From contig NZ_CP115300.1 of the NCBI RefSeq assembly GCF_027625935.1, forward strand, positions 7,130,001-7,194,000: 64,000 nt of DNA. Reading direction: 5' to 3'. This document shows positions 1 through 64,000 of this stretch, piece by piece (position 1 is the first letter of the stretch; each line of letters begins with the position of its first letter). The stretch is from Streptomyces camelliae (lineage in GTDB: Bacteria; Actinomycetota; Actinomycetes; Streptomycetales; Streptomycetaceae). The position numbers and the translations under genes are program-made. The notes under the pieces are model-generated. The model had not been told where the DNA came from and made no database searches. It saw nothing but the letters and a program-made list of their open reading frames with translations.

Positions 1-1
1 C

Positions 2-1135
2 GACGACGACCGCCGTGGTACCGACCGTGGTGGCTACGGTCGGCGCGATGACCGTCGGGACGACCGTCGGGACGACCGGCGTGGTGAGGACCGTGGCGGC
101 TTCCGGCGGGACAGCGACCGCGCTGAGCGCGGTGAGCGTGGTGACCGCGGCGGGTTCCGGGGCCGGGACGAGCGTGGTGCCCGTGGGCCGCGGCGGGACG
201 ACCGCGGTGGGCGGCCCGGTGGTTTCCGGCGTGACGACGACCGCGGTGGCTACGGGCGCCGCGACGACCGCCGTGACGACCGCCGTGGCGGTGGCCGCTT
301 CCGCGATGAGCGCGACCGTGACCGGGACCGCGACCGCGAGCCGATCAAGCGGCTGCCGATCCCGGAGGACGTCACCGGCGACGAGATCGACAAGGACGTT
401 CGTCAGGAGCTGCAGAGCCTGCCCAAGACGCTCGCGGACGATGTCGCCAAGAACCTGGTGATGGTCGCGCGGCTCATCGACGAGGACCCCGAGGGCGCGT
501 ACGGCTACTCCAGGGTGGCCCTGCGCCTGGCGTCCCGCGTGGCCGCCGTACGCGAGGCGGCCGGATTCGCCGCGTACGCCAACCAGAAGTACAGCGAGGC
601 CCTCGCCGAGTTCCGTGCCGCGCGCCGGATGACCGGCAGCGTGGAGCTGTGGCCGGTGATGGCCGACTGCGAGCGTGGGCTCGGGCGGCCGGAGAAGGCG
701 CTGGACATGGCCGGCGCCCCGGAGGTGCACAAGCTGGACAAGGCCGGTCAGGTCGAGATGCGGCTCGTCGCGGCCGGCGCCCGGCGTGACATGGGCCAGC
801 TGGACGCGGCCATCGTGACTCTGCAGAGCCCCGAGCTGGCGTCCAACTCGGTGCAGCCGTGGACCGCGCGCCTGCGCTACGCGTACGCCGACGCTCTGCT
901 GGCCGCCGGCCGGGAAGGCGAGGCGCGGGACTGGTTCGCCAAGGCCGTCGAGGCCGACCGGGACGGCAGTACGGACGCCTCGGACCGGCTCGCCGAGCTG
1001 GACGGCGTGGAGTTCGTCGACGCCCTCGACGAGACCGGGACCGAGGGTGGCACCGAGTCGTCCGCGCACGTCTCCGAGGAGGACGACGACAAGGACGCTG
1101 ACAAGGATGACGACAAGGACGACGACAAGGACTGA
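2..1135 (+). CDS. TPR-like protein with Arg/Asp/Gly-rich N-terminal region (5' partial)
   Basis: The reading frame is open from the first bases, so the true start lies upstream. The first ~110 visible residues are low complexity, built from repeats of RRDDRRDDRR, RGGFR and DRGGYGRR and ending in a DRDRDRDRE run. A helical segment of about 200 residues follows with alanine-rich, TPR-like pairs (SEALAEFRAARR, GEARDWFAKAVEADRD). The C-terminus is an acidic tail of EEDDDK/DKDDDKD repeats. It occupies the place of the TPR protein Rv1691 in mycobacteria, upstream of the HAD phosphatase-tlyA-NAD kinase-recN block (synteny from memory). RGG/RDR-type segments often bind nucleic acid or drive condensation; that role is inferred here. 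The gene ends 16 nt before a strong terminator. Confidence 0.85.
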   Translation, partial: DDDRRGTDRGGYGRRDDRRDDRRDDRRGEDRGGFRRDSDRAERGERGDRGGFRGRDERGARGPRRDDRGGRPGGFRRDDDRGGYGRRDDRRDDRRGGGRFRDERDRDRDRDREPIKRLPIPEDVTGDEIDKDVRQELQSLPKTLADDVAKNLVMVARLIDEDPEGAYGYSRVALRLASRVAAVREAAGFAAYANQKYSEALAEFRAARRMTGSVELWPVMADCERGLGRPEKALDMAGAPEVHKLDKAGQVEMRLVAAGARRDMGQLDAAIVTLQSPELASNSVQPWTARLRYAYADALLAAGREGEARDWFAKAVEADRDGSTDASDRLAELDGVEFVDALDETGTEGGTESSAHVSEEDDDKDADKDDDKDDDKD

Positions 1136-1150
1136 CGTCCGTCACTGAGA

Positions 1151-1187
1151 AGAGGGCAGGCTCCCCGCGGAGCCTGCCCTCTTTTTT
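1151..1187. terminator. Bidirectional intrinsic terminator
   Basis: A perfect 14-bp stem (1151-1164 with 1169-1182) with a CCGC loop is followed by a run of six T. It lies between the convergent TPR and DUF1015 genes and can serve both strands. Confidence 0.9.
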
Positions 1188-1218
1188 GTATGCCGCTGCA
1201 TGCCTGTATGCCGTCGGC

Positions 1219-2502
1219 TCAGATCTCCAGCGCCCGAAGCACCAGTCCCGACGCCGGCTTGGGGCCGAACGACGTCGATTTGCGGGGCATGGTCACGCCC
1301 TGGCGGGCCAGGTCGCGTACGACCTCCTCGCGGACGGGGTGCATCAGGACGGCCGTACCGCCGTCGCGTTCCGCCTTGGTGACCGTCGCGGCCGTGTCGT
1401 GGATGTAGGCGATGTCGGCGGGTGAGTCCTCGGGGATGTGCCAGACGTGGTCGAGGAGCGTGGCGTGCAGGACCGTGGCGTCCAGGGAGCGCCAGGCGGT
1501 GGGGCGGTCGGCCGGGATCGTGCGGGCCAGCAGGTCCGGGTCCGGGCGGTCGAGCAGGTGGAAGGCGCCGTCGCCGGCCAGCAGGAAGGCGTTGCCCGTG
1601 CAGGTGGCGTCCGCGAGCACCTCCAGGGCGTCGGCCAGGGGCACGTCGAGGCGGCGTATCCGGAACAGGCCCTCCACGGCGGACAGCGCGTCCGCGACCG
1701 GCAGGCGGTGCAGCAGGCGGTGGATGGCGCGGACGCGCAGCGGGTAGCGGGCGGTGTCGACGAGGAGCACCAGGCCGTAGTCCCAGGGTCCGGGGGAGGG
1801 CTGTTCCGCGCGGAGCAGCCGGTAGGTGGCCCAGCGGTGGTGGCCGTCGGCGATGAGGGCCTGGTGCCGGGCGAGGTCCGTCTGGATGCGGTTCAGGTCG
1901 GCTGGGTCGGTGACCGACCACAGGCTGTGGTGGAAGCCGTCCTCGGTGGTCGTGGAGAGCAGCGGGGGCTTCTCCGCCGTACGCTCGATCACCTCGGCGG
2001 TGGTGCCGTTGCCGCGGTAGGTCAGCAGCAGCGGTTCCAGGTTCGCGCGCGTGGCGCGCATCAGGGCCGCGCGGTCGGCGACCACGGGGGGCATGACGTC
2101 CTCGTGCGGCAGCACCACGCCCTCGGCCGGCTCCGAGATCCGCAGGGTGCCGATGACACCGCGCTGGAGCATGCCGCCTCCGTCCCGCTGTTCGTAGACG
2201 TACAGGCAGGGTTCGGGGTCCGCGGTGAGGATGCCCTCGGCCAGCCAGCGGCGCAGGGTGTCGGCCGCCTGTTCGGTACCGGCGCTCGGGGTGCCGGCCT
2301 GGGGCAGGATCAGCCGGACGATGTTGTGCGGGTCGGCGGACTGGAGGTGGTGCACCCCGTCGGGCCGTACGACGACGTCGTACGGCGGGGAGGTGACGGC
2401 GGCGAGGCTGCCGACCCGTTCGGGGTCGTAGCGAAGGCCTCGGAACGGCGTGAGTTCCAGGCCTCGGGGCGCCCTTGCTTCCGAGTGACCTGCGGTATTC
2501 AT
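1219..2502 (-). CDS. DUF1015 family protein (SerK/SbnI-like)
   Basis: This 427-residue protein has the DUF1015 pattern: N-terminal PFRGLRYDPERVGSL and TSPPYDVV, the HNIVRLILP segment, LYVYEQ and IADGHHRWATY in the middle, and a C-terminal ADIAYIHD and TMPRKSTSFGPKPASGL. Some DUF1015 relatives are ADP- or ATP-dependent free-serine kinases, but many are uncharacterised, so substrate assignment is not possible from sequence. The ATG at 2502 directly precedes NTAGHSEARAPRGLELTPFRG. It is divergent from the HAD phosphatase gene, with 73 nt between the two starts. Confidence 0.88.
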   Translation of the reverse strand: MNTAGHSEARAPRGLELTPFRGLRYDPERVGSLAAVTSPPYDVVVRPDGVHHLQSADPHNIVRLILPQAGTPSAGTEQAADTLRRWLAEGILTADPEPCLYVYEQRDGGGMLQRGVIGTLRISEPAEGVVLPHEDVMPPVVADRAALMRATRANLEPLLLTYRGNGTTAEVIERTAEKPPLLSTTTEDGFHHSLWSVTDPADLNRIQTDLARHQALIADGHHRWATYRLLRAEQPSPGPWDYGLVLLVDTARYPLRVRAIHRLLHRLPVADALSAVEGLFRIRRLDVPLADALEVLADATCTGNAFLLAGDGAFHLLDRPDPDLLARTIPADRPTAWRSLDATVLHATLLDHVWHIPEDSPADIAYIHDTAATVTKAERDGGTAVLMHPVREEVVRDLARQGVTMPRKSTSFGPKPASGLVLRALEI

Positions 2503-2575
2503 CCCGGCATCGTACGTGTGTCAGTGGCGTGCGGGATGATCGGGGGAAAGGCGATCGAACGAGGAGCGATGTGGA

Positions 2576-3604
2576 ATGAGCCAGGCGGTCAGGACGAGGC
2601 CCGAGGGCAGTGGGCAGCCCCTGAGCGAGGCGTACGACACGGCGCTGCTCGATCTGGACGGGGTGGTGTACGCGGGCGGGAACGCGATCGTGCACGCGGT
2701 CGACTCGCTGGCGGTGGCGCGTGCGGGCGGGATGCATCTGGCGTACGTCACGAACAACGCGCTGCGGACGCCGGACACGGTGGCGGAGCACCTCACAGAG
2801 CTGGGCATACCGACAGGCGCTGACGATGTCATCACGTCCGCGCAGGCGGTGGCGCGGCTGATCAGCGAGCAGGTGCCGGCGGGGGCGCGGGTGCTGGTGA
2901 TCGGTGGTGAGGGGCTGCGGGTGGCGCTGCGCGAGCGGGGGCTCACGCCCGTGGAGTCGGCGGACGACGATCCGGCGGCGGTGGTGCAGGGGTTCGGCGG
3001 GCCCGAGCTGACCTGGGGGCGGTTCGCGGAGGCGTCGTACGCGGTGGCGCGCGGGGTGCCGTGGTTCGCGTCCAACACGGATCTGACGATTCCGAGCGGG
3101 CGGGGCATCGCGCCGGGCAACGGGGCGGCGGTGGAGGTCGTGCGGATCGCGACGGGCAAGGAGCCGCAGGTCGCGGGCAAGCCGCTGCCGCCGATGCACA
3201 GGGAGACGATCATACGTACCGGTGCGAAGCGGCCGCTGGTGGTCGGGGACCGGCTGGACACGGACATCGAGGGGGCGTTCAACGGCGGGGTCGATTCGCT
3301 GCTCGTGCTGACCGGCGTCACCGACGGCGCCCAGCTGCTGGCCGCGCCGCCGCAGCACCGGCCGACGTACGTGGACGCGGATCTGCGCGGGCTGCTCACC
3401 GGGCAGCCGGAGGTCGACCCGCTCACGGAGGGCTTCCGGTGCGGTGGCTGGACGGCGACGGCCGGCGCGGACCGACTGGAGCTGGAGGGTGACGGCGAGC
3501 CGCTGGACGGCCTGCGGGCGCTGTGCGCGGCGGCCTGGACGGCGGCGGGCGAGGGTTCCTGCGAGCTGGACGGGGGGAAGGCGCTGGCACGTCTCGGACT
3601 GTGA
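2576..3604 (+). CDS. HAD-superfamily (NagD/PGP-type) phosphatase, likely glycerol-3-phosphate phosphatase
   Basis: The 342-residue protein carries HAD motif I as DLDGVVYAG (nucleophile D26, acid D28), motif II around YVTNNALRTP, the C2-type cap seen in NagD-like enzymes, a motif III lysine in VAGKPLPPMH and motif IV as GDRLDTDIEGA. The C-terminal ~70 residues form an extra segment. In mycobacteria the positional equivalent upstream of tlyA is Rv1692, a D,L-glycerol-3-phosphate phosphatase that recycles phospholipid polar heads; that activity is inferred here from family and synteny. GAGGAG lies about 10 nt before the ATG. Confidence 0.88.
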   Translation: MSQAVRTRPEGSGQPLSEAYDTALLDLDGVVYAGGNAIVHAVDSLAVARAGGMHLAYVTNNALRTPDTVAEHLTELGIPTGADDVITSAQAVARLISEQVPAGARVLVIGGEGLRVALRERGLTPVESADDDPAAVVQGFGGPELTWGRFAEASYAVARGVPWFASNTDLTIPSGRGIAPGNGAAVEVVRIATGKEPQVAGKPLPPMHRETIIRTGAKRPLVVGDRLDTDIEGAFNGGVDSLLVLTGVTDGAQLLAAPPQHRPTYVDADLRGLLTGQPEVDPLTEGFRCGGWTATAGADRLELEGDGEPLDGLRALCAAAWTAAGEGSCELDGGKALARLGL

Positions 3605-3635
3605 CGCTTATGCACCCAAGGATCGAGATCGGTAG

Positions 3636-3654
3636 CGAGGGTAGGCTAACCTAA
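3636..3654 (+). promoter_or_regulatory. Iron box (DmdR1/IdeR operator) for the siderophore importer
   Basis: The 19-mer CGAGGGTAGGCTAACCTAA matches the IdeR/DmdR consensus TTAGGTTAGGCTAACCTAA at 16 of 19 positions. It ends 4 nt before the GTG start of the first permease, so bound repressor would cover the promoter or start region. It predicts expression under iron limitation. Confidence 0.85.
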
Positions 3655-3658
3655 CCTC

Positions 3659-4702
3659 GTGTTGGTCGACAGTCCTCCGGAACAGCGCGCGGAGACCGCC
3701 CCCGCGCCTCCAAGTCGCAAGGCGGTACGGGCCCTTGGGCTCCTGCTCTCCGTCGCGGTCCTGGTGCTCGTCGCCCTGGCGAGCATCGCGATCGGGGCGA
3801 AGGCGCTCTCGCCGGACCAGGTCTGGCACGGCCTGTTCCATGGCAGGGGGACGTACGGCGACGTCGTCGTGGACGAGCGGCTCTCGCGCACGGTGCTCGG
3901 TCTGCTGGCCGGTGCCGCGCTCGGTCTGTCCGGTGCCGTGCTCCAGGCGCTCACCCGTAATCCGCTGGCCGATCCCGGGCTGCTCGGGATCAACGCCGGT
4001 GCCTCGGCCGCCGTCGTCACCGCCATCACCTATCTCGGCGTCACCAGCCTCACCGGCTACGTGTGGTTCGCCTTCCTCGGCGCGGCGGCGGTCGGCGCGC
4101 TGGTGTGGTTCCTCGGCGGCAGCCGGGGCGCCACCCCGGTCCGGCTGGCGCTCGCCGGTACGGCGATCAGCGCGGCCCTGTACGGCTATCTCCAGGCCGT
4201 GATGATCATGGACGACGCGGCACTGGGCAAGATGCGCTTCTGGACGGTGGGTTCGCTGGCCTCGGCCACGAACTCCACCATCCTGCAGGTGCTGCCCTTC
4301 CTCGCGGCCGGCATGCTCCTCGCGCTCGGGCTGGCCCGGCCGCTGAACGCCGTGGCGATGGGCGACGACACCGCCCGCGCCCTCGGCGCCCACCTGGGCC
4401 GCACCCGTGCGCTCGCCATGCTGGCAGCCACCGTGCTGTGCGGTGCCGCGACCGCCGCCTGCGGCCCGATCGTGTTCGTCGGCCTCATGGTGCCGCACGT
4501 CGTGCGCTCCTTCACCGGGCCCGACCTGCGCTGGATCCTGCCGTACGCCACGGTTCTGTCGCCCGTGCTGCTGCTCGGCGCCGATGTCCTCGGCCGGGTC
4601 GTGGCCCGTCCCTCGGAGCTCCAGGTCGGCATCGTCACCGCTCTGATCGGCGGCCCGGTCTTCATCTTTCTCGTACGACGGCGGAGGACGGCCCAGCTGT
4701 GA
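3659..4702 (+). CDS. Siderophore ABC transporter permease 1 (FecCD family)
   Basis: This 347-residue polytopic protein belongs to the FecCD/BtuC family. It has an N-terminal membrane segment (ALGLLLSVAVLVLVALASIAIG), the RLSRTVLGLLAGAALGLSGAVLQALTRNPLADPGLLGI signature region (residues ~77-115) and the cytoplasmic coupling segment ending MGDDTARALGAHLGRTR. About ten membrane helices are expected. It would pair with the second permease to import ferric siderophores. Translation starts at GTG 3659, just 4 nt after the iron box, so a leaderless or very short-leadered transcript is possible. The stop overlaps the next start (GTGA). Confidence 0.93.
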   Translation: MLVDSPPEQRAETAPAPPSRKAVRALGLLLSVAVLVLVALASIAIGAKALSPDQVWHGLFHGRGTYGDVVVDERLSRTVLGLLAGAALGLSGAVLQALTRNPLADPGLLGINAGASAAVVTAITYLGVTSLTGYVWFAFLGAAAVGALVWFLGGSRGATPVRLALAGTAISAALYGYLQAVMIMDDAALGKMRFWTVGSLASATNSTILQVLPFLAAGMLLALGLARPLNAVAMGDDTARALGAHLGRTRALAMLAATVLCGAATAACGPIVFVGLMVPHVVRSFTGPDLRWILPYATVLSPVLLLGADVLGRVVARPSELQVGIVTALIGGPVFIFLVRRRRTAQL

Positions 4703-5757
4703 AGACCCACTCCACGAGCCGGACCGCGAGCCGTGCCGTGCGCACTCCCGGTGGGCTGTCCCTCCGCGTGGACCCGCGTGCCCTGATCGTCGTCGTCCTG
4801 CTGCTGGCCGCCGCCTGCGCGGCCGGTGTCGCGCTGATCGGCACCGGCGACGCGGGGATTCCGGCGGCCGACGTGCTGAAGACCCTCGCCGGGAACGGCA
4901 CCGCGTACCAGGACTTCATCGTGAACGAGCTGCGGCTGCCGCGCGTGCTGGTCGGTCTGCTGGTCGGCGCCTCGCTCGGTCTCGGCGGTGCGCTGTTCCA
5001 GTCCGTCTCCCGCAATCCGCTGGGCAGTCCGGACGTCCTCGGTCTGTCACAGGGTTCGACGGCCGGTGCGCTGGTCGTGATCGTGCTGATGTCCGGCACC
5101 TCCGCGCAGGTCACCTTCGGTGCGCTGGTCGGCGGCCTGGTGACCGGGTGCGCCATCTATCTGCTCGCCTGGAAGCAGGGCGTGCACGGATACCGGCTGG
5201 TCCTGGTCGGTATCGGTGTCTCCGCGATCGCGACCGCGGTCAATGGCTATCTGCTCACCAAGGCCGACCTGGTCGACGCGGCCCGCGCGGTCGTGTGGAT
5301 GACCGGCTCCCTCAACGGCCGGGACTGGGACCAGGTCTGGCCACTGCTCGCCCTGTGCGCCGTCCTCGTCCCGCTGGTCCTCGCCAACGCGCGCGGTCTT
5401 CGGATGATGGAGATGGGCGACGACGTCGCGAACGCCCTCGGGGTGCGTGTGCAGCGCGTCCGGCTGGTGCTGATGGTCTCCGCCGTACTGCTCACCGCCG
5501 CCGCCACCGCGGCCGCCGGCCCCGTCAGCTTCGTCGCGCTCACCGCACCGCAGCTCGCCCGGCGCCTGACCCGCTCGCCGGGCCCGAACCTCGTGCCCTC
5601 CCTGTGCATGGGCGCCGCCCTGCTGGTTGCCGCCGACTGGGCCTCCCAGCGTCTCTTCGGCGCCGACCAGCTGCCCGTCGGCGTGGTCACCGGCGTCCTC
5701 GGCGGCGGCTATCTGCTGTGGCTGCTGGTCACCGAGCGCAGGGCGGGCCGGATATGA
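4699..5757 (+). CDS. Siderophore ABC transporter permease 2 (FecCD family)
   Basis: The 352-residue second FecCD permease has ELRLPRVLVGLLVGASLGLGGALFQSVSRNPLGSPDVLG near residues 75-115 and the coupling segment MGDDVANALGVRVQRVR. Its GTG start overlaps the previous stop by 4 nt, which implies translational coupling and a heterodimeric channel. It overlaps the ATPase gene in the same way at its 3' end. The operon has no binding-protein gene, so it must borrow one encoded elsewhere. Confidence 0.93.
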   Translation: MKTHSTSRTASRAVRTPGGLSLRVDPRALIVVVLLLAAACAAGVALIGTGDAGIPAADVLKTLAGNGTAYQDFIVNELRLPRVLVGLLVGASLGLGGALFQSVSRNPLGSPDVLGLSQGSTAGALVVIVLMSGTSAQVTFGALVGGLVTGCAIYLLAWKQGVHGYRLVLVGIGVSAIATAVNGYLLTKADLVDAARAVVWMTGSLNGRDWDQVWPLLALCAVLVPLVLANARGLRMMEMGDDVANALGVRVQRVRLVLMVSAVLLTAAATAAAGPVSFVALTAPQLARRLTRSPGPNLVPSLCMGAALLVAADWASQRLFGADQLPVGVVTGVLGGGYLLWLLVTERRAGRI

Positions 5758-6620
5758 AGCGCATGCACGGCGGGTCGGATGCGCGCGGCACGAACCCGAA
5801 CACCCCGAGGAGCACTGTGAACCGCCTGTCCGCCGAGAACGTCACCCTCGCCTACGACCAGCGCGTCATCGCCGAGCAGCTGTCGGTGGAGATCCCCGAC
5901 AACTCCTTCACGGTGATCGTCGGCCCGAACGCGTGCGGCAAGTCGACGCTGCTGCGGGCGCTGTCGCGGATGCTCAGGCCCAGCGAGGGCCGGGTGCTGC
6001 TCGACGGGCAGGTCGTCCAGTCGATGCCCGCGAAGAAGGTCGCCCGGACCCTCGGCCTGCTGCCGCAGTCGTCCATCGCGCCCGACGGCATCACCGTCGC
6101 CGACCTCGTGGGCCGTGGCCGCTACCCGCACCAGGGCCTGCTGCGCCAGTGGTCGGCCGAGGACGAGCGGGTCGTACAGGAGTCCATGCGGCAGACCGGG
6201 GTCGACGGGCTGGCCGACCGGTACGTCGACGAGCTGTCCGGCGGGCAGCGCCAGCGGGTGTGGATCGCCATGGCGCTGGCCCAGCAGACCCCGCTGCTGC
6301 TCCTGGACGAGCCGACCACCTACCTCGACATCCAGCACCAGATCGACGTCCTCGACCTGTGCGCCGAGCTGCACGAGGAGCAGGGGCGCACACTGGTGGC
6401 CGTGCTGCACGACCTCAACCACGCGGCCCGCTACGCCACCCACCTGATCGCCCTGCGCGGCGGCGAGGTCGTCGCCGAGGGCGCCCCGAACGACGTCGTC
6501 ACGGCCGAACTGGTCGAGGAGGTCTTCGGGCTGCGCTGCCAGATCATCGACGACCCGGAGACGGGCACCCCGCTCGTCGTCCCGGCGGCCAGGAAGGCGC
6601 GGGTCACAGCAGCTGGCTGA
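5754..6620 (+). CDS. Siderophore ABC transporter ATP-binding protein (FepC-like)
   Basis: The 288-residue ATPase has Walker A GPNACGKST, signature LSGGQRQR, Walker B LLLLDEPTT and the switch histidine in VLHDLNHAARYA. It matches the FepC/FhuC subfamily and energises the two FecCD permeases before it. The ATG at 5754 overlaps the permease stop (ATGA); an internal GTG at 5818 (VNRLSAENVTLAYDQ) lies closer to the family's usual start and may be the true one. Its last codons (VTAAG) lie inside the first copy of a 26-bp tandem repeat derived from the tail of the neighbouring SCP2 gene. Confidence 0.93.
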   Translation: MKRMHGGSDARGTNPNTPRSTVNRLSAENVTLAYDQRVIAEQLSVEIPDNSFTVIVGPNACGKSTLLRALSRMLRPSEGRVLLDGQVVQSMPAKKVARTLGLLPQSSIAPDGITVADLVGRGRYPHQGLLRQWSAEDERVVQESMRQTGVDGLADRYVDELSGGQRQRVWIAMALAQQTPLLLLDEPTTYLDIQHQIDVLDLCAELHEEQGRTLVAVLHDLNHAARYATHLIALRGGEVVAEGAPNDVVTAELVEEVFGLRCQIIDDPETGTPLVVPAARKARVTAAG

Positions 6621-6655
6621 GCCGGAAGATCACAGCAGCTTCCTGAGCCGGAACA
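6604..6655. repeat. 26-bp tandem duplication covering two convergent stop codons
   Basis: Copies 6604-6629 and 6630-6655 match at 23 of 26 positions (TCACAGCAGCT...GAGCCGGAA). On the minus strand the right copy encodes the SCP2 C-terminus and stop (FRLRKLL then TGA) and the left copy would encode FRLSQLL then TGA. On the plus strand the left copy supplies the last residues and stop of the ATPase. Confidence 0.9.
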
Positions 6656-6977
6656 GGTCCAGCAGGCTCGCCTCCAGCCGCACCCGGCCTCTGCCCCAGG
6701 CGGTCGCGAAGTTCAGCTCGCCGCCCACCAGGGCCACCAGGTCGTCCCCGGCCATGGCGAGCCTGATCTGCGCCTTGTCGTGCGGTGGGCCGGGGTGGGT
6801 GTCGTCCACCTCGATCCGGCCGTCGGTCATCCGGCCGACGAAGGTGACGTCCAGGTCGGTGATGTGACAGGTCACCGAGCGGTCCAGGGCGGCGGCCGCC
6901 CGGACGTCGCCCTCGGCGCCCTGCATGTTGTCCGAAAGCTTGCCCAGTGCGGCGCGGCACTCCTCGATCGTGGCCAT
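6630..6977 (-). CDS. SCP2 sterol-binding-like domain protein
   Basis: This 115-residue protein consists of a single SCP2-like domain: N-terminal helix (ATIEECRAALGKLSDNM), strands VTCHITDLDVTFVGRM, DKAQIRLAMAGDDLVALVGGEL, and a hydrophobic C-terminal helix ending in LLDLFRLRKLL. SCP2 domains bind lipids non-specifically; partner and role are unknown here. The ATG at 6977 is preceded by a weak GGGGG site. It converges on the siderophore ATPase gene with only 9 nt between stops. Confidence 0.82.
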   Translation of the reverse strand: MATIEECRAALGKLSDNMQGAEGDVRAAAALDRSVTCHITDLDVTFVGRMTDGRIEVDDTHPGPPHDKAQIRLAMAGDDLVALVGGELNFATAWGRGRVRLEASLLDLFRLRKLL

Positions 6978-7019
6978 CGCCCCCGACGGTACCCCAGCGG
7001 TTCGCGATAGCGTCGGGGC

Positions 7020-7289
7020 ATGAGCGACTCGGTACCGGAGACGGAGATCCCCGCGGAGGCGCGGGAAGCGGCGGAGGCGTACGATCCGGCCGCGCCCGCC
7101 CCCCTGAACGTCCCGCGCGCCCCCACCGGCAACGCCGAGGTCGACGCCCAGCTCGACCGGCTCGCCGACACCGACCACCTCGCCACCGACGGACACGTCG
7201 AGGTGTACGAGGATGTACATCGGGGGCTGCGCGACGCGCTCACCGCGCTCGACGCCCGCCCGGGACCTCCCGTGCCCCCACGGCCGTGA
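7020..7289 (+). CDS. Small acidic protein upstream of tlyA (Rv1693 positional equivalent)
   Basis: This 89-residue acidic protein is proline- and alanine-rich at both ends. Its core (TGNAEVDAQLDRLADTD...YEDVHRGLRDALTALD) is a predicted helical hairpin that recurs in small actinobacterial proteins encoded directly before tlyA. It has no recognisable catalytic motif. It ends 31 nt before tlyA and is probably cotranscribed with it. It diverges from the SCP2 gene with 42 nt between starts, so both promoters lie in that short gap. Confidence 0.75.
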   Translation: MSDSVPETEIPAEAREAAEAYDPAAPAPLNVPRAPTGNAEVDAQLDRLADTDHLATDGHVEVYEDVHRGLRDALTALDARPGPPVPPRP

Positions 7290-7320
7290 CGAAAAAACAA
7301 AAGCAGGAGCTGAACCGAAC

Positions 7321-8136
7321 GTGGCAGGAGTCGCACGCCGTCGTCTGGACGCGGAGCTGGTCCGGCGGAAGCTCGCGCGCTCGCGCGAGCACGCCAGCCA
7401 GCTGATCGCCGCCGGGCGGGTCACCGTCGGCAGAACCGTGGCGACCAAGCCGGCCACGCAGGTGGAGACGGCCGCGGCGATCGTCGTCCAGGCCGACGAC
7501 AGCGACCCCGACTACGTCTCCCGGGGCGGCCACAAGCTCGCCGGCGCGCTCAAGGCCTTCGTCCCGCAGGGGCTCGTGGTCGAGGGCCGGCGCGCGCTGG
7601 ACGCCGGCGCGTCCACCGGCGGCTTCACCGACGTGCTGCTGCGCGCGGGCGCCGCGCAGGTCGTCGCCGTGGACGTCGGATACGGCCAGCTCGCCTGGTC
7701 TCTCCGGAACGATGAACGCGTCACCGTCAAGGACCGTACGAACGTGAGGGAGTTGACGCTCGACGCGATCGATGGGGAAGCTGTGGATCTTGTCGTGGGT
7801 GATCTGTCCTTCATCCCACTCGGGCTGGTGCTGCCGGCCCTCAAGCGGTGCGTGAAGCCGGACGCCGACCTGGTGATGATGGTCAAGCCGCAGTTCGAAG
7901 TGGGCAAGGAACGGCTCGGTAGCGGGGGTGTCGTACGGAGTCCGCAGCTGCGGGCGGAGGCCGTGCGGGCAGTGGCCGAGAAGGCCTGGGAGCTGGGGCT
8001 CGGGGTGCGTGGTGTCACCGCGAGTCCGCTGCCCGGGCCCTCGGGCAATGTCGAGTACTTTCTCTGGCTGCGGTCCGGGGCTCCCCGCCTGGACCCGGCC
8101 GACGTCGACCGTGCAGTGGCGGAGGGGCCGCGTTGA
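7321..8136 (+). CDS. tlyA: TlyA family rRNA 2'-O-methyltransferase
   Basis: This 271-residue protein has an N-terminal S4 RNA-binding domain (RRRLDAELVRRKLARSREHASQLIAAGRV, residues ~5-65) followed by an FtsJ-type SAM methyltransferase fold with LDAGASTGGFTDVLL as SAM-binding motif I and VVGDLSFIPL further on. TlyA enzymes methylate 16S and 23S rRNA cytidines (C1409/C1920 in mycobacteria) and make ribosomes capreomycin-sensitive. The GTG at 7321 gives the family's usual length, with AGGAG about 11 nt upstream. Its stop overlaps the NAD kinase start. Confidence 0.93.
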   Translation: MAGVARRRLDAELVRRKLARSREHASQLIAAGRVTVGRTVATKPATQVETAAAIVVQADDSDPDYVSRGGHKLAGALKAFVPQGLVVEGRRALDAGASTGGFTDVLLRAGAAQVVAVDVGYGQLAWSLRNDERVTVKDRTNVRELTLDAIDGEAVDLVVGDLSFIPLGLVLPALKRCVKPDADLVMMVKPQFEVGKERLGSGGVVRSPQLRAEAVRAVAEKAWELGLGVRGVTASPLPGPSGNVEYFLWLRSGAPRLDPADVDRAVAEGPR

Positions 8137-9050
8137 CACAGAACCTGGCGCGTACTGTTTTCCTGCTCGCCCACACCGGGCGGCCCGCGGCGATCCGCAG
8201 TGCGGAACTCGTCGTCAAGGGGCTGCTCCGGCATGGCATCGGGGTGCGGGTGCTGGAGGAGGAGGCGCGCGACCTGCCGCTGCCCGAGGAGGTGGGGCTG
8301 GTCAAGGAGGCGACGCCGGACTGCCTCGACGGGTGCGAGCTGCTGATCGTCCTCGGCGGCGACGGAACGCTGCTGCGGGGTGCCGAGTTCGCCCGGGCGT
8401 CCGGGGTGCCGATGCTCGGCGTCAACCTCGGACGGGTGGGATTCCTCGCGGAGGCCGAGCGCGACGACCTCGATCGGGTGGTCGACCGGGTGGTGGCGCG
8501 GTCGTACGAGGTCGAGGAGCGGATGACCGTCGACGTCGTGGTGCACCGCAACGGGGACATCGTGCACACCGACTGGGCGCTGAACGAGGCGGCCGTGCAG
8601 AAGGCCGGCGCCGAGAAGCTGCTGGAAGTCGTGCTGGAGATCGACGGGCGCCCGGTGACGGGGTTCGGCTGCGACGGTGTCGTGCTGTCCACGCCGACCG
8701 GGTCCACGGCGTACGCCTTCTCCGCCGGCGGGCCGGTGGTGTGGCCCGAGGTGGAGGCGCTGCTGATGGTGCCGATCAGCGCGCACGCGCTGTTCGCCAA
8801 GCCGCTGGTGACCTCGCCGGACTCCGTGCTGGCCGTGGAGGTCCTGCCGCACATCCCGCCGGGGGTGCTGTGGTGCGACGGGCGGCGGACCGTGGAGCTG
8901 CCGCCCGGGGCGCGGGTGGAGGTGCGGCGGGGGGCGGTGCCGGTGCGGCTGGCCCGGCTGCACCACTCGTCGTTCACGGACCGGTTGGTGGCGAAATTCG
9001 CGTTGCCGACGACTGGATGGCGGGGGGCGCCTCACCACTCGACGGAGTGA
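8133..9050 (+). CDS. nadK: NAD kinase
   Basis: The 305-residue enzyme phosphorylates NAD to NADP. It contains the GGDGT motif (residues 75-79, LIVLGGDGTLLRG), GVNLGRVGFLAE, the NE..V motif in ALNEAAVQK and the glycine-rich GVVLSTPTGSTAYAFSAGGP segment. The likely start is TTG 8133, overlapping the tlyA stop as TTGA, with GGAGGGG 5 nt upstream; an in-frame ATG is not available nearby. It sits between tlyA and recN as in mycobacteria. Confidence 0.95.
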   Translation: MTQNLARTVFLLAHTGRPAAIRSAELVVKGLLRHGIGVRVLEEEARDLPLPEEVGLVKEATPDCLDGCELLIVLGGDGTLLRGAEFARASGVPMLGVNLGRVGFLAEAERDDLDRVVDRVVARSYEVEERMTVDVVVHRNGDIVHTDWALNEAAVQKAGAEKLLEVVLEIDGRPVTGFGCDGVVLSTPTGSTAYAFSAGGPVVWPEVEALLMVPISAHALFAKPLVTSPDSVLAVEVLPHIPPGVLWCDGRRTVELPPGARVEVRRGAVPVRLARLHHSSFTDRLVAKFALPTTGWRGAPHHSTE

Positions 9051-9101
9051 GACAGGCAGCCTGTGTGCACTCCCCGCCCCGGACCTCGTATGGTCTGTTC
9101 C

Positions 9102-10832
9102 GTGTTGGAGGAGATGCGGATACGGTCGCTCGGGGTCATCGACGACGCCGTCGTCGAGCTGTCGCCCGGGTTCACCGCCGTCACCGGTGAGACGGGTGCG
9201 GGCAAGACCATGGTGGTCACCAGCCTGGGGCTGCTGCTCGGCGGTCGGGCGGATCCGGCGCTCGTGCGGATCGGGGCCGGGAAGGCGGTCGTGGAGGGGC
9301 GGATCACCGTCCCCTCGGGCGCGCCGGTCGTCGTACGGGCCGAGGAGGCCGGCGCCGAGCTCGACGACGGGGCGCTGCTGATCAGCCGTACCGTTTCCGC
9401 CGAGGGCCGCTCGCGGGCGCACGTCGGCGGGCGCAGCGTGCCCGTGGGGCTGCTCGCCGAGCTGGCCGACGAGCTGGTGGCCGTGCACGGGCAGACCGAT
9501 CAGCAGGGGCTGCTGAAGCTGTCCCGGCAGCGGCAGGCGCTGGACCGGTACGCGGGGGACGCCGTCGCCGTACCGCTGGCGAAGTATGCCGAGGCCTACC
9601 GGCGGCTGCGGGCCGTTGCCGCCGAGCTGGAGGAGATCACCACGCGCGCGCGTGAGCGGGCGCAGGAAGCCGACATGCTGCGCTACGGCCTCGACGAGAT
9701 CGCCGGCGTCGAGCCGCGGGCCGGGGAGGACGTGGAGCTGGCCGAGGAGGCCGAGCGGCTGGGGCACGCCGAGGCGCTGTCGTCCGCCGCGACGGCCGCG
9801 CACGCCGCTCTCGCGGGCAATCCCGAGGACCCCGAGGGAATCGACGCCTCGACCCTCGTCGCGGGCGCGCACCGGGCCCTGGAGGCCGTACGCGCGCACG
9901 ATCCCGCGCTGGCCGCGCTGGCCGACCGGATCGGGGAGATCGGGATCCTGCTCGGGGACGTCGCCGGTGAGCTCGCGGGGTACGCCGACGATCTCGACGC
10001 CGACCCGCTGCGGCTGGCGGCCGTGGAGGAGCGCCGGGCGGCTCTCAACGCCCTCACGCGCAAGTACGGCGACGACATCGACGCCGTGCTGGCGTGGGCC
10101 GAGCGGAGCGCCGCGCGGCTGACCGAGCTGGACGGCGACGACGAGCGGATCGGGGAGCTGGCCGCCGAGCGGGACGCGCTCCGTACCGAACTGGGCGGTC
10201 TCGCACAGGCGCTGACGGACGCGCGGACGGAGGCGGCCCAGCGCTTCGCCGCCGCGGTGACCGCCGAGCTGGCCTCGCTGGCGATGCCCCACGCGCGCGT
10301 GTCCTTCGACATCCGGCAGACCGAGGACCCCGACGGCGTCGAGGTCGGCGGCCGGCCGGTCGCCTACGGGCCGTCGGGCGCGGACGAGGTCGAGCTGCTC
10401 CTCGCCCCGCACCCGGGTGCCCCGCCGCGGCCCATCGCCAAGGGCGCCTCCGGTGGTGAGCTGTCCCGCGTGATGCTGGCGGTGGAGGTCGTCTTCGCGG
10501 GCACCGACCCGGTGCCGACGTACCTCTTCGACGAGGTCGACGCCGGTGTCGGCGGCAAGGCCGCGGTCGAGATCGGGCGGCGGCTGGCGAAGCTCGCCAA
10601 GTCCGCGCAGGTCGTCGTCGTCACCCACCTGCCCCAGGTCGCCGCGTTCGCCGACCGGCAGCTGCTGGTCGAGAAGACCAACGACGGGTCCGTCACCCGG
10701 TCCGGCGTGAAGGTCCTGGAGGGCGAGGAACGGATCCGGGAACTGTCCCGCATGCTGGCCGGCCAGGAGGACTCCGAGACGGCCCGCGCCCACGCCGAGG
10801 AACTGCTGGCGACGGCACGGGCGGATCTCTGA
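9102..10832 (+). CDS. recN: DNA repair protein RecN
   Basis: This SMC-like repair ATPase has an N-terminal Walker A (GETGAGKT at ~29-36), a central coiled coil rich in Ala/Glu/Arg, and a C-terminal ABC signature (GASGGELSRVMLAVEV) with Walker B in PTYLFDEVDAGVGG. It acts in double-strand break repair. The start is ambiguous: GTG 9102, TTG 9105 and ATG 9114 are all in frame, and GGAGG at 9107-9111 is too close to 9114, so a weakly led GTG/TTG or leaderless start is possible. The alternatives change the length by at most four residues (572-576). Confidence 0.93.
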   Translation: MLEEMRIRSLGVIDDAVVELSPGFTAVTGETGAGKTMVVTSLGLLLGGRADPALVRIGAGKAVVEGRITVPSGAPVVVRAEEAGAELDDGALLISRTVSAEGRSRAHVGGRSVPVGLLAELADELVAVHGQTDQQGLLKLSRQRQALDRYAGDAVAVPLAKYAEAYRRLRAVAAELEEITTRARERAQEADMLRYGLDEIAGVEPRAGEDVELAEEAERLGHAEALSSAATAAHAALAGNPEDPEGIDASTLVAGAHRALEAVRAHDPALAALADRIGEIGILLGDVAGELAGYADDLDADPLRLAAVEERRAALNALTRKYGDDIDAVLAWAERSAARLTELDGDDERIGELAAERDALRTELGGLAQALTDARTEAAQRFAAAVTAELASLAMPHARVSFDIRQTEDPDGVEVGGRPVAYGPSGADEVELLLAPHPGAPPRPIAKGASGGELSRVMLAVEVVFAGTDPVPTYLFDEVDAGVGGKAAVEIGRRLAKLAKSAQVVVVTHLPQVAAFADRQLLVEKTNDGSVTRSGVKVLEGEERIRELSRMLAGQEDSETARAHAEELLATARADL

Positions 10833-10851
10833 CGGGATTTAGGGTGGCGGG

Positions 10852-11598
10852 ATGACCGGCACCCGAAAGTCCCGCTCCTTCCTGCTGTCCGCCGCGCTCA
10901 CCCGGGCCGGATTCGCGTTCCTGCGCACCGGCCTGCCCGGGAGAGCTGCGCGTTGGGAGCGGAAGAACTACGCCGGGCGGACGGTCGACCTGTATGCCGG
11001 GCCCGCCTCGGCGCTGGGTACGGCCGTCGCCGCCGCGCGGGTGCATCCCGGGGCCGGGCTCGCCGTGCTGGCCGCCGGGGTGTGCGGGGCGTACGACGAT
11101 GTCGCGGGGGACCATCGGCGTGGGTTCCGGGCGCACCTGAAGGCCCTTCGGGACGGCGAAGTCACCAGCGGTGCCGTCAAGTTGTTCGGGATATCGGCCG
11201 CCGGGCTCGTCGCGGGCGCGCTGCTGAAGGAACGGCCGCTGGACAAGGTGCTCGCCGGGATCGTGATCGCGGGGACCGCCCACTTCGTCAACCTGGTCGA
11301 TGTACGGCCGGGGCGGGCGCTCGGCGCGGTGCTGGCGCTCGGGGCGCCGGGGCTGCTGCGCGAGGGTCCGGGCGGTGAGCTGGCCGCCGTCGCGATGGGC
11401 GGCGCTGCGGCCGTGCTGCCCGACGACCTCGGCGAGCGCGCCATGATCGGGGACACGGGGGCGCACGCCCTCGGTGCCGCGCTGGGGGCGGCCGTCGTGG
11501 CGGGCAACCGGCGCGCGGGGCTGCTCGCGCACGCCGTCGCGGTCGTGGCCGCAGCCGTGCACGGGGACCGGGTGAGCGCTTGGGCGCGGGCGCTGTGA
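10852..11598 (+). CDS. Small MraY/WecA-like membrane protein (polyprenyl-phosphate phosphosugar transferase fold)
   Basis: The 248-residue protein is hydrophobic with several membrane segments. It keeps a spaced set of motifs typical of the MraY/WecA superfamily: YDDVAGD (aspartate-rich loop), FVNLVDVRPGRA (NLxD-type) and MIGDTGAHALGAALG (GDxG-type). It is about 100 residues shorter than MraY, so it is either a minimal member or a derivative with altered activity. It starts 19 nt after recN, and a GT4 glycosyltransferase lies downstream, consistent with cell-envelope glycoconjugate synthesis. Substrate is unknown. Mycobacteria carry steA/mctB genes at this position instead. Confidence 0.75.
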   Translation: MTGTRKSRSFLLSAALTRAGFAFLRTGLPGRAARWERKNYAGRTVDLYAGPASALGTAVAAARVHPGAGLAVLAAGVCGAYDDVAGDHRRGFRAHLKALRDGEVTSGAVKLFGISAAGLVAGALLKERPLDKVLAGIVIAGTAHFVNLVDVRPGRALGAVLALGAPGLLREGPGGELAAVAMGGAAAVLPDDLGERAMIGDTGAHALGAALGAAVVAGNRRAGLLAHAVAVVAAAVHGDRVSAWARAL

Positions 11599-11867
11599 GC
11601 GTCTGACCTCCCCGTATGCGCTCGCACGGGGCTCGGCCGCGCCGGGGTTTCCTTCACCCTTGTGGGTGACGTGCTCCGGCGTATTGCCCCCGGCCCACCG
11701 CGCTGTGCGCCCGCCGGATTTCCCGTAACGGCCGTTCCGCCTGGCATGCTTGAGGGCACCCGGTCCGTGCGGGAGGGGTGCGGGGTACGTCCTTCCACCC
11801 CCCTGAGCCCGCTACCTTCTGTACGTTTCCTCGTGACCGCCCACGTCGAACCAGGAGCCCCGGCCCC

Positions 11868-13004
11868 GTGAGCCCCCTGAGCAGCAACGCGCCGCACGGC
11901 CAGTCGCCGTTGCGCACCGTGCAGGTGCTGGGCGGAGGCAACGCCGGCAGCAGCGCGCACGTGCGCTCCCTGGCCGAGGGGCTGGTCGCGCGGGGCGTGC
12001 GGGTCACGGTGTGCGCCCCCGTCGAGGCCGACCGCGTCTACGACTTCACCGGCGCCGGAGCCGAGCACGTGCACGTGCCGCGCAGCAGCGACCCCGTCTC
12101 GGTGGCCGCGCTCCGGGCCGCCTGCGCGGGCGCCGACCTGGTGCACGCGCACGGGCTGCACGCCTCCTTCCGGTCGGTGCTCGCGCTCAGCGGCCGGCGC
12201 ACCCCGCTGGTGGTCACCTGGCACGACCGGGCCCGCGCGGAGGGCCCGCGGGCGCACATGCTGCGGCTGCTGGAACGGCGCGTGGTGCGCACCGCGGCCG
12301 TCGTCCTCGGCACCAGCTCCGACCTGGTGGACCGGGCCCGGCGGACGGGGGCGCGGGACGCCCGGCTGGCCGCCGCCGGCCTGCCCGGACCGCGCACGCC
12401 CGCCGACCGCGACGACCCCGACCGGCTGCGCGCCAAGATCCGGGCCGAACTCGGTGCCACCGGACGCCCGTTGCTCATCGCGGTCGGCTCCCTCGACCGG
12501 CACCGCGGCTACGACGTCCTGCTCGACGCCGCCCGCGCCTGGCGGCAGCTGGATCCCGTCCCGCAGGTCGTGATCGCGGGGGAGGGGCCGCTGCGCCCGC
12601 AGCTGGCGCGGCGGATCGAGGACGAGGAGCTTCCGGTGCGGCTCATCGGCCGCCGCGAGGACGTGCCCGAACTGCTCGCCGCCGCCGATCTGGCGCTGCT
12701 GACGAGCAGTTGGGAGTCGCGCTCCGTCCTCGCCCAGGAGGCGCTCTACGCGCGCGTGCCGCTCGTCGCGACCCGGGTCGGCGGCATCCCCGACCTCGTC
12801 GGCGACGCGGCCGCACTCGTTCCGTACGGCGACCCGGAGGCGCTCGCCGGCACCGTCGTCCACCTCCTCGCCGACCCGGAGCGGTGCCAGGAGCTGCGGG
12901 AGGCGGGGGTGCGGCAGGCGGCCGGCTGGCCGACCGAGGACGAGACGGTCGCCCAAGTGCTCAGTGTCTACGACGAGTTGACGCAGCCCCGGCCGCTGGC
13001 CTGA
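11868..13004 (+). CDS. GT4 family glycosyltransferase
   Basis: This 378-residue GT-B enzyme has the N-terminal GGGNAGSSAHVRSLAEGL acceptor-side loop, a central AVGSLDRHRGYDVLL linker segment and the C-terminal donor-binding part VPELLAAADLALLTSSWESRSVLAQEAL, with the E-x7-E motif of GT4 enzymes, and VATRVGGIPDLVGD. The GTG at 11868 has AGGAG 10 nt upstream. The nucleotide-sugar donor and lipid or protein acceptor cannot be told from sequence; proximity to the MraY-like gene suggests an envelope polymer or glycolipid. Confidence 0.88.
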   Translation: MSPLSSNAPHGQSPLRTVQVLGGGNAGSSAHVRSLAEGLVARGVRVTVCAPVEADRVYDFTGAGAEHVHVPRSSDPVSVAALRAACAGADLVHAHGLHASFRSVLALSGRRTPLVVTWHDRARAEGPRAHMLRLLERRVVRTAAVVLGTSSDLVDRARRTGARDARLAAAGLPGPRTPADRDDPDRLRAKIRAELGATGRPLLIAVGSLDRHRGYDVLLDAARAWRQLDPVPQVVIAGEGPLRPQLARRIEDEELPVRLIGRREDVPELLAAADLALLTSSWESRSVLAQEALYARVPLVATRVGGIPDLVGDAAALVPYGDPEALAGTVVHLLADPERCQELREAGVRQAAGWPTEDETVAQVLSVYDELTQPRPLA

Positions 13005-13013
13005 CCGGGCCCC

Positions 13014-14660
13014 CTACGGCACGTGGCGGCGGGCGCGCAGCGCGAGGCTCAACGCCAGGACCGTCTGCGGGTCGTCGAGGTCGGTGCCGAGCAACTCGCC
13101 GATGCGGGCGAGGCGGTTGTAGAGGGTCTGCCGGTTCAGATGCAGCTCGCGGGCCGTCTCCGCCTTGCGCCCTGCGTGCGCCAGGTACGTCTCCAGGGTC
13201 GGCAGCAGCGGCGGCCTGGAGCGGCGGTCGTGGTCGCGCAGCGGGCCGATCGCGCGGTCCACGAACGCGGCGAGGTCCGGGTGGTCGCGCAGCCGCCACA
13301 GGAGGAGGTCGATGTCGAGGCGCCGGGCGTCGTACCAGGGGCGGTCCGTGAGCCCCTGAGCCGCTGTCGCCGTCTCCGCCGCGTGCCGCAGGCCCGCCGA
13401 CGCGGCCGCCCAGCCGCCCGCCACGCCGACCACCACGACCGGCGGCGGCGAGCCCGGCCGGCGCATCCCGGCCCGCTCCACCCCTGCCCGGAGCGCCGCC
13501 GCCACCCGGTCAGCGACCGCCGCCCGCTCCGCCTCCGCGCGCAGCCCCAGCAGCACCAGCACCCGGCCCTCCACCGGCCGCACACCCAGCAGCACTGGCA
13601 CCCCCACCGCGGCCAGCTCCTCCGAGACCGCCCGCGCCAGCACCGCCCAGCCCCCGCCCGGGGAAAGGGAGTCACCCATCCGCATCACCACCGGCAGCAG
13701 CGGGCTGTCGCCGGGCTTGAAGCCGAGCACCCGGGCCTGCGCCGGGGCGTCCTGCGCCGAGATGCGGCCCTCGGCGAGATCGGTGAGGAAGTCACCGCGT
13801 CCGCGCGCCGCGAGCTCCTCCTCCTGCCGGGCCTGCATCAGCACCACGGCCAGGATGCCCGCGGCCCGCTCGGCGGCGATCCGGTGCACCGGCGCCAGCG
13901 GTGAGCGCACCGGCAGCAGCACGAGCCGGGCGCGCACCGAGCCCGCCGTACCCAGGCCGCCGCCGGGCACGTCCACGAGCACCGAACCGGCGGGCGGCGG
14001 CGCCTCCTTGTGCGGGCCGCGCAGCCCCTCCCACACCTGGAGCGGATCCGCGCCCTCGGGCCCTTCCCCGGCGGCGTACAGCAGCCGGGCGTCGGCGGTC
14101 TCCAGGAACACCGGGTTGCCGCTGAAGTCCGCCAGAATGCCCAGTACCTGCGGCACCCCGCCACCTCCCAGCAGGGCCTCGGTGCAGCGGCGGTGCACCT
14201 CCTCGGCACGCTGGAGAAGCGCGTAGTGGCCGTTGACGATCTCGGTGTGGATCTCCTCGGTCACCGTCACGAACGGCACTTCGCGGTGCAGCTGGACCAG
14301 CGGCAGCCCGGCAGCGCGGGCGGTGTCCACGAGGGCCGCGGGCAGCCGGGTGAAGCGCGGGCCCAGCTCCACCACCAGGGCGGCGATCCCGCGCTCGGCG
14401 AGCGTGCGCACGAACGCCCGCTGCTCGGCCGGGCGGGTGCCGAGGCCGTAGCCCGTGGTGAGCAGCAGTTCGCCGCCCTTGAGCAGCGAGGCGATGTTCG
14501 GCACCTCGCCCGCGTGCACCCAGCGCACGGTCCGCCCCAGCCGGTCGGCACCCGCCAGGATCTCCGGCAGTCCGCTGCGCAGTCCGGGCAGCTCAAGGGC
14601 CCGCTGCACGGTGATCCCGGCGCCCTGGGTGTCGAGTCGGTGGTCCGTACGGCTGTCCAT
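13014..14660 (-). CDS. PucR family transcriptional regulator
   Basis: The 548-residue protein has an N-terminal PucR ligand domain (TVQRALELPGLRSGLPEILAG onwards, ~15-140), a central degenerate GGDEF-like segment, and a C-terminal HTH of the CdaR/PucR type (LETYLAHAGRKAETA, LHLNRQTLYNRLARIGELLG). PucR proteins regulate purine, amino-acid or sugar-acid catabolism in response to metabolites. The ATG at 14660 was chosen because the upstream extension has no conserved residues. It lies 44 nt downstream of the FAD oxidoreductase gene, on the same strand, and may be cotranscribed with it. Confidence 0.88.
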   Translation of the reverse strand: MDSRTDHRLDTQGAGITVQRALELPGLRSGLPEILAGADRLGRTVRWVHAGEVPNIASLLKGGELLLTTGYGLGTRPAEQRAFVRTLAERGIAALVVELGPRFTRLPAALVDTARAAGLPLVQLHREVPFVTVTEEIHTEIVNGHYALLQRAEEVHRRCTEALLGGGGVPQVLGILADFSGNPVFLETADARLLYAAGEGPEGADPLQVWEGLRGPHKEAPPPAGSVLVDVPGGGLGTAGSVRARLVLLPVRSPLAPVHRIAAERAAGILAVVLMQARQEEELAARGRGDFLTDLAEGRISAQDAPAQARVLGFKPGDSPLLPVVMRMGDSLSPGGGWAVLARAVSEELAAVGVPVLLGVRPVEGRVLVLLGLRAEAERAAVADRVAAALRAGVERAGMRRPGSPPPVVVVGVAGGWAAASAGLRHAAETATAAQGLTDRPWYDARRLDIDLLLWRLRDHPDLAAFVDRAIGPLRDHDRRSRPPLLPTLETYLAHAGRKAETARELHLNRQTLYNRLARIGELLGTDLDDPQTVLALSLALRARRHVP

Positions 14661-14704
14661 GCAGCGGACGCTACCTGCGGGAACGTTCTCAGGACAGCTC
14701 CGGG

Positions 14705-16039
14705 TCACACCGGCTTGACGGTGTGGTTGAACCGGAAGACGTTGTCGGGGTCGTACGCCCGCTTGACCTTCTCCAGGCGCAGCGTGTTCCCGGCGCCGAG
14801 GCCCGCCCGGACCCGCTCGGGGCCCTCGTCACCGATGAGGGTGAGGCAGACGTCCCCGGTGCTCCAGGGGCGTACGTCGGCGCACACGTCCCGCACCCAG
14901 GCCCGGTTCGGTTCGTCGTCGGCGGGGTCCGCCCAGCAGGCGAAGGGGTGCACGGTCCACAGTGCGTCCCGGTACGGCACCGGGTAGGCGCGCGGGCCGG
15001 TGGCGATCGCGCCGCCGAGCGGAAGGAGCGTGAGCCGGCCCGCGCTCGGCACCGGCATGTCCGCCGCGCGGGCGCAGAGGACGTCCACGGCCGCGTCGGG
15101 CAGACCGCCCAGGCACTCCGCCGACCCGTCGCCGCGCAGTCCGGCAGGCGGGTACGGCAGCTCCAGCGCCTGGGCACCGCACAGGTCCGTCTCGTGCGGC
15201 AGCGCCAGCAGGGGCGCGGCGAGCTCACGCAGGCCGCCCGCGCCGCCCGCGTACGTCAGCAGGGCACCGCACCGCGCCGGCGGACCGGCCAGGTACAGCA
15301 CGGCCCCGCCCAGCTCCTGCGGACCGGTGCGGATCAGCTCGCGGAAGGTGCGGACCACGTCCGGGCCGGACTCCGGCGGGTACAGCGGCAGCGCGACCGA
15401 GAACTCGGGCAGTTCGTGCACCTCCAGGGTGAGCGCCGTCGCCACACCGAAGTTGCCGCCCGCGCCGTGCAGCGCCCAGAACAGCTCCGGGTTCTCGTCG
15501 TCGTTCGCGTGCACCCGTTCGGCGTCGGCGGTCACCAGCTCCACACCGATGAGGTCGTCGACGGCGAGCCCGAAGACGCGGTCCAGCCGGCCGGTGCCGC
15601 CGCCGAGGACAGAGCCGGCGACTCCCGCACCCGGGGCGTGGCATCCGGTGGCCGCGAGGCCGTAGGGCCGCAGCGTCCGGTCCAGGTCGCTCATCGTGGC
15701 CCCGCCCTCGACCCGGACCGCCTCGGCCGCCGGGTCGACGACGACCGCGCGCATCCTGCGCAGATCCACCACCAGCGCGCCGTCGACCAGGGTGCCCGCC
15801 AGACCGTGCCCGCCGCCGCGGACCGCGATGTGCAGGTCCAGGTCGCGGGCGAAGCGTACCGCCTGGACCACGTCGGCCGCGTCCGCGCACTGCGCGATCA
15901 CGGCCGGACGCCGGTCGATCCTCGCGTTGACGACGGCCCGGGCCTCGTCGTAGCCCGGGTCGCCCGGGGCGAACACCTCGCCGGCCAGATCCGCACGGAG
16001 CGCGGCGAGGGCCCTGTGGGCTGTGGAACGGGAAGCCAT
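14705..16039 (-). CDS. FAD-binding oxidoreductase (berberine-bridge-like)
   Basis: The 444-residue protein has the PCMH-type FAD domain: RPAVIAQCADAADVVQAVRFARD, AVRGGGHGLAGT (pyrophosphate loop and histidine that can be flavinylated in relatives), VEGGATMSDLD, and GSVLGGGTGRLDRVFGL. It ends in the BBE-type C-terminus with YDPDNVFRFNHTVKP. Such enzymes oxidise sugars, alkaloids or polyketides; the substrate here is unknown. It lies between a GH15 enzyme upstream and a PucR regulator downstream on the same strand. Confidence 0.88.
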   Translation of the reverse strand: MASRSTAHRALAALRADLAGEVFAPGDPGYDEARAVVNARIDRRPAVIAQCADAADVVQAVRFARDLDLHIAVRGGGHGLAGTLVDGALVVDLRRMRAVVVDPAAEAVRVEGGATMSDLDRTLRPYGLAATGCHAPGAGVAGSVLGGGTGRLDRVFGLAVDDLIGVELVTADAERVHANDDENPELFWALHGAGGNFGVATALTLEVHELPEFSVALPLYPPESGPDVVRTFRELIRTGPQELGGAVLYLAGPPARCGALLTYAGGAGGLRELAAPLLALPHETDLCGAQALELPYPPAGLRGDGSAECLGGLPDAAVDVLCARAADMPVPSAGRLTLLPLGGAIATGPRAYPVPYRDALWTVHPFACWADPADDEPNRAWVRDVCADVRPWSTGDVCLTLIGDEGPERVRAGLGAGNTLRLEKVKRAYDPDNVFRFNHTVKPV

Positions 16040-16088
16040 GACAGCCCCCTTCCGAGCAGGGTGCTGCTGTTCAGCCTAGGCGGATCGC

Positions 16089-17915
16089 TCAGCCGCCGTA
16101 CGCCCCCGAAGCCGTCAGCCGCAGTGCCGTGTCGATCAGCGGCACGTGGCTGAACGCCTGCGGGAAGTTGCCGACCTGGCGCTGCAGGCGCGGGTCCCAC
16201 TCCTCGGCGAGCAGGCCGAGGTCGTTGCGCAGGTCGAGGAGCTTCTCGAAGAGCTTGCGCGCCTCGTCCACGCGGCCGATCATCGCCAGGTCGTCCGCCA
16301 TCCAGAACGAGCAGGCCAGGAAGGCGCCCTCGTCGCCCGGCAGGCCGTCGACGCCCTCGTTGTCGCCCTCCGTGGGGTACCGCAGGATGAACCCGTCCGC
16401 GGTGGACAGCTCGCGCTGGATCGCCTCGATCGTGCCGATCACCCGCTTGTCGTCCGGCGGCAGGAAACCCATCTGCGGGATCAGCAGCAGCGAGGCGTCC
16501 AGCTCCTGGGAGCCGTAGGACTGGGTGAAGGTGTTGCGCTCCTTGTCGTAGCCCTTCTCGCACACGTCCCGGTGGATGTCGTCGCGCAGCTCCTTCCAGC
16601 GCTCCAGCGGGCCGTCCGCGTCCCCGGACTCGATCAGCTTGATCGTGCGGTCGACGGCGACCCAGGCCATCACCTTGGAGTGCACGAAGTGCCGGCGCGG
16701 GCCGCGCACCTCCCAGATGCCCTCGTCCGGCTCCTGCCAGTGGTCCTCCAGGTAGCGGATCAGCTTCAGCTGGAGCAGCGAGGCGTAGTCGCTGCGGGCC
16801 AGGCCCGTCATGTGACCCAGGTGCAGGGCCTCGGTGACCTCGCCGTACACGTCCAGCTGGAGCTGGTGCGCGGCGCCGTTGCCGACCCGGACCGGGGCCG
16901 AGTTCTCGTAGCCCGGCAGCCAGTCCAGCTCGGCCTCGCCCAGCTCGCGCTCACCGGCGATGCCGTACATGATCTGCAGGTTCTCCGGGTCGCCGGCGAC
17001 CGCGCGCAGCAGCCATTCGCGCCAGGCGCGGGCTTCCTCGCGGTAGCCGGTGCGCAGCAGCGACGACAGGGTGATCGCGGCGTCGCGCAGCCAGGTGTAG
17101 CGGTAGTCCCAGTTACGGACGCCGCCGATGTCCTCCGGCAGGGAGGTCGTCGGCGCGGCGACGATGCCGCCGGTGGGGGCGTACGTCAGCGCCTTCAGGG
17201 TGATCAGCGAGCGGATCACCGCTTCGCGGTACGGCCCGTGGTACGTACAGTGCTCCACCCATTCGTGCCAGAACTCCTCCGTCGCCTCCAGCGAGGCCTC
17301 CGGCTCCGGCAGCGGCGGGGGCTCCTTGTGCGAGGGCTGCCACGAGATGGTGAACGCGATCCGGTCACCCGGGGCGACCGTGAAGTCGGAGTACGTCGTC
17401 AGCGACTTTCCGTAGGTCTCGGTGTCCGTGTCGAACCACACCGAGTCCGGTCCGGCGACGGCCACCGTACGGCCCTCGTGCTTGTGCACCCAGGGCACCA
17501 CCCGGCCGTAGGAGAACCGCATCCGCAACGCGGAGCGCATCGGGACCCGGCCGGTGACACCCTCGACGATCCGGATCAGCTGCGGCGCGCCGTCACGCGG
17601 GGGCATGAAGTCGGTCACCCGGACCGTGCCGCGCGGGGTGTCCCACTCCGACTCCAGGATCAGCGAGTCGCCGCGGTAGCCGCGCCGGGAGGCCGTCGGC
17701 GGCTTGGCGTCGGCCGCGTGCGCCGGGCCGAGCCGCCAGAAGCCGTGCTCCTCGGTGCCCAGCAGGCCGGCGAAGACGGCATGCGAGTCGAAGCGGGGCA
17801 GGCACAGCCAGTCCACCGTGCCGTCCCGGCAGACCAGTGCGGCGGTCTGCATGTCTCCGATGAGTGCGTAGTCTTCGATGCGCCCGGCCACGTGCAACTC
17901 CAGTCGAACGGCCAC
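16089..17915 (-). CDS. Glycoside hydrolase family 15 protein (glucoamylase/trehalase-like)
   Basis: The 608-residue protein has the bacterial GH15 layout. The N-terminal beta-sandwich begins RIEDYALIGDMQTAALVCRDG. An (alpha/alpha)6 barrel follows with RNWDYRYTWLRDAA, the catalytic acid segment EGIWEVRGPRRHFVHSK and the base segment LLAEEWDPRLQRQVGNFPQAF. Actinobacterial members act on alpha-1,4-glucans or on trehalose; no signal peptide is visible, so it should be cytoplasmic. GTG 17915 is used here, but GTG 17891 (VAGRIEDY) is an equally good start. Confidence 0.9.
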   Translation of the reverse strand: MAVRLELHVAGRIEDYALIGDMQTAALVCRDGTVDWLCLPRFDSHAVFAGLLGTEEHGFWRLGPAHAADAKPPTASRRGYRGDSLILESEWDTPRGTVRVTDFMPPRDGAPQLIRIVEGVTGRVPMRSALRMRFSYGRVVPWVHKHEGRTVAVAGPDSVWFDTDTETYGKSLTTYSDFTVAPGDRIAFTISWQPSHKEPPPLPEPEASLEATEEFWHEWVEHCTYHGPYREAVIRSLITLKALTYAPTGGIVAAPTTSLPEDIGGVRNWDYRYTWLRDAAITLSSLLRTGYREEARAWREWLLRAVAGDPENLQIMYGIAGERELGEAELDWLPGYENSAPVRVGNGAAHQLQLDVYGEVTEALHLGHMTGLARSDYASLLQLKLIRYLEDHWQEPDEGIWEVRGPRRHFVHSKVMAWVAVDRTIKLIESGDADGPLERWKELRDDIHRDVCEKGYDKERNTFTQSYGSQELDASLLLIPQMGFLPPDDKRVIGTIEAIQRELSTADGFILRYPTEGDNEGVDGLPGDEGAFLACSFWMADDLAMIGRVDEARKLFEKLLDLRNDLGLLAEEWDPRLQRQVGNFPQAFSHVPLIDTALRLTASGAYGG

Positions 17916-18466
17916 GTCACACCCCCGCGCAGGGGGCTGTCGCTGATGCGGTCAAGGGGTCGATGTTGTGCGTCGTTGAGCGGTGAAGCAAAGCAGTCCG
18001 CCGAGCCCTGAGGCAAAACGACAGTCCATGCTCAACGAACTGCCGCGCTCTCGTTGTTCCGGGTGTCACCGGCGGGGGTGTGCCGTCGTTCCGGCCGGGC
18101 TCGGCAGCGAATGTCCGAGCAGGATACGACGCACCCCGATGATCTGCGTGCCGCTCCCGGCAACCCGTGTGGGCCGAACGAGTGATCACCGGGTGATGAC
18201 CATGTGACCGGCGCGAATCTGTGGTGACACGTGTGGCGAACAGGGCCATCGTGACGCGCGTGGCGAACCGTACGGTGTCCGCGCCGGTGCGGAGCGTGGC
18301 CGTAAGCCATCTCGTCCACGCGCTGATACCCTGGTAGCCCGTGGACCGGTGGGCCCCAGAGGAGAACGAAGGGAGCCCCCGAACCGCAGCGACGGCACCC
18401 CCGAAGCTTTCGGGCCGGCAGCCGCACAGCACGACAGCCAGCGACCACGGGAGCCCCCTCTTGGCC
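17916..18466. promoter_or_regulatory. Long intergenic region upstream of pyrG with repeats
   Basis: No gene is supported in these 550 bases. They hold an inverted repeat ATCACC-G-GGTGAT (18185-18197), an 18-bp direct repeat GTGAC-x-CG-x-GTGGCGAAC (18224-18241 and 18251-18268, 16 of 18 identical, period 27) and the decamer GGGAGCCCCC twice (18371 and 18450) in the presumed pyrG leader. Promoters for the divergent GH15 gene and for pyrG should lie here. No clear -10/-35 pair was recognised. Confidence 0.5.
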
Positions 18467-20116
<1,650 letters not shown>

Positions 20117-20199
20117 CACAGGAGCTGTACGGTGGCCGGGGCGCGCGTGTTCACAACGATCGCGCCCCGGCCGTTCGTGCACATGGGGAAGGAAAGGGC

Positions 20200-20826
20200 A
20201 TGACGATCAAGGACACCCCGGAGGAGTGGGAGATCCGGGGCACGGACACCCCCTTCGTGGGCAACAAGACCTCCGTGCGCACCGATGACGTGGTCATGCC
20301 TGACGGCTCGGTGGTCCGCCGCGACTACCAGGTCCACCCCGGCTCGGTCGCCGTCCTCGCGCTGGACGAGGAGGACCGGGTCCTGCTGATCAACCAGTAC
20401 CGCCACCCCGTCCGGCAGAAGCTGTGGGAGATCCCGGCCGGCCTGCTCGACGTCCCCGGCGAGAACCCGCTGCACGCGGCCCAGCGCGAGCTGTACGAGG
20501 AGGCGCACGTCAAGGCCGAGGACTGGCGGGTGCTGACCGACGTGTACACCACCCCCGGCGGCTGCGACGAGGCCGTACGGATCTTCCTCGCCCGCGATCT
20601 GGCGGAGGCCGAGGGCGAGCGGTTCGAGGCCGAGCACGAGGAGACCGACATGGAGTACGCGCGCGTGCCGGTCGACGAGCTGGTGCGCCGCGTCCTGGCC
20701 GGCGACGTGCACAACAACTGCCTGGTCGTCGGCGTGCTCTCGCTGGTGGCGGCCCGGACCGGGGACGGTCTCGACGCGCTGCGCCCGGCCGACGCGCCGT
20801 GGCCCGCGCGCCCCTTCGCGTCCTGA
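20200..20826 (+). CDS. Nudix hydrolase, ADP-ribose pyrophosphatase type
   Basis: The 208-residue protein carries a nudix box (G-x5-E-x7-RE-L-x-EE-A from GLLDVPGENPLHAAQRELYEE) preceded by YRHPVRQKLWEIPAG, which is characteristic of ADP-ribose pyrophosphatases. It would hydrolyse ADP-ribose to AMP and ribose 5-phosphate. GGAAGGAAAGGGC precedes the ATG. It lies between pyrG and a STAND protein, the usual Streptomyces order. The final glycine of the box is replaced by alanine, which is common in this subfamily. Confidence 0.93.
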   Translation: MTIKDTPEEWEIRGTDTPFVGNKTSVRTDDVVMPDGSVVRRDYQVHPGSVAVLALDEEDRVLLINQYRHPVRQKLWEIPAGLLDVPGENPLHAAQRELYEEAHVKAEDWRVLTDVYTTPGGCDEAVRIFLARDLAEAEGERFEAEHEETDMEYARVPVDELVRRVLAGDVHNNCLVVGVLSLVAARTGDGLDALRPADAPWPARPFAS

Positions 20827-20988
20827 GCTCACCCGTACGTCCCAGTGGTGTGACGATCGCCTGATCCGATCAGGGGATCTGTCCGCCGCGCTCGTCACGG
20901 AACGTCGCAGAGCGTGAACTAGGCTCTTCAGCGCCCGTACCGGAAGACCCGGCGGGCTTGCGCGTGCGGTGGGACGGGAGTGTGGCCC

Positions 20989-23055
20989 GTGACGGATCAG
21001 GCGGTGGACACAGACGGCGCGGGGCTGTCCGGGCGCGAGGCCGTGAAAGACCATTTCCTGGGCCGTGCAAGGGAGTTGAAGGAGCTCCGCGCCGACATCG
21101 AGCGCGCGGGCCTGGACACGATCGCCGGCCGCAAGGCACCCCGCGCGCGCGTGCTGCTGATCGCGGGCCGCCCCGGCTCCGGCCGGACCACGCTCGCCGG
21201 GGAACTCGTACGCCAGGTCGCCGGCCGCTACCCCGACGGGGTGCTGCGCGCCCGGCTCGCCGAGCCCGACGGCACCCCCGTACCGGTCGAGCGCACCGCC
21301 CGCGAGCTGCTCGCCGCGCTGGACCTGCCCGCCCCGGCCGGCGCCGGCGAGGACGACCTGACCGACGCGCTGCGCACCGCCCTCGCCGACCGGCGCGCCC
21401 TGCTGCTGCTCGACGACGCGGCCCGCGCCGAGCAGGTCGACGCGCTGCTGCCGGACACCCCGGACTGCCTGGTGGTGGCCGTCTCCACGGGCCCGCTCAC
21501 CGGCATCGCGGACGTGCGCCCCTGCACCGTCGGCGGCCTCGACACCAAGTCCGCGGTGGAGCTGCTCACCCGCTACACCGGCTCGGTCCGCATCACCGTC
21601 GACCCGCGCTCCGCCGAGAGCCTCGCCGAGGCCTGCCAGGGCCATCCGGCCGCGCTGGTCCTGGCCGGCGGCTGGCTCGCCGCCCGCCCCCAGGCCGCCG
21701 TCTCCGACCTCGCCAAACGGCTGCACGCGGCCACCGACGACGGCACGGACGGCACCCCGCTCGCCCGGGTCTTCCGGCAGATGTACGACGAGCTGCCCGC
21801 CACGGCCGCCCGGATCCTGCGGCTGCTCGCGCTCGCCCCGGCCGGGCCGGCCGACCCGCACACCGCCTCGGCCCTCGCGGGCTGCTCGGTCGGCTCGGCC
21901 CGCACGATCCTGGACGACCTCGTCGCCCTCGGCCTGCTGCACGCGGTGGACTCCCCGCTGCCCCAGTACGAGATCCCCGGCTGCCTGCACCCGCTGGTGC
22001 GCGCCCTCGCCGAGAGCCAGGAGCGGCCCGCGGAGCGCCAGCTGGCGCGGGCCCGGATGCTGGAGCGGACGGTACGGCTGCTGCAGGCCTGCCGGGCGAT
22101 CACCGAGACCGACAGTCCGCAGGCCCGCGAGAAGCTGAACGCCATGCCCCGCGAGGTGCGCTTCCCCAGCCCCCGGGCGGCCGCCGACTGGCTGCGCATC
22201 CGCCGGCCCGCCCTGCTGGCGTCCGCGCGGCTCGCGGTGGCCGACGGCGAGCTGGACACGCTCGCCCGCCGGCTGATGTCCCAGCTGGTCAGGGCCCTGG
22301 TGGCGCACGAGGGCACCCAGGCGGCCGCGGCCGACCTGTACGGCGTGCACAACCTCGTCCTCGATGTCGCCGAGCGGCGCGGGCTGCCCCGCGAGAAGGC
22401 CGCCGCCCTGCTGAACCTGGGCGACGTGGACGCCCAGACCGGCCGCACCCGGGACGCACTGGCCCGGTATCGCGCGGCGCTGGACGCCGGACGCGAGGCG
22501 AACGACCCGTACGCGACCGGCCGCGCGATGGAATCCGTAGGCGGCGCGTACCAGGAGCTGGGGGACCACGACCGGGCCGCCGACTGGTTCGGCCGGGCCC
22601 TGGCCGACCGGCTGGCCCGGGGCGAGCGCGAGCAGGCCGCCCGGCTGTACGGCCGGATCGCCACCGCCCACACCTACGCGGGCCGCTACGGCGAGGCACT
22701 GAGGAACTGGCGGGCGGCCGTCGCCGGCTACCGCAAGGGCGGTGATGTCGCCGCCCACGCGCGGGCGTTGAGCGAGCTGGCCCGGGTGCAGGAGTACGCC
22801 GGACGGTTCGAGGAGTCGCTGCGCACCTGCCAGGAGGCGGTGGAGTGGGCGCGGCGCGCGGAGGACGTCCGGCTGCAGGCCGCGCTGCACCTCCGGCTTG
22901 CCGACACCCTGGAGCACCTCGGTGACTCCACCACCGCTCGACTGCACCGCACGGCGGCCGAGCGCATGCTGGGTGAGGAGGCCCCGGAGGGCGACACAAG
23001 GGCGGAACAAGACAGGAACGCCTGCGAAATCCGTAGTACATCCAGTGAAGATTGA
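20989..23055 (+). CDS. STAND NTPase (NB-ARC-like) with C-terminal TPR repeats
   Basis: The 688-residue protein has a P-loop NTPase module with Walker A (AGRPGSGRTTLAGEL, Arg replacing the usual Lys) around residue 60 and Walker B (RALLLLDDAAR). Winged-helix segments of the NB-ARC type follow, then about six TPR-like repeats (AALLNLGDVDAQTGRTRDALARYRAAL, ADWFGRALADR, YGEALRNWRAAV). No DNA-binding or effector domain is visible, so it resembles the sensor half of AfsR-type regulators. GTG 20989 is preceded by GGGAG at 8 nt. Conserved placement between the nudix gene and ald is known in Streptomyces; its role is not. Confidence 0.85.
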   Translation: MTDQAVDTDGAGLSGREAVKDHFLGRARELKELRADIERAGLDTIAGRKAPRARVLLIAGRPGSGRTTLAGELVRQVAGRYPDGVLRARLAEPDGTPVPVERTARELLAALDLPAPAGAGEDDLTDALRTALADRRALLLLDDAARAEQVDALLPDTPDCLVVAVSTGPLTGIADVRPCTVGGLDTKSAVELLTRYTGSVRITVDPRSAESLAEACQGHPAALVLAGGWLAARPQAAVSDLAKRLHAATDDGTDGTPLARVFRQMYDELPATAARILRLLALAPAGPADPHTASALAGCSVGSARTILDDLVALGLLHAVDSPLPQYEIPGCLHPLVRALAESQERPAERQLARARMLERTVRLLQACRAITETDSPQAREKLNAMPREVRFPSPRAAADWLRIRRPALLASARLAVADGELDTLARRLMSQLVRALVAHEGTQAAAADLYGVHNLVLDVAERRGLPREKAAALLNLGDVDAQTGRTRDALARYRAALDAGREANDPYATGRAMESVGGAYQELGDHDRAADWFGRALADRLARGEREQAARLYGRIATAHTYAGRYGEALRNWRAAVAGYRKGGDVAAHARALSELARVQEYAGRFEESLRTCQEAVEWARRAEDVRLQAALHLRLADTLEHLGDSTTARLHRTAAERMLGEEAPEGDTRAEQDRNACEIRSTSSED

Positions 23056-23068
23056 TGCAATGAAAGGC

Positions 23069-23096
23069 TAGACACGCGGAACGCCTTCATTAAACT
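23069..23096 (+). promoter_or_regulatory. Candidate promoter of ald
   Basis: TAGACA (23069-23074) and TAAACT (23091-23096) are separated by 16 nt in an otherwise GC-rich gap upstream of the alanine dehydrogenase gene. Sequence-only prediction. Confidence 0.4.
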
Positions 23097-23202
23097 GGCT
23101 CTGCCGCACGTTCTCCTGCGGTGTCTCCCGGTGTGCCCTGCATGCCCGGGTATGTCTTGTAATGCACCCCCCATACCCTCTGAGCCAAGGACCGTGATCG
23201 AC

Positions 23203-24318
<1,116 letters not shown>

Positions 24319-24361
24319 TCCACAAGGCGATTCGTCAACACGGCTCGTCAACTGCGCGCAC

Positions 24362-24394
24362 CCGGCCGGACCTTGCCCGACAAGGTCCGGCCGG
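24362..24394 (+). terminator. Hairpin terminator after ald
   Basis: A perfect 13-bp stem, CCGGCCGGACCTT (24362-24374) with AAGGTCCGGCCGG (24382-24394), and a 7-nt loop. It lacks a long T run, as is common in Streptomyces. Confidence 0.8.
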
Positions 24395-24552
24395 ATGTGT
24401 GTATGGTCACTTTGCGGCTCTCGGTCAACTCGCCTCGAACGTAACCCTTCGACCGATTCGCACACCGGTGAAACCTGCTGTGCGACGGCCGTACGCCCTT
24501 GACAGCGAGATGTTTCATTGCCGACACATCGTGCCGGGTCCGGCGGATTGTG

Positions 24553-24582
24553 TTGCTGCGAACCGCCGACACGCCATAGAGT
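24553..24582 (+). promoter_or_regulatory. Candidate promoter of the parA-scpAB operon
   Basis: TTGCTG (24553-24558) and TAGAGT (24577-24582), 18 nt apart, lie about 75 nt before the GTG start of the ParA-like gene. Between ald and this operon (24319-24655) nothing else is seen apart from the ald terminator. Confidence 0.35.
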
Positions 24583-24655
24583 CGCCAACCGTCGGCATGG
24601 TGCCACGCTGACCTTGTCTAGAAGTTTCCTGGTCACCAAGGAGGTAAGACGACTT

Positions 24656-25831
24656 GTGAATGAGTCGACATTTTCTCCCGGGGGTGGTCAACCAGGAATG
24701 CCTGTACGGGGCCAGGGCTCCGCGGGATTCGAGGCTGTCGGCTCCGTAGCTGTGCGCACCTTCGCAGCCCACCAGAGTCCGGGTCCGCAGACCGCCCGGA
24801 CAGCACACCAGAGCATGGATGGCCATCACGTGAACGCCATGGCCGGCGACGGAAGTGGCGCGCCCCACAACCACTTCGCCGACTACGACGAACTGCCCGA
24901 GGGGCACTTCTACGACCCCGACGCCGAGTACGAGCCCGATCCGGAGTACGCGGCCACGCTCGCGCCCGACGCGGCCCGCCAGCGCCGCGAGCGCATCGGC
25001 CCGACCGGACGCCCGCTGCCGTACTTCCCGATCCCCGGCCCGCTGACCGACCACGGCCCCGCGAAGATCATCGCGATGTGCAACCAGAAGGGCGGCGTCG
25101 GCAAGACGACGTCGACCATCAACCTGGGTGCCGCGCTCGCGGAGTACGGCCGGCGCGTGCTGCTCGTGGACTTCGACCCGCAGGGCGCGCTGTCGGTGGG
25201 CCTCGGCGTCAACCCGATGGAGCTGGACCTGACCGTCTACAACCTGCTCATGGAGCGGGGCATGTCGGCGGACGAGGTCCTGCTGAAGACGGCGGTCCCC
25301 AACATGGACCTGCTGCCCTCCAACATCGACCTGTCGGCCGCCGAGGTCCAGCTGGTCTCCGAGGTCGCCCGCGAGTCGACCCTCCAGCGCGCCCTGAAGC
25401 CGCTGATGGACGACTACGACTACATCGTCATCGACTGCCAGCCCTCGCTCGGCCTGCTCACCGTCAACGCCCTCACGGCCGCGCACAAGGTGATCGTGCC
25501 GCTGGAGTGCGAGTTCTTCGCGCTGCGCGGTGTGGCGCTGCTGACCGAGACCATCGAGAAGGTCCAGGAGCGGCTCAACCCCGAGCTGGAGCTGGACGGC
25601 ATCCTCGCCACGATGTACGACTCGCGCACGGTCCACAGCCGCGAGGTCCTGGCCCGTGTCGTCGAGGCGTTCGACGACCACGTCTACCACACGGTCATCG
25701 GCCGCACGGTCCGCTTCCCGGAGACCACGGTCGCCGGTGAGCCCATCACCACCTACGCCTCCAACTCCGTCGGTGCCGCCGCCTATCGCCAGCTCGCCAG
25801 GGAGGTGCTCGCCCGGTGTCACGCCGAGTGA
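24656..25831 (+). CDS. ParA/Soj family ATPase of the scpAB operon
   Basis: The 391-residue protein has about 135 residues of unstructured, Pro/Asp/Tyr-rich N-terminus (including FADYDELPEGHFYDPDAEYEPD), then a ParA domain with deviant Walker A KGGVGKT (145-151), LLVDFDPQGALSVGLG and YDYIVIDCQPSLGLLTVNAL. It is close to Soj-type ATPases but lies with scpA/scpB rather than with parB. The perfect AAGGAGGT at 24639 is 9 nt before GTG 24656, which decides the start. The S. coelicolor equivalent (SCO1772, from memory) is described as a ParA-like protein near condensin genes. Confidence 0.93.
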   Translation: MNESTFSPGGGQPGMPVRGQGSAGFEAVGSVAVRTFAAHQSPGPQTARTAHQSMDGHHVNAMAGDGSGAPHNHFADYDELPEGHFYDPDAEYEPDPEYAATLAPDAARQRRERIGPTGRPLPYFPIPGPLTDHGPAKIIAMCNQKGGVGKTTSTINLGAALAEYGRRVLLVDFDPQGALSVGLGVNPMELDLTVYNLLMERGMSADEVLLKTAVPNMDLLPSNIDLSAAEVQLVSEVARESTLQRALKPLMDDYDYIVIDCQPSLGLLTVNALTAAHKVIVPLECEFFALRGVALLTETIEKVQERLNPELELDGILATMYDSRTVHSREVLARVVEAFDDHVYHTVIGRTVRFPETTVAGEPITTYASNSVGAAAYRQLAREVLARCHAE

Positions 25832-26367
25832 GTCTGCCCGGGGCCGACGAACTCTTCCGTACGACAGGGGGGACGGCGCTGCAGCCGTCGACTCCCCGCC
25901 GCGGGGCCAACGGTGAGGCCCGGGTGCCGTCTCCCGCGGGGGAGAGCGACGACGTGGCCGCCGCCGAGGACGCACCGCAGTCGGTGCCCGTCCAGGGCGG
26001 CGACGGCGAGGGCGCGGAGCATGTCGCCGCGGAGGCCGAGCAGGACGGGGCCGGCGAGTCCCGCACCCGCCCGGCGCGTCGGCAGGCGGCACAGGACGGC
26101 TCCGCCGCGGCCGCTCAGCCGCGCAAGAAGGGGCGGGCGGCGGCCCGTCGGCCCAGCGGGCGCGAGCGGCACGACGAGAAGATCACCGTGTACGTCTCCG
26201 CCGAGGAACTGATGGACCTGGAGCACGCCCGCCTGGTGCTCCGGGGTGAGCACGGGCTGGCGGTGGACCGCGGGCGCATCGTCCGCGAAGCGGTGGCCGT
26301 GGTCCTCGCCGACCTGGAGTCCCGCGGGGACGCGAGCATCCTCGTACGACGGCTGCGAGGGCGGTAG
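25816..26367 (+). CDS. Ribbon-helix-helix-like partner of the ParA-like ATPase
   Basis: This 183-residue protein overlaps the ParA-like gene by 16 nt. Residues 1-110 are disordered and rich in Ala/Glu/Gly/Pro, followed by a basic stretch (RKKGRAAARRPSGRERHDE). The last ~65 residues (KITVYVSAEELMDLEHARLVL...RGRIVREAVAVVLADLE) fit a beta-alpha-alpha ribbon-helix-helix fold: one strand, then two helices. Small RHH proteins are the usual DNA-binding partners of ParA ATPases lacking ParB, as in ParA/ParG systems. The role as DNA adaptor for the ATPase is inferred. It ends 18 nt before scpA. Confidence 0.75.
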   Translation: MSRRVSLPGADELFRTTGGTALQPSTPRRGANGEARVPSPAGESDDVAAAEDAPQSVPVQGGDGEGAEHVAAEAEQDGAGESRTRPARRQAAQDGSAAAAQPRKKGRAAARRPSGRERHDEKITVYVSAEELMDLEHARLVLRGEHGLAVDRGRIVREAVAVVLADLESRGDASILVRRLRGR

Positions 26368-26385
26368 CGGTAGCCTGCGGGGGCC

Positions 26386-27606
26386 ATGACCTCGTCCGAC
26401 GTTCCCGCCTCCGCGCCCGCCTCCGGCCCCGCTGCCGGACGCCGACGTGCGCTGGGTCGGGGGCCGGGGGTGCCGCGGGCCGAACTCGTCCCGGACGCCG
26501 AGCCGGTCACGGAACACGCGGCGACACCGCCTCAAGAACGCCTGGCTGCCGACGTGCCCGACCCCGCGCCGCTGTCGGCGCCGCCGGAGACGCCGGAGCC
26601 TGGCGCCGAGCCGCGGCCGGAGGCGGGAGACGACTCCGGGCGTATGTCCGTGGCGGAGCCCGGCGCCGAGCCTGCGGCGCAGAGCGAGCCCGCGGGGAGC
26701 ATCGAGCCGGGGCCGCCGGCCGGAGCGGAGTCCGGTCGGCGCGGGGCGCGAGCGCGGCCGACCGAGCCCGAGCCCGGTGAGGGCGAGTCCGCCTCCGACG
26801 GCGTCTTCAAGGTCCGCCTCGCCAACTTCGAGGGCCCCTTCGACCTCCTCCTCCAGCTGATCTCCAAGCACAAGCTGGACGTCACCGAGGTCGCCCTGTC
26901 GAAGGTCACCGACGAGTTCATGGCGCACATCCGGGCCATGGGGCCGGACTGGGACCTGGATCAGACGACCGAGTTCCTCGTCGTGGCCGCCACGCTGCTC
27001 GATCTGAAGGCCGCCCGGCTGCTGCCCGCCGCCGAGGTCGAGGACGAGGCCGACCTGGCGCTGCTGGAGGCCCGGGACCTGCTGTTCGCGCGGCTGCTGC
27101 AGTACCGCGCGTACAAGCAGATCGCGGACATCTTCAACCGGCGGCTCGACGAGGAGGCCCGCCGGTGGCCCCGTACCGTCGGCCTGGAACCCCAGCACGC
27201 AGAGCTGCTGCCCGAGGTCGTCATCAGCATCGGCCCCGAGGGCTTCGCCAGGCTCGCGGTCAAGGCCATGCAGCCCAAGCCCAAACCGCAGGTCTACATC
27301 GACCACATCCACGCCCCGCTGGTCAGCGTGCAGGAGCAGGCCGGGATCGTGGTCGCCAGGCTGAAGGAGCTGGGCGAGGCCAGCTTCCGGGCGCTGGTCG
27401 AGGACACCGACGACACCCTCACCGTCGTCGCCCGGTTCCTCGCGCTGCTGGAGCTGTACCGCGAGAAGGCCGTCGCCCTGGAGCAGGAGGCCGCGCTCGG
27501 AGAGCTGCTGGTGCGCTGGACCGGCGGGGACACGGACGCGGCGCCGATGGTCACCGACGAGTTCGACCGGCCGCCGGAGGAGCCCAAGAAGGAGAAGAAG
27601 GCATGA
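26386..27606 (+). CDS. scpA: Segregation and condensation protein A (kleisin)
   Basis: The 406-residue protein starts with ~138 residues rich in Pro, Glu and Ala, which most ScpA proteins lack. The kleisin proper begins at FKVRLANFEGPFDLLLQLISKHKLDV, continues through TEFLVVAATLLDLKAARLLP and LQYRAYKQIADIF, and ends in the winged-helix region with TVVARFLALLELYREKAV. ScpA bridges the Smc heads with ScpB. The ATG at 26386 is the first in-frame start. The 3' end overlaps scpB as ATGA. Confidence 0.95.
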   Translation: MTSSDVPASAPASGPAAGRRRALGRGPGVPRAELVPDAEPVTEHAATPPQERLAADVPDPAPLSAPPETPEPGAEPRPEAGDDSGRMSVAEPGAEPAAQSEPAGSIEPGPPAGAESGRRGARARPTEPEPGEGESASDGVFKVRLANFEGPFDLLLQLISKHKLDVTEVALSKVTDEFMAHIRAMGPDWDLDQTTEFLVVAATLLDLKAARLLPAAEVEDEADLALLEARDLLFARLLQYRAYKQIADIFNRRLDEEARRWPRTVGLEPQHAELLPEVVISIGPEGFARLAVKAMQPKPKPQVYIDHIHAPLVSVQEQAGIVVARLKELGEASFRALVEDTDDTLTVVARFLALLELYREKAVALEQEAALGELLVRWTGGDTDAAPMVTDEFDRPPEEPKKEKKA

Positions 27607-28253
27607 GCGAGGAGACCGCCGAGGTCCCGGCCGGGCTGCGGACCGTCGCCGACCTCGACCTCAAGCCCGCCCTGGAGGCCATGCTCATGGTCGTCGACGA
27701 GCCCGCGACCGAGGAGCATCTGGCGAAGCTGCTGGAGCGGCCCAGACGGCAGGTCGCGGACGCGCTGCGGGAACTGGCCGACGAGTACGCCGTACAGGGC
27801 CGCGGCTTCGAGTTGCGGTTCGTCGCGGGCGGCTGGCGCTACTACACCCGCGCCGCCTACGCGCCCGCCGTCGAACGGCTCGTCCTGGACGGCCAGACCG
27901 CCCGGCTCACCCAGGCCGCGCTGGAGACCCTCGCGGTGGTCGCCTACCGCCAGCCGGTCAGCCGCAGCCGCGTCTCCGCCGTACGCGGGGTCAACTGCGA
28001 CGGTGTGATGCGCACCCTGCTCCAGCGCGGTCTGGTCGAGGAGGCGGGCACGGAACCCGAAACAGGTGCGATCCTGTACAGGACGACGAACTACTTCCTG
28101 GAGCGGATGGGCCTGCGCGGCCTGGACGAGCTTCCGGAGCTCGCGCCCTTCCTCCCGGAGGCGGAGGCGATCGAGGCCGAGACCCAGGAAGGAGTCCCGT
28201 CGTTCGACCCGGACGCGCCCGACGCGCCCGGCGTAGAGGACGCAGACGACTAA
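27603..28253 (+). CDS. scpB: Segregation and condensation protein B
   Basis: The 216-residue protein has two winged-helix domains, with LKPALEAMLMVVDEPATEEHLAKLL at the N-terminus and QAALETLAVVAYRQPVSRSRVSAVRGVNCDGVMRTLLQRGLVEE as the highly conserved second domain. It ends in an acidic tail. The ATG at 27603 overlaps the scpA stop, so the two condensin subunits are translationally coupled. It is followed after 12 nt by the pseudouridine synthase gene. Confidence 0.95.
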   Translation: MSEETAEVPAGLRTVADLDLKPALEAMLMVVDEPATEEHLAKLLERPRRQVADALRELADEYAVQGRGFELRFVAGGWRYYTRAAYAPAVERLVLDGQTARLTQAALETLAVVAYRQPVSRSRVSAVRGVNCDGVMRTLLQRGLVEEAGTEPETGAILYRTTNYFLERMGLRGLDELPELAPFLPEAEAIEAETQEGVPSFDPDAPDAPGVEDADD

Positions 28254-28265
28254 GACGGAACTTTG

Positions 28266-29336
28266 ATGCGAAGCAGCGGCAGCGGCAAGAGTGGCGGACG
28301 CGGGAACTACCGCGGCGCCGGCAACAACCGGGACGAGCGGCAGGGGCAGGGCCGTCCCCGCAAGCCCCGCCCCGAGGAGCGCCGCTACGACGTGGGCCCC
28401 GGCGCCTCCCAGGACGGCCCCAAGTCCGGGCGCGGCGGCTCCGCGCGGGGCGGCGCCAAGGGCGGCCCCAAGCAGTCCCAGCAGGGCGGCGGGCGTGGCC
28501 GTACGGCTCCGGCGCGTTCGCGCGAGTACGAGACACGCGTCGAGGAGCGCAACCGCGAGCGCTACGCCGGCAAGAAGGACATCAAGCTGCCCAAGACCTT
28601 CCCGGGCGCCGAGCAGGAGGGCGAGCGGCTGCAGAAGGTCCTCGCGCGCGCGGGCTACGGCTCCCGGCGGGCCTGCGAGGAGCTGATCGAGCAGGCCAGG
28701 GTCGAGGTGAACGGCGAGATCGTCACCGAGCAGGGCCGCCGCGTCGACCCGGAGAAGGACGAGGTCAAGGTCGACGGCCTGACGGTCGCGACGCAGTCGT
28801 ACCAGTTCTTCTCGCTGAACAAGCCCGCCGGTGTCGTCTCCACCATGGAGGACCCGGAGGGGCGCCAGTGCCTCGGTGACTACGTCACCAACCGTGAGAC
28901 GCGGCTCTTCCACGTCGGCCGGCTGGACACCGAGACCGAGGGTGTCATCCTGCTCACCAACCACGGCGAGCTGGCGCACCGCCTCACGCACCCGAAGTAC
29001 GGCGTGAAGAAGACCTACCTCGCCGCGATCGTCGGCCCGATCCCGCGCGACCTGGGCAAGAAGCTCAAGGACGGCATCCAGCTGGAGGACGGGTACGCGC
29101 GCGCGGACCACTTCCGGGTCGTCGAGCAGACCGGCAAGAACTATCTGGTCGAGGTGACCCTCCACGAGGGCCGCAAGCACATCGTCCGCCGCATGCTGGC
29201 CGAGGCCGGCTTCCCGGTCGAGAAGCTGGTGCGCACCGCCTTCGGTCCGATCACCCTGGGCGACCAGAAGTCGGGCTGGCTGCGCCGGCTGTCCAACACC
29301 GAGGTCGGCATGCTGATGAAGGAAGTCGAACTCTGA
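28266..29336 (+). CDS. RluB/RsuA-type pseudouridine synthase
   Basis: The 356-residue protein has a basic, glycine-rich N-terminal extension (~105 residues; SGSGKSGGRGNYRGAGNNRDER), an S4 domain (ERLQKVLARAGYGSRRACEELI) and an RsuA-family catalytic domain with the nucleophile segment VGRLDTETEGVILLTN and LNKPAGVVS. It probably modifies 23S rRNA (RluB type), by analogy with scpB-linked homologues. ATG 28266 is preceded by GGAA; TTG 28263 is a weaker alternative. It closes the parA-scpAB operon. Confidence 0.92.
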   Translation: MRSSGSGKSGGRGNYRGAGNNRDERQGQGRPRKPRPEERRYDVGPGASQDGPKSGRGGSARGGAKGGPKQSQQGGGRGRTAPARSREYETRVEERNRERYAGKKDIKLPKTFPGAEQEGERLQKVLARAGYGSRRACEELIEQARVEVNGEIVTEQGRRVDPEKDEVKVDGLTVATQSYQFFSLNKPAGVVSTMEDPEGRQCLGDYVTNRETRLFHVGRLDTETEGVILLTNHGELAHRLTHPKYGVKKTYLAAIVGPIPRDLGKKLKDGIQLEDGYARADHFRVVEQTGKNYLVEVTLHEGRKHIVRRMLAEAGFPVEKLVRTAFGPITLGDQKSGWLRRLSNTEVGMLMKEVEL

Positions 29337-29351
29337 TCGCTTGCGCCTGAT

Positions 29352-29396
29352 CACCATCCCCCTTTACTGTCAACGTGACGATAAAGGGGGATGGTG
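29352..29396 (+). promoter_or_regulatory. 45-nt near-perfect inverted repeat before the ADP-ribosylglycohydrolase
   Basis: Arms 29352-29371 and 29377-29396 match at 18 of 20 positions around an AACGT centre. The inner part reads TTTACTGTCAACGTGACGA. The right arm contains the AAAGGGGG that should serve as ribosome binding site for ATG 29402. It may act as a DNA operator (the TGTCA/TGACG core resembles NrtR-type sites as I remember them) or as an RNA hairpin hiding the binding site. It can also end the upstream transcript. Confidence 0.7.
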
Positions 29397-29401
29397 TTTC
29401 T

Positions 29402-30409
29402 ATGTCCAAGCGCGCGGCCACCGGGGCGCTGATCGGCCTCGCTCTCGGGGACGCCCTCGGCTTCCCGACCGAATTCAACGACGTGCCCTCGATCCTCGCC
29501 AAGTGCGGGCCCTGGCGGGAGATGGAGCTGCCGAAGCGGGCCTTCGTCTCCGACGACACCCAGATGACCCTCGCCGTCGGGCGGGCCCTGCGCACGGCCA
29601 CGGAACGCGGCTACCTCGCGCCCAAGCGGCTGGAGCGGCCGCTGCGCGAGGAGTTCGTGGACTGGTTCCACTCGCCCGAGAACAACCGGGCCCCGGGCAA
29701 CACCTGCCTGACCGCGTGCAACCTGCTCGTCGAGGAGCGGCGGCCGTGGCAGGACGCCAGCCAGACCGGCTCCAAGGGCTGCGGGGCCAACATGCGCGTC
29801 GCCCCGGTCGGGCTCGCCCCCGGCCTGAGCGACGCCCAGCGCTCCGGCGCCGCCCAGTTGCAGGCCGCGCTCACCCACGGCCACCCCACCGCGCTCGCCG
29901 CCTCCGACCTCACCGCCCACGCCGTCCACCTGCTCGCCCGGGGGACGGATCCGGCGGGGCTCGTCGGACAGCTGCGCTCGTACGCGCTCGACCACCGCAC
30001 GCACTACGACCACACCTGGCTCGGCGACCTGTGGACCCGCGCCCAGGACCCCAGCGCCGAACACTTCATCGCGCGCGGCTGGGACGAGTGCCTCGCGGTC
30101 CTCGACCGGCTCCAGGAGGCCGTGCGGACCGCCTCCCCGGAGACCGACCCGTGCCTGGCCACCGGGGCCGGCTGGATCGCCGAGGAGGCCCTCGCCACCG
30201 GGCTGCTGTGCTTCCTGCTCTTCCCCGACGAGCCCGTCACCGCCCTGCGCCGGGCCGCCTGCTCCTCCGGCGACTCCGACTCCATCGCCTGCCTCACCGG
30301 CGCCTTCGCGGGAGCCTGGCTGGGCGCGGACGCCTGGCCCGCCGACTGGGCCGGGCGGATCGAGTACCGAGGGGACCTGTCGGCGCTCGGAGCGCTCTGG
30401 GACGCTTAG
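29402..30409 (+). CDS. ADP-ribosylglycohydrolase family protein (DraG-like)
   Basis: The 335-residue protein has the all-helical ARH/DraG signatures: GALIGLALGDALGFPTEF at the N-terminus, the metal-binding SDDTQMTLAVG (residues ~44-54), the CGANMRVAPVGL loop and the C-terminal GDSDSIACLTGAFAGA with the second metal ligands. Such enzymes remove ADP-ribose from arginine, serine or nucleic-acid bases or hydrolyse related adducts; the substrate here is not determined. The ATG at 29402 lies 5 nt after a large inverted repeat. A nucleotidyltransferase gene starts 4 nt after its stop, so the two form an operon. Confidence 0.92.
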   Translation: MSKRAATGALIGLALGDALGFPTEFNDVPSILAKCGPWREMELPKRAFVSDDTQMTLAVGRALRTATERGYLAPKRLERPLREEFVDWFHSPENNRAPGNTCLTACNLLVEERRPWQDASQTGSKGCGANMRVAPVGLAPGLSDAQRSGAAQLQAALTHGHPTALAASDLTAHAVHLLARGTDPAGLVGQLRSYALDHRTHYDHTWLGDLWTRAQDPSAEHFIARGWDECLAVLDRLQEAVRTASPETDPCLATGAGWIAEEALATGLLCFLLFPDEPVTALRRAACSSGDSDSIACLTGAFAGAWLGADAWPADWAGRIEYRGDLSALGALWDA

Positions 30410-30413
30410 GTCC

Positions 30414-31157
30414 ATGATCGAAGACCTCGACCTCGCGCCCGTGGTCGCCGAACAGCCCGACCCGCTGCTGTTCGCGACCGTCTCCGGAGCCCACCTCTAC
30501 GGCTTCCCCTCGCAGGACTCCGACGTGGACCTTCGCGGCGTCCATCTGCTCCCCGCCGCCGCCCTCGTCGGCCTGCGCGAGCCGGAGGAGACCCGCTCGC
30601 GGGCCTGGGTGCGGTTCGGTGTCGAGCTGGACCTCGTCACCCACGACCTGCGCAAGTTCGTACGGCTGATGCTCCGGCGCAACGGCTATGTGCTGGAGCA
30701 GCTGCTGTCGCCCCTGGTCGTGCACACCGGCGACACGCACCGGGAGCTGGCCGCGCTGGCGCCCGGTGTCCTTACCGGCCACCACGCCCACCACTACCGC
30801 GGGTTCGCGGTGACCCAGTGGCGGCTGTTCGAGAAGACCGGCGAACTCAAGCCGCTGCTCTACACGTTCCGGGTGCTGCTCACCGGCATCCACCTCATGC
30901 GCAGCGCCGAGGTCCAGGCCCATCTGCCCACGCTGCTGGACGAGATCGACGCCCCCGGCTATCTGCCCGAGCTGATAGCCGCCAAGGCGGAGCGGGAGCA
31001 CGGCACCGCCGAGGTCGCCCACGCGCGCGTGGAGGCCGATGTGGAGCGGCTGCACGCCTTGCTCGACGAGGCCCAGGCCGCCTCAGCCCTCCCCGACGCG
31101 CCCACCGCGTACGACGCCCTGCACGACTTCGTGGTCCGTGTGCGGCTGCACGGCTGA
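30414..31157 (+). CDS. Pol-beta-type nucleotidyltransferase 1 (YcgL/RlaP-like)
   Basis: This 247-residue protein has a minimal nucleotidyltransferase core: SGAHLYGFPSQDSDVDLRG, with GAHLYG at 25-30 and the metal-binding SDVD at 36-39, then LDLVTHDLRKFVRLMLRRNGYVLEQLLSPLVV. This matches COG3541, the family including proteins called RlaP in RNA-repair cassettes (family knowledge). The GS of the classic motif is GA here. A helical domain follows with HHYRGFAVTQW and a C-terminal Glu/Ala-rich helix. It is tightly coupled to the ADP-ribosylglycohydrolase gene. Its 3' end overlaps the convergent paralogue by 75 nt. Confidence 0.85.
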   Translation: MIEDLDLAPVVAEQPDPLLFATVSGAHLYGFPSQDSDVDLRGVHLLPAAALVGLREPEETRSRAWVRFGVELDLVTHDLRKFVRLMLRRNGYVLEQLLSPLVVHTGDTHRELAALAPGVLTGHHAHHYRGFAVTQWRLFEKTGELKPLLYTFRVLLTGIHLMRSAEVQAHLPTLLDEIDAPGYLPELIAAKAEREHGTAEVAHARVEADVERLHALLDEAQAASALPDAPTAYDALHDFVVRVRLHG

Positions 31158-31826
31158 GTCCCGGCGCACCCGGAACAGAAAACCCGCCACGCGCGCGTGG
31201 TCCGGCTCCGCCGGCAGCGGGGTGCGGTGCAGGGCCTGCTCCGCCTGTGCCGCCAGCCGGGCCATGCGGGACTCGATCTCCGCCCAGGCGACCTCGCCCC
31301 GCTTCACCGCCAGCAGCCACTCGCGCCGGTCGCCGACGTCGATCCGTAGCTCGCCGGTGCGCAGCAGATCGCGGGCGGTCATCAGCAGGCGCAGCAGATG
31401 CATGGCGTGCTTCCAGCGCGGGGCGCCGGTCCTGCGTACGTCGGCGTCCAGCTTGCGGCGCTGGCCGACGGCGTAGCCGGTGAAGGTGTCGTAGACCTTC
31501 CGGGAGAGGAAGGCGTCGCGCAGGGACAGCAGCTCCCGGCCGGTGTCGTCCATGTGCTCCACCAGCGGCGAGTGCAGGCATTCCAGGATGTTCGGATTGC
31601 CGCGCAGCGCCAGCTCGCAGAACCGCTCCAGCTCCCAGGAGAACTCCTCCTCGCCCGGCCCCTCCACATGCGCCGGCGGCTTCTCGAACCGCCAGAACAG
31701 GGGAGTGGGGGCGAGGAACACGCCCCGCCGGTCGGTGTCGCTCGCGTCCGTGGCCAGGCCGAACGCCCGGGACCCCATGACACAGGCGTAGATCGTGTGG
31801 TCGCGCACCAGGGCTTCGGGCTCCAT
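31083..31826 (-). CDS. Pol-beta-type nucleotidyltransferase 2 (YcgL/RlaP-like)
   Basis: This 247-residue paralogue of the neighbouring nucleotidyltransferase lies on the opposite strand. It keeps the full motif GSRAFGLATDASDTDRRG (GSRAFG 18-23, SDTD 29-32) and then ELERFCELALRGNPNILECLHSPLV, which aligns with the same part of the partner. The helical part holds KHAMHLLRLLMTARDLLRTG. The last ~25 residues are encoded within the antisense of the other gene and look less conserved. Substrate, most likely an RNA end or nucleotide, is unknown. Confidence 0.85.
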   Translation of the reverse strand: MEPEALVRDHTIYACVMGSRAFGLATDASDTDRRGVFLAPTPLFWRFEKPPAHVEGPGEEEFSWELERFCELALRGNPNILECLHSPLVEHMDDTGRELLSLRDAFLSRKVYDTFTGYAVGQRRKLDADVRRTGAPRWKHAMHLLRLLMTARDLLRTGELRIDVGDRREWLLAVKRGEVAWAEIESRMARLAAQAEQALHRTPLPAEPDHARVAGFLFRVRRDSAVQPHTDHEVVQGVVRGGRVGEG

Positions 31827-31847
31827 GCCCGGAGCGTACGCGGACCC

Positions 31848-32309
31848 TCACGCGAGTTTGATCGAATTTCCCTGCACCTTGATCGCCTTCCCGGGCAGTG
31901 GCCGTTTCGCCGGGCCGTGCGCCACCGTGCCGTCGGCGATGTGGAACTTGCTGCCGTGACACGGGCAGTCGATCGTGCCGTCCGCGACCCTGTTCACCGT
32001 GCAGCCCAGGTGGGTGCAGATCGCCGAGAAGGCCTTGAAGTTGCCCTTGGAGGGCTGCGTGACGACGACCTTCTGATCCTTGAAGACCTTGCCGCCGCCC
32101 TCCGGGATGTCGCTCGTCTTGCCCAGGTCCTTTCCGGTGCCGGCGGTCTTGACGCCGCTTCCGCTCACCGTGTTTCCACTCTCTGCGCTGCTGGGGCTCT
32201 TGACGCTGCCGCCGCTCTTGTTGCCGCTCCCGCACGCCGTCACGGGTACGGCGAGTGCCACCGCCGCGCCCGTCACCAGAACCGCCCGCCGCTTCACGTC
32301 CTCGGCCAT
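31848..32309 (-). CDS. Rieske [2Fe-2S] lipoprotein
   Basis: The 153-residue protein begins with a Tat/lipoprotein-type signal (VKRRAVLVTGAAVALAVPVTAC, lipobox cysteine about residue 26), followed by a Ser/Gly linker. The Rieske domain has CTHLGC and CPCHGS as cluster ligands. It is therefore exported, lipid-anchored and binds a 2Fe-2S cluster. It lacks a catalytic domain, so it may be an electron-transfer protein. It is divergent from aroH. Confidence 0.9.
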   Translation of the reverse strand: MAEDVKRRAVLVTGAAVALAVPVTACGSGNKSGGSVKSPSSAESGNTVSGSGVKTAGTGKDLGKTSDIPEGGGKVFKDQKVVVTQPSKGNFKAFSAICTHLGCTVNRVADGTIDCPCHGSKFHIADGTVAHGPAKRPLPGKAIKVQGNSIKLA

Positions 32310-32454
32310 GCCAGCCTCCGTACAGATGTCTCAATCGGTCGATACCGGACTTTTGGCATCGTCTCAGCGATCGGGCGCCGTGCGCCCGGCCCGCACGGGC
32401 TGACTACGCTGGACGGACCAACGACAGATCCGGATGTCAGCAAGGAGCAGCACC

Positions 32455-32817
32455 GTGGCGGTACGAGCGGTCCGTGGGGCCGTCCAACTGGAGCGGGACG
32501 AGGCCGGGCACATGGACGAGCAGGTCGGAACCCTGCTCACCGCCGTCCTGGAGCGCAACGGACTGACCGCCGACGACCTCATCAGCATCTGGTTCACGGC
32601 CACCCCCGACCTGCACAGCGACTTCCCGGCCGCCGCCGCCCGCAAGCTCGGCATCGTGGACGTCCCGCTGATCTGCGCCCAGGAACTCGACATCGAGGGC
32701 GCCATGCCCCGGGTCGTACGGATCCTCGCCCACATCGAGTCCGACAGGCCCCGCGCCGACATCAACCACGTCTACCTCGGCGCCGCGGCCGCCCTGCGCA
32801 AGGACATCGCCCAGTGA
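32455..32817 (+). CDS. aroH: Chorismate mutase, AroH type
   Basis: The 120-residue protein is a monofunctional AroH-type chorismate mutase: AVRAVRGAVQLERDE at the N-terminus, ISIWFTATPDLHSDFPAAAARKLG and the C-terminal HVYLGAAAALRKDI. It converts chorismate to prephenate, feeding the next gene. GTG 32455 has AAGGAG 7 nt upstream, favouring it over ATG 32434. The stop overlaps the tyrA start as GTGA. Confidence 0.95.
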   Translation: MAVRAVRGAVQLERDEAGHMDEQVGTLLTAVLERNGLTADDLISIWFTATPDLHSDFPAAAARKLGIVDVPLICAQELDIEGAMPRVVRILAHIESDRPRADINHVYLGAAAALRKDIAQ

Positions 32818-33899
32818 GAACCGCACTCGTCATCGGCACCGGCCTCATCGGCACCTCCGCCGCCCTGGCCCTCGTCCAGCGCGGCGTCACCGTCCACCTC
32901 GCCGACCACGACCCCCAGCAGGCCCGTACGGCGGCCGCGCTGGGCGCCGGCACCGACGAGGCCCCCGACGGACCGGTCGACCTCGCGCTCGTGGCCGCCC
33001 CGCCCGCGCTCGTGGCCGGCGTGCTCGCCGACGCCATGCGCCGGGGCGTGGCCCGCGGCTACCTGGACGTGGCCAGCGTCAAGGGCGGCCCGCGCCGCGA
33101 GCTGGAGGCGCTCGGCCTGGACCTGTCGGCGTACCTCGGCACCCACCCCATGTCCGGCCGGGAGAAGTCCGGCCCGCTGGCCGCGACCGGTGACCTCTTC
33201 GAGGGCCGTCCCTGGGTGCTGACCCCGACCCGGGACACCGACACCGAGGTGCTGAACCTCGCTCTGGAGCTGGTCTCGCACTGCCGGGCCGTACCGGTCG
33301 TCATGGACGCCGACGCCCACGACCGCGCCGTGGCCCTCGTCTCCCACATGCCTCACCTGGTGTCCAGCATGGTCGCCGCGCGCCTGGAACACGCCGAGGA
33401 GGCCGCCGTACGGCTGTGCGGGCAGGGCATCCGGGACGTGACCCGGATCGCCGCCTCCGACCCGCGCATGTGGATCGACATCCTGTCCGCGAACCCCGGT
33501 CCGGTCGCCGACCTGCTCTCCGACGTCGCCGCCGACCTGGACGAGACCGTACGGGCCCTGCGCGCCCTGCAGTCCGCCGACGAGACCGAGCGGCACAAGG
33601 GCACCGCCGGCATCGAGGACATGCTGCGCCGCGGCAACGCGGGCCAGGTGCGGGTACCCGGCAAGCACGGCAGCGCCCCGCGCGTGTACGAGACCGTCGT
33701 CGTCCTCATCGACGACCAGCCCGGCCAGCTGGCCCGCATCTTCGCCGACGCGGGACGGGCCGGGGTCAACATCGAGGACGTCCGCATCGAGCACGCCACC
33801 GGGCAGCAGGCCGGTCTGGTCCAGCTCTCCGTCGAGCCGAAGGCGGCGGCGGTGCTGAAGGAGGCGCTGCGGGAGCGGGGCTGGGCGCTGCGGCAGTAG
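32814..33899 (+). CDS. tyrA: Prephenate dehydrogenase with C-terminal ACT domain
   Basis: The 361-residue enzyme converts prephenate to 4-hydroxyphenylpyruvate for tyrosine synthesis. It has the NAD-binding VIGTGLIGTSAALAL at the N-terminus, the catalytic HPMSGREKSGP segment and SHMPHLVS. The C-terminal ACT domain (YETVVVLIDDQPGQLARIFADAG, from ~285) probably binds tyrosine as feedback inhibitor. The GTG start overlaps the aroH stop, coupling two successive steps of tyrosine biosynthesis. Confidence 0.95.
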   Translation: MRTALVIGTGLIGTSAALALVQRGVTVHLADHDPQQARTAAALGAGTDEAPDGPVDLALVAAPPALVAGVLADAMRRGVARGYLDVASVKGGPRRELEALGLDLSAYLGTHPMSGREKSGPLAATGDLFEGRPWVLTPTRDTDTEVLNLALELVSHCRAVPVVMDADAHDRAVALVSHMPHLVSSMVAARLEHAEEAAVRLCGQGIRDVTRIAASDPRMWIDILSANPGPVADLLSDVAADLDETVRALRALQSADETERHKGTAGIEDMLRRGNAGQVRVPGKHGSAPRVYETVVVLIDDQPGQLARIFADAGRAGVNIEDVRIEHATGQQAGLVQLSVEPKAAAVLKEALRERGWALRQ

Positions 33900-34015
33900 G
33901 GGCACCCTGCGCCGAACGGCGGTCGTCCGTTCGGGTCACCCGCACCCAGTAACCTTGTGCAGGGCGCTCTCGCTCCCCGCACCCCGCCCACACCGCACCA
34001 GGAAGGTGTCCCTCC

Positions 34016-34711
34016 GTGGAAAACGGCGCCGCCCCGACCGCCAAGCCCGTGATCGTCGCGATCGACGGCCCCTCCGGTACGGGCAAGTCGAGCACGTCGA
34101 AGGCCGTGGCCGCGCAGCTCGGCCTGAGCTACCTGGACACCGGCGCCCAGTACCGGGCGATCACCTGGTGGATGGTGACCAACGGCATCGACCTGGAGGA
34201 CCCGACCGCCGTCGCCGCCGTCGCGGGCAAGCCGGAGATCGTCTCCGGCACCGACCCCGACAAGCCGACCATCACGGTCGACGGCGTGGACGTGGCCGGC
34301 CCGATCCGCACCCAGGAGGTCACCTCCAAGGTCAGCGCGGTCAGCGCGGTGCCCGAGGTGCGCGCGCTGATCACCGAGCTGCAGCGCTCGATCGCCGCCG
34401 GCGCGGAGCACGGCATCGTGGTCGAGGGCCGGGACATCGGTACGACCGTCCTGCCGGACGCCGACGTGAAGATCTTCCTCACCGCCTCCCCGGAGGCCCG
34501 CGCGGCCCGCCGCAACGGCGAGCTGAAGGGCGCCGACATCAACGCCACCCGCGAGGCCCTGATCAAGCGGGACACGGCCGACTCCTCCCGCACGACCTCG
34601 CCGCTCGCCAAGGCGGACGACGCGGTCGAGGTGGACACCACCGAGCTCACCCTCGCCCAGGTCATCGAGTGCGTCGTCACCCTGGTCGAGGAGAAGCGGG
34701 CGGGGAAGTGA
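34016..34711 (+). CDS. cmk: Cytidylate kinase
   Basis: The 231-residue enzyme phosphorylates (d)CMP. It carries the P-loop GPSGTGKS (18-25), the YLDTGAQYRA substrate loop, and VVEGRDIGTTVLPDADVKIFLTAS before the lid (RDTADSSRTTSPLAKADDA). The GTG at 34016 follows a GTGTCCCTCC stretch with AGGAAGG upstream. It overlaps the acyltransferase gene by 4 nt, and der follows, the standard tyrA-cmk-plsC-der order of actinobacteria. Confidence 0.96.
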   Translation: MENGAAPTAKPVIVAIDGPSGTGKSSTSKAVAAQLGLSYLDTGAQYRAITWWMVTNGIDLEDPTAVAAVAGKPEIVSGTDPDKPTITVDGVDVAGPIRTQEVTSKVSAVSAVPEVRALITELQRSIAAGAEHGIVVEGRDIGTTVLPDADVKIFLTASPEARAARRNGELKGADINATREALIKRDTADSSRTTSPLAKADDAVEVDTTELTLAQVIECVVTLVEEKRAGK

Positions 34712-35361
34712 CCCAGCCGTCCGTGCCCTCCGCGAAGGGCGCCGAGGTCGGGCGGCGCATCGGCGTCGGCCTGATGTACGGCCTGTGGCAGCCGAGGGTG
34801 CTCGGCGCCTGGAAGGTGCCGGCCACCGGCCCGGCGATCTTCGCGGTGAACCACTCCCACAACATCGACGGCCCGATGGTCATGGGCGTGGCACCCCGGC
34901 CGACGCACTTCCTGATCAAGCAGGAGGCGTTCGTCGGCCCGCTGGGCTCCTTCCTGACCGGCATCGGCCAGCTGAAGGTGGACCGCGCCTCCGCCGACCG
35001 CACCGCCATCAGCCAGGCCCTCGGCGTCCTTGAGGCCGGCGGCGTGCTGGGCATCTTCCCGGAGGGCACCCGCGGCGAGGGCGACTTCGCCGCGCTGCGG
35101 GCCGGGCTCGCCTACTTCGCCGTACGCAGCGGGGCGCCGATCGTGCCCGTCGCGGTGCTGGGAAGCGCGGAGCAGCCCGGACGGTTGATAAAGGCGCTGC
35201 CCCCGCTGCGCTCCCGTGTCGACGTCGTCTTCGGCGACCCGTTCGACGCGGGCGACGGCACGGGGCGGCGTACGCGCAAGGCGCTGGACGAGGCGACCGA
35301 GCGCATCCAGAAGCAGCTCACCAGCCACCTGGAAAACGCCAGGCGCCTGACCGGGCGCTAG
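34708..35361 (+). CDS. 1-acylglycerol-3-phosphate acyltransferase (PlsC-like)
   Basis: The 217-residue protein has the LPLAT motifs: HSHNID (HX4D, motif I), GSFLTGIGQLKVDR (motif II region), FPEGTRGE (motif III) and APIVPVAVLG (motif IV). It would acylate lysophosphatidate or a related lipid at the membrane. GTG 34708 overlaps the cmk stop, so the two are cotranslated. Specific acceptor is not determined from sequence. Confidence 0.92.
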   Translation: MTQPSVPSAKGAEVGRRIGVGLMYGLWQPRVLGAWKVPATGPAIFAVNHSHNIDGPMVMGVAPRPTHFLIKQEAFVGPLGSFLTGIGQLKVDRASADRTAISQALGVLEAGGVLGIFPEGTRGEGDFAALRAGLAYFAVRSGAPIVPVAVLGSAEQPGRLIKALPPLRSRVDVVFGDPFDAGDGTGRRTRKALDEATERIQKQLTSHLENARRLTGR

Positions 35362-35442
35362 GCGACACTTGAGTAGTGGATCAGCCGGTACGAACCGGGA
35401 CGGTCCACCGATCACCACGATGAACGACGAGGTACGGACTAC

Positions 35443-36927
35443 ATGAACGACGACATCCAGCCCGGCGACTCGGCTGAGCACGAGTACGACCACGGGGCTC
35501 TCGGCGACGCCGAGTACGCGGAGTTCATGGAGCTCGCCGCGGAAGAGGGCTTCGACATCGAGGACGTCGAGGGCGCCATCGAAGCGGCAGGTCACGGCCC
35601 GCTGCCCGTGCTCGCCGTCGTCGGCCGCCCCAATGTCGGCAAGTCGACCCTGGTGAACCGGATCATCGGCCGCCGCGAGGCGGTCGTCGAGGACAAGCCG
35701 GGCGTCACCCGCGACCGCGTGACCTACGAGGCCGAGTGGGCGGGCCGCCGCTTCAAGGTCGTCGACACCGGCGGCTGGGAGCAGGACGTCCTCGGCATCG
35801 ACGCCTCCGTCGCCGCCCAGGCCGAGTACGCGATCGAGGCGGCCGACGCGGTCGTCTTCGTCGTGGACGCCAAGGTCGGCGCGACCGACACCGACGAGGC
35901 GGTCGTCCGGCTGCTGCGCAAGGCCGGCAAGCCCGTCGTGCTGTGCGCCAACAAGGTCGACGGCCCGAGCGGCGAGGCCGACGCGGCGTACCTGTGGAAC
36001 CTGGGCCTCGGCGAGCCGCACCCCGTCTCCGCCCTGCACGGCCGCGGCACCGGCGACATGCTGGACGCCGTCCTGGAGGCGCTGCCCGAGGCACCCGAGC
36101 AGACCTTCGGCGCCGGCGCCATCGGCGGCCCCCGCCGTATCGCGCTCATCGGCCGCCCCAACGTCGGCAAGTCCTCCCTGCTGAACAAGGTGGCCGGCGA
36201 GGAGCGCGTCGTCGTCAACGAGCTGGCGGGCACCACCCGCGACCCGGTCGACGAGATGATCGAACTCGGCGGCAAGACCTGGAAGTTCGTGGACACCGCC
36301 GGCATCCGCAAGCGCGTCCACCTCCAGCAGGGCGCCGACTACTACGCCTCCCTGCGCACCGCGGCGGCCGTGGAGAAGGCCGAGGTCGCGGTCGTCCTCA
36401 TCGACGCCGCCGACAGCATCTCGGTGCAGGACCAGCGGATCGTCACGATGGCCGTCGAGGCGGGCCGCGCCCTGGTCCTCGCCTACAACAAGTGGGACAC
36501 CCTCGACGAGGAGCGCCGCTACTACCTGGAGCGGGAGATCGAGACCGAGCTCGGCCAGGTCGCCTGGGCGCCCCGGGTGAACGTCTCGGCGCGCACCGGC
36601 CGCCACATGGAGAAGCTGGTCCCGGCGATCGAGACCGCCCTGGCCGGCTGGGAGACGCGCGTCCCCACCGGCCGCCTCAACGCCTTCCTCGGCGAGCTGG
36701 TCTCGGCCCACCCGCACCCGGTCCGCGGTGGCAAGCAGCCGCGCATCCTGTTCGGCACCCAGGCCGGCACCAAGCCCCCGCGCTTCGTCCTCTTCGCCTC
36801 CGGCTTCATCGAGGCGGGCTACCGCCGCTTCATCGAGCGCCGGCTGCGCGAGGAGTTCGGCTTCGAGGGCACCCCGATCCACATCTCGGTGCGGGTGCGC
36901 GAGAAGCGCGGCGCGAAGAAGAAGTAG
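35443..36927 (+). CDS. der: Ribosome biogenesis GTPase Der (EngA)
   Basis: The 494-residue protein has two tandem GTPase domains, with GRPNVGKST around residue 62 and GRPNVGKSS around 238 as the P-loops, VDTGGWE and VDTAGIR as switch II, and NKVD and NKWD as G4. A C-terminal KH-like domain follows ([23 protein letters not shown]). The acidic N-terminal extension of ~50 residues ([20 protein letters not shown]) is common in actinobacterial Der. It functions in 50S subunit assembly. A tandem duplication includes its stop. Confidence 0.97.
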
Positions 36928-36949
36928 TACCGCGAAGAAGTAGTACCGC
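36918..36949 (+). repeat. 16-bp perfect tandem duplication spanning the der stop codon
   Basis: GAAGAAGTAGTACCGC occurs twice in direct tandem (36918-36933 and 36934-36949). The first copy carries the last Lys codons and TAG stop of der; the second repeats them outside the gene. Confidence 0.95.
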
Positions 36950-36957
36950 TACGACGC

Positions 36958-36997
36958 ACAGGGCGGCCCCCGACCGAAAGGTCGGGGGCCGCCCTGT
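36958..36997. terminator. Bidirectional hairpin terminator after der
   Basis: An 18-bp perfect stem (36958-36975 with 36980-36997, core GGGCGGCCCCCGACC) with a GAAA loop separates der from the convergent small gene. No T run is present. Confidence 0.9.
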
Positions 36998-37003
36998 CGC
37001 ATT

Positions 37004-37414
37004 TCACACGCCCCGGCGTGGCCCCGGCGGCAGTGCTGCCGGGGCCACGTAGTGCATCCCGGTCTCCTGCGGCTGCGGCCGGCCGACCGTGCCGACCCGC
37101 TGCCACTGCGACTGCGACTGCTGCCGCGCGCTGTAGGCCCCGGCGCTGTAGGCGCTGTACGAGCTGCTGAACGACCCCGAGCGAGGGCCCCCGTAGGAGC
37201 CCGCACCCGGCAGATTCCCGAAGGCGCTGAACCTCAGCTCCTCCTCACCGCTGCGGTCACCCGGCAGCGTACGGAAGGTCCTGACCCACTCCGCGTAGAG
37301 CGTGTCGTAGATCGGCGTGGCCGACAGCCCACCCGACGGCTCATGAGCGGCCCTGGCGGACGGCACGGAGGCGAAGGCGGACCGGCGTGGAGGGGGAGTG
37401 TCGTATGCGTGCAC
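37004..37414 (-). CDS. Small Ser/Tyr-rich hypothetical protein
   Basis: The 136-residue protein is not recognised as a known family. It is low in charged segments. A conserved-looking core around PIYDTLYAEWVRTFRTLPGDRSGEEELRF precedes a Gly/Ser/Tyr/Ala-rich stretch (SSSYSAYSAGAYSARQQ) and Pro-rich end. No signal peptide or membrane helix is seen. GTG 37414 is used; no strong binding site precedes it. It shares the strand with the next gene upstream. Confidence 0.55.
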   Translation of the reverse strand: MHAYDTPPPRRSAFASVPSARAAHEPSGGLSATPIYDTLYAEWVRTFRTLPGDRSGEEELRFSAFGNLPGAGSYGGPRSGSFSSSYSAYSAGAYSARQQSQSQWQRVGTVGRPQPQETGMHYVAPAALPPGPRRGV

Positions 37415-37482
37415 GTATGTCCCAACGACGGCGCCTTTGAAGGGATGCGGTCACTGCAACCGCTTTTGGGGGCGCGGGGCTG

Positions 37483-38277
37483 TCACGTACCCGCAAGAGG
37501 CAGTGCCGCAGCCACCAGCTTCCCGGCCGCCGCGGCCTTGTCGAGAGACTCCCGCAGCAGATCCTCCCTCGGCTGCCGCCCGATCGACCCCACAGGTGCC
37601 GCGAACATCAGCACCTGCTGGTGCTTGTTGGCGGCGGCCCGCCAGCTGTCGGTCACCTGCAGCGGCTGATGCGCCTGCCACCAGGCCACGGGCTGCCCGC
37701 CGTTCGCCGAAGGCTGGAGCACCGCGTGCAGCTGGCCCACGGCGAGCAGCACCGACCAGCCGTGCAGCACCGGCGGCACGGACGTCAGCTCGGTCATCGG
37801 CGTGTACCCCTGCTCGATGAGCAGCGGAAGGAAGTCGTCACCGGGCCCGCTGGTGCCCGGGCGCACGATCGGCGTGGTCGGCTCGACGACGAGCGCGGGG
37901 TGCAACTCGCCCTCGATCAGGACGAGTCCGCTGGTCACGCCGAGCACCGCCTGCTCGGGCACGGACTTCTGCGGCTCGCCGGCGGCTGCGGCCTCGCCGG
38001 TGACACCGCCGATGGACCGCACGGCACCCTGCAACTGCTCCTCGGTGACCTGGACGACCTGCGAGGGCAGGCAACTGGCGTGGGCGAAGGCGAGGACGGC
38101 GGTCTCGTCGCCGACGAACAGAACGGTGCTGGTGCGCTCCTGCTCGGAGTCGCCCGGGGTGCGGCAGGAGGTGCAGTCGTAACTGCCCGGGGCGTTCTCT
38201 CCGGCGAGCAGCCGGTCGGCTTCTTCGTCGCCGATCTCGGCGCGTACGGCGTCACTCACGTCGAGCATGCGCGGCAC
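37483..38277 (-). CDS. Conserved hypothetical protein with N-terminal Cys motif
   Basis: The 264-residue protein has an N-terminal CTSC pair (around residues 35-38) and a later HASC; together these could bind a metal. The middle and C-terminal parts are a mixed alpha/beta region with ALVVEPTTPIVRPG, GWSVLLAVGQLHAVLQP and AWWQAHQPLQVTDSWRAAANKHQQVL. No catalytic motif is recognised. GTG 38277 is supported by GAGGGAG 5 nt upstream. It is presumably a Streptomyces-conserved protein of unknown function. Confidence 0.7.
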   Translation of the reverse strand: MPRMLDVSDAVRAEIGDEEADRLLAGENAPGSYDCTSCRTPGDSEQERTSTVLFVGDETAVLAFAHASCLPSQVVQVTEEQLQGAVRSIGGVTGEAAAAGEPQKSVPEQAVLGVTSGLVLIEGELHPALVVEPTTPIVRPGTSGPGDDFLPLLIEQGYTPMTELTSVPPVLHGWSVLLAVGQLHAVLQPSANGGQPVAWWQAHQPLQVTDSWRAAANKHQQVLMFAAPVGSIGRQPREDLLRESLDKAAAAGKLVAAALPLAGT

Positions 38278-38619
38278 GGTGGCTCCCTCGGGATGCGGTG
38301 CTGGGTCGGCAGGGTGGCTCCCGGCCGATGAGTCCCGGGGTGTCCGGGCTCATGAAGAAGACAACGGACGTCCTGTGGTGGGAGTCACGCCCCGACGCGG
38401 ACCGGTTCGCACCAACCGCCGCACACGGTCACCGGTCGTGCGGAATCGGCCACTCACCGTCAACTCCCCGTCCGGTCAAGGAGCTTGAACGGGTGAAGAG
38501 AATCACAGATTACTTCGGGGACTGGTCGACAAATCAGGAAATCAGCGGATGTAGTGGGTGGCCGAAAATCACCGCTACCTGCGGTAACCGCCAACTGGCC
38601 TGGATGGACGGGGAGTTGG
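38278..38619. other. Intergenic region between hypothetical gene and rpf promoter
   Basis: About 340 bases without a supported gene. Plus-strand ORFs are present but have no recognisable domain and unconvincing starts. It separates a leftward gene from the rightward rpf gene. Confidence 0.5.
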
Positions 38620-39510
<891 letters not shown>

Positions 39511-39526
39511 GCGCCGAGCACCCGCA

Positions 39527-39561
39527 GGACAGCCGCCGCCCGCCGAGGGCGGCGGCTGTCC
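39527..39561 (+). terminator. Hairpin terminator after rpf
   Basis: A 15-bp perfect stem (GGACAGCCGCCGCCC at 39527-39541 with 39547-39561) and GCCGA loop directly downstream of the rpf stop. Confidence 0.88.
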
Positions 39562-39859
39562 GCGTCGGTGCTGTTGTGCTGAATCCGTGAAAATTCCTAT
39601 GCGCTGTCAGCTGTCGTGACATCGCGCCGGATTGCTGGGGGAATCCTGTCCCGGAAGCGCCTCGATCCCTGCCACGGCGGCTTTCCGCCGGGTATTTCGA
39701 AGCGGCTGCGCGAGGGTAGTGAATTCCGTTCGATTGCGCTGACAAGCCCGGCGGAAACCCTCGTACGTGTGAACCGTTTCGCCGGAAACACCGGCCGGGA
39801 AGCTGTGACAGAAGTGTGACCCGGTGCGTAAGTTCCTCTTACCTTGCTAGCTTGGTGGC
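39562..39859. other. Intergenic region before the I78 inhibitor gene
   Basis: About 300 bases with lower GC than the surroundings. It contains an inverted repeat GTAAG-TTCCT-CTTAC near 39830 just before the gene, perhaps part of its promoter. No gene is supported. Confidence 0.4.
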
Positions 39860-40075
39860 ATGGCATCGATCCCCACTCCGCCGGCGGAGCCCCAGGACAG
39901 TCCGGACGGTTACGTCGGCCTCGACGCCGCCGACGCCGAGCGGCTCGCTCGGCAGCGGGGCTGGTCGACGGTACGGTCGCTGCCGCCGGGCGCGATCATC
40001 ACCATGGAGTACCGGGTGGGACGGCTGAACTTCGAGGTGCGCGACGGCCGGGTGGCCCGCGCCTGGAAGGGCTGA
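39860..40075 (+). CDS. I78-family peptidase inhibitor-like protein
   Basis: The 71-residue protein matches the inhibitor I78 domain: VGLDAADAERLARQRGW, TVRSLPPGAIITMEYRVGRLNFEV and RDGRVARAWKG, with the inhibitory-loop region near the PPGA/MEYR segment. There is no export signal, so it should act in the cytoplasm unless a leaderless route exists. The family inhibits serine peptidases; the target is unknown. A strong bidirectional terminator separates it from the PAP2 gene. Confidence 0.8.
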   Translation: MASIPTPPAEPQDSPDGYVGLDAADAERLARQRGWSTVRSLPPGAIITMEYRVGRLNFEVRDGRVARAWKG

Positions 40076-40100
40076 ACGCCCCACCGACGGCACACAGGGC

Positions 40101-40135
40101 GAAGGCCCCGCTCCTGAACGGGAGACGGGGCCTTC
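40101..40135. terminator. Bidirectional hairpin terminator
   Basis: GAAGGCCCCG (40101-40110) pairs with CGGGGCCTTC (40126-40135), with an inner CTCC/GGAG extension. It lies between the convergent I78 and PAP2 genes. Confidence 0.85.
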
Positions 40136-40186
40136 GTCGCGCTGCGGGGCGGTTGTGCGTACCGGGGCCCGCTGTCGTCGGGGGTG

Positions 40187-41218
40187 TCAGCCGCCCGTCA
40201 GGGGGCGGGCCGGCTGGGAGGTGCCGCGTGGGACGCGGTGGTCGGTGTGCGGCGGGCGGCGGCTGCCCACCGGGGTGACCGGGCTGCGCTCCGAGCGGGT
40301 CGTGTGCGGCCCGGGAGCCAGGTGCGCCAGCCCCCGCGAGGCCCGCGTCGAGGCGACCGGCTCGCGCTCCGGGGACGGCTGCCCGGCCGGCGCGGCGCTG
40401 CGCGGCTTGAGCACCACCGGGGTGACCGGGACGACCGGTTCGGCCACGGGCCGGCCGCGGCGGGCCCGCCAGCGGTCGCGCAGGTCGAACAGCCAGTCCT
40501 CGGTCCGGGCGATCAGCGGCTCGCACCACGGCAGCGCGAGCAGGATCAGCAGACCCGCGGCCCAGCCCAGCAGCACGTCGCTCAGCCAGTGCGTACCGAG
40601 GTAGACGGTGGTGAGGCCGACGCCGAGCGCGGTGATCGCCGACAGCGCCGACAGCCAGCGGCGCGCCCGCGGAGTGGAGGCCAGATACGCCAGGATTCCC
40701 CAGGTCACCACCGCGTTGGCGGTGTGGCCGCTGGGGAATATATCGCCGCCCAGGCCCATTTCGTTCGAGCCGATCACGGTCGCGTAGTGCGGACCGAGGC
40801 GCCCCATCCCGTACTTGGCGGCGCCGACCGTGATGTTCAGCAGCAGCAGCGAGGCGGCCAGGGTCAGCAGTGGGCGGAGCGTGTGCTGCCGCCAGGAGCG
40901 CCAGCCGAGCCAGGCCGCGACCATCACGGCGGTGGGGCCGCGCTGGCCGAGCACCACGTAGTAGTCGAGGAAGGCGTGGATCTGCGGCCACTGCTGGTAC
41001 GGCCGGAAGAACATGACCTGCCAGTCGAGCCGGACCAGCCAGGACGTGATCACGACGGCCCACACGATCGCCAGGTAGAAAGCCAGGGTCGCCGTGAACA
41101 GAACGACCCGGTGCCGGCTCATCCTCGGGACATCGATGTGGGCCGGTCGTTCCGGCTCACGGTCGAGTCTGGCGAACACCCGGTCCAGCCGACGGGTGAG
41201 GTTTCGTTCGGTACGCAC
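40187..41218 (-). CDS. PAP2-family membrane phosphatase
   Basis: The 343-residue membrane protein has the acid-phosphatase motifs: K-x6-R-like KYGMGRLGPH, PSGHT and SDVLLGW preceded by GTHWLSD (catalytic His). About six hydrophobic segments precede a long disordered, Arg/Pro-rich C-terminal tail that is probably cytoplasmic. Family members dephosphorylate polyprenyl or glycerolipid phosphates. GTG 41218 is taken as start because it precedes a charged N-terminus (RTERNLTRRLDRVFARLD); it lacks a good binding site. Confidence 0.88.
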   Translation of the reverse strand: MRTERNLTRRLDRVFARLDREPERPAHIDVPRMSRHRVVLFTATLAFYLAIVWAVVITSWLVRLDWQVMFFRPYQQWPQIHAFLDYYVVLGQRGPTAVMVAAWLGWRSWRQHTLRPLLTLAASLLLLNITVGAAKYGMGRLGPHYATVIGSNEMGLGGDIFPSGHTANAVVTWGILAYLASTPRARRWLSALSAITALGVGLTTVYLGTHWLSDVLLGWAAGLLILLALPWCEPLIARTEDWLFDLRDRWRARRGRPVAEPVVPVTPVVLKPRSAAPAGQPSPEREPVASTRASRGLAHLAPGPHTTRSERSPVTPVGSRRPPHTDHRVPRGTSQPARPLTGG

Positions 41219-41455
41219 CCAATCGACGTTACAGCGAGTGAGCTGTGCACCCCGTCGAAACAGCGGCTTTGTGATGACGATGTGATGTGGCAAAGCTCTC
41301 AAGGATCGCTCGAATTCCGGGGATTCCGCAATCTCGTGACCTTGCCGCCATCAATTCCTTTGATCATGCCGGGTGTTGTTTATATAGCGCTTATGAATGC
41401 GTTAACCCGGTACTGACGCGGAATTCTCCACGGCGTCACCGGCCGGAGAAGTTGA
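41219..41455. other. AT-rich spacer upstream of the PAP2 gene
   Basis: The 237-bp gap contains a stretch, about 41285-41410, of far lower GC than the genes around it (for example TTTATATAGCGCTTATGAA). On the minus strand it carries TATAAA-like boxes and may hold the promoter of the PAP2 gene. No gene is supported. Confidence 0.4.
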
Positions 41456-42619
41456 TCATGGTGGACCGGAGCCGTTCAGCCAGAACGCCCCGTAGACCGC
41501 CGCGACGACCGCCAGAACCACCGTGACCAGCACGGACTTCGGCGTGCGCAACCGGGCCAGGGCGCGGGCGAGCGGCAGCAGCACCGGGAAGGCGGGCAGC
41601 AGCAGCCGGGGCTTGGAGCCGAAGTAACTCGACGCGCACAGGGCGAGTGCGAGGACGACACCCGTGTACACCAGCAGCGCGACCGGCTGACGCTGCCGGA
41701 TGCCGGTGAGGTGGAGCCACAGCAGCAGGGCGACCCCGACGATCAGGCCGGCGCCGGCGAGCGCGGACGGAAATGACGTGAACTTGTCGGCCACGAAACG
41801 CGCGAAGGCATAGCCGCCGTCGAACCCGTTGCGCCAGCCGGCCTGGACGTCCAGATAGCCGAGCGGACCCTTGCCGGTGCGGTGCCCGACCCAGAGGACG
41901 TAACCGGCGGCTCCGAGCGGAGCGAGCAGCATGCCGAGGACGCGGCGCCCGGCCGGCGTCCGCGCGCCGGGCGTGCGGCGGTCCCGTACGAAGGAGAGCA
42001 CGCCCGTGACCCACACCGCAGCGACCACCGCCGCCCCCACCGGCCGGGTCAGCCCGGCCAGCGCCGCGAGCACTCCGGCGCTCACCCACCGCCCGGTCAG
42101 CAGCGCGTACAGCGCCCAGGCCGCGAGCGCCGTGAACAGCGACTCGCTGTACGCCATCGACTGCACGATCCCCACGGGCAACACGGCCCACAGCAGTACC
42201 GCGCAGAGCCCGGCCCGGGGGCCGTACACCCGGTCCGCGACCGCGAAGATCCCCGCCGCCGCGGCCAGTGACGCGAGCAGGCTGACCGTGAACCCCGCGT
42301 CCGCGTACGACAGCGGCGTGACCGCGTGCAGCAGTCGCTCCAGCCAGGGCAGCAGCGGGAAGAACGCCAGGTTGGAGTGGACGTCGCCGTTCGGCAGCCG
42401 TACCTCGTAGCCGTACCCCAGCTCGGCGACCCGGGTGTACCAGAGGGCGTCCCAGCGCGCGGTCAGCAAGGTGTACGCGCTCGTGCCGCGCGCGGCGCTC
42501 CACACCGCCAGCACCACCAGCCCCAGGGCGCGCACCGCCGCATAGCCCAGCAGGGCCGGGGCCGCCCGGCGCAGCAGAGGGGCGCGGAGCTCGGCCGCGC
42601 GCAGGTCAAGAACGGTCAC
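41456..42619 (-). CDS. Polytopic glycosyltransferase, PIG-V/mannosyltransferase-like
   Basis: The 387-residue membrane protein has about ten hydrophobic segments. After the first comes TARWDALWYTRVAELGY, the aromatic W-D motif of PIG-V and related lipid-linked mannosyltransferases, followed by NLAFFPLLPWLERLLHAVTPLS and SMAYSESLFTALAAWALYAL, and near the end KPRLLLPAFPVLLPLA. It likely uses a polyprenyl-phosphate sugar donor on the outer face. GTG 42619 is chosen because the longer ATG start adds only a basic extension. It is divergent from the MFS gene. Confidence 0.85.
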   Translation of the reverse strand: MTVLDLRAAELRAPLLRRAAPALLGYAAVRALGLVVLAVWSAARGTSAYTLLTARWDALWYTRVAELGYGYEVRLPNGDVHSNLAFFPLLPWLERLLHAVTPLSYADAGFTVSLLASLAAAAGIFAVADRVYGPRAGLCAVLLWAVLPVGIVQSMAYSESLFTALAAWALYALLTGRWVSAGVLAALAGLTRPVGAAVVAAVWVTGVLSFVRDRRTPGARTPAGRRVLGMLLAPLGAAGYVLWVGHRTGKGPLGYLDVQAGWRNGFDGGYAFARFVADKFTSFPSALAGAGLIVGVALLLWLHLTGIRQRQPVALLVYTGVVLALALCASSYFGSKPRLLLPAFPVLLPLARALARLRTPKSVLVTVVLAVVAAVYGAFWLNGSGPP

Positions 42620-42879
42620 GGGCTCGATTATCGAACGGCCGGTGAACCGGAATCGTCCCCGGGGCGTGGTCAAGGGGAGATGAAGTGGCGTACGCCACAC
42701 GGGTTCCGTCGAGCGTGTGAGAGGTCCGCCACGTGTGCGCGCGGCGGACTCGCGTACGCTGGCGAGTCACCCGCGTGGGTTCGAGCGGGCCGGAGACACC
42801 GCTCCTCTCCGGCCGTACGACAGGGAAGTCCCCGCCCCGTCGTCCGCCGCACGCGAGGGATCAGCTGGGAGGTACGCAC

Positions 42880-44550
42880 ATGTCCGGGACGACCACGGCC
42901 GCCATGCGGCCGCGCCACCGGGCGGCGGCCGGGGCCGGCGCCAACCGCTGGGTCGTCCTCGTCGTCCTCTGCGTCAGCCTGCTGCTCGTCGCTCTCGACG
43001 CGACCGTGCTGCATGTGGCGGTCCCCGCCGTCACCGAGGACCTCAGGCCCGGCGCCATAGAACTGCTCTGGATCGTCGACGTCTATCCACTGGTCTGCGC
43101 CTCGCTGCTGATCCTCTTCGGCACGCTCGGCGACCGGATCGGCCGCAGACGCGTCCTGCTGCTCGGCTACGGCCTCTTCGGCGTCGCCTCCGCCGTGGCC
43201 GCCTTCGCGCCGACCGCCGAGACACTCATCCTGGCCCGCGCGCTGCTCGGCGTCGGCGGCGCCATGATCATGCCGGCCACGCTGTCGATCCTCCGCCAGG
43301 TCTTCCCCGACCGGCGCGAGCGCGCGCTCGCCATCGGCATCTGGAGCGCGGTCGCGGCCGTCGGCGCGGCGGTCGGCCCGCTGCTCGGCGGCTTTCTGCT
43401 GGAGCACTTCTGGTGGGGCGCGGTCTTCCTCGTCAACATCCCGCTGATGCTGGTCAGTCTGCCGGTCGGCCGGATCCTGCTGCCCGAGTCCCGGGGCGAG
43501 CGCACCGGTCCCTGGGACGTGTCCGGCGCCCTGATGGCGGCCGGCGGTCTGTTCGGTGTCGTCCTCGGGGTGAAGCGGCTGGGTGGCGGAGAGGCACCGG
43601 CGAGCCCCTTCACCGTGCTGCCGCTGCTGATCGGCGCGGCCCTCCTCTTCTTCTTCGTACGGCGTCAGCGGCGGCTGCCGCATCCGCTGGTGGACCTGCG
43701 GATGTTCCGCCGGCCCGCGTTCAGCACCTCGGTGGGCTGCATCGTGCTGGCGATGCTCGCGCTGGTCGGCCTGGAGCTGATCGCCGCGCAGTATCTGCAG
43801 CTGGTGCTCGGCCTGTCGCCGCTGCGGACGGGCCTCAGGCTGCTGCCGCTGACCGTCGCGGCGATGGCGGCGGGCCTCGCGGGCGCACGGATGCTGCGCC
43901 GCTTCGGGCCGCGCCGGATGGTGTGCGCCGGCTTCCTGCTGACCGCCGCCGCGGTGCTGACGCTCACCGCGATGGGCGGCGGCGACAACGCCCCGCTGCT
44001 GCTGTCCGGTTTCGTGCTGCTCGGCTTCGGCCTGGAGACCACGCTCTTCGGGGCGTACGAGTCGATGCTCAGCGAGGCCCCGGCGGACCAGGCCGGCGGC
44101 GCGGCCGCGATCGGCGAGACGTCGTACCAGCTCGGCGCCGGCATCGGCATCGCGCTGCTCGGCAGCGTGATGAACGCGGCCTACGCCCCCGGGCTGCGGT
44201 CGGTGCCGGGCGTCCCGCGGCACGCCTCGCGCGCGGCCGGGCACTCGATCGGCGAGGCCTACGACGTCGCCGGGCGGCTCGGCGGCGACACCGGGGCCGC
44301 GCTGCGCCTGGCCGCACGGGACTCCTTCGTGCACGGGCTGCATGTGACGCTGCTGGTCAGCGCCGGGCTGTTGCTGCTGGGGTCGGTGATCGCGCTGCGG
44401 CTGCCGCGGATCATGCAGTGCGGGGAGCCCGCGGCGCCGGTGGAGCTGCCCGCGCCGAGGGAAGAGGTGCCCCGGGGAGAGGCGTCGAGGGAAGAAGTGC
44501 CGAGGGAAGAGATGCCCAGGGAAGAGGTGCAGTCCCGCGTCTCGGCCTGA
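42880..44550 (+). CDS. MFS drug exporter, DHA2 (14-TM) family
   Basis: The 556-residue transporter fits the DHA2/EmrB-type family: LDATVLHVAVPAVTEDL in TM1, the motif A-like LGDRIGRRRVLLLGY, motif C-like IGIWSAVAAVGAAVGPLLGG and 14 predicted helices. It would export drugs or metabolites with proton antiport. GGGAGG is 8 nt before ATG 42880, deciding the start. Its C-terminus is a 15-nt tandem repeat encoding REEVP-type units. Confidence 0.92.
   Translation: MSGTTTAAMRPRHRAAAGAGANRWVVLVVLCVSLLLVALDATVLHVAVPAVTEDLRPGAIELLWIVDVYPLVCASLLILFGTLGDRIGRRRVLLLGYGLFGVASAVAAFAPTAETLILARALLGVGGAMIMPATLSILRQVFPDRRERALAIGIWSAVAAVGAAVGPLLGGFLLEHFWWGAVFLVNIPLMLVSLPVGRILLPESRGERTGPWDVSGALMAAGGLFGVVLGVKRLGGGEAPASPFTVLPLLIGAALLFFFVRRQRRLPHPLVDLRMFRRPAFSTSVGCIVLAMLALVGLELIAAQYLQLVLGLSPLRTGLRLLPLTVAAMAAGLAGARMLRRFGPRRMVCAGFLLTAAAVLTLTAMGGGDNAPLLLSGFVLLGFGLETTLFGAYESMLSEAPADQAGGAAAIGETSYQLGAGIGIALLGSVMNAAYAPGLRSVPGVPRHASRAAGHSIGEAYDVAGRLGGDTGAALRLAARDSFVHGLHVTLLVSAGLLLLGSVIALRLPRIMQCGEPAAPVELPAPREEVPRGEASREEVPREEMPREEVQSRVSA
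44458..44532 (+). repeat. Five 15-nt tandem repeats in the MFS gene 3' end
   Basis: Units of the type AGGGAAGAGGTGCCC (encoding REEVP) run in frame from 44458 to 44532: the first, third, fourth and fifth are close copies, the second (CGGGGAGAGGCGTCG) is diverged. The segment is the cytoplasmic tail of the exporter. Confidence 0.85.
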
Positions 44551-44599
44551 CGTACTGGACGTGCGGGACACGGCACCGTAACGTCGGCCGCAAAAAGTG

Positions 44600-44614
44600 A
44601 CTAGCAGTGCTAGT
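44600..44614 (+). promoter_or_regulatory. Perfect palindrome upstream of glutaryl-CoA dehydrogenase
   Basis: ACTAGCA-G-TGCTAGT (44600-44614) lies 23 nt before ATG 44638 and is followed by TTTTCTT. The arms match perfectly. It could be a TetR/GntR-type operator for the acyl-CoA dehydrogenase gene or a short terminator for the MFS gene. Confidence 0.6.
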
Positions 44615-44637
44615 TTTCTTGTGCCGGAGGGTGTCTC

Positions 44638-45828
44638 ATGTCCGCGTCCTCGAAGTTGCCCCCCTTCGATCCCGCCGACCCGCTCGGGATCGACGACCTG
44701 CTGGAACCGGAAGACCTGGCCGTGCGGGACACCGTGCGGGCCTGGGCGGCGGACCGTGTGCTGCCGCACATCACCGAGTGGTACGAGGCGGGGGAGCTGC
44801 CCGGCATCCGTGAGCTGGCGAGGGAACTCGGCGGGATCGGCGCCCTCGGCATGTCCCTGACCGGCTACGGCTGCGCCGGCGCGACGGCCGTGCAGTACGG
44901 CCTGGCCTGTCTGGAGCTGGAGGCCGCCGACTCCGGCATCCGCTCCCTGGTCTCCGTGCAGGGCTCGCTCGCCATGTACGCGATCCACCGGTTCGGCAGC
45001 GAGGAGCAGAAGCTCCAGTGGCTGCCCCGCATGGCGTCCGGCGAGGTCATCGGCTGCTTCGGACTGACCGAGCCCGACCACGGCTCCGACCCCGCCGCCA
45101 TGCGTACCCGCGCCAAGCGCGATGGCGCCGACTGGATCCTCAACGGCCGCAAGATGTGGATCACCAACGGCTCGGTCGCCGGGGTGGCCGTCGTGTGGGC
45201 GCAGACCGAGGACGGCATCCGCGGCTTCGTCGTCCCCACCGACACCCCCGGCTTCTCGGCGCCGGAGATCAAGCACAAGTGGTCGCTGCGCGCCTCGGTC
45301 ACCAGTGAACTCGTCCTGGACGACGTACGGCTGCCTGCAAACGCCGTACTCCCGGAGGTCACCGGACTGCGCGGCCCGCTCAGCTGTCTGTCCCATGCCC
45401 GCTACGGCATCGTCTGGGGCGCGATGGGCGCGGCGCGCAGTTCCTTCGAGGCGGCCCTGGACTACGCGAAGTCGCGGGAGCAGTTCGGGCGGCCCATCGG
45501 CGGCTTCCAGCTCACCCAGGCCAAACTCGCCGACATGGCGGTCGAACTGCACAAGGGAATCCTGCTCGCCCACCATCTCGGGCGGCGGATGGACGCCGGC
45601 CGCCTGCGCCCCGAGCAGGTCAGCTTCGGCAAGCTCAACAACGTCCGCGAGGCCATCGAGATCTGCCGTACGGCGCGGACGATCCTCGGTGCCAACGGGA
45701 TCTCCCTCGAATACCCCGTGATGCGGCACGCGACCAACCTGGAATCGGTGCTCACCTACGAGGGCACCGTCGAGATGCACCAGCTCGTGCTGGGCAAGGC
45801 GCTCACCGGGCTCGACGCCTTCCGGTGA
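44638..45828 (+). CDS. Glutaryl-CoA dehydrogenase-type acyl-CoA dehydrogenase
   Basis: The 396-residue flavoenzyme is full-length. It has SVQGSLAMYAIHRFGSEEQKLQWLP, GCFGLTEPDHGSDPAAM (FAD/substrate contact), KMWITNG and the catalytic glutamate in TYEGTVEMHQLVLGKALTG (Glu375), the position and context used by glutaryl-CoA dehydrogenases rather than medium-chain enzymes. It would convert glutaryl-CoA to crotonyl-CoA in lysine/tryptophan catabolism. GGAGGGTG precedes the ATG. A perfect palindrome sits immediately upstream. Confidence 0.92.
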   Translation: MSASSKLPPFDPADPLGIDDLLEPEDLAVRDTVRAWAADRVLPHITEWYEAGELPGIRELARELGGIGALGMSLTGYGCAGATAVQYGLACLELEAADSGIRSLVSVQGSLAMYAIHRFGSEEQKLQWLPRMASGEVIGCFGLTEPDHGSDPAAMRTRAKRDGADWILNGRKMWITNGSVAGVAVVWAQTEDGIRGFVVPTDTPGFSAPEIKHKWSLRASVTSELVLDDVRLPANAVLPEVTGLRGPLSCLSHARYGIVWGAMGAARSSFEAALDYAKSREQFGRPIGGFQLTQAKLADMAVELHKGILLAHHLGRRMDAGRLRPEQVSFGKLNNVREAIEICRTARTILGANGISLEYPVMRHATNLESVLTYEGTVEMHQLVLGKALTGLDAFR

Positions 45829-45863
45829 GCCCCCAGGGGGCAGGGCCGGCGTGCGGCCCTGCC

Positions 45864-46301
45864 TCAGCTCTGGTTGAAGAAGCCGTCCTCGCGGCGCGCG
45901 GCCGGCTCACCGCTGACGATCTCGGTGTTGGCCGGCGTCAGCAGGAAGACCCGGGTCGCCACCCGCTCGATCGTGCCGCGCAGACCGAAGGTCAGCCCCG
46001 CCGCGAAGTCCACCACGCGCTTGGCGTCGGCGGGCTCCATCGCCGTGAGGTTCATGATGACCGGGACACCGTCCCGGAACAGCTCGCCGATGGCGCGGGC
46101 GTCCCGGAAGCTGTCCGGGGTGACCGTGCCGATCCGGCGGCCCTTCTCCTCGGCCGTGTCCGTGGCCACCTGCACCCGGGGATCCGTGACCCAGGCGTCT
46201 CGCGACTCCGGGGCCTCGGAGTACTCGTCGTCGTAGTAACGCTCGTCATCGTTGTCGTCGACGAGGCCGAGCCACGCACTCGCCTTGCGTACCGATCCCA
46301 T
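45864..46301 (-). CDS. SepF-like cell division protein
   Basis: The 145-residue protein has a SepF layout: an N-terminal amphipathic segment ([13 protein letters not shown]), an acidic linker ([19 protein letters not shown]) and a SepF core containing [67 protein letters not shown]. It lacks the ylm-cluster context of main SepF (located with ftsZ), so it is a second paralogue, like the SflA/SflB-type proteins of Streptomyces. ATG 46301 is used. Confidence 0.92.
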
Positions 46302-46569
46302 GGACGCCTCCTCTCACAGCGGTCTTTCGTGCTTTCAGCACCCCTATGGTCATCCATGATGCGGACGGCGCGCCAAGTGGATAGACGCCGCGCGGGGGGT
46401 TTGTGACGGTACTGGTGCACAGCCGATCCGTCGAGAGCCCTTGTGTCCCAAGGGTCCTGACTCATATGGCTGCTGACTGAGAGTGAAATATGATCGTCGA
46501 CGGCGGACGGGTGATCGTCACTGCGTACGGGTGAACTGCCAACGTCGTACCACATCACGGGGGATCGAA

Positions 46570-47745
46570 GTGTTCGGAATCGTCAGGCCCTGCTCTCATC
46601 GGCTCGGTGAACGTCTCAAAGCCGAGTGGATGGCGCACTTGTGCGGGCTGTGCCTCGCACTGCGCCGCGACCACGGACAGCTCGCGCGTATCGTGACGAA
46701 CTACGACGGGCTGCTCATATCGGTTCTGACGGAGGCTCAGGCCGGACCGGCCCCGGGTGCCCGGCGTAGGGCGGGGCCGTGCGCGCTGCGCGGGATGCGC
46801 ACGGCGTCGGTCGCCCAGGGCGAGGGCGCGCGGCTCGCCGCCGCCGTCTCGCTGGTGCTCGCCGCGGCGAAGGTCCGCGACCATGTCGCCGACCAGGACG
46901 GGCTGCTGGCCCGCCGGCCCGTGGCCGCCGCGGCCCGCCGGGTCGCCGCGGGCTGGGGCCGGGCCGGTGCCCGCGGTGGGGCGGCGGTCGGCTTCGACAC
47001 CGGTGTCCTCGTCGAGGCCGTCGACCGGCAGCTCGGCCTGGAGAGCCTCGCCGGGTACGGCACGCCGATCCTGACGGTCACCGAGCCGACCGAGACCGCG
47101 ACGGCCGCCGCCTTCGCCCACACCGCGGTGCTGGCCGGACGGCCGGGCAACGCACGCCCCCTGACGGAGGCCGGCCGCCTCTTCGGCCGGCTCGCCCACC
47201 TGCTGGACGCCGTGGAGGACCAGGAAGCCGACGCCGTGTCGGGCGCCTGGAACCCCCTCACCGCCACGGGCACGTCCCGCGCCGAGGCCCGCCGGCTCGC
47301 CGACGACGCCCTGCACGGCATCCGGCTCGCCCTGCGGGACGCCGAGTTCACCGACCGCACCCTGGCGCATCTGCTGCTCGTGCACGAGTTGGAGCGCTCC
47401 GTGGACCGGGCGTTCGGCACGAAGGCGTGCGGCCACGGGCCGGAGGCCTCCTTCGGGCCGCCCCAGGGCCCCTACGCGCCGGGAGCCCCGGGGCACCCGT
47501 ACGGCGACCCCTTCGGCGGGCAGCCGCCGCGCCCGGACAAGCGGGGCTTCTGGGCCGGCTGTGCGGCCGCCCTCGGCCTGTGCTGCACGTGCAAGGTGTG
47601 CTGCGCCGACGAGTTCGAGGGGCCCTGGTCGCGCAAGAGGCGCGAGGGCTGCTGCGCCAACTGCGACTGTGACTGCGACTCGTCGTGCTGCGAGGTCTGC
47701 CAGTGCTGCGAGTGCTGTGAATGCTGCTCGGGCTGCGACTGCTGA
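46570..47745 (+). CDS. DUF5685-like protein with Cys-rich C-terminal tail
   Basis: The 391-residue protein starts FGIVRPCSHRLGERLKAEWMAHLCGLCLALRRDHG, with conserved Cys and His residues. A long helical region (~50-280) with KVRDHVADQDGLL and GRLFGRLAHLLDAVEDQEADAVSG follows. The end has a Pro/Gly linker and then 22 cysteines in about 66 residues, mostly as CC, CxC and CxxC. The family is seen widely in actinobacteria and its function is unknown. GTG 46570 is preceded by GGGGG at 6-10 nt. Metal binding by the tail is plausible. Confidence 0.75.
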   Translation: MFGIVRPCSHRLGERLKAEWMAHLCGLCLALRRDHGQLARIVTNYDGLLISVLTEAQAGPAPGARRRAGPCALRGMRTASVAQGEGARLAAAVSLVLAAAKVRDHVADQDGLLARRPVAAAARRVAAGWGRAGARGGAAVGFDTGVLVEAVDRQLGLESLAGYGTPILTVTEPTETATAAAFAHTAVLAGRPGNARPLTEAGRLFGRLAHLLDAVEDQEADAVSGAWNPLTATGTSRAEARRLADDALHGIRLALRDAEFTDRTLAHLLLVHELERSVDRAFGTKACGHGPEASFGPPQGPYAPGAPGHPYGDPFGGQPPRPDKRGFWAGCAAALGLCCTCKVCCADEFEGPWSRKRREGCCANCDCDCDSSCCEVCQCCECCECCSGCDC

Positions 47746-47778
47746 CGGTGACCGCCTCGCCCGGCTCTTCGGCGTCGC

Positions 47779-48717
47779 TCAGTTCTTCAGCTCGGGCGGG
47801 CTGATCTGGGACTTCTTGATCGCCGAGCCCGTCGTGCCCCACTTCTTCAGGATCTTGTCGTACGTGCCGTCGGCGATGAGCCTGTTGACCGCCGCCTGGA
47901 AGGCCGGGGCCAGCTTGGTGCCCTTCTTGAAGGCGAAGCCCACGTCCAGGCGGTGGTACTCGCCCAGGAACTTCAGGCCGGGCTGGTGGGCCACGGCGTA
48001 GCGCAGGCCGTTGATCGTGGACATCACGACATCGCTGCGGCCCTGCTGCACCGAGGACCAGATCGCGCTCGACTCGCCGTACGTCTGCACCTGGTACGCC
48101 TTCTTGCCCGCGTCGGTGCACAGGTGCTTGTTCTTCTCCAGCGTGGCCTCGAAGGTCGTGCCGGCGCCGGTCGCGACGTTCAGGCCGCACAGCTGCGTCA
48201 GATCGGTGACCTTGGCCAGCTTGCTGTCCTTGCGGACGGCGAAGCCCTGGCCGTCGTTGATGTAGGTGACGAAGTCGATGATCTTGCGGCGCTCGTCCGT
48301 GACGCCGAAGTTGCTCGCGCCGAAGTCGTACTTTCCGCTGTCCAGGGCGGGCAGGATCGCCTCGAAACTCGCCTGCTCGACCGTCAGTTTGATGCCGAGC
48401 ACCTTGGCGACCGCCTTGGTGAAGTCGACGTCCTGGCCGGTCACCGTCGTGCCGTCGGAGAGATAGGTGGTGCCGGGCGGGGTGCCGCCGACGCTGATCG
48501 CGACGGTGAGGTGCGTCGTGCCGGCGGGCAGCAGCCCGGCCGCCGCGTCGTCCTTCTTCTCGGCGGAGACGACATCGGTGGTGGGCACCTCGTCGGATTT
48601 CGCCGCCACTCCGGAGGCGTCCGTACCGCCCGAGCCGCCGGAGCCGGAGCCGCAGGCGGTGAGGAACAAGGTGGCCGTCGTCATCGTGACAAAAGGTAGC
48701 AAAAGACGCGAACGCAT
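47779..48717 (-). CDS. ABC transporter substrate-binding lipoprotein (amino-acid/sulfur type)
   Basis: The 312-residue lipoprotein has a signal peptide ending in LFLTAC (lipobox) and a Gly/Ser linker. The family-3 solute-binding fold follows, with LTVAISVGGTPPGTTYL, VDFTKAVAKVLGIKLTVEQASFEAILPALDSGKYDFGASNFGVTDERRKIIDF. It resembles cystine/polar amino-acid binding proteins. It diverges from the permease-ATPase operon (49111 onwards) that it probably serves, and is preceded by a short leader peptide gene and hairpin on the same strand. Confidence 0.9.
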   Translation of the reverse strand: MRSRLLLPFVTMTTATLFLTACGSGSGGSGGTDASGVAAKSDEVPTTDVVSAEKKDDAAAGLLPAGTTHLTVAISVGGTPPGTTYLSDGTTVTGQDVDFTKAVAKVLGIKLTVEQASFEAILPALDSGKYDFGASNFGVTDERRKIIDFVTYINDGQGFAVRKDSKLAKVTDLTQLCGLNVATGAGTTFEATLEKNKHLCTDAGKKAYQVQTYGESSAIWSSVQQGRSDVVMSTINGLRYAVAHQPGLKFLGEYHRLDVGFAFKKGTKLAPAFQAAVNRLIADGTYDKILKKWGTTGSAIKKSQISPPELKN

Positions 48718-48819
48718 CGGTAGCGGTCTCCTGTGAGCAGAAGGTGCGAAGGCGCGAGGGGAGGGGTGCGCGTGTGAAGGCGTGGCCGAGCAGCGAGAAA
48801 AGAGCGGGAGAACGCGAGG

Positions 48820-48840
48820 ACGCCTGCTCGGGGCAGGCGT
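48820..48840 (-). promoter_or_regulatory. Candidate attenuator hairpin between leader peptide and binding-protein gene
   Basis: ACGCCTGC-CCCGA-GCAGGCGT forms a perfect 8-bp stem on the minus strand (48840 to 48820), 15 nt after the leader peptide stop and about 100 nt before the start of the substrate-binding protein. TTTT follows about 20 nt further. This is the layout expected of an attenuator or anti-attenuator. Confidence 0.5.
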
Positions 48841-48855
48841 GCGCAGGGGGTCAGC

Positions 48856-48927
48856 TCAACAGGAACAGGACCACACACGACCGAAGTCGATGTGGGAGCG
48901 GGTGACCAGCCACTGCTGTGGATGCAT
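48856..48927 (-). CDS. Short Cys-ended leader peptide (RxHID-type cis-regulatory leader)
   Basis: A 23-codon ORF runs from ATG 48927 to TGA 48856. The peptide contains LVTRSHIDFGRV and ends WSCSC. The R-x-H-(V/I)-D-x-x-R-V core with terminal Cys matches the widespread Streptomyces putative leader peptides found before sulfur-metabolism and transport genes (family knowledge from memory). It lies 138 nt before the substrate-binding protein start on the same strand. No good ribosome binding site precedes it, so it may be leaderless. Ribosome stalling at Cys codons could sense cysteine supply. Confidence 0.75.
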   Translation of the reverse strand: MHPQQWLVTRSHIDFGRVWSCSC

Positions 48928-48998
48928 AGGCCAAGTGGAACAGGCATCCGGTTCTGCGTCAACTGACTTGAGACGTACGGCTCACAGTTCGGACAGCC

Positions 48999-49029
48999 TT
49001 GACAGTGCACCGAAACGCCCGCGTACTCT
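48999..49029 (+). promoter_or_regulatory. Candidate promoter of the permease operon
   Basis: TTGACA (48999-49004) and TACTCT (49024-49029) with a 19-nt spacer lie ~82 nt before ATG 49111. The rest of the 393-bp divergent region (48718-49110) holds only the leader peptide and hairpin. Confidence 0.5.
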
Positions 49030-49110
49030 CGGTGGACGGCCCTGCTGAGGGGCTCGGCCGTGTGAAGGCATCACCCCGTTCTGACGATCACCACGTCAGG
49101 GAGCCTTCGC

Positions 49111-49968
49111 ATGTCTTCCGAAACTCTCGCCAAAGTCCCCTCCGCGCCGGAGATACCCGGGTCCGCGGACGCCCCCCGCATCGTCCCGCGACGCCGGTAC
49201 GGACAGTGGGCCGCCGCCGTCGCCGTCCTCGCCCTGCTCGGCCTCGCGGTGAACTCCGTCGCGCGCAACCAGGCGTTCCAGTGGGACGTCGTCGCCTCCT
49301 CCTTCACCTCGGCCGCCATCCTGCACGGGCTGTGGCTCACGCTGTGGCTGACCGCCGTGGTGATGGTCCTCGGCTTCGCCCTCGGCACCCTGCTCGCCGC
49401 CTTCCGGCTCTCCGCCAACCCCGTGCTGCGCGCGGTCAGCTGGGGGTACGTCTGGCTCTTCCGGTCGATCCCGATCCTGGTGCAGCTGCTGCTGTGGTTC
49501 AACATCGGCGCCCTGTACCCGCAGGTGTTCGGCGTGAAGACCGTCGACCTGCTCACCCCGGCCGCCGTCGCCATCGTCGGACTCACCCTGCACGAGGCCG
49601 CCTTCGCCGCCGAGGTCGTCCGGGCCGGCATCCTCTCCGTGGAGCGCGGGCAGATCGAGGCCGCCCAGGCGCTCGGTCTGAGCCGGTGGCGGCGCTGGCG
49701 CCGAATCGTGCTGCCGCAGGCGATGCGCGCCATCGTGCCGCCTGCAGGCAACATGCTGATCGGCACCCTGAAAGGCACCTCGATCGTCAGCGTCATTGCC
49801 GTCAACGACCTGCTGTTCTCCGCCCAGTTGATCTACCACCGCACCTACCAGGTCATCCCGCTGCTGATGGTCGCGACCCTCTGGTACGCCGTCGTCACCT
49901 CGCTCCTCGGCATCGGCCAGTACTACGTGGAGAAGCACTACGCGCGCGGCACGGAGAGCGCCCGATGA
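49111..49968 (+). CDS. ABC transporter permease (HisM/ArtQ-type)
   Basis: The 285-residue permease has an N-terminal extension of ~25 residues, membrane segments (GQWAAAVAVLALLGLAVNSVA, ILHGLWLTLWLTAVVMVLGFALGTLLAAF) and the EAA loop EAAFAAEVVRAGILSVERGQIEAAQALGLS. It belongs to the polar amino-acid uptake family. It likely works with the ATPase at 51722 and the divergent binding lipoprotein. Its stop overlaps the FAD enzyme start as ATGA. Confidence 0.92.
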   Translation: MSSETLAKVPSAPEIPGSADAPRIVPRRRYGQWAAAVAVLALLGLAVNSVARNQAFQWDVVASSFTSAAILHGLWLTLWLTAVVMVLGFALGTLLAAFRLSANPVLRAVSWGYVWLFRSIPILVQLLLWFNIGALYPQVFGVKTVDLLTPAAVAIVGLTLHEAAFAAEVVRAGILSVERGQIEAAQALGLSRWRRWRRIVLPQAMRAIVPPAGNMLIGTLKGTSIVSVIAVNDLLFSAQLIYHRTYQVIPLLMVATLWYAVVTSLLGIGQYYVEKHYARGTESAR

Positions 49969-51725
49969 GGCCGCAGCTGGTGATCGTGGGAGCCGGGCCG
50001 CGGGGGACCGGACTGCTCGAACGCATCGCCGCCAACGCACCCGAGCTGTACGGCGATTCAGGTCTCGACATCCATCTCGTCGACCCCCATCCGCCGGGCG
50101 GCGGACGGATCTGGCGGCAGGCGCAGTCACCGCTGCTGTGGATGAACTCGCACGCCGAGGACGTCACCATGTTCACCGACGACACCGTGACCATGGACGG
50201 CCCGGTGCGTGCGGGGCCCACGCTGCACGAGTGGGCCGGGCTGGCCGGCAGCACCTTCGCCGACCGGCAGCTTCAGGGGCGGTATCTGCGGTGGGTGTAC
50301 GAGCGGGCGCTGGCGGAGCTGCCCGAGGGCGTCACCGTTCACCATCACGCCCGGCGTGCGCTGCGGGTCAGCGGACCGCGGGAGGGGCGCCAGCAGGTGT
50401 GGCTGGAGGGGCGGCCCCGGCCTCTCCTCGCCGACCTGGTGGTCCTCGCCCTGGGCCATCTCGACGCCGAACTCGATGAGGAACAAGGTGAGTTGGCCGC
50501 GTATGCCCGCGCGCACAAGCTGACGCACCTGCCGCCCGACTTCACCGCCGACACCGACCTGACCCCGCTGCGGCCCGGCGAACCCGTGCTCGTGCGCGGC
50601 TTCGGGCTGGCCTTCGTCGACCTGATGGTGCTCCTCACCGAGGGGCGCGGCGGACGGTACGAGGGGGACACCTACGTTCCCTCGGGACGGGAGCCGGTGC
50701 TGTACGTCGGCTCGCGGCGCGGGGTGCCGTACCACTCGAAGATCGGCTACGACTGGACCGGCGACCGGCCCCCGCTGCCCCGCTTCTTCGGGCCCGCCGA
50801 GGTCGAGCGGCTGCTGGCCCGGCCGGACGGCTTCGACTTCCGGCGCGATGTGTGGCCGCTGGTGGAGAAGGAGCTGGGCTTCGCCCACTACCACCGGCTG
50901 TTCACCGCCCACCCCGGGCGTGCGGCGATGGCCTGGGCCGACTTCGAGGAGAAGTACGCGGCGGCGGCCGGGCACGACGAGCTCCGGGCGCTGGTCGCCG
51001 CCGCCGTACCGGACCCGGCCGACCGGCTCGACCTCACCGCGCTCGACCATCCGCTGGAGGGGGCGCGGTACGCGTCGCACGAGGCGTTCCAGGAGGGGCT
51101 GCGCGCGTATGTCGAGGGCGACCTGAAGCGCCGTCATGATCCTTCGCACAGCGCGGATCTGGGCGTCTTTCTCGGGCTGCTCTCCGTCTACGGGCAGATC
51201 GTGCGGCTCGGGAACGTCGGGTCCTGGTGGCACGGGTTCTTCAGCTATCTGGCGTCCGGGCCGCCCGGACCCCGGCTGCGGCAGATGCTCGCGCTGTCCC
51301 GGGCCGGGCTGCTCCGCTTCGTCGGCGCCGGCATGACCGTGCGCGCCGAGGACGGGGTGTTCCGGGCCACCAGTCCCACCGTGCCGGGATTCTCCGTCGA
51401 GGCCCGGGCCCTGGTCGAGGCGCGGCTGCCCGAGCCCACCGTCGGGCGGGCCCGCGACAGCCTGCTGCGCGACCTGCACGCCGACGGTGCCGCCGAGACC
51501 CCCGAGGGACTGCTCCGGGTCGACCCCGAGGACGGTCGGGTTCTCGACGCCGCCGGGCGCCCGCATCCCCGGCGCTTCGCGCTCGGGCCGTATACGAATG
51601 CCCGTACGCCCGGCGCCTTCACCCGGCCGCGCACCGGCGGGCCCGCGTTCCGGCAGAACGACGCCACCGCCCGTGCGGTGCTGGGCTTTCTGAGCGCCTC
51701 ACTCGAAAAGGAACTCACACGATGA
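49965..51725 (+). CDS. FAD/NAD(P)-binding protein inside the ABC operon
   Basis: The 586-residue protein starts with a Rossmann fold, VIVGAGPRGTGLLERIAAN, then PHPPGGGRIWRQAQSPLLWMNSHAEDVTMF. This matches the FAD-NAD(P)-binding family of PF13454 (NAD_binding_9 type, family knowledge). A second dinucleotide stretch is VLVRGFGLAFVDLMVLLTEGRGG. It overlaps the permease upstream and the ATPase downstream by 4 nt, so it is translated as part of the uptake operon. It may oxidise or reduce the imported compound. Substrate is unknown. Confidence 0.85.
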   Translation: MRPQLVIVGAGPRGTGLLERIAANAPELYGDSGLDIHLVDPHPPGGGRIWRQAQSPLLWMNSHAEDVTMFTDDTVTMDGPVRAGPTLHEWAGLAGSTFADRQLQGRYLRWVYERALAELPEGVTVHHHARRALRVSGPREGRQQVWLEGRPRPLLADLVVLALGHLDAELDEEQGELAAYARAHKLTHLPPDFTADTDLTPLRPGEPVLVRGFGLAFVDLMVLLTEGRGGRYEGDTYVPSGREPVLYVGSRRGVPYHSKIGYDWTGDRPPLPRFFGPAEVERLLARPDGFDFRRDVWPLVEKELGFAHYHRLFTAHPGRAAMAWADFEEKYAAAAGHDELRALVAAAVPDPADRLDLTALDHPLEGARYASHEAFQEGLRAYVEGDLKRRHDPSHSADLGVFLGLLSVYGQIVRLGNVGSWWHGFFSYLASGPPGPRLRQMLALSRAGLLRFVGAGMTVRAEDGVFRATSPTVPGFSVEARALVEARLPEPTVGRARDSLLRDLHADGAAETPEGLLRVDPEDGRVLDAAGRPHPRRFALGPYTNARTPGAFTRPRTGGPAFRQNDATARAVLGFLSASLEKELTR

Positions 51726-52483
51726 CCGTCATGGTCGACATCCGCTCCGTGCACAAGAGCTTCGGCTCGCTCGACGTCCTCAAAGGCATCGACCTGACGG
51801 TGCGCGCCGGTGAGGTCACCGTCGTGCTCGGCCCCTCCGGCTCCGGCAAGTCCACGCTGCTGCGCACCATCAACCACCTGGAGAAGGTCGACCGGGGCGA
51901 GATCAGTGTCGACGGTTCGCTGATGGGGTACCGGCGCGCCGGGGACAAGCTGTACGAGCTGCCCGAGCGCGAGGTGCTCCGCCAGCGCACCCGGATCGGG
52001 TTCGTCTTCCAGAACTTCAACCTCTTCCCGCATCTCACGGTGCTGGACAACGTCGTCGAGGCGCCGGTGTCCGCGTTGAGACGGCCCCGGAAGGAGACGG
52101 TGGAACAGGCACGCCGGCTGCTGGAGCGGGTGGGGCTCGGGGAGAAGGCCGACGCCTACCCGCGGCAGCTGTCCGGCGGGCAGCAGCAGCGGGTGGCCAT
52201 CGCGCGGGCGCTCGCGCTGGAGCCGAAGCTGCTGCTGTTCGACGAACCGACCTCGGCGCTCGATCCCGAACTCGTCGGTGAAGTCCTCGACGTCATAAGG
52301 GACTTGGCCGCTCGGGGCACGACGATGATCGTCGTCACGCACGAGATCGCGTTCGCCCGGGAGGTCGCCGACACGGTGGTGTTCATGGCCGACGGCAGGA
52401 TCGTCGAGCAGGGGACACCGGGTGACGTGCTGGACCGGCCGCGGCACGAGCGGACGCAGGCCTTTCTGGCGAAGGTTCTGTGA
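51722..52483 (+). CDS. ABC transporter ATP-binding protein (polar amino-acid type)
   Basis: The 253-residue ATPase has Walker A GPSGSGKST, Q-loop VFQNFNLFPHLTVLDN, signature LSGGQQQR and Walker B LLLFDEPTSALDPE, as in GlnQ/ArtP-type proteins. Its ATG overlaps the FAD enzyme stop. It follows the permease by one gene, an unusual order in which an enzyme gene is interposed between the two transporter subunits. Confidence 0.94.
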   Translation: MTVMVDIRSVHKSFGSLDVLKGIDLTVRAGEVTVVLGPSGSGKSTLLRTINHLEKVDRGEISVDGSLMGYRRAGDKLYELPEREVLRQRTRIGFVFQNFNLFPHLTVLDNVVEAPVSALRRPRKETVEQARRLLERVGLGEKADAYPRQLSGGQQQRVAIARALALEPKLLLFDEPTSALDPELVGEVLDVIRDLAARGTTMIVVTHEIAFAREVADTVVFMADGRIVEQGTPGDVLDRPRHERTQAFLAKVL

Positions 52484-52490
52484 GGTGGGG

Positions 52491-53327
52491 ATGAGCCGGC
52501 GGTATCGGCGGGGGCTGCTGCATCTCGCCGCCGGCATCGATCAGGCGGGGGGCTGCGATGCCGATGTCTGTATCGAGCTGGCGCTGCTCGCCGAGCGGGG
52601 CGGGCTGGACTTCGTGACGCTGGACGATTCGCTCGACCGGGCCGGTCCCGGAGCCCTGGAGGTGTTGTGCAAGGTGGCGCCCGCCACGCGGCGGATCGGC
52701 CTGGTCCCGGCCGTCGGCGAGGCCCACGTCACGTCCTTACCGGCGCGGGCCGGTGTGGCGGCGCTGGACTCGGTCAGTGGCGGGCGGGCCGGGTGGCGGA
52801 TCGACGCGTCCGGGGAGGCGGGGGACGCCTGGGATTCGCCGCAGGGGCAGCCCGTTCGTGTGGTCGATGCCACCGAGGGGCATGGCCGGATCCTCGCCGC
52901 CCGGTGCGCCGACGTGGCTCTGGTGCGTGCCGCCGGGCCGGGGGAGGCCGCCGCCGTACGCGAGGAACTGCGGGCGCTGGCCGCCGAGTCGGGGCGCGAT
53001 CCGGACGCCTTGCGGGTCCTGGTGAGTCTGCTGATCGACCTCGGCGACGGGGAGTACGCGGCCGAGCCCGGATACGGCGGGGGAGGGCCGCGGCCCACCG
53101 CGCGGGGTCCGCTGTACCGGGGCGGCCCGGTCGACCTGGCGGAGCTGGTCGCCGGGTGGTACGCCGACGGGGTCACCGACGGTTTTCATCTCGTTCCCGT
53201 CGAGCCCCGGCGCGATCTGGAGCGGGTCGTCAACGGCACGGTGGCGTTGCTTCAGCATCGCGGGTTGTTCCGTACGTTCTATCCGGGCAGCACCCTGCGT
53301 GATCATCTGGGGCTGGCTCGGCTGTGA
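52491..53327 (+). CDS. Short luciferase-like monooxygenase (LLM) family protein with a TTA codon
   Basis: The 278-residue protein has the start of an LLM barrel (LLHLAAGIDQAGG, ELALLAERGGLDFVTLDDSLDR, RRIGLVPAVGEAHVTSLPARAGVAALDSVSGGRAGWRI) and the end (GPVDLAELVAGWYADGVTDGFHLVPVEPRRDLERVV). It is about 70-150 residues shorter than usual, the middle of the barrel being compressed, so it may be a reduced or altered enzyme. GAGGTGGGG precedes ATG 52491. The leucine codon at 52737-52739 is TTA, read by bldA tRNA. Flavin-dependent oxygenation of an organosulfur compound is inferred. Confidence 0.78.
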   Translation: MSRRYRRGLLHLAAGIDQAGGCDADVCIELALLAERGGLDFVTLDDSLDRAGPGALEVLCKVAPATRRIGLVPAVGEAHVTSLPARAGVAALDSVSGGRAGWRIDASGEAGDAWDSPQGQPVRVVDATEGHGRILAARCADVALVRAAGPGEAAAVREELRALAAESGRDPDALRVLVSLLIDLGDGEYAAEPGYGGGGPRPTARGPLYRGGPVDLAELVAGWYADGVTDGFHLVPVEPRRDLERVVNGTVALLQHRGLFRTFYPGSTLRDHLGLARL

Positions 53328-53367
53328 GCGCTGTGTTCGAGGGATACGTGGTGAAAGGGACAGGGGT

Positions 53368-54162
53368 ATGACAGGCAGTGGTTCGACTGACGCCTTCGAT
53401 GCGTGGAAGCAGTGGCACGAGCGCCGGGCGGAGGCCGTTTCGGCGCCCTACGGGCCGCTCGCGCTGATCGGTACGCACTGGGTCGAGGACTATCCGGAGA
53501 GGCGACTTCCGGACATTCCCGGGGTCTGGGTGGCGGATGCCGACGGGGTGGTGCTCACCGCGACCGACGCCGACGGTCTGACCGTGGACGGCCGGGCCTT
53601 CGCGGGTGAGGTACGGCTCGCCGCCGATCTCGGGCCGGAGGCCGAGTCCCGTGTCGCGTTCGGGGAGAAGCGGCTGGTCGTGCTGGTGCGCGAGGGGGTG
53701 TGGGGGGTGCGGGTCTACGACCCCGAGTCCGCGGGTCGGCGTGCCTTCGGGGGGATCGAGGCCACTTCTTATGATCCGCGCTGGTCCGTGCCGGGCACAT
53801 TCACGCCGTACGACGGCACGCGGGTCGTGCGGGTCGGCAACGCCGACGGGCGTGAGCGGGGGCTCGGTCTCGCCGGTGAGCTCGCCTTCACCCTGGACGG
53901 GCGGGAGCTGACGCTTCAGGTCGCTCAGCAGGGTGACGGGGTGCTGTGGGCCGTGTTCGCCGACGCCACCAGCGGTGACAGCAGTTTCCGGTTCCGTTTT
54001 CTGTACCCGGCCGCGCCGGACGCCGAGGGGCGTACGGTCGTCGACTTCAATCGCGCCCAGCTTCCGCCGTGCGCCTTCGCCGAACACTTCCTCTGCCCCT
54101 TCCCGCCGCCCGGCAACACGCTGGAGCCGGCCGTGGAGGCGGGGGAGCGTGCGGTGGTGTGA
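53368..54162 (+). CDS. DUF1684 family protein
   Basis: The 264-residue protein fits DUF1684: an N-terminal WKQWHERRAEAVSAPYGPLALIGTHW, a beta-rich body with DPRWSVPGTFTPYDGTRVV and the conserved end TVVDFNRAQLPPCAFAEHFLCPFPPPGNTL. The function of this family is unknown; some relatives occur near monooxygenases and lipid enzymes. The ATG at 53368 has AGGGG upstream. The gene starts 41 nt after the LLM gene and may belong to the same transcript. Confidence 0.88.
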   Translation: MTGSGSTDAFDAWKQWHERRAEAVSAPYGPLALIGTHWVEDYPERRLPDIPGVWVADADGVVLTATDADGLTVDGRAFAGEVRLAADLGPEAESRVAFGEKRLVVLVREGVWGVRVYDPESAGRRAFGGIEATSYDPRWSVPGTFTPYDGTRVVRVGNADGRERGLGLAGELAFTLDGRELTLQVAQQGDGVLWAVFADATSGDSSFRFRFLYPAAPDAEGRTVVDFNRAQLPPCAFAEHFLCPFPPPGNTLEPAVEAGERAVV

Positions 54163-54383
54163 CGTGGCGGTTGTGTGACGCAGCGTCAGGGAAGTTTGGG
54201 TAAAAGGGGGTTAAAGTTGCGCGGCCGAAAGGCGCCCTTGTGGCGACCGGTCGTTCGGCCGAATACTCCCCCTCAGCGCTTGTCAGGGGCATGTGTGTTC
54301 GGACTCCCGTGCCTGTCCCTGGCTGCGCCTCACGGGCCCCGACCCCACGCGGGCCCCCGACTTCCCCTGGGAGGGAACGAAAA

Positions 54384-55283
54384 GTGAGGATCAAGCGCAC
54401 CACTCCCCGCAGCGGCACCGCGAGACGGACCCGGCTGATCGCCGTGGCCACCGGCCTCCTGGCCGCAGCGGCGTTCGCCGCCCCCCCGGCGAACGCCAGC
54501 GACGCCCACACGTTCAGCGCGACCCAGCTCACCAAGGCGAGCGACTCCGTCCGTCAGGCCGACGTACCCGGTACGGCCTGGGCGGTCGACAGCAAGACCG
54601 GGCGTGTCGTGGTCACCGTCGACAGCACCGTGTCCCAGGCCGAGATCGCCAGGATCGAGCGGCAGGCCGGTGCCGAGGCGGGCGCGCTCACCGTCAAGCA
54701 CACCCCTGGCAAGTTCAACAAGCTGATCACCGGTGGGGACGCCATCTACGGTGGCTCCTACCGCTGCTCGCTCGGGTTCAACGTGCACAGCGGCAGCACG
54801 TACTACTTCCTCACCGCCGGGCACTGCGGTCAGGTGGCCTCGACCTGGTACAGCAATTCCAGCCACACCACGGTGCTCGGCACCAACGTCGGCTACAGCT
54901 TCCCGGGCAATGACTTCGCGCTGGTGCGCTACACCAACTCCTCGATCTCGCATCCGAGTTCGGTGGGCAGCCAGTCCATCACCAGTGCGGCCACGCCGTC
55001 CGTGGGGACGACCGTCTACCGGCGCGGGTCCACCACCGGTACGCACAGCGGGCGGGTCACCGCGCTGAACGCCACCGTCAACTACGGCAGCGGGGACATC
55101 GTCTCGGGTCTGATCCAGACCACCGTCTGCGCCGAGGGCGGTGACAGCGGTGGTCCGCTGTACGCCGGGACCGTGGCGTACGGGCTGACCTCCGGTGGCA
55201 GTGGTGACTGCACCTCCGGTGGTACGACCTTCTTCCAGCCCGTGACCGAGGCGCTCAGCTACTACGGGGTCACTCTGCCGTAG
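54384..55283 (+). CDS. Streptogrisin-type secreted serine protease (S1, chymotrypsin-like)
   Basis: The 299-residue preproenzyme has a signal peptide ([25 protein letters not shown]), a propeptide of about 76 residues and a mature part starting [10 protein letters not shown] at residue 115. It has the catalytic His in TAGHC, Asp in NDFALVRY and Ser in GDSGGP, plus RCSLGFNV and [12 protein letters not shown]. Length (299, mature 185) and sequence match streptogrisin B rather than A. The GTG at 54384 is preceded by GGAGGGAA at about 6 nt. A clear terminator follows the stop. Confidence 0.96.
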
Positions 55284-55303
55284 CGGTTCCGGGTCATCGT
55301 CGG

Positions 55304-55333
55304 AGCCCCCGCATCGTTTCGGGTGTGGGGGCT
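55304..55333 (+). terminator. Hairpin terminator after the protease gene
   Basis: AGCCCCCGCA (55304-55313) pairs with TGTGGGGGCT (55324-55333) with one G-T wobble and a 10-nt loop, followed by TTC. Confidence 0.75.
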
Positions 55334-55435
55334 TTCGCCTGCCCGCGGCGGCCCGTCGCGGTGGGGGCGGCTTGTGTCGCGCCTGCACACCTCCGACCTG
55401 CATAAACACCCGCTCACCAGGACCGCAAGGGATGT

Positions 55436-55449
55436 CGTACATATGTTCG
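55436..55449 (+). promoter_or_regulatory. LexA (SOS) box of dnaE2
   Basis: CGTAC-ATAT-GTTCG matches the actinobacterial SOS consensus CGAAC-N4-GTTCG at all but one specified position. It lies 60 nt before the start of dnaE2, as expected for a DNA-damage-induced error-prone polymerase. Confidence 0.85.
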
Positions 55450-55509
55450 GGAATGGAGGTATGGTGGGGGTGGAAGTAGGGAACTGATGTTCGAGTGCGG
55501 GAGGTGCGT

Positions 55510-58500
55510 GTGCCGGGCTTCGCGCATCTGCGCACCGTCTCCGGGTTCTCCCTGAGGTATGGGGCATCCCATCCGGAGCGGCTGGCCGAGCGTGCCTCGG
55601 AGCGGGGTATGGATGTGCTGGCCCTTACGGATCGTGACACCGTCGCGGGGGTCGTGCGCTTCGCCAAGGCCTGTGCACGGGTGGGGGTGCGGCCGGTTTT
55701 CGGGGTGGGTCTTGCGGTGGTTCCGGCGGAGGCGCTACGGAGTGAGAAGCGCCGCCCTGCCCCGGTTCGTGGCGGTGCCTTCGTCGATGAGTCGATGCCC
55801 CGGGTCACCTATCTCGCTCGCGACGGGGGTCGGGGCTGGGCCGATCTGTGCCGGCTCGTCACGGCCGCGCACCGGGGTGCGGACACCCCTCGGCTGGCCT
55901 GGGCCGACAATCACGGCGACGGGCTGACCGTGCTGCTCGGGCCCGGGTCCGATGTGGGGCGTGCCCTGGCGGCCGGGCGGCCCGATCGTGCGGTGAAGCT
56001 CCTCGCTCCCTGGCGCGAGGTCTATGGGGACGCGTTGCGGCTGGAGGCCGTGTGGCACGGGCGTACGGGCACGGGTCCCGGTTCGCTGCGGCTGGCCGCC
56101 CATACCGTCGGCTTCGCCGCCGAGCAGGGAGTGCGGCCTGTGCTCAGCAACGCCGTCCGGTACGCCGACCCCGGGATGGGGCCGGTCGCCGATGTGCTGG
56201 ATGCCGCTCGGCGGCTGGTGCCGATCGATCCGGGGAAGGAGCTGGACTCCGGGGAGGCCTGGCTCAAGGGGGCGGGGGACATGCTGCGGGTCGCCGAGCG
56301 GGTGGTGGAGGCCGCCGGCTATCGGCGGGACACCGCTCACCGGCTGCTGGAGCAGACCCGGGCGACGGCCGCCGAGTGCCTGGTCGATCCCGAGGACGAC
56401 CTCGGGATGGGTACGGTTCACTTTCCCGAGGCGTATCTCGTCGGTGCCGGGCGGCGCACCGCCCAGCGGGCCCTCGCCTCGCGGGCGGTGGCGGGGATGG
56501 TGCGGCTCGGGTATGAGGGGAGGCGTGCGTACTGGGAGCGGATGCATCACGAGCTGGACATCATCGGCCATCACGGCTTCGCTTCTTACTTTCTGACGGT
56601 TGCTCAAGTTGTCGATGACGTAAGGGAGATGGGTATTCGGGTGGCCGCCCGGGGGTCCGGGGCGGGGTCGTTGGTGAACCATCTTCTGGGTATCGCGAAC
56701 GCCGATCCGGTCGAGCACGGGCTGCTGATGGAGCGGTTCCTGTCGAAGGAGCGCGTCGTGCTGCCCGATATCGATATCGATGTGGAGTCCGCTCGGCGGC
56801 TTGAGGTGTACCGGGCGATCATCGGGCGGTTCGGCGAGGAGCGGGTCGCCACCGTTTCCATGCCGGAGACCTATCGGGTGCGGCATGCCATCCGGGACGT
56901 GGGTGCCGCCCTGTCGATGGATCCCGGTGAGATCGACCGGGTCGCCAAGTCCTTCCCGCACATCCGGGCCCGGGATGCGCGGGCCGCCCTGGACGAACTG
57001 CCCGAGCTGCGGCAGCTGGCGGGGGAGCGGGAGAGGTTCGGGCGGTTGTGGGAGCTCGTCGAGGCGCTGGACGCCTTGCCTCGTGGGGTCGCCATGCATC
57101 CGTGCGGGGTGTTGCTGTCCGATGCCTCGCTGCTCGCGCGTACGCCCGTGGTGCCCACCAGTGGCGAGGGGCTGCCGATGTCTCAGTTCGACAAGGAGGA
57201 TGTGGAGGATCTCGGGCTGCTCAAGCTCGATGTGCTGGGCGTGCGGATGCAGTCGGCGATGGCGCATGCCCTTGCCGAGGTGGAGCGGGTCACCGGGGAG
57301 CGGATCGACCTGGACGCGGTGCCGGCGGGGGACGAGGAGACGTATCGGCTGATCCGGTCCGCCGAGACCCTGGGGTGCTTCCAGATCGAGTCTCCGGGGC
57401 AGCGGGATCTGGTGGGGCGGCTGCAGCCGAGTACGTTTCATGATCTGGTCGTCGATATTTCGCTGTTCCGGCCGGGGCCCGTCGCCGCCGACATGGTGCG
57501 GCCGTTCATCGAGGCGCGGCACGGGCGGGCGCCGGTGCGGTATCCGCATCCGGATCTGGAGCGTCCGCTGCGGGGGACGTACGGCGTTGTCGTCTTTCAT
57601 GAGCAGGTCATCGACATCGTCGCCATCATGACCGGGTGCGGGCGGGGCGAGGCCGACCGGGTGCGGCGGGGGCTGTCCGATCCGGAGTCGCAGGGGCGGA
57701 TCAAGGTGTGGTTCGCGCAGTGTGCGGCGGCCAACGGGTACGACGCGGAAACCATTCGGCGGACGTGGGAGATCGTCGAGGCCTTCGGGTCGTACGGGTT
57801 CTGCAAGGCGCACGCCGTCGCCTTCGCCGTCCCCACGTATCAGTCGGCCTGGCTGAAGGCTCATCACCCGGCCGCTTTCTACGCCGGGCTGCTCACACAT
57901 GATCCGGGGATGTATCCGAAGCGGCTGCTGCTGGCCGATGCGCGGCGGCGAGGGGTGCCGATCCTGCCGTTGGACGTCAATGTGTCCGGGGTCGCCCATC
58001 GGATCGAACTGGTGTCCGAGTCGGGTGTGTGGGGGTTGCGGCTCGCTCTGAGCGATGTGCACGGCATCAGCGAGGCCGAGGCGAAGAGGATCGAGGGCGG
58101 TCAGCCGTACTCCTCCCTGGTGGACTTCTGGGAGCGGGGGCGGCCCAGCCGGCCGCTGGCCCAAAGGCTCGCCCAGGTCGGGGCGTTGGACGCCTTCGGG
58201 TCCAATCGGCGTGATCTGCAACTGCACTTGACCGAGCTGCACCGGGGTGCCCGGGGTGCGGGTGGCGGCCAACTGCCCTTGGCCGGTGGGCGGAAGACCG
58301 CTTCGGCCGGGCTGCCCGACCTCACGCCGGCCGAGCGGCTCAGCGCCGAGCTGGGCGTGCTGTCCATGGACGCCTCGCGGAATCTCATGGACGACCACCG
58401 GGAGTTCCTCAAGGAGCTGGGCGTGGTCTCCGCGCGCCGGCTGCGTGAGGCCCGGCACGGGGAGACCGTGCTGGTCGCGGGCGCCAAGGCGGCCACCCAG

Positions 58501-58965
58501 ACGCCGCCGATCCGGTCCGGCAAGAGGGTCATCTTCTCCACCCTGGACGACGGCACGGGGCTGGTCGATCTGGCGTTCTTCGACGACTCGCACGACGCCT
58601 GCGCGCACACGGTCTTTCACTCGTGGCTGCTGCTGGTGCGGGGCGTGGTGCAGCGGCGCGGGCCGCGGAGCCTGAGCGTGGTGGGTTCTGCCGCCTGGAA
58701 TCTCGCCGAGCTGGTCGAGCTGCGTGCCGAGGGCGGTCTGGACGTGGTGGCCGCCCGGCTCGCGGAGCCGGTGGCCGGGAGCGGTGATGGCGGTGATGGC
58801 GGTGGCGGTGGTGGTGGCGATGCGACGGGTGGGCGGCGGATTCATCTGCCCACCGGATACGAGATGCATCCGTGGGCCGATCTGCGGCCCGCGGGTCAGG
58901 AGGCCTCACAAGGGCCTTCGGCGATACGGAAGTTGTGGCACCAGAGTCCGGGGAGTGCGGGATGA
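55510..58965 (+). CDS. dnaE2: Error-prone DNA polymerase DnaE2
   Basis: The 1151-residue C-family polymerase has a PHP domain at the N-terminus that is degenerate for metal ligands (FAHLRTVSGFSLRYGASHP), the catalytic PDIDIDVES (Asp420/422/424), palm/fingers with RGSGAGSLVNHLLGI, and an OB-fold C-terminal part. A QLPL motif near residue 921 may bind the sliding clamp. It makes mutagenic translesion synthesis. GTG 55510 is preceded by GGGAGG at 5 nt; GTG 55495 gives a five-residue extension. It overlaps the Y-family gene at the stop. Confidence 0.95.
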   Translation: MPGFAHLRTVSGFSLRYGASHPERLAERASERGMDVLALTDRDTVAGVVRFAKACARVGVRPVFGVGLAVVPAEALRSEKRRPAPVRGGAFVDESMPRVTYLARDGGRGWADLCRLVTAAHRGADTPRLAWADNHGDGLTVLLGPGSDVGRALAAGRPDRAVKLLAPWREVYGDALRLEAVWHGRTGTGPGSLRLAAHTVGFAAEQGVRPVLSNAVRYADPGMGPVADVLDAARRLVPIDPGKELDSGEAWLKGAGDMLRVAERVVEAAGYRRDTAHRLLEQTRATAAECLVDPEDDLGMGTVHFPEAYLVGAGRRTAQRALASRAVAGMVRLGYEGRRAYWERMHHELDIIGHHGFASYFLTVAQVVDDVREMGIRVAARGSGAGSLVNHLLGIANADPVEHGLLMERFLSKERVVLPDIDIDVESARRLEVYRAIIGRFGEERVATVSMPETYRVRHAIRDVGAALSMDPGEIDRVAKSFPHIRARDARAALDELPELRQLAGERERFGRLWELVEALDALPRGVAMHPCGVLLSDASLLARTPVVPTSGEGLPMSQFDKEDVEDLGLLKLDVLGVRMQSAMAHALAEVERVTGERIDLDAVPAGDEETYRLIRSAETLGCFQIESPGQRDLVGRLQPSTFHDLVVDISLFRPGPVAADMVRPFIEARHGRAPVRYPHPDLERPLRGTYGVVVFHEQVIDIVAIMTGCGRGEADRVRRGLSDPESQGRIKVWFAQCAAANGYDAETIRRTWEIVEAFGSYGFCKAHAVAFAVPTYQSAWLKAHHPAAFYAGLLTHDPGMYPKRLLLADARRRGVPILPLDVNVSGVAHRIELVSESGVWGLRLALSDVHGISEAEAKRIEGGQPYSSLVDFWERGRPSRPLAQRLAQVGALDAFGSNRRDLQLHLTELHRGARGAGGGQLPLAGGRKTASAGLPDLTPAERLSAELGVLSMDASRNLMDDHREFLKELGVVSARRLREARHGETVLVAGAKAATQTPPIRSGKRVIFSTLDDGTGLVDLAFFDDSHDACAHTVFHSWLLLVRGVVQRRGPRSLSVVGSAAWNLAELVELRAEGGLDVVAARLAEPVAGSGDGGDGGGGGGGDATGGRRIHLPTGYEMHPWADLRPAGQEASQGPSAIRKLWHQSPGSAG

Positions 58966-59975
58966 CCATTCTCTGCGTACGTTTCCAGCTGCCGCCGATG
59001 TACGAGGCGGCCCTGCCGGGACTGCTCGGGTTGCTGGAGGACTTCACCCCCGTGGTCGAGGCGCTGCCCCCGGACGGGGCGCTGGCCGATCTGCGCGGTG
59101 CCGAGCGGTACTTCGGGCGCGACGCGGTGGAGCTGGCCTCGGTGATCCGGGTACGGGCCCTCGCGCTGTACGGCGTCGACTGTGCGATCGGCGCCGGTCC
59201 GGGGCCGATGCTGGCCCGCGTGGCGCGGCGCGACGCCCGGCCCGGGGTGACGTGTGTCGTACCCGGGGAACCGGAGGGCATCGCCGGGTTCCTCGCCGAG
59301 CGGCCCGTGTCCGCGCTGCCCGGCGTCGGTGCGGCGACCGCCCGCACCCTGTGCGAGTACGGCCTGGACACCCTGGGGCTGGTCGCCGCCGCGCCGCTGT
59401 CCACGCTCCAGCGGCTGATCGGCGCGAGGGCGGGCCGCGAGCTGTGGGAGAAAGCGAGCGGCATCGACCGCGGCCGGGTCGTGCCGAACGCCGTCTCGCG
59501 GTCGCTGGTCACCGAACGGCCCTTCGAGCGTGACGAGTTGGACCCCGACCGGCATCGCAGGGCACTGCTGTCGGCCGCCGAGGAGCTGGGCGCCCGGCTG
59601 CGCGCGGTGGAGAAGGTCTGCCGCACGCTGACGCTCACCGTGCGCTACGCCGACCGGTCCTCGACCACCCGCAGCCGCACCCTGAAGGAGCCGACCGCAC
59701 ACTCGGCGGCCCTGACGAAGGCGGCCTACGGCATGTACGAGGCGCTCGGCCTCCAGCGCGCCCGGGTCCGTGCCCTCGCCCTGCGCGTCGAGGGCCTGAC
59801 CCCCGCCGACCAGGCCTCCCACCAGCTCACCTTCGACCCCGTGGACGAGAAGGTCCGCCGCATCGAGGAGGTCGCGGACCGCGCCCGGGCGAAGTTCGGG
59901 CCGAGAGCGGTGATGCCGGGGACGCTGGGGCGTGGCGGCGGCTCCACGTCGGTCAGTTGGCCCAGGGCGGCGTGA
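58962..59975 (+). CDS. ImuB-like Y-family polymerase homologue lacking catalytic residues
   Basis: The 337-residue protein matches the DinB fold from ~45 onwards: LPGVGAATARTLCEYGLDTLGLVAAAPL (helix-hairpin-helix of the thumb) and SRSLVTERPFERDELD with the little-finger domain. The N-terminus (MTILCVRFQLPP) has no Asp-Met-Asp motif, about 60 residues of the palm/fingers are missing and the second catalytic site reads PPDGALADL, with Gly in place of the catalytic Glu. It should therefore be catalytically inactive and act as an adaptor, as ImuB does in mycobacteria. ATG 58962 overlaps the dnaE2 stop. Confidence 0.88.
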   Translation: MTILCVRFQLPPMYEAALPGLLGLLEDFTPVVEALPPDGALADLRGAERYFGRDAVELASVIRVRALALYGVDCAIGAGPGPMLARVARRDARPGVTCVVPGEPEGIAGFLAERPVSALPGVGAATARTLCEYGLDTLGLVAAAPLSTLQRLIGARAGRELWEKASGIDRGRVVPNAVSRSLVTERPFERDELDPDRHRRALLSAAEELGARLRAVEKVCRTLTLTVRYADRSSTTRSRTLKEPTAHSAALTKAAYGMYEALGLQRARVRALALRVEGLTPADQASHQLTFDPVDEKVRRIEEVADRARAKFGPRAVMPGTLGRGGGSTSVSWPRAA

Positions 59976-60327
59976 TACGGGTGCCGTCGGTCAGTTCCGC
60001 CTCCAGGCCCACGGAGGTGGTGACCCAGGACAGCGCGGTGTGGTCCGTCGGGTTCTCCACGGCCAGGGTCGTACCGGCGTTGACGATCACCGTGTCACCC
60101 GCCGTGATCCGCTCGGTGTGACCGTCGAGGGTCATCAGCAGCTCGCCGACGAGCAGATGGAAGATCTCCTCCCGGGTGACGGTGTGGGCAGGCGCCCTGG
60201 TACCCGCCGGGATCTCCCCGCGCCACGCGCACAGCTCCTTGCTGCCGGTGAGCGGGGTGGCGTACGAGACGAAGCGGGCGCCGTGGATCTCATGGGTCGT
60301 GGCCTCGGACGAGCGGACAACGGGCAT
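59953..60327 (-). CDS. Cupin-domain protein
   Basis: The 124-residue protein is a single small cupin: AHTVTREEIFHLLVGELLMTLDGH, followed by ITAGDTVIVNAGTTLAVENPTD. The histidines and glutamate needed for metal are partly retained (H-x5-E in the first motif). It may bind a small molecule. Its start diverges from the MarR regulator across the perfect operators at 60360-60395, so it is a likely target of that regulator. Its 3' end overlaps the ImuB-like gene by 23 nt. Confidence 0.88.
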   Translation of the reverse strand: MPVVRSSEATTHEIHGARFVSYATPLTGSKELCAWRGEIPAGTRAPAHTVTREEIFHLLVGELLMTLDGHTERITAGDTVIVNAGTTLAVENPTDHTALSWVTTSVGLEAELTDGTRITPPWAN

Positions 60328-60359
60328 GGCGGTGATCTCCGTTCACGTGAGAGCAAGTG

Positions 60360-60395
60360 GTCAAGTGGCTTGACTATATGGTCAAGCCACTTGAC
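60360..60395. promoter_or_regulatory. Two perfect MarR-type operators
   Basis: GTCAAGTGGCTTGAC (60360-60374) and GTCAAGCCACTTGAC (60381-60395) are each palindromic around three bases, are reverse complements of each other and are 6 nt apart. A further GTCAAG half-site starts at 60402. They lie between the divergent cupin and MarR genes, so a dimer pair could repress both. Confidence 0.88.
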
Positions 60396-60424
60396 CAAAC
60401 TGTCAAGGGTGTTTCAATGCCCTC

Positions 60425-60871
60425 GTGCAGAACTCCGAAGCCATGGCCCTGTCCGCCGCGCTGCTCGCCGCCGCGGGTGACCTCACGCAACGCATCCATG
60501 ACGGCGTCCTGGCCCGCGGGTTCACCGATCTGCGGCCCGCCCACGGCTTCGCCTTCGCGCGGCTCGCCCCGGACGGTGCCACCGTCGGCGACCTCGCCGC
60601 GCATCTCGGGGTGACCAAGCAGGCCGCGAGTCAGCTGGTGGACGAGATCGTGCGCAAGGGGTACGCCGAGCGCCGGCCGCATCCGAAGGACGCGCGGGCC
60701 CGGTTGATCGTGCTCACCGAGCGCGGGTGGGCCTGTACCCGGGCGGCGGAGGAGGCGGCGGCCGAGGTCGTGGGGCGTTGGGCCGAACTGCTGGGTGAGG
60801 GTGAAGTGCGCGTGCTGGGGGAGCGGTTGGCGCGTATCGCTCCGCACGGTCCTGTCAGGCCCGCCTGGTGA
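60425..60871 (+). CDS. MarR-family transcriptional regulator
   Basis: The 148-residue protein has the winged-helix MarR fold: AFARLAPDGATVGDLAAHLGVTKQAASQLVDEIVRKGYAERRPHPKDARARLIVLTERG. The recognition helix is TKQAASQLVDEIV. It probably autoregulates through the adjacent operators and controls the divergent cupin gene. GTG 60425 is used; ATG 60443 is an alternative. No effector is predictable from sequence. Confidence 0.9.
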   Translation: MQNSEAMALSAALLAAAGDLTQRIHDGVLARGFTDLRPAHGFAFARLAPDGATVGDLAAHLGVTKQAASQLVDEIVRKGYAERRPHPKDARARLIVLTERGWACTRAAEEAAAEVVGRWAELLGEGEVRVLGERLARIAPHGPVRPAW

Positions 60872-60916
60872 CGGACTGTCGGGTTCCGGTGCCGCTCTAC
60901 TAGCACTGGAAGTTTT

Positions 60917-60962
60917 TACTGGCGCGTAACTTCACACTTGCACTACTCGCCCGTAACTTGAC
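60917..60962 (+). promoter_or_regulatory. Direct repeats upstream of the secreted lipase
   Basis: TACTGGCGCGTAACTTCAC (60917-60935) and TACTCGCCCGTAACTTGAC (60944-60962) match at 16 of 19 positions, with a 27-nt period. Each contains a TTACT-like/AGTAA-like half palindrome (TTACTGGCGCGTAA in the first). They lie 80-120 nt before ATG 61040 and look like a two-site activator or repressor operator. Confidence 0.6.
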
Positions 60963-61039
60963 GAGTGAACAGCATCCTCGTGATCCGGATCACAGGGTTA
61001 GGCCGTCGCACCTCCCTTGAGCCGCAAGGAGATCACCCG

Positions 61040-61903
61040 ATGCTGCCCTGGAAGCGAGTTCTCAGACCCCTCGCCGCGCTCCTGCTCACCGCCGCCGTCG
61101 CCGCCGTACCCGCCGCCACCGCCCACGCGGCCGACAGCGCGCCGAGCACCGGCTGGAACGACTGGTCCTGCAAGCCCTCCGCCGACCATCCCCGCCCGGT
61201 CGTCCTGGTGCACGGCACCCTGGGCAACTCGGTCGACAACTGGCTTTCGCTCGCCCCCTATCTGGAGGCCCGCGGATACTGCGTCTTCTCCCTCGACTAC
61301 GGACAGCTCTCCGGTGTCCCCCTCTTCTACGGCCTCGGCCCCATCGACCAGTCGGCCGGGCAGCTGTCCGCCTTCGTCGACAAGGTGCTCGCCGCGACCG
61401 GCGCCGCCAAGGCCGACCTCGTCGGGCACTCCCAGGGCGGCATGATGCCCCGCTACTACCTGAAGTTCCTCGGCGGCGCCGCCAAGGTGAACGCCCTCGT
61501 CGGCCTCGCCCCCGACAACCACGGCGCCACCCTCAGCGGCCTCACCGACCTGCTGCCGTACTTCCCCGGCGCCGGGGACCTGATCAAGGCCACCACCCCC
61601 GGCCTCGCCGACCAGATCCCGGGCTCCGACTTCCTCACCAAGCTCAACGCGGGCGGCGACACCGTCCCCGGAGTGCACTACACGGTCATCGCCACCAAGT
61701 ACGACGAGGTGGCCACGCCCTGGCAGAGCCAGTACCTGAGCGGCTCGGACGTCCACAACGTCCTGCTCCAGGACCTGTGCCCGCTCGACCTCACCGAGCA
61801 CGTGGCGATCGGCCTGTTCGACCGCATCGCCTTCCACGAGGTGGCCAACGCGCTGGATCCGGCCCACGCGAGCGCCACCACCTGCGCGTCGGCCTTCAGC
61901 TGA
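61040..61903 (+). CDS. Secreted class-2 lipase/esterase
   Basis: The 287-residue exported hydrolase has a signal peptide (MLPWKRVLRPLAALLLTAAVAAVPAATAHA), the oxyanion-side HGTLGNSVDNW and the nucleophile elbow GHSQGG (Ser131), with the catalytic His near the end of the protein (THEHV-like, here LTEHVAIG). It belongs to the LipA/class-2 lipases that cleave short- to long-chain triglycerides. AAGGAG lies 8 nt before ATG 61040. A clear terminator follows. Confidence 0.94.
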   Translation: MLPWKRVLRPLAALLLTAAVAAVPAATAHAADSAPSTGWNDWSCKPSADHPRPVVLVHGTLGNSVDNWLSLAPYLEARGYCVFSLDYGQLSGVPLFYGLGPIDQSAGQLSAFVDKVLAATGAAKADLVGHSQGGMMPRYYLKFLGGAAKVNALVGLAPDNHGATLSGLTDLLPYFPGAGDLIKATTPGLADQIPGSDFLTKLNAGGDTVPGVHYTVIATKYDEVATPWQSQYLSGSDVHNVLLQDLCPLDLTEHVAIGLFDRIAFHEVANALDPAHASATTCASAFS

Positions 61904-61913
61904 CGTGCCTTCC

Positions 61914-61948
61914 GGGGCCTGTCCGACCTGAGCCGCCGGACAGGCCCC
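61914..61948 (+). terminator. Hairpin terminator after the lipase gene
   Basis: A perfect 12-bp stem, GGGGCCTGTCCG (61914-61925) with CGGACAGGCCCC (61937-61948), with an 11-nt loop. Confidence 0.88.
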
Positions 61949-62057
61949 GCTCTACCCAAGAAACCGTGAAATCGCCTGCTGGGGGCCGGTGAGGGAGATC
62001 CTTATGGTGCCGTTAAGAGTGTGCTCAGGCTGAGTTGAGGCAGATAGCGTTCGCGCC

Positions 62058-62507
62058 ATGACGAACGACGAGATCCGGCCCGCTCTGGCCGCGGACGTGC
62101 CGGCCGTGAAGGCCGTGACCGACGCGGCCTACCACCCCTACATCGAGCGCATCGGGGTGGTGCCGCAGCCCATGGAGGCGGACCACGTGGCCGACGTGAC
62201 CGCGGGCAGGGTGTTCGTCCTCGGGGAGCCGGTGACCGGGCTCGTCGTCGTCGAGGCGCGCGCCGACCACCTGTTCCTCGACAGCATCGCCGTCCACCCC
62301 GACGCGCACGGCAAGGGGGTGGGACGGCGGCTGCTGGAGTTCGTGGACGCACACGCGCGCGTGCTCGGTCTGCCCGAGGTCAGGCTCTACACGAACGCGA
62401 TGATGTGGGAGAACCGGCGGATCTATCCGAAGTTCGGCTACGAGGTGGTGGAGCGGCGCGTGGACGGGCCGTACGACCGCTTCCACTACCGGAAACGACT
62501 GGTCTGA
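62058..62507 (+). CDS. GNAT-family N-acetyltransferase
   Basis: The 149-residue protein has an N-terminal IRPALAADVPAVKAVTDAAY, a beta-hairpin with LFLDSIAVHPDAHGKGVGRRLLEFVDAHA (motif A with the acetyl-CoA loop HGKGVGRRLL) and the late VRLYTNAMMWENRRIYPKFGYEVVERR. This fits GNAT enzymes acting on small amines or proteins; the substrate is unknown. Its stop lies inside a 21-bp tandem duplication. Confidence 0.92.
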   Translation: MTNDEIRPALAADVPAVKAVTDAAYHPYIERIGVVPQPMEADHVADVTAGRVFVLGEPVTGLVVVEARADHLFLDSIAVHPDAHGKGVGRRLLEFVDAHARVLGLPEVRLYTNAMMWENRRIYPKFGYEVVERRVDGPYDRFHYRKRLV

Positions 62508-62528
62508 TACCGGAAACGACGGGTCTGA
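62487..62528 (+). repeat. 21-bp tandem duplication spanning the GNAT stop codon
   Basis: TACCGGAAACGACTGGTCTGA (62487-62507, ending in the stop) is repeated at 62508-62528 with one change (CTG to CGG). Confidence 0.95.
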
Positions 62529-62663
62529 TCAGCCGTCCGGCCACCAGGTGCGGGCGACGTCCTTGCGCACCTCCGGGCGCCCGGCGGGGCGCTCCTCCGC
62601 CTCTTCGCGGATCCGGCGGCTGTCCGTTCTCTTCAGGGGCTTCTGCACGGTTGCGCGGCGCAT
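62529..62663 (-). CDS. 44-residue small basic/acidic protein
   Basis: ATG 62663 to TGA 62529 encodes 44 residues. The peptide begins RRATVQKPLKRTDSRRIREEAEERPAG and ends KDVARTWWPDG, so it is charged, likely disordered or helical, with a Trp-Trp pair near the C-terminus. AAGGAGG lies 6 nt before the ATG, a perfect ribosome binding site, which argues that it is a real gene. No family is recognised. It is convergent with the GNAT gene and divergent from the methyltransferase gene. Confidence 0.7.
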   Translation of the reverse strand: MRRATVQKPLKRTDSRRIREEAEERPAGRPEVRKDVARTWWPDG

Positions 62664-62774
62664 GGCTGCCTCCTTCAGCATCTACCGGGTTCCGTGTTGT
62701 CACGGAGGCAGACGCTTGTGGGGAGAGTTCCTCATCGGAGCCGGATTGTCAGTGGCGGGTGTCACTCTTCGGGT

Positions 62775-63398
62775 ATGACGAACGCGAACGACCGAGTGGT
62801 TGCGCCGGCTGACTCCGAGGTCGACTGGGACGCCGAGGCCGCCGGTTTCGACGACGAGCCGGACCATGGTCTGCGCGATCCCGGGGTCCGCGCCGCCTGG
62901 GCCGCCAGACTGCGCACCTGGCTGCCCGAGCGCCCCGCCGACGTCCTCGACCTCGGCTGCGGCACCGGCAGCCTGTCACTCCTCGCGGCGGAGCAGGGCC
63001 ACCGGGTCACGGGCGTCGACTCGTCCCCGGCGATGGTCGAGCGGGCCCGCGCCAAGCTCGCCGGGCGGGCCGCCGTGATCCTGCGCGGGGACGCCGCGGC
63101 TCCGCCGGTGGGCGAGCAGCGCTACGACACCGTCCTCGTACGGCATGTGCTGTGGGCGCTGCCCGCCCCCGACCGGGTGCTGCGGCACTGGCGGGACCTG
63201 TTGCGGCCCGGAGGGCGGTTCGTGCTGGTCGAGGGCGTGTGGGGGACTCTGAATCCGGTGGGCATACCCGCCGAGCGGCTCACCGCCCTGCTCGCACGGC
63301 TGAGCGCCGACGTGCGCGTCGAGCGACTGTCCGGTGACCCGATGCTGTGGGGCAAGGCCGTGGACGACGAGCGGTACGCGGTGGTGGCGACGGTGTGA
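62775..63398 (+). CDS. Class I SAM-dependent methyltransferase
   Basis: The 207-residue protein has an N-terminal WDAEAAGFDDEPDHGLRDPGVRAAW, motif I in VLDLGCGTGSLSLLAAEQGHRVTGVD, an acidic VTGVDSSPAMVERARAKL, and the YDTVLVRHVLWALPAPDRVLRHW and LRPGGRFVLVEGVWG segments of Methyltransf_11/25 enzymes. The acceptor is unknown. ATG 62775 is used; there is no strong binding site. Confidence 0.92.
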   Translation: MTNANDRVVAPADSEVDWDAEAAGFDDEPDHGLRDPGVRAAWAARLRTWLPERPADVLDLGCGTGSLSLLAAEQGHRVTGVDSSPAMVERARAKLAGRAAVILRGDAAAPPVGEQRYDTVLVRHVLWALPAPDRVLRHWRDLLRPGGRFVLVEGVWGTLNPVGIPAERLTALLARLSADVRVERLSGDPMLWGKAVDDERYAVVATV

Positions 63399-63423
63399 GG
63401 CGCCGGGGGTGGCGGTGCGCGGA

Positions 63424-63924
63424 TCAGGACAGCAGCTCGCCGAAGCCGCCGGAGCGGGCCAGCCTCTCCAGTGCGTCGAGGGCGGCCACCGCGGCGGTCG
63501 CCGCCTCGGGATCCGTCCGCGGCAGCCCGCTCGCGGCGAACTCGTCCTCGTCCAGCCGTCGTACGTCCGTGCCGTCGGCGGAGCGCCACAGGTCCAGGTC
63601 GAGGTCCTCCACGACCAGCTCGGCGCCGGTGCGCGCGGCCGGCCGGGTGATGTCGCAGTACCAGCCCTTCAGGGTGCCGTCCCCGGCGCGGACCTCCTTC
63701 ACCGAGTACCAGCGGTCCCGCCAGTAGTACTCGGTGAAGACATCCCCCGGCTCGAACCGGACGAAGCCGAAGTCCCGGACCCCGGCGCCCGCCCACGGCG
63801 CGCGCACGGTGAAGCGGGTGCCGTCGTCGTGGAGCAGCTCGGCCGGGTAACGGATCTTCGTACGGCCCGCCTTGACCAGCACGATCTCCAACTCGGTCGT
63901 CGGCTCAGCCGAGTTCGCGGACAT
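63424..63924 (-). CDS. DUF402 family protein
   Basis: The 166-residue protein fits DUF402: a beta-rich part with IVLVKAGRTKIRYPAELLHDDGTRFTVRAPWAG, then FVRFEPGDVFTEYYWRDRWYSVKEVRAGDGTLKGWYCDITRPA, the characteristic Y-x-R-x-W-Y segment. Relatives include FomD-type nucleotide hydrolases (CMP-releasing or nucleoside diphosphatases). ATG 63924 overlaps the end of the upstream GNAT gene by 20 nt, so the two are cotranslated. Confidence 0.9.
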   Translation of the reverse strand: MSANSAEPTTELEIVLVKAGRTKIRYPAELLHDDGTRFTVRAPWAGAGVRDFGFVRFEPGDVFTEYYWRDRWYSVKEVRAGDGTLKGWYCDITRPAARTGAELVVEDLDLDLWRSADGTDVRRLDEDEFAASGLPRTDPEAATAAVAALDALERLARSGGFGELLS

Positions 63925-64000
63925 AACGGACCTCCGTCGCACAGATTTCGTAGCCGAGGGACTTGTTGATCGCGAGCATCGGGCCGTTGCCGGTGTCGTT
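63905..64000 (-). CDS. GNAT-family acetyltransferase, 3' end (partial)
   Basis: The last 31 codons and stop (TGA at 63905-63907) of a leftward gene are present: NDTGNGPMLAINKSLGYE, the C-terminal motif of GNAT enzymes, then ICATEVRYVRELG. The rest lies beyond the window. Confidence 0.85.
   Translation of the reverse strand, partial: NDTGNGPMLAINKSLGYEICATEVRYVRELG

Follow-up and report, generated by a model that had tools for sequence, protein, structure and literature searches.

A DraG-RlaP gene pair in Streptomyces camelliae as a probable member of an NrtR-controlled NAD/ADP-ribose regulon

NrtR regulons combine a regulator that has a NUDIX domain and an NrtR winged helix with a palindromic operator, and their predicted targets include the regulator's own promoter and nadA, with the salvage genes pnuC and nadR found in the operons; the regulon described here is alike in all of these features. 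Surveys of NrtR reportedly listed draG-like genes as well. RlaP enzymes, whose signature is a Pol-beta G...SDxD motif with a third carboxylate, were named RNA-repair proteins largely on the basis of gene neighbourhood. Passages of earlier papers state that the role predicted for RlaP is to put back lost nucleotides ahead of ligation (PMC7824862), that the S. coelicolor relative of KptA/Tpt1 attaches ADP-ribose to 5' phosphates of RNA and that ADP-ribosylation of RNA phosphate ends is undone in S. coelicolor by an ARH-like enzyme (PMC11833690), and that ADP-ribose frees MsNrtR from DNA (PMC6800001). The mycobacterial operator as given in passages of the last of these papers, GTTTTCGA-N7-TCGAAAAC, differs from the Streptomyces operator reported here. 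No description of an NrtR-draG-rlaP operon was found in the titles, abstract openings and passages of the literature. Compared with known NrtR regulons, this one additionally takes in draG, rlaP1 and an SPFH operon, and control apparently shifts from a local NrtR to an unlinked paralogue.

The locus lies in a window of 64,000 nucleotides, the whole stretch of S. camelliae DNA that was analysed, and the operon is directly downstream of an rsuA-type pseudouridine synthase gene. Its features are the following.

29352-29396, no strand: inverted repeat of 45 bp with 21-nt arms and a 3-nt spacer, between rsuA and draG
29363-29385, no strand: NrtR-type operator core TTTACTGTCAACGTGACGATAAA, from genome-wide pattern scans in which the control pattern had 0 matches
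29402 (likely ATG) to 30409, plus strand: draG, 335 aa, ADP-ribosylglycohydrolase (ARH/DraG) family, PF03747
30414-31157, plus strand: rlaP1, 247 aa, Pol-beta superfamily nucleotidyltransferase of the RlaP family, PF10127
31083-31157, no strand: convergent overlap of rlaP1 and rlaP2, 75 nt, from the ORF listing
31083-31826, minus strand: rlaP2, 247 aa, RlaP family, of another clade than rlaP1, PF10127
31848-32309, minus strand: gene for a Rieske-domain protein, PF00355, on the same strand as rlaP2 and 21 nt upstream of it

A preliminary description of this DNA had placed a DraG-like gene and a pol-beta-type nucleotidyltransferase 4 nt apart on one strand, with another nucleotidyltransferase overlapping the latter by 75 nt from the opposite strand, and the ORF coordinates and Pfam profiles bear out the three genes, the gap and the overlap. 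Its start position of 29352 is that of the inverted repeat, not of a gene. When the whole genome was searched with the PF10127 profile, only RlaP1 and RlaP2 matched.

DraG scored 215 bits against PF03747 (cut-off 26.2), and in an alignment with a solved DraG and ARH3 its motifs SDDTQMT and GDSDSIA, which we take to be metal-binding, aligned with TDDTEMS and GDADTTG of the solved DraG. The family profile and these motifs are as in other DraG/ARH hydrolases, and the protein scored far below the NCBIfam cut-offs for the nitrogenase-reactivating DraG (TIGR02662; 73.9 bits, cut-off 337.05) and the ADP-ribosylarginine hydrolase Tri1 (NF041672; 59.7 bits, cut-off 490). A second gene with ARH-like motifs, recognised by eye, lies about 12 kb from the unlinked regulator gene nrtR2 (L410 7858-8763) and gave no phmmer match to the window's DraG at E up to 10.

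RlaP1 scored 184.4 bits and RlaP2 117.2 bits against PF10127 (cut-off 23). The Pol-beta signature was found in both: RlaP1 has D37, D39 and D73, which are invariant in an alignment of 15 Streptomyces RlaP1 proteins, and RlaP2 retains D30 and D32 with Glu60 for Asp as the aligned third acid. In family score, signature and catalytic acids they are like the RlaPs of phage and bacterial RNA-repair sets; however, RlaP1 keeps company with NAD-salvage genes and not with an RNA ligase. The PHROGs matches of both proteins were nucleotidyltransferase families only. Structure prediction of the two nucleotidyltransferases, which the preliminary description had suggested, succeeded for RlaP1 (pLDDT 89.5), whereas the RlaP2 model was weak in its catalytic half (mean pLDDT 72.6) and matched nothing in the PDB below E 0.6. 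The fold matches of RlaP1 include the protein and small-molecule adenylyltransferases DrrA, GlnE, AadA and ANT, and this common fold proves no function. For HalB of the Hailong anti-phage system the identity is 9-11%, with no sequence-level match, and aminoglycoside nucleotidyltransferases rank equally high in Foldseek.

The arms of the inverted repeat ahead of draG are 90% complementary in a repeat search, and the repeat overlaps the likely ribosome-binding region of draG. Operators were scored in 80 named Streptomyces loci, which are the best-scoring 80 of at least 576 relatives and therefore the closest ones. At least 17 of 18 positions matched in 13 of 14 draG-first loci, a poor operator being found in one (L092, 13 of 18); scores were at least 14 of 18 in 58 of 59 nrtR-first loci and at least 16 of 18 in all three pnuC/nadR-first loci, and exceeded 10 in none of the four rlaP1-first loci. 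Windows of 310 bp tiled along each of the 80 loci had mean scores of 8.5-9.2, but these windows contain the operator themselves, so the tile maxima are no control. The variable half-site position is T or C in draG-first sites and mostly A, sometimes G, in nrtR-first sites, a difference consistent with a change of regulator, though no proof of it. As RNA the repeat is very stable (-33.3 kcal/mol, z = -7.47 against 200 shuffles), as would be expected if it were merely a terminator of rsuA transcription or an RNA hairpin and no operator. We consider this very improbable, since a terminator scan found 0 terminator-like sites and a GTC(A/G)-N3-TGAC-like core with A/T flanks lies ahead of the leading gene of the operon, be it pnuC, nrtR or draG, with like sites at nrtR2, SPFH and nadA.

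The three-gene arrangement is well conserved in these relatives. Among the best 80 of at least 576, rlaP1 directly follows an intact draG gene in 76 and has a convergent rlaP2 as its next neighbour in 73; counting any match, the numbers are 77 for DraG and 78 for an RlaP2-type protein. In 62 of the same 80 loci nrtR is upstream of draG and beside it. When 20 wider regions were examined, the operator-pnuC-nadR-nrtR-draG-rlaP1 operon was complete in five (L044, L045, L046, L049 and L051), and it is an operon for the salvage of nicotinamide riboside, a form of vitamin B3 salvage; the Pfam matches in L045 are PF04973, PF13521/PF01467 and NUDIX with NrtR_WHD. At the draG locus of the window pnuC, nadR and nrtR are absent and the operator is present. 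The draG-first loci group together on the RlaP1 tree (15 rows, 2 changes needed, shuffled mean 14.1), and the direction of change, loss of nrtR here and not gain elsewhere, rests on parsimony with a tree rooted by one long outgroup row. Since an intact draG is missing from the rlaP1 locus in 4 of the best 80 of at least 576 relatives and draG lacks an adjoining rlaP1 in two loci (L066 and L069), the pair is not strictly interdependent. A PF10127 row with 160 bits or more (RlaP1 type; the next lower row has 130.6) was counted by eye in 65 genomes, 64 of which have two PF10127 matches. Beyond the genus there were 3 weak RlaP1 matches: of 396 genomes from 245 genera, 16 matched at all, 13 of them within the genus. 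A protein homology search, with 120 matches listed of at least 7999 candidates, gave named matches that were all from Streptomyces and no functional clue.

The genome carries an unlinked NrtR gene, nrtR2 (C1:2499016-2499771), whose product is above cut-off for PF00293 and PF21906 (NUDIX and NrtR winged helix) and which 28 of 30 genomes possess; besides nrtR2, an additional unlinked nrtR-like gene occurs in one draG-first genome (G291). A scan of the window's own genome with up to 2 mismatches found sites only at the promoters of SPFH (a double site), nrtR2 and draG, with 0 for the control, and the draG site departs from the pattern at 2 of 17 positions. It should be noted that the pattern was written after these three sites were known and that only the nadA site was unseen. 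At exactly 3 mismatches there were six extra places, four inside called genes, one more than 300 nt from any and one at nadA, which was identified by PF02445. This weaker site is kept ahead of nadA in all 28 genomes at 14 of 17 positions, a score to be set against a background in which 0 of 580 windows reach 13. A matching site is conserved at nrtR2 in 28 of 28 loci and at SPFH in 17 of 17, the SPFH gene itself being present in only 17 of 30 genomes. The palindromic operator at the draG promoter is common to NAD genes and to the regulator's own gene. A distant PnuC is encoded at C1:7534715 in surroundings that read by eye like a riboflavin operon, and no operator lies near it in the scan with up to 2 mismatches.

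The operator, the gene content of the operons in relatives, the absence of a local nrtR, the paralogue elsewhere and the conserved sites at nadA, nrtR2 and SPFH are all seen in sequence. We think it probable that draG-rlaP1 is a two-gene operon in an NrtR-controlled NAD/ADP-ribose regulon and a remnant of a pnuC-nadR-nrtR-draG-rlaP1 operon. The unlinked NrtR2 would repress it in trans, and ADP-ribose from NAD consumption would lift this repression, in line with reports on other NrtR proteins. DraG might then take ADP-ribose off a conjugate, a protein or a nucleic-acid phosphate end, and RlaP1 might move a nucleotide from an NTP to the acceptor so freed or exposed, most likely an RNA 3' end.

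The preliminary description had suggested an RNA-repair or ADP-ribose cassette. In a dedicated RNA-repair cassette DraG would deblock ADP-ribosylated RNA ends, both RlaPs would refill nucleotides and the distant Pnkp-Hen1 would ligate, and this would agree with the nucleotide restoration before ligation that is predicted for RlaP in passages of PMC7824862. Pnkp with Hen1 is present about 4.8 Mb from draG-rlaP1, adjoining in convergent orientation the SPFH operon that bears the same kind of operator; KptA/Tpt1 is also present, the S. coelicolor relative of which modifies RNA 5' phosphates, with an ARH-like S. coelicolor enzyme removing ADP-ribose from RNA phosphate ends (passages of PMC11833690), and the rsuA-type gene lies directly ahead of the operon. 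RNA ligase or polynucleotide kinase genes were near RlaP in 5 of 6 phage regions that were opened and annotated and in 46 of 80 viral contigs, the latter a raw count that includes two reference phages themselves (apparently Daredevil and BRock, sources of two reference genes). One viral contig (L168, also L313) has the gene order Ro60-RlaP-NMNAT/Nudix-NadV. Nevertheless we regard this explanation as unlikely for the window. Searches of the window, the 20 wider regions and the 80 named loci gave no match to the reference sequences for RNA ligase, PNK, Pnkp, Hen1, KptA or Ro60 at E up to 1e-5, the ligase and kinase references being three phage RNA ligases, two PNKs and Pnkp, in agreement with the earlier remark that the window encodes no RNA ligase. 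Only 2 of the 6 other genomes opened have Pnkp close to the SPFH operon, and in one of these it is in pieces; the S. coelicolor ARH in the passages of PMC11833690 is only a putative orthologue of the window's DraG. Of the original suggestion, the tight DraG-RlaP linkage and the nearness of phage RlaPs to ligases and kinases hold up, but the recognised operon partners of draG-rlaP1 are NAD-salvage genes. With an NrtR operator and NAD-salvage genes in the larger operon, an NAD/ADP-ribose role is better supported for draG-rlaP1 than RNA repair, and the RNA-repair idea stands at the family level only.

The operon shared with pnuC and nadR and the presence of nadA in the same predicted regulon would suit a pure NAD module, in which RlaP1 nucleotidylates a small molecule or protein with no RNA role and DraG recycles ADP-ribose conjugates. 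The adenylyltransferase fold matches of RlaP1 point the same way, with the reservation already made about fold. We find this doubtful, however, given the ligases and kinases near RlaP in the opened phage regions and given that the NAD-linked viral relative, the only one of 16 viral loci with an RlaP1-type protein beside NAD salvage and the sole such link outside Streptomyces, carries Ro60 too. A role of RlaP1 in NAD stress signalling is more speculative and seems to us quite unlikely: induced through NrtR2 and ADP-ribose, it would make a nucleotide product and not repair RNA, and DraG would either provide the ADP-ribosylated substrate or remove it. Candidate products in such a scheme would be an oligonucleotide or a signal consisting of nucleotidylated ADP-ribose or nucleotidylated protein, which a HalB-like fold would allow. 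Little credence is given to a decaying remnant that persists by drift after loss of its regulator and transport genes. Relatives do have broken or partial copies (draG matches split over three frames in L091 and a 27-residue draG remnant in L039; rlaP1 fragmented in G012, G018 and G027, where assembly errors are possible), but both genes of the window are intact with their aligned catalytic residues retained, and the best-matching operators of all are those in 13 of the 14 draG-first loci.

If draG-rlaP1 does belong to the NrtR regulon, one RlaP clade would be tied to an NAD-sensing regulon in a large, experimentally tractable genus, with the operator defined, a candidate regulator named and a co-regulated operon beside Pnkp-Hen1 in the window's genome. 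This opens the question of whether NAD consumption by ADP-ribosylating toxins, Tpt1 or defence NADases induces RNA-end processing. The locus would also be a candidate case of an operon that lost its own repressor, retained the operator and came under the control of a paralogue.

RlaP2 would be a separately transcribed gene from an RNA-repair-linked clade and a convergent neighbour of the operon. The preliminary description regarded the two nucleotidyltransferases as a retained paralogous pair, but a recent tandem duplication is ruled out by their identity of 32% and by their placement in two clades with a split supported at 97/99, in an unrooted tree in which several long branches were flagged and L168 and L174 are loosely placed; moreover, RlaP2 is on the opposite strand behind the Rieske gene. 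RlaP2 falls in the clade of actinophage RlaPs, and three of four of these have an RNA ligase or polynucleotide kinase next to them, yet RlaP2 itself lies beside the Rieske gene, as in 16 of 20 wider regions. The Rieske gene is likely, from this gene order, to be the transcriptional partner of rlaP2, separate from draG-rlaP1. The 75-nt overlap encodes the conserved C-terminal helix of RlaP1 and the variable tail of RlaP2, residues 230-247 of which have a model pLDDT below 50. It is 75 nt long in L032-L037 and L039 and 4 nt or absent in L041, L046 and L051. A functional convergent overlap was therefore judged incidental, since the length varies and the RlaP2 tail is a low-confidence antisense of the conserved RlaP1 C-terminus. 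PADLOC gave a weak BrxA match to RlaP2 (E 0.0043).

The three-gene module is real and conserved, and its sequence features point to a NAD-regulon operon that contains an RNA-repair-type enzyme, which differs from the RNA-repair or ADP-ribose cassette guessed in the preliminary description. The gene positions given there were borne out by the ORF calls, as were the 4-nt gap between draG and rlaP1 and the 75-nt overlap between rlaP1 and rlaP2.

Genes at the locus
29402-30409, plus strand, draG, ADP-ribosylglycohydrolase family (PF03747, 215 bits)
30414-31157, plus strand, rlaP1, RlaP-family nucleotidyltransferase (PF10127, 184.4 bits)
31083-31826, minus strand, rlaP2, RlaP-family nucleotidyltransferase (PF10127, 117.2 bits)

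The metal-binding motifs of DraG are intact in the alignment, and the 9.6-Mb genome yielded no PF10127 genes other than rlaP1 and rlaP2. The left neighbors are scpB (named by eye) and an rsuA-type gene (Pfam); to the right lie a Rieske gene (Pfam) and aroH, tyrA and cmk (named by eye). Within 31083-31157 the last ~25 residues of RlaP2 are the antisense of the conserved RlaP1 C-terminus, and this tail looks like a read-on extension because it is absent from the relatives at L046 and L051.

Of 197 genomes in the order, 173 have a PF10127 match. An RlaP1-type match (at least 160 bits, counted by eye from the listing) was present in 65 of those 173, and 64 of the 65 had a second PF10127 match. RlaP1 is nearly absent outside the genus, with matches in 16 of 396 actinobacterial genomes, of which 3 were outside the genus and all of these weak. 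The proposed linkage of the three genes across Streptomyces held in the 80 named Streptomyces-type loci (the best 80 of 576): an intact draG was directly upstream of rlaP1 in 76, rlaP2 was the next gene and convergent in 73, and nrtR, a NUDIX plus NrtR-type regulator gene, was upstream of draG in 62. Among the 4 loci without a called draG, L091 (4801-5993) has draG matches in three frames behind an 18/18 operator. A draG remnant of 27 residues was seen at L039 3997-4077, whose source genome, G072, encodes an RlaP1 94% identical to that of the window.

Upstream of draG, the inverted repeat 29352-29396 (CACCATCCCCCTTTACTGTCA / TGACGATAAAGGGGGATGGTG), which begins where the preliminary description started the cassette, holds an NrtR-type operator. 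Among the 80 named loci (best 80 of 576), this operator precedes whichever gene comes first. It scored 17-18 of 18 in 13/14 draG-first loci (the remaining one scored 13), at least 14 in 58/59 nrtR-first loci and at least 16 in 3/3 pnuC/nadR-first loci; tiled windows over the named loci had mean scores of 8.5-9.2. No operator was found at the corresponding place in the 4 rlaP1-first loci of this set. The pattern TTTATTGTCANNNTGACGATAAA, with up to 2 mismatches, was found in 26 of 150 genus genomes (control 0), upstream of draG in 11 cases, pnuC in 13 (1.5 kb of flank viewed), nrtR in 1 and an SPFH gene in 1. As RNA, 29352-29396 would form a very stable hairpin (-33.3 kcal/mol, z -7.47) covering the likely ribosome-binding region of draG; the outer arms are largely kept in the draG-first loci L008 and L028 and partly in L031.

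When 20 wider regions were viewed, a NUDIX plus NrtR-type gene preceded draG in 14, the operator stood directly before draG in 3, and no draG was called in 3; L034 encodes a NUDIX protein with a match to PF21906 (NrtR_WHD). In L044, L045, L046, L049 and L051 the order is operator-pnuC-nadR-nrtR-draG-rlaP1, and the L045 proteins match PF04973, PF13521/PF01467 and NUDIX/PF21906. In the genomes with this gene order, draG-rlaP1 therefore belongs to an operon for taking up and salvaging nicotinamide riboside, which includes a NAD-type regulator of its own. On a quick tree of 87 RlaP1 proteins, whose outgroup was a single long row, 2 changes suffice to explain the 15 draG-first rows, compared to a shuffled mean of 14.1. 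This suggests that draG-first loci are essentially one lineage, as expected from a single nrtR loss.

No nrtR adjoins draG in the S. camelliae genome. The closest protein is NrtR2 (C1:2499016-2499771), 61% identical to the local NrtR type of L034; seven further Nudix matches were weak (E 5.7e-6 or worse). The nrtR2 gene was found in 28/30 genomes searched, whether or not they also have a local nrtR, and the two genomes without a match are the most fragmented assemblies of the 30. A genome scan with TTATCGTCNNNNTGACGATAA and up to 2 mismatches gave four sites (control 0).

NrtR-like sites from the TTATCGTCNNNNTGACGATAA scan
C1:2334626 and 2334660, double site before the SPFH gene
C1:2499782, nrtR2 promoter
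C1:7159364, before draG

Recovery of these sites is not independent, because the pattern was written once the draG, SPFH and nrtR2 sites were known. Allowing 3 mismatches gave six more places, one of them 10 bp before nadA; since the nadA site was not used for the pattern, it is independent support. In relatives, sites were present at nrtR2 in 28/28 loci (above all 532 background windows), at nadA in 28/28 (above all 580) and at the SPFH promoter in 17/17 loci (above all 328), the SPFH gene being absent from 13/30 genomes. The draG-rlaP1 pair is, we infer, under NrtR2 control. One draG-first genome carries, in addition to NrtR2, another nrtR-like gene at an unlinked position (G291:C12:10788-11468, 59% identical to NrtR2), which may be a local regulator that was displaced. 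In the S. camelliae genome, a second gene in which ARH-like motifs were recognized by eye (L410 7858-8763) lies ~12 kb from nrtR2 and may be the counterpart of S. coelicolor SCO5809.

ADP-ribose is reported to release MsNrtR (PMC6800001) and P. aeruginosa NrtR (PMC11535050), and a rise in ADP-ribose would most likely release NrtR2. As a result, nadA and the SPFH operon would be turned on along with draG-rlaP1; DraG would strip ADP-ribose from a conjugate, and RlaP1 would put a nucleotide onto an acceptor. The predicted regulatory half of this putative mechanism is well supported by sequence. NrtR regulons are already known, as are ARH enzymes and RlaPs; a literature search of partial coverage found no description of their combination or of the apparent regulator handover.

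Earlier publications predict that RlaP restores lost nucleotides ahead of ligation (PMC7824862), connect RNA repair with ADP-ribose through KptA (PMC9503650) and describe an ARH-like S. coelicolor protein that takes ADP-ribose off RNA phosphate ends (PMC11833690). With three RNA ligases from phages, two polynucleotide kinases (PNKs), Pnkp, Hen1, KptA and Ro60 as references, phmmer gave no match in the window, the 20 wider regions or the 80 named loci (best 80 of 576), in agreement with the earlier claim that the window encodes no RNA ligase, RtcB being outside the reference set. KptA/Tpt1 is encoded elsewhere in the genome. The SPFH operon, under tandem NrtR-like predicted operators and with a sub-threshold NAD-kinase match in its second gene (E 0.019), runs convergently in this genome towards the genes for Pnkp (846 aa, PF16542) and Hen1 (PF12623); the arrangement lies outside the window (L061 4626-7167 and L260 683-4695, C1 ~2334626-2341195). 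When six other genomes were opened, Pnkp was near SPFH in two, G043 and G072 (fragmented in the latter), but in none of the other four. In G043 (L261 3-2612) the fetched 12 kb contain no match to Hen1, although Pnkp lies right at their edge, and in G072 (L265 4409-5418) Hen1 and Pnkp are present only as adjoining N-terminal and C-terminal pieces.

RlaP1 and RlaP2 are 32% identical. In a 21-protein tree, midpoint-rooted for drawing and with long branches flagged, RlaP2 grouped with the RlaPs from phages of Streptomyces and Gordonia, split from RlaP1, L168, L174 and two Caulobacter/Brevundimonas phage RlaPs (support 97/99). Phage regions were opened for 6 of 22 matches: a polynucleotide kinase adjoins the rlaP gene in pSt2308 and BRock, an RNA ligase adjoins it in Daredevil and lies ~1.4 and 3.3 kb away in CcrColossus and Domovoi, and nothing recognizable surrounds it in the opened region of Kela. 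Of 80 viral contigs found with an RlaP2-clade alignment (two being the reference phages themselves), 46 had a PNK (44) or RNA ligase reference match in their flanks, a count that stands without a background rate, and 34 had none of the references; NAD-salvage references matched in the fetched flanks of 0/80. The nearest viral relative of RlaP1 (40% identical) is at L168 (2866-8205 of IMGVR_UViG_3300047317_001031), where the gene row Ro60/TROVE-RlaP-NMNAT/Nudix-NadV unites, as a single case, an RNA-chaperone/repair protein with NAD salvage.
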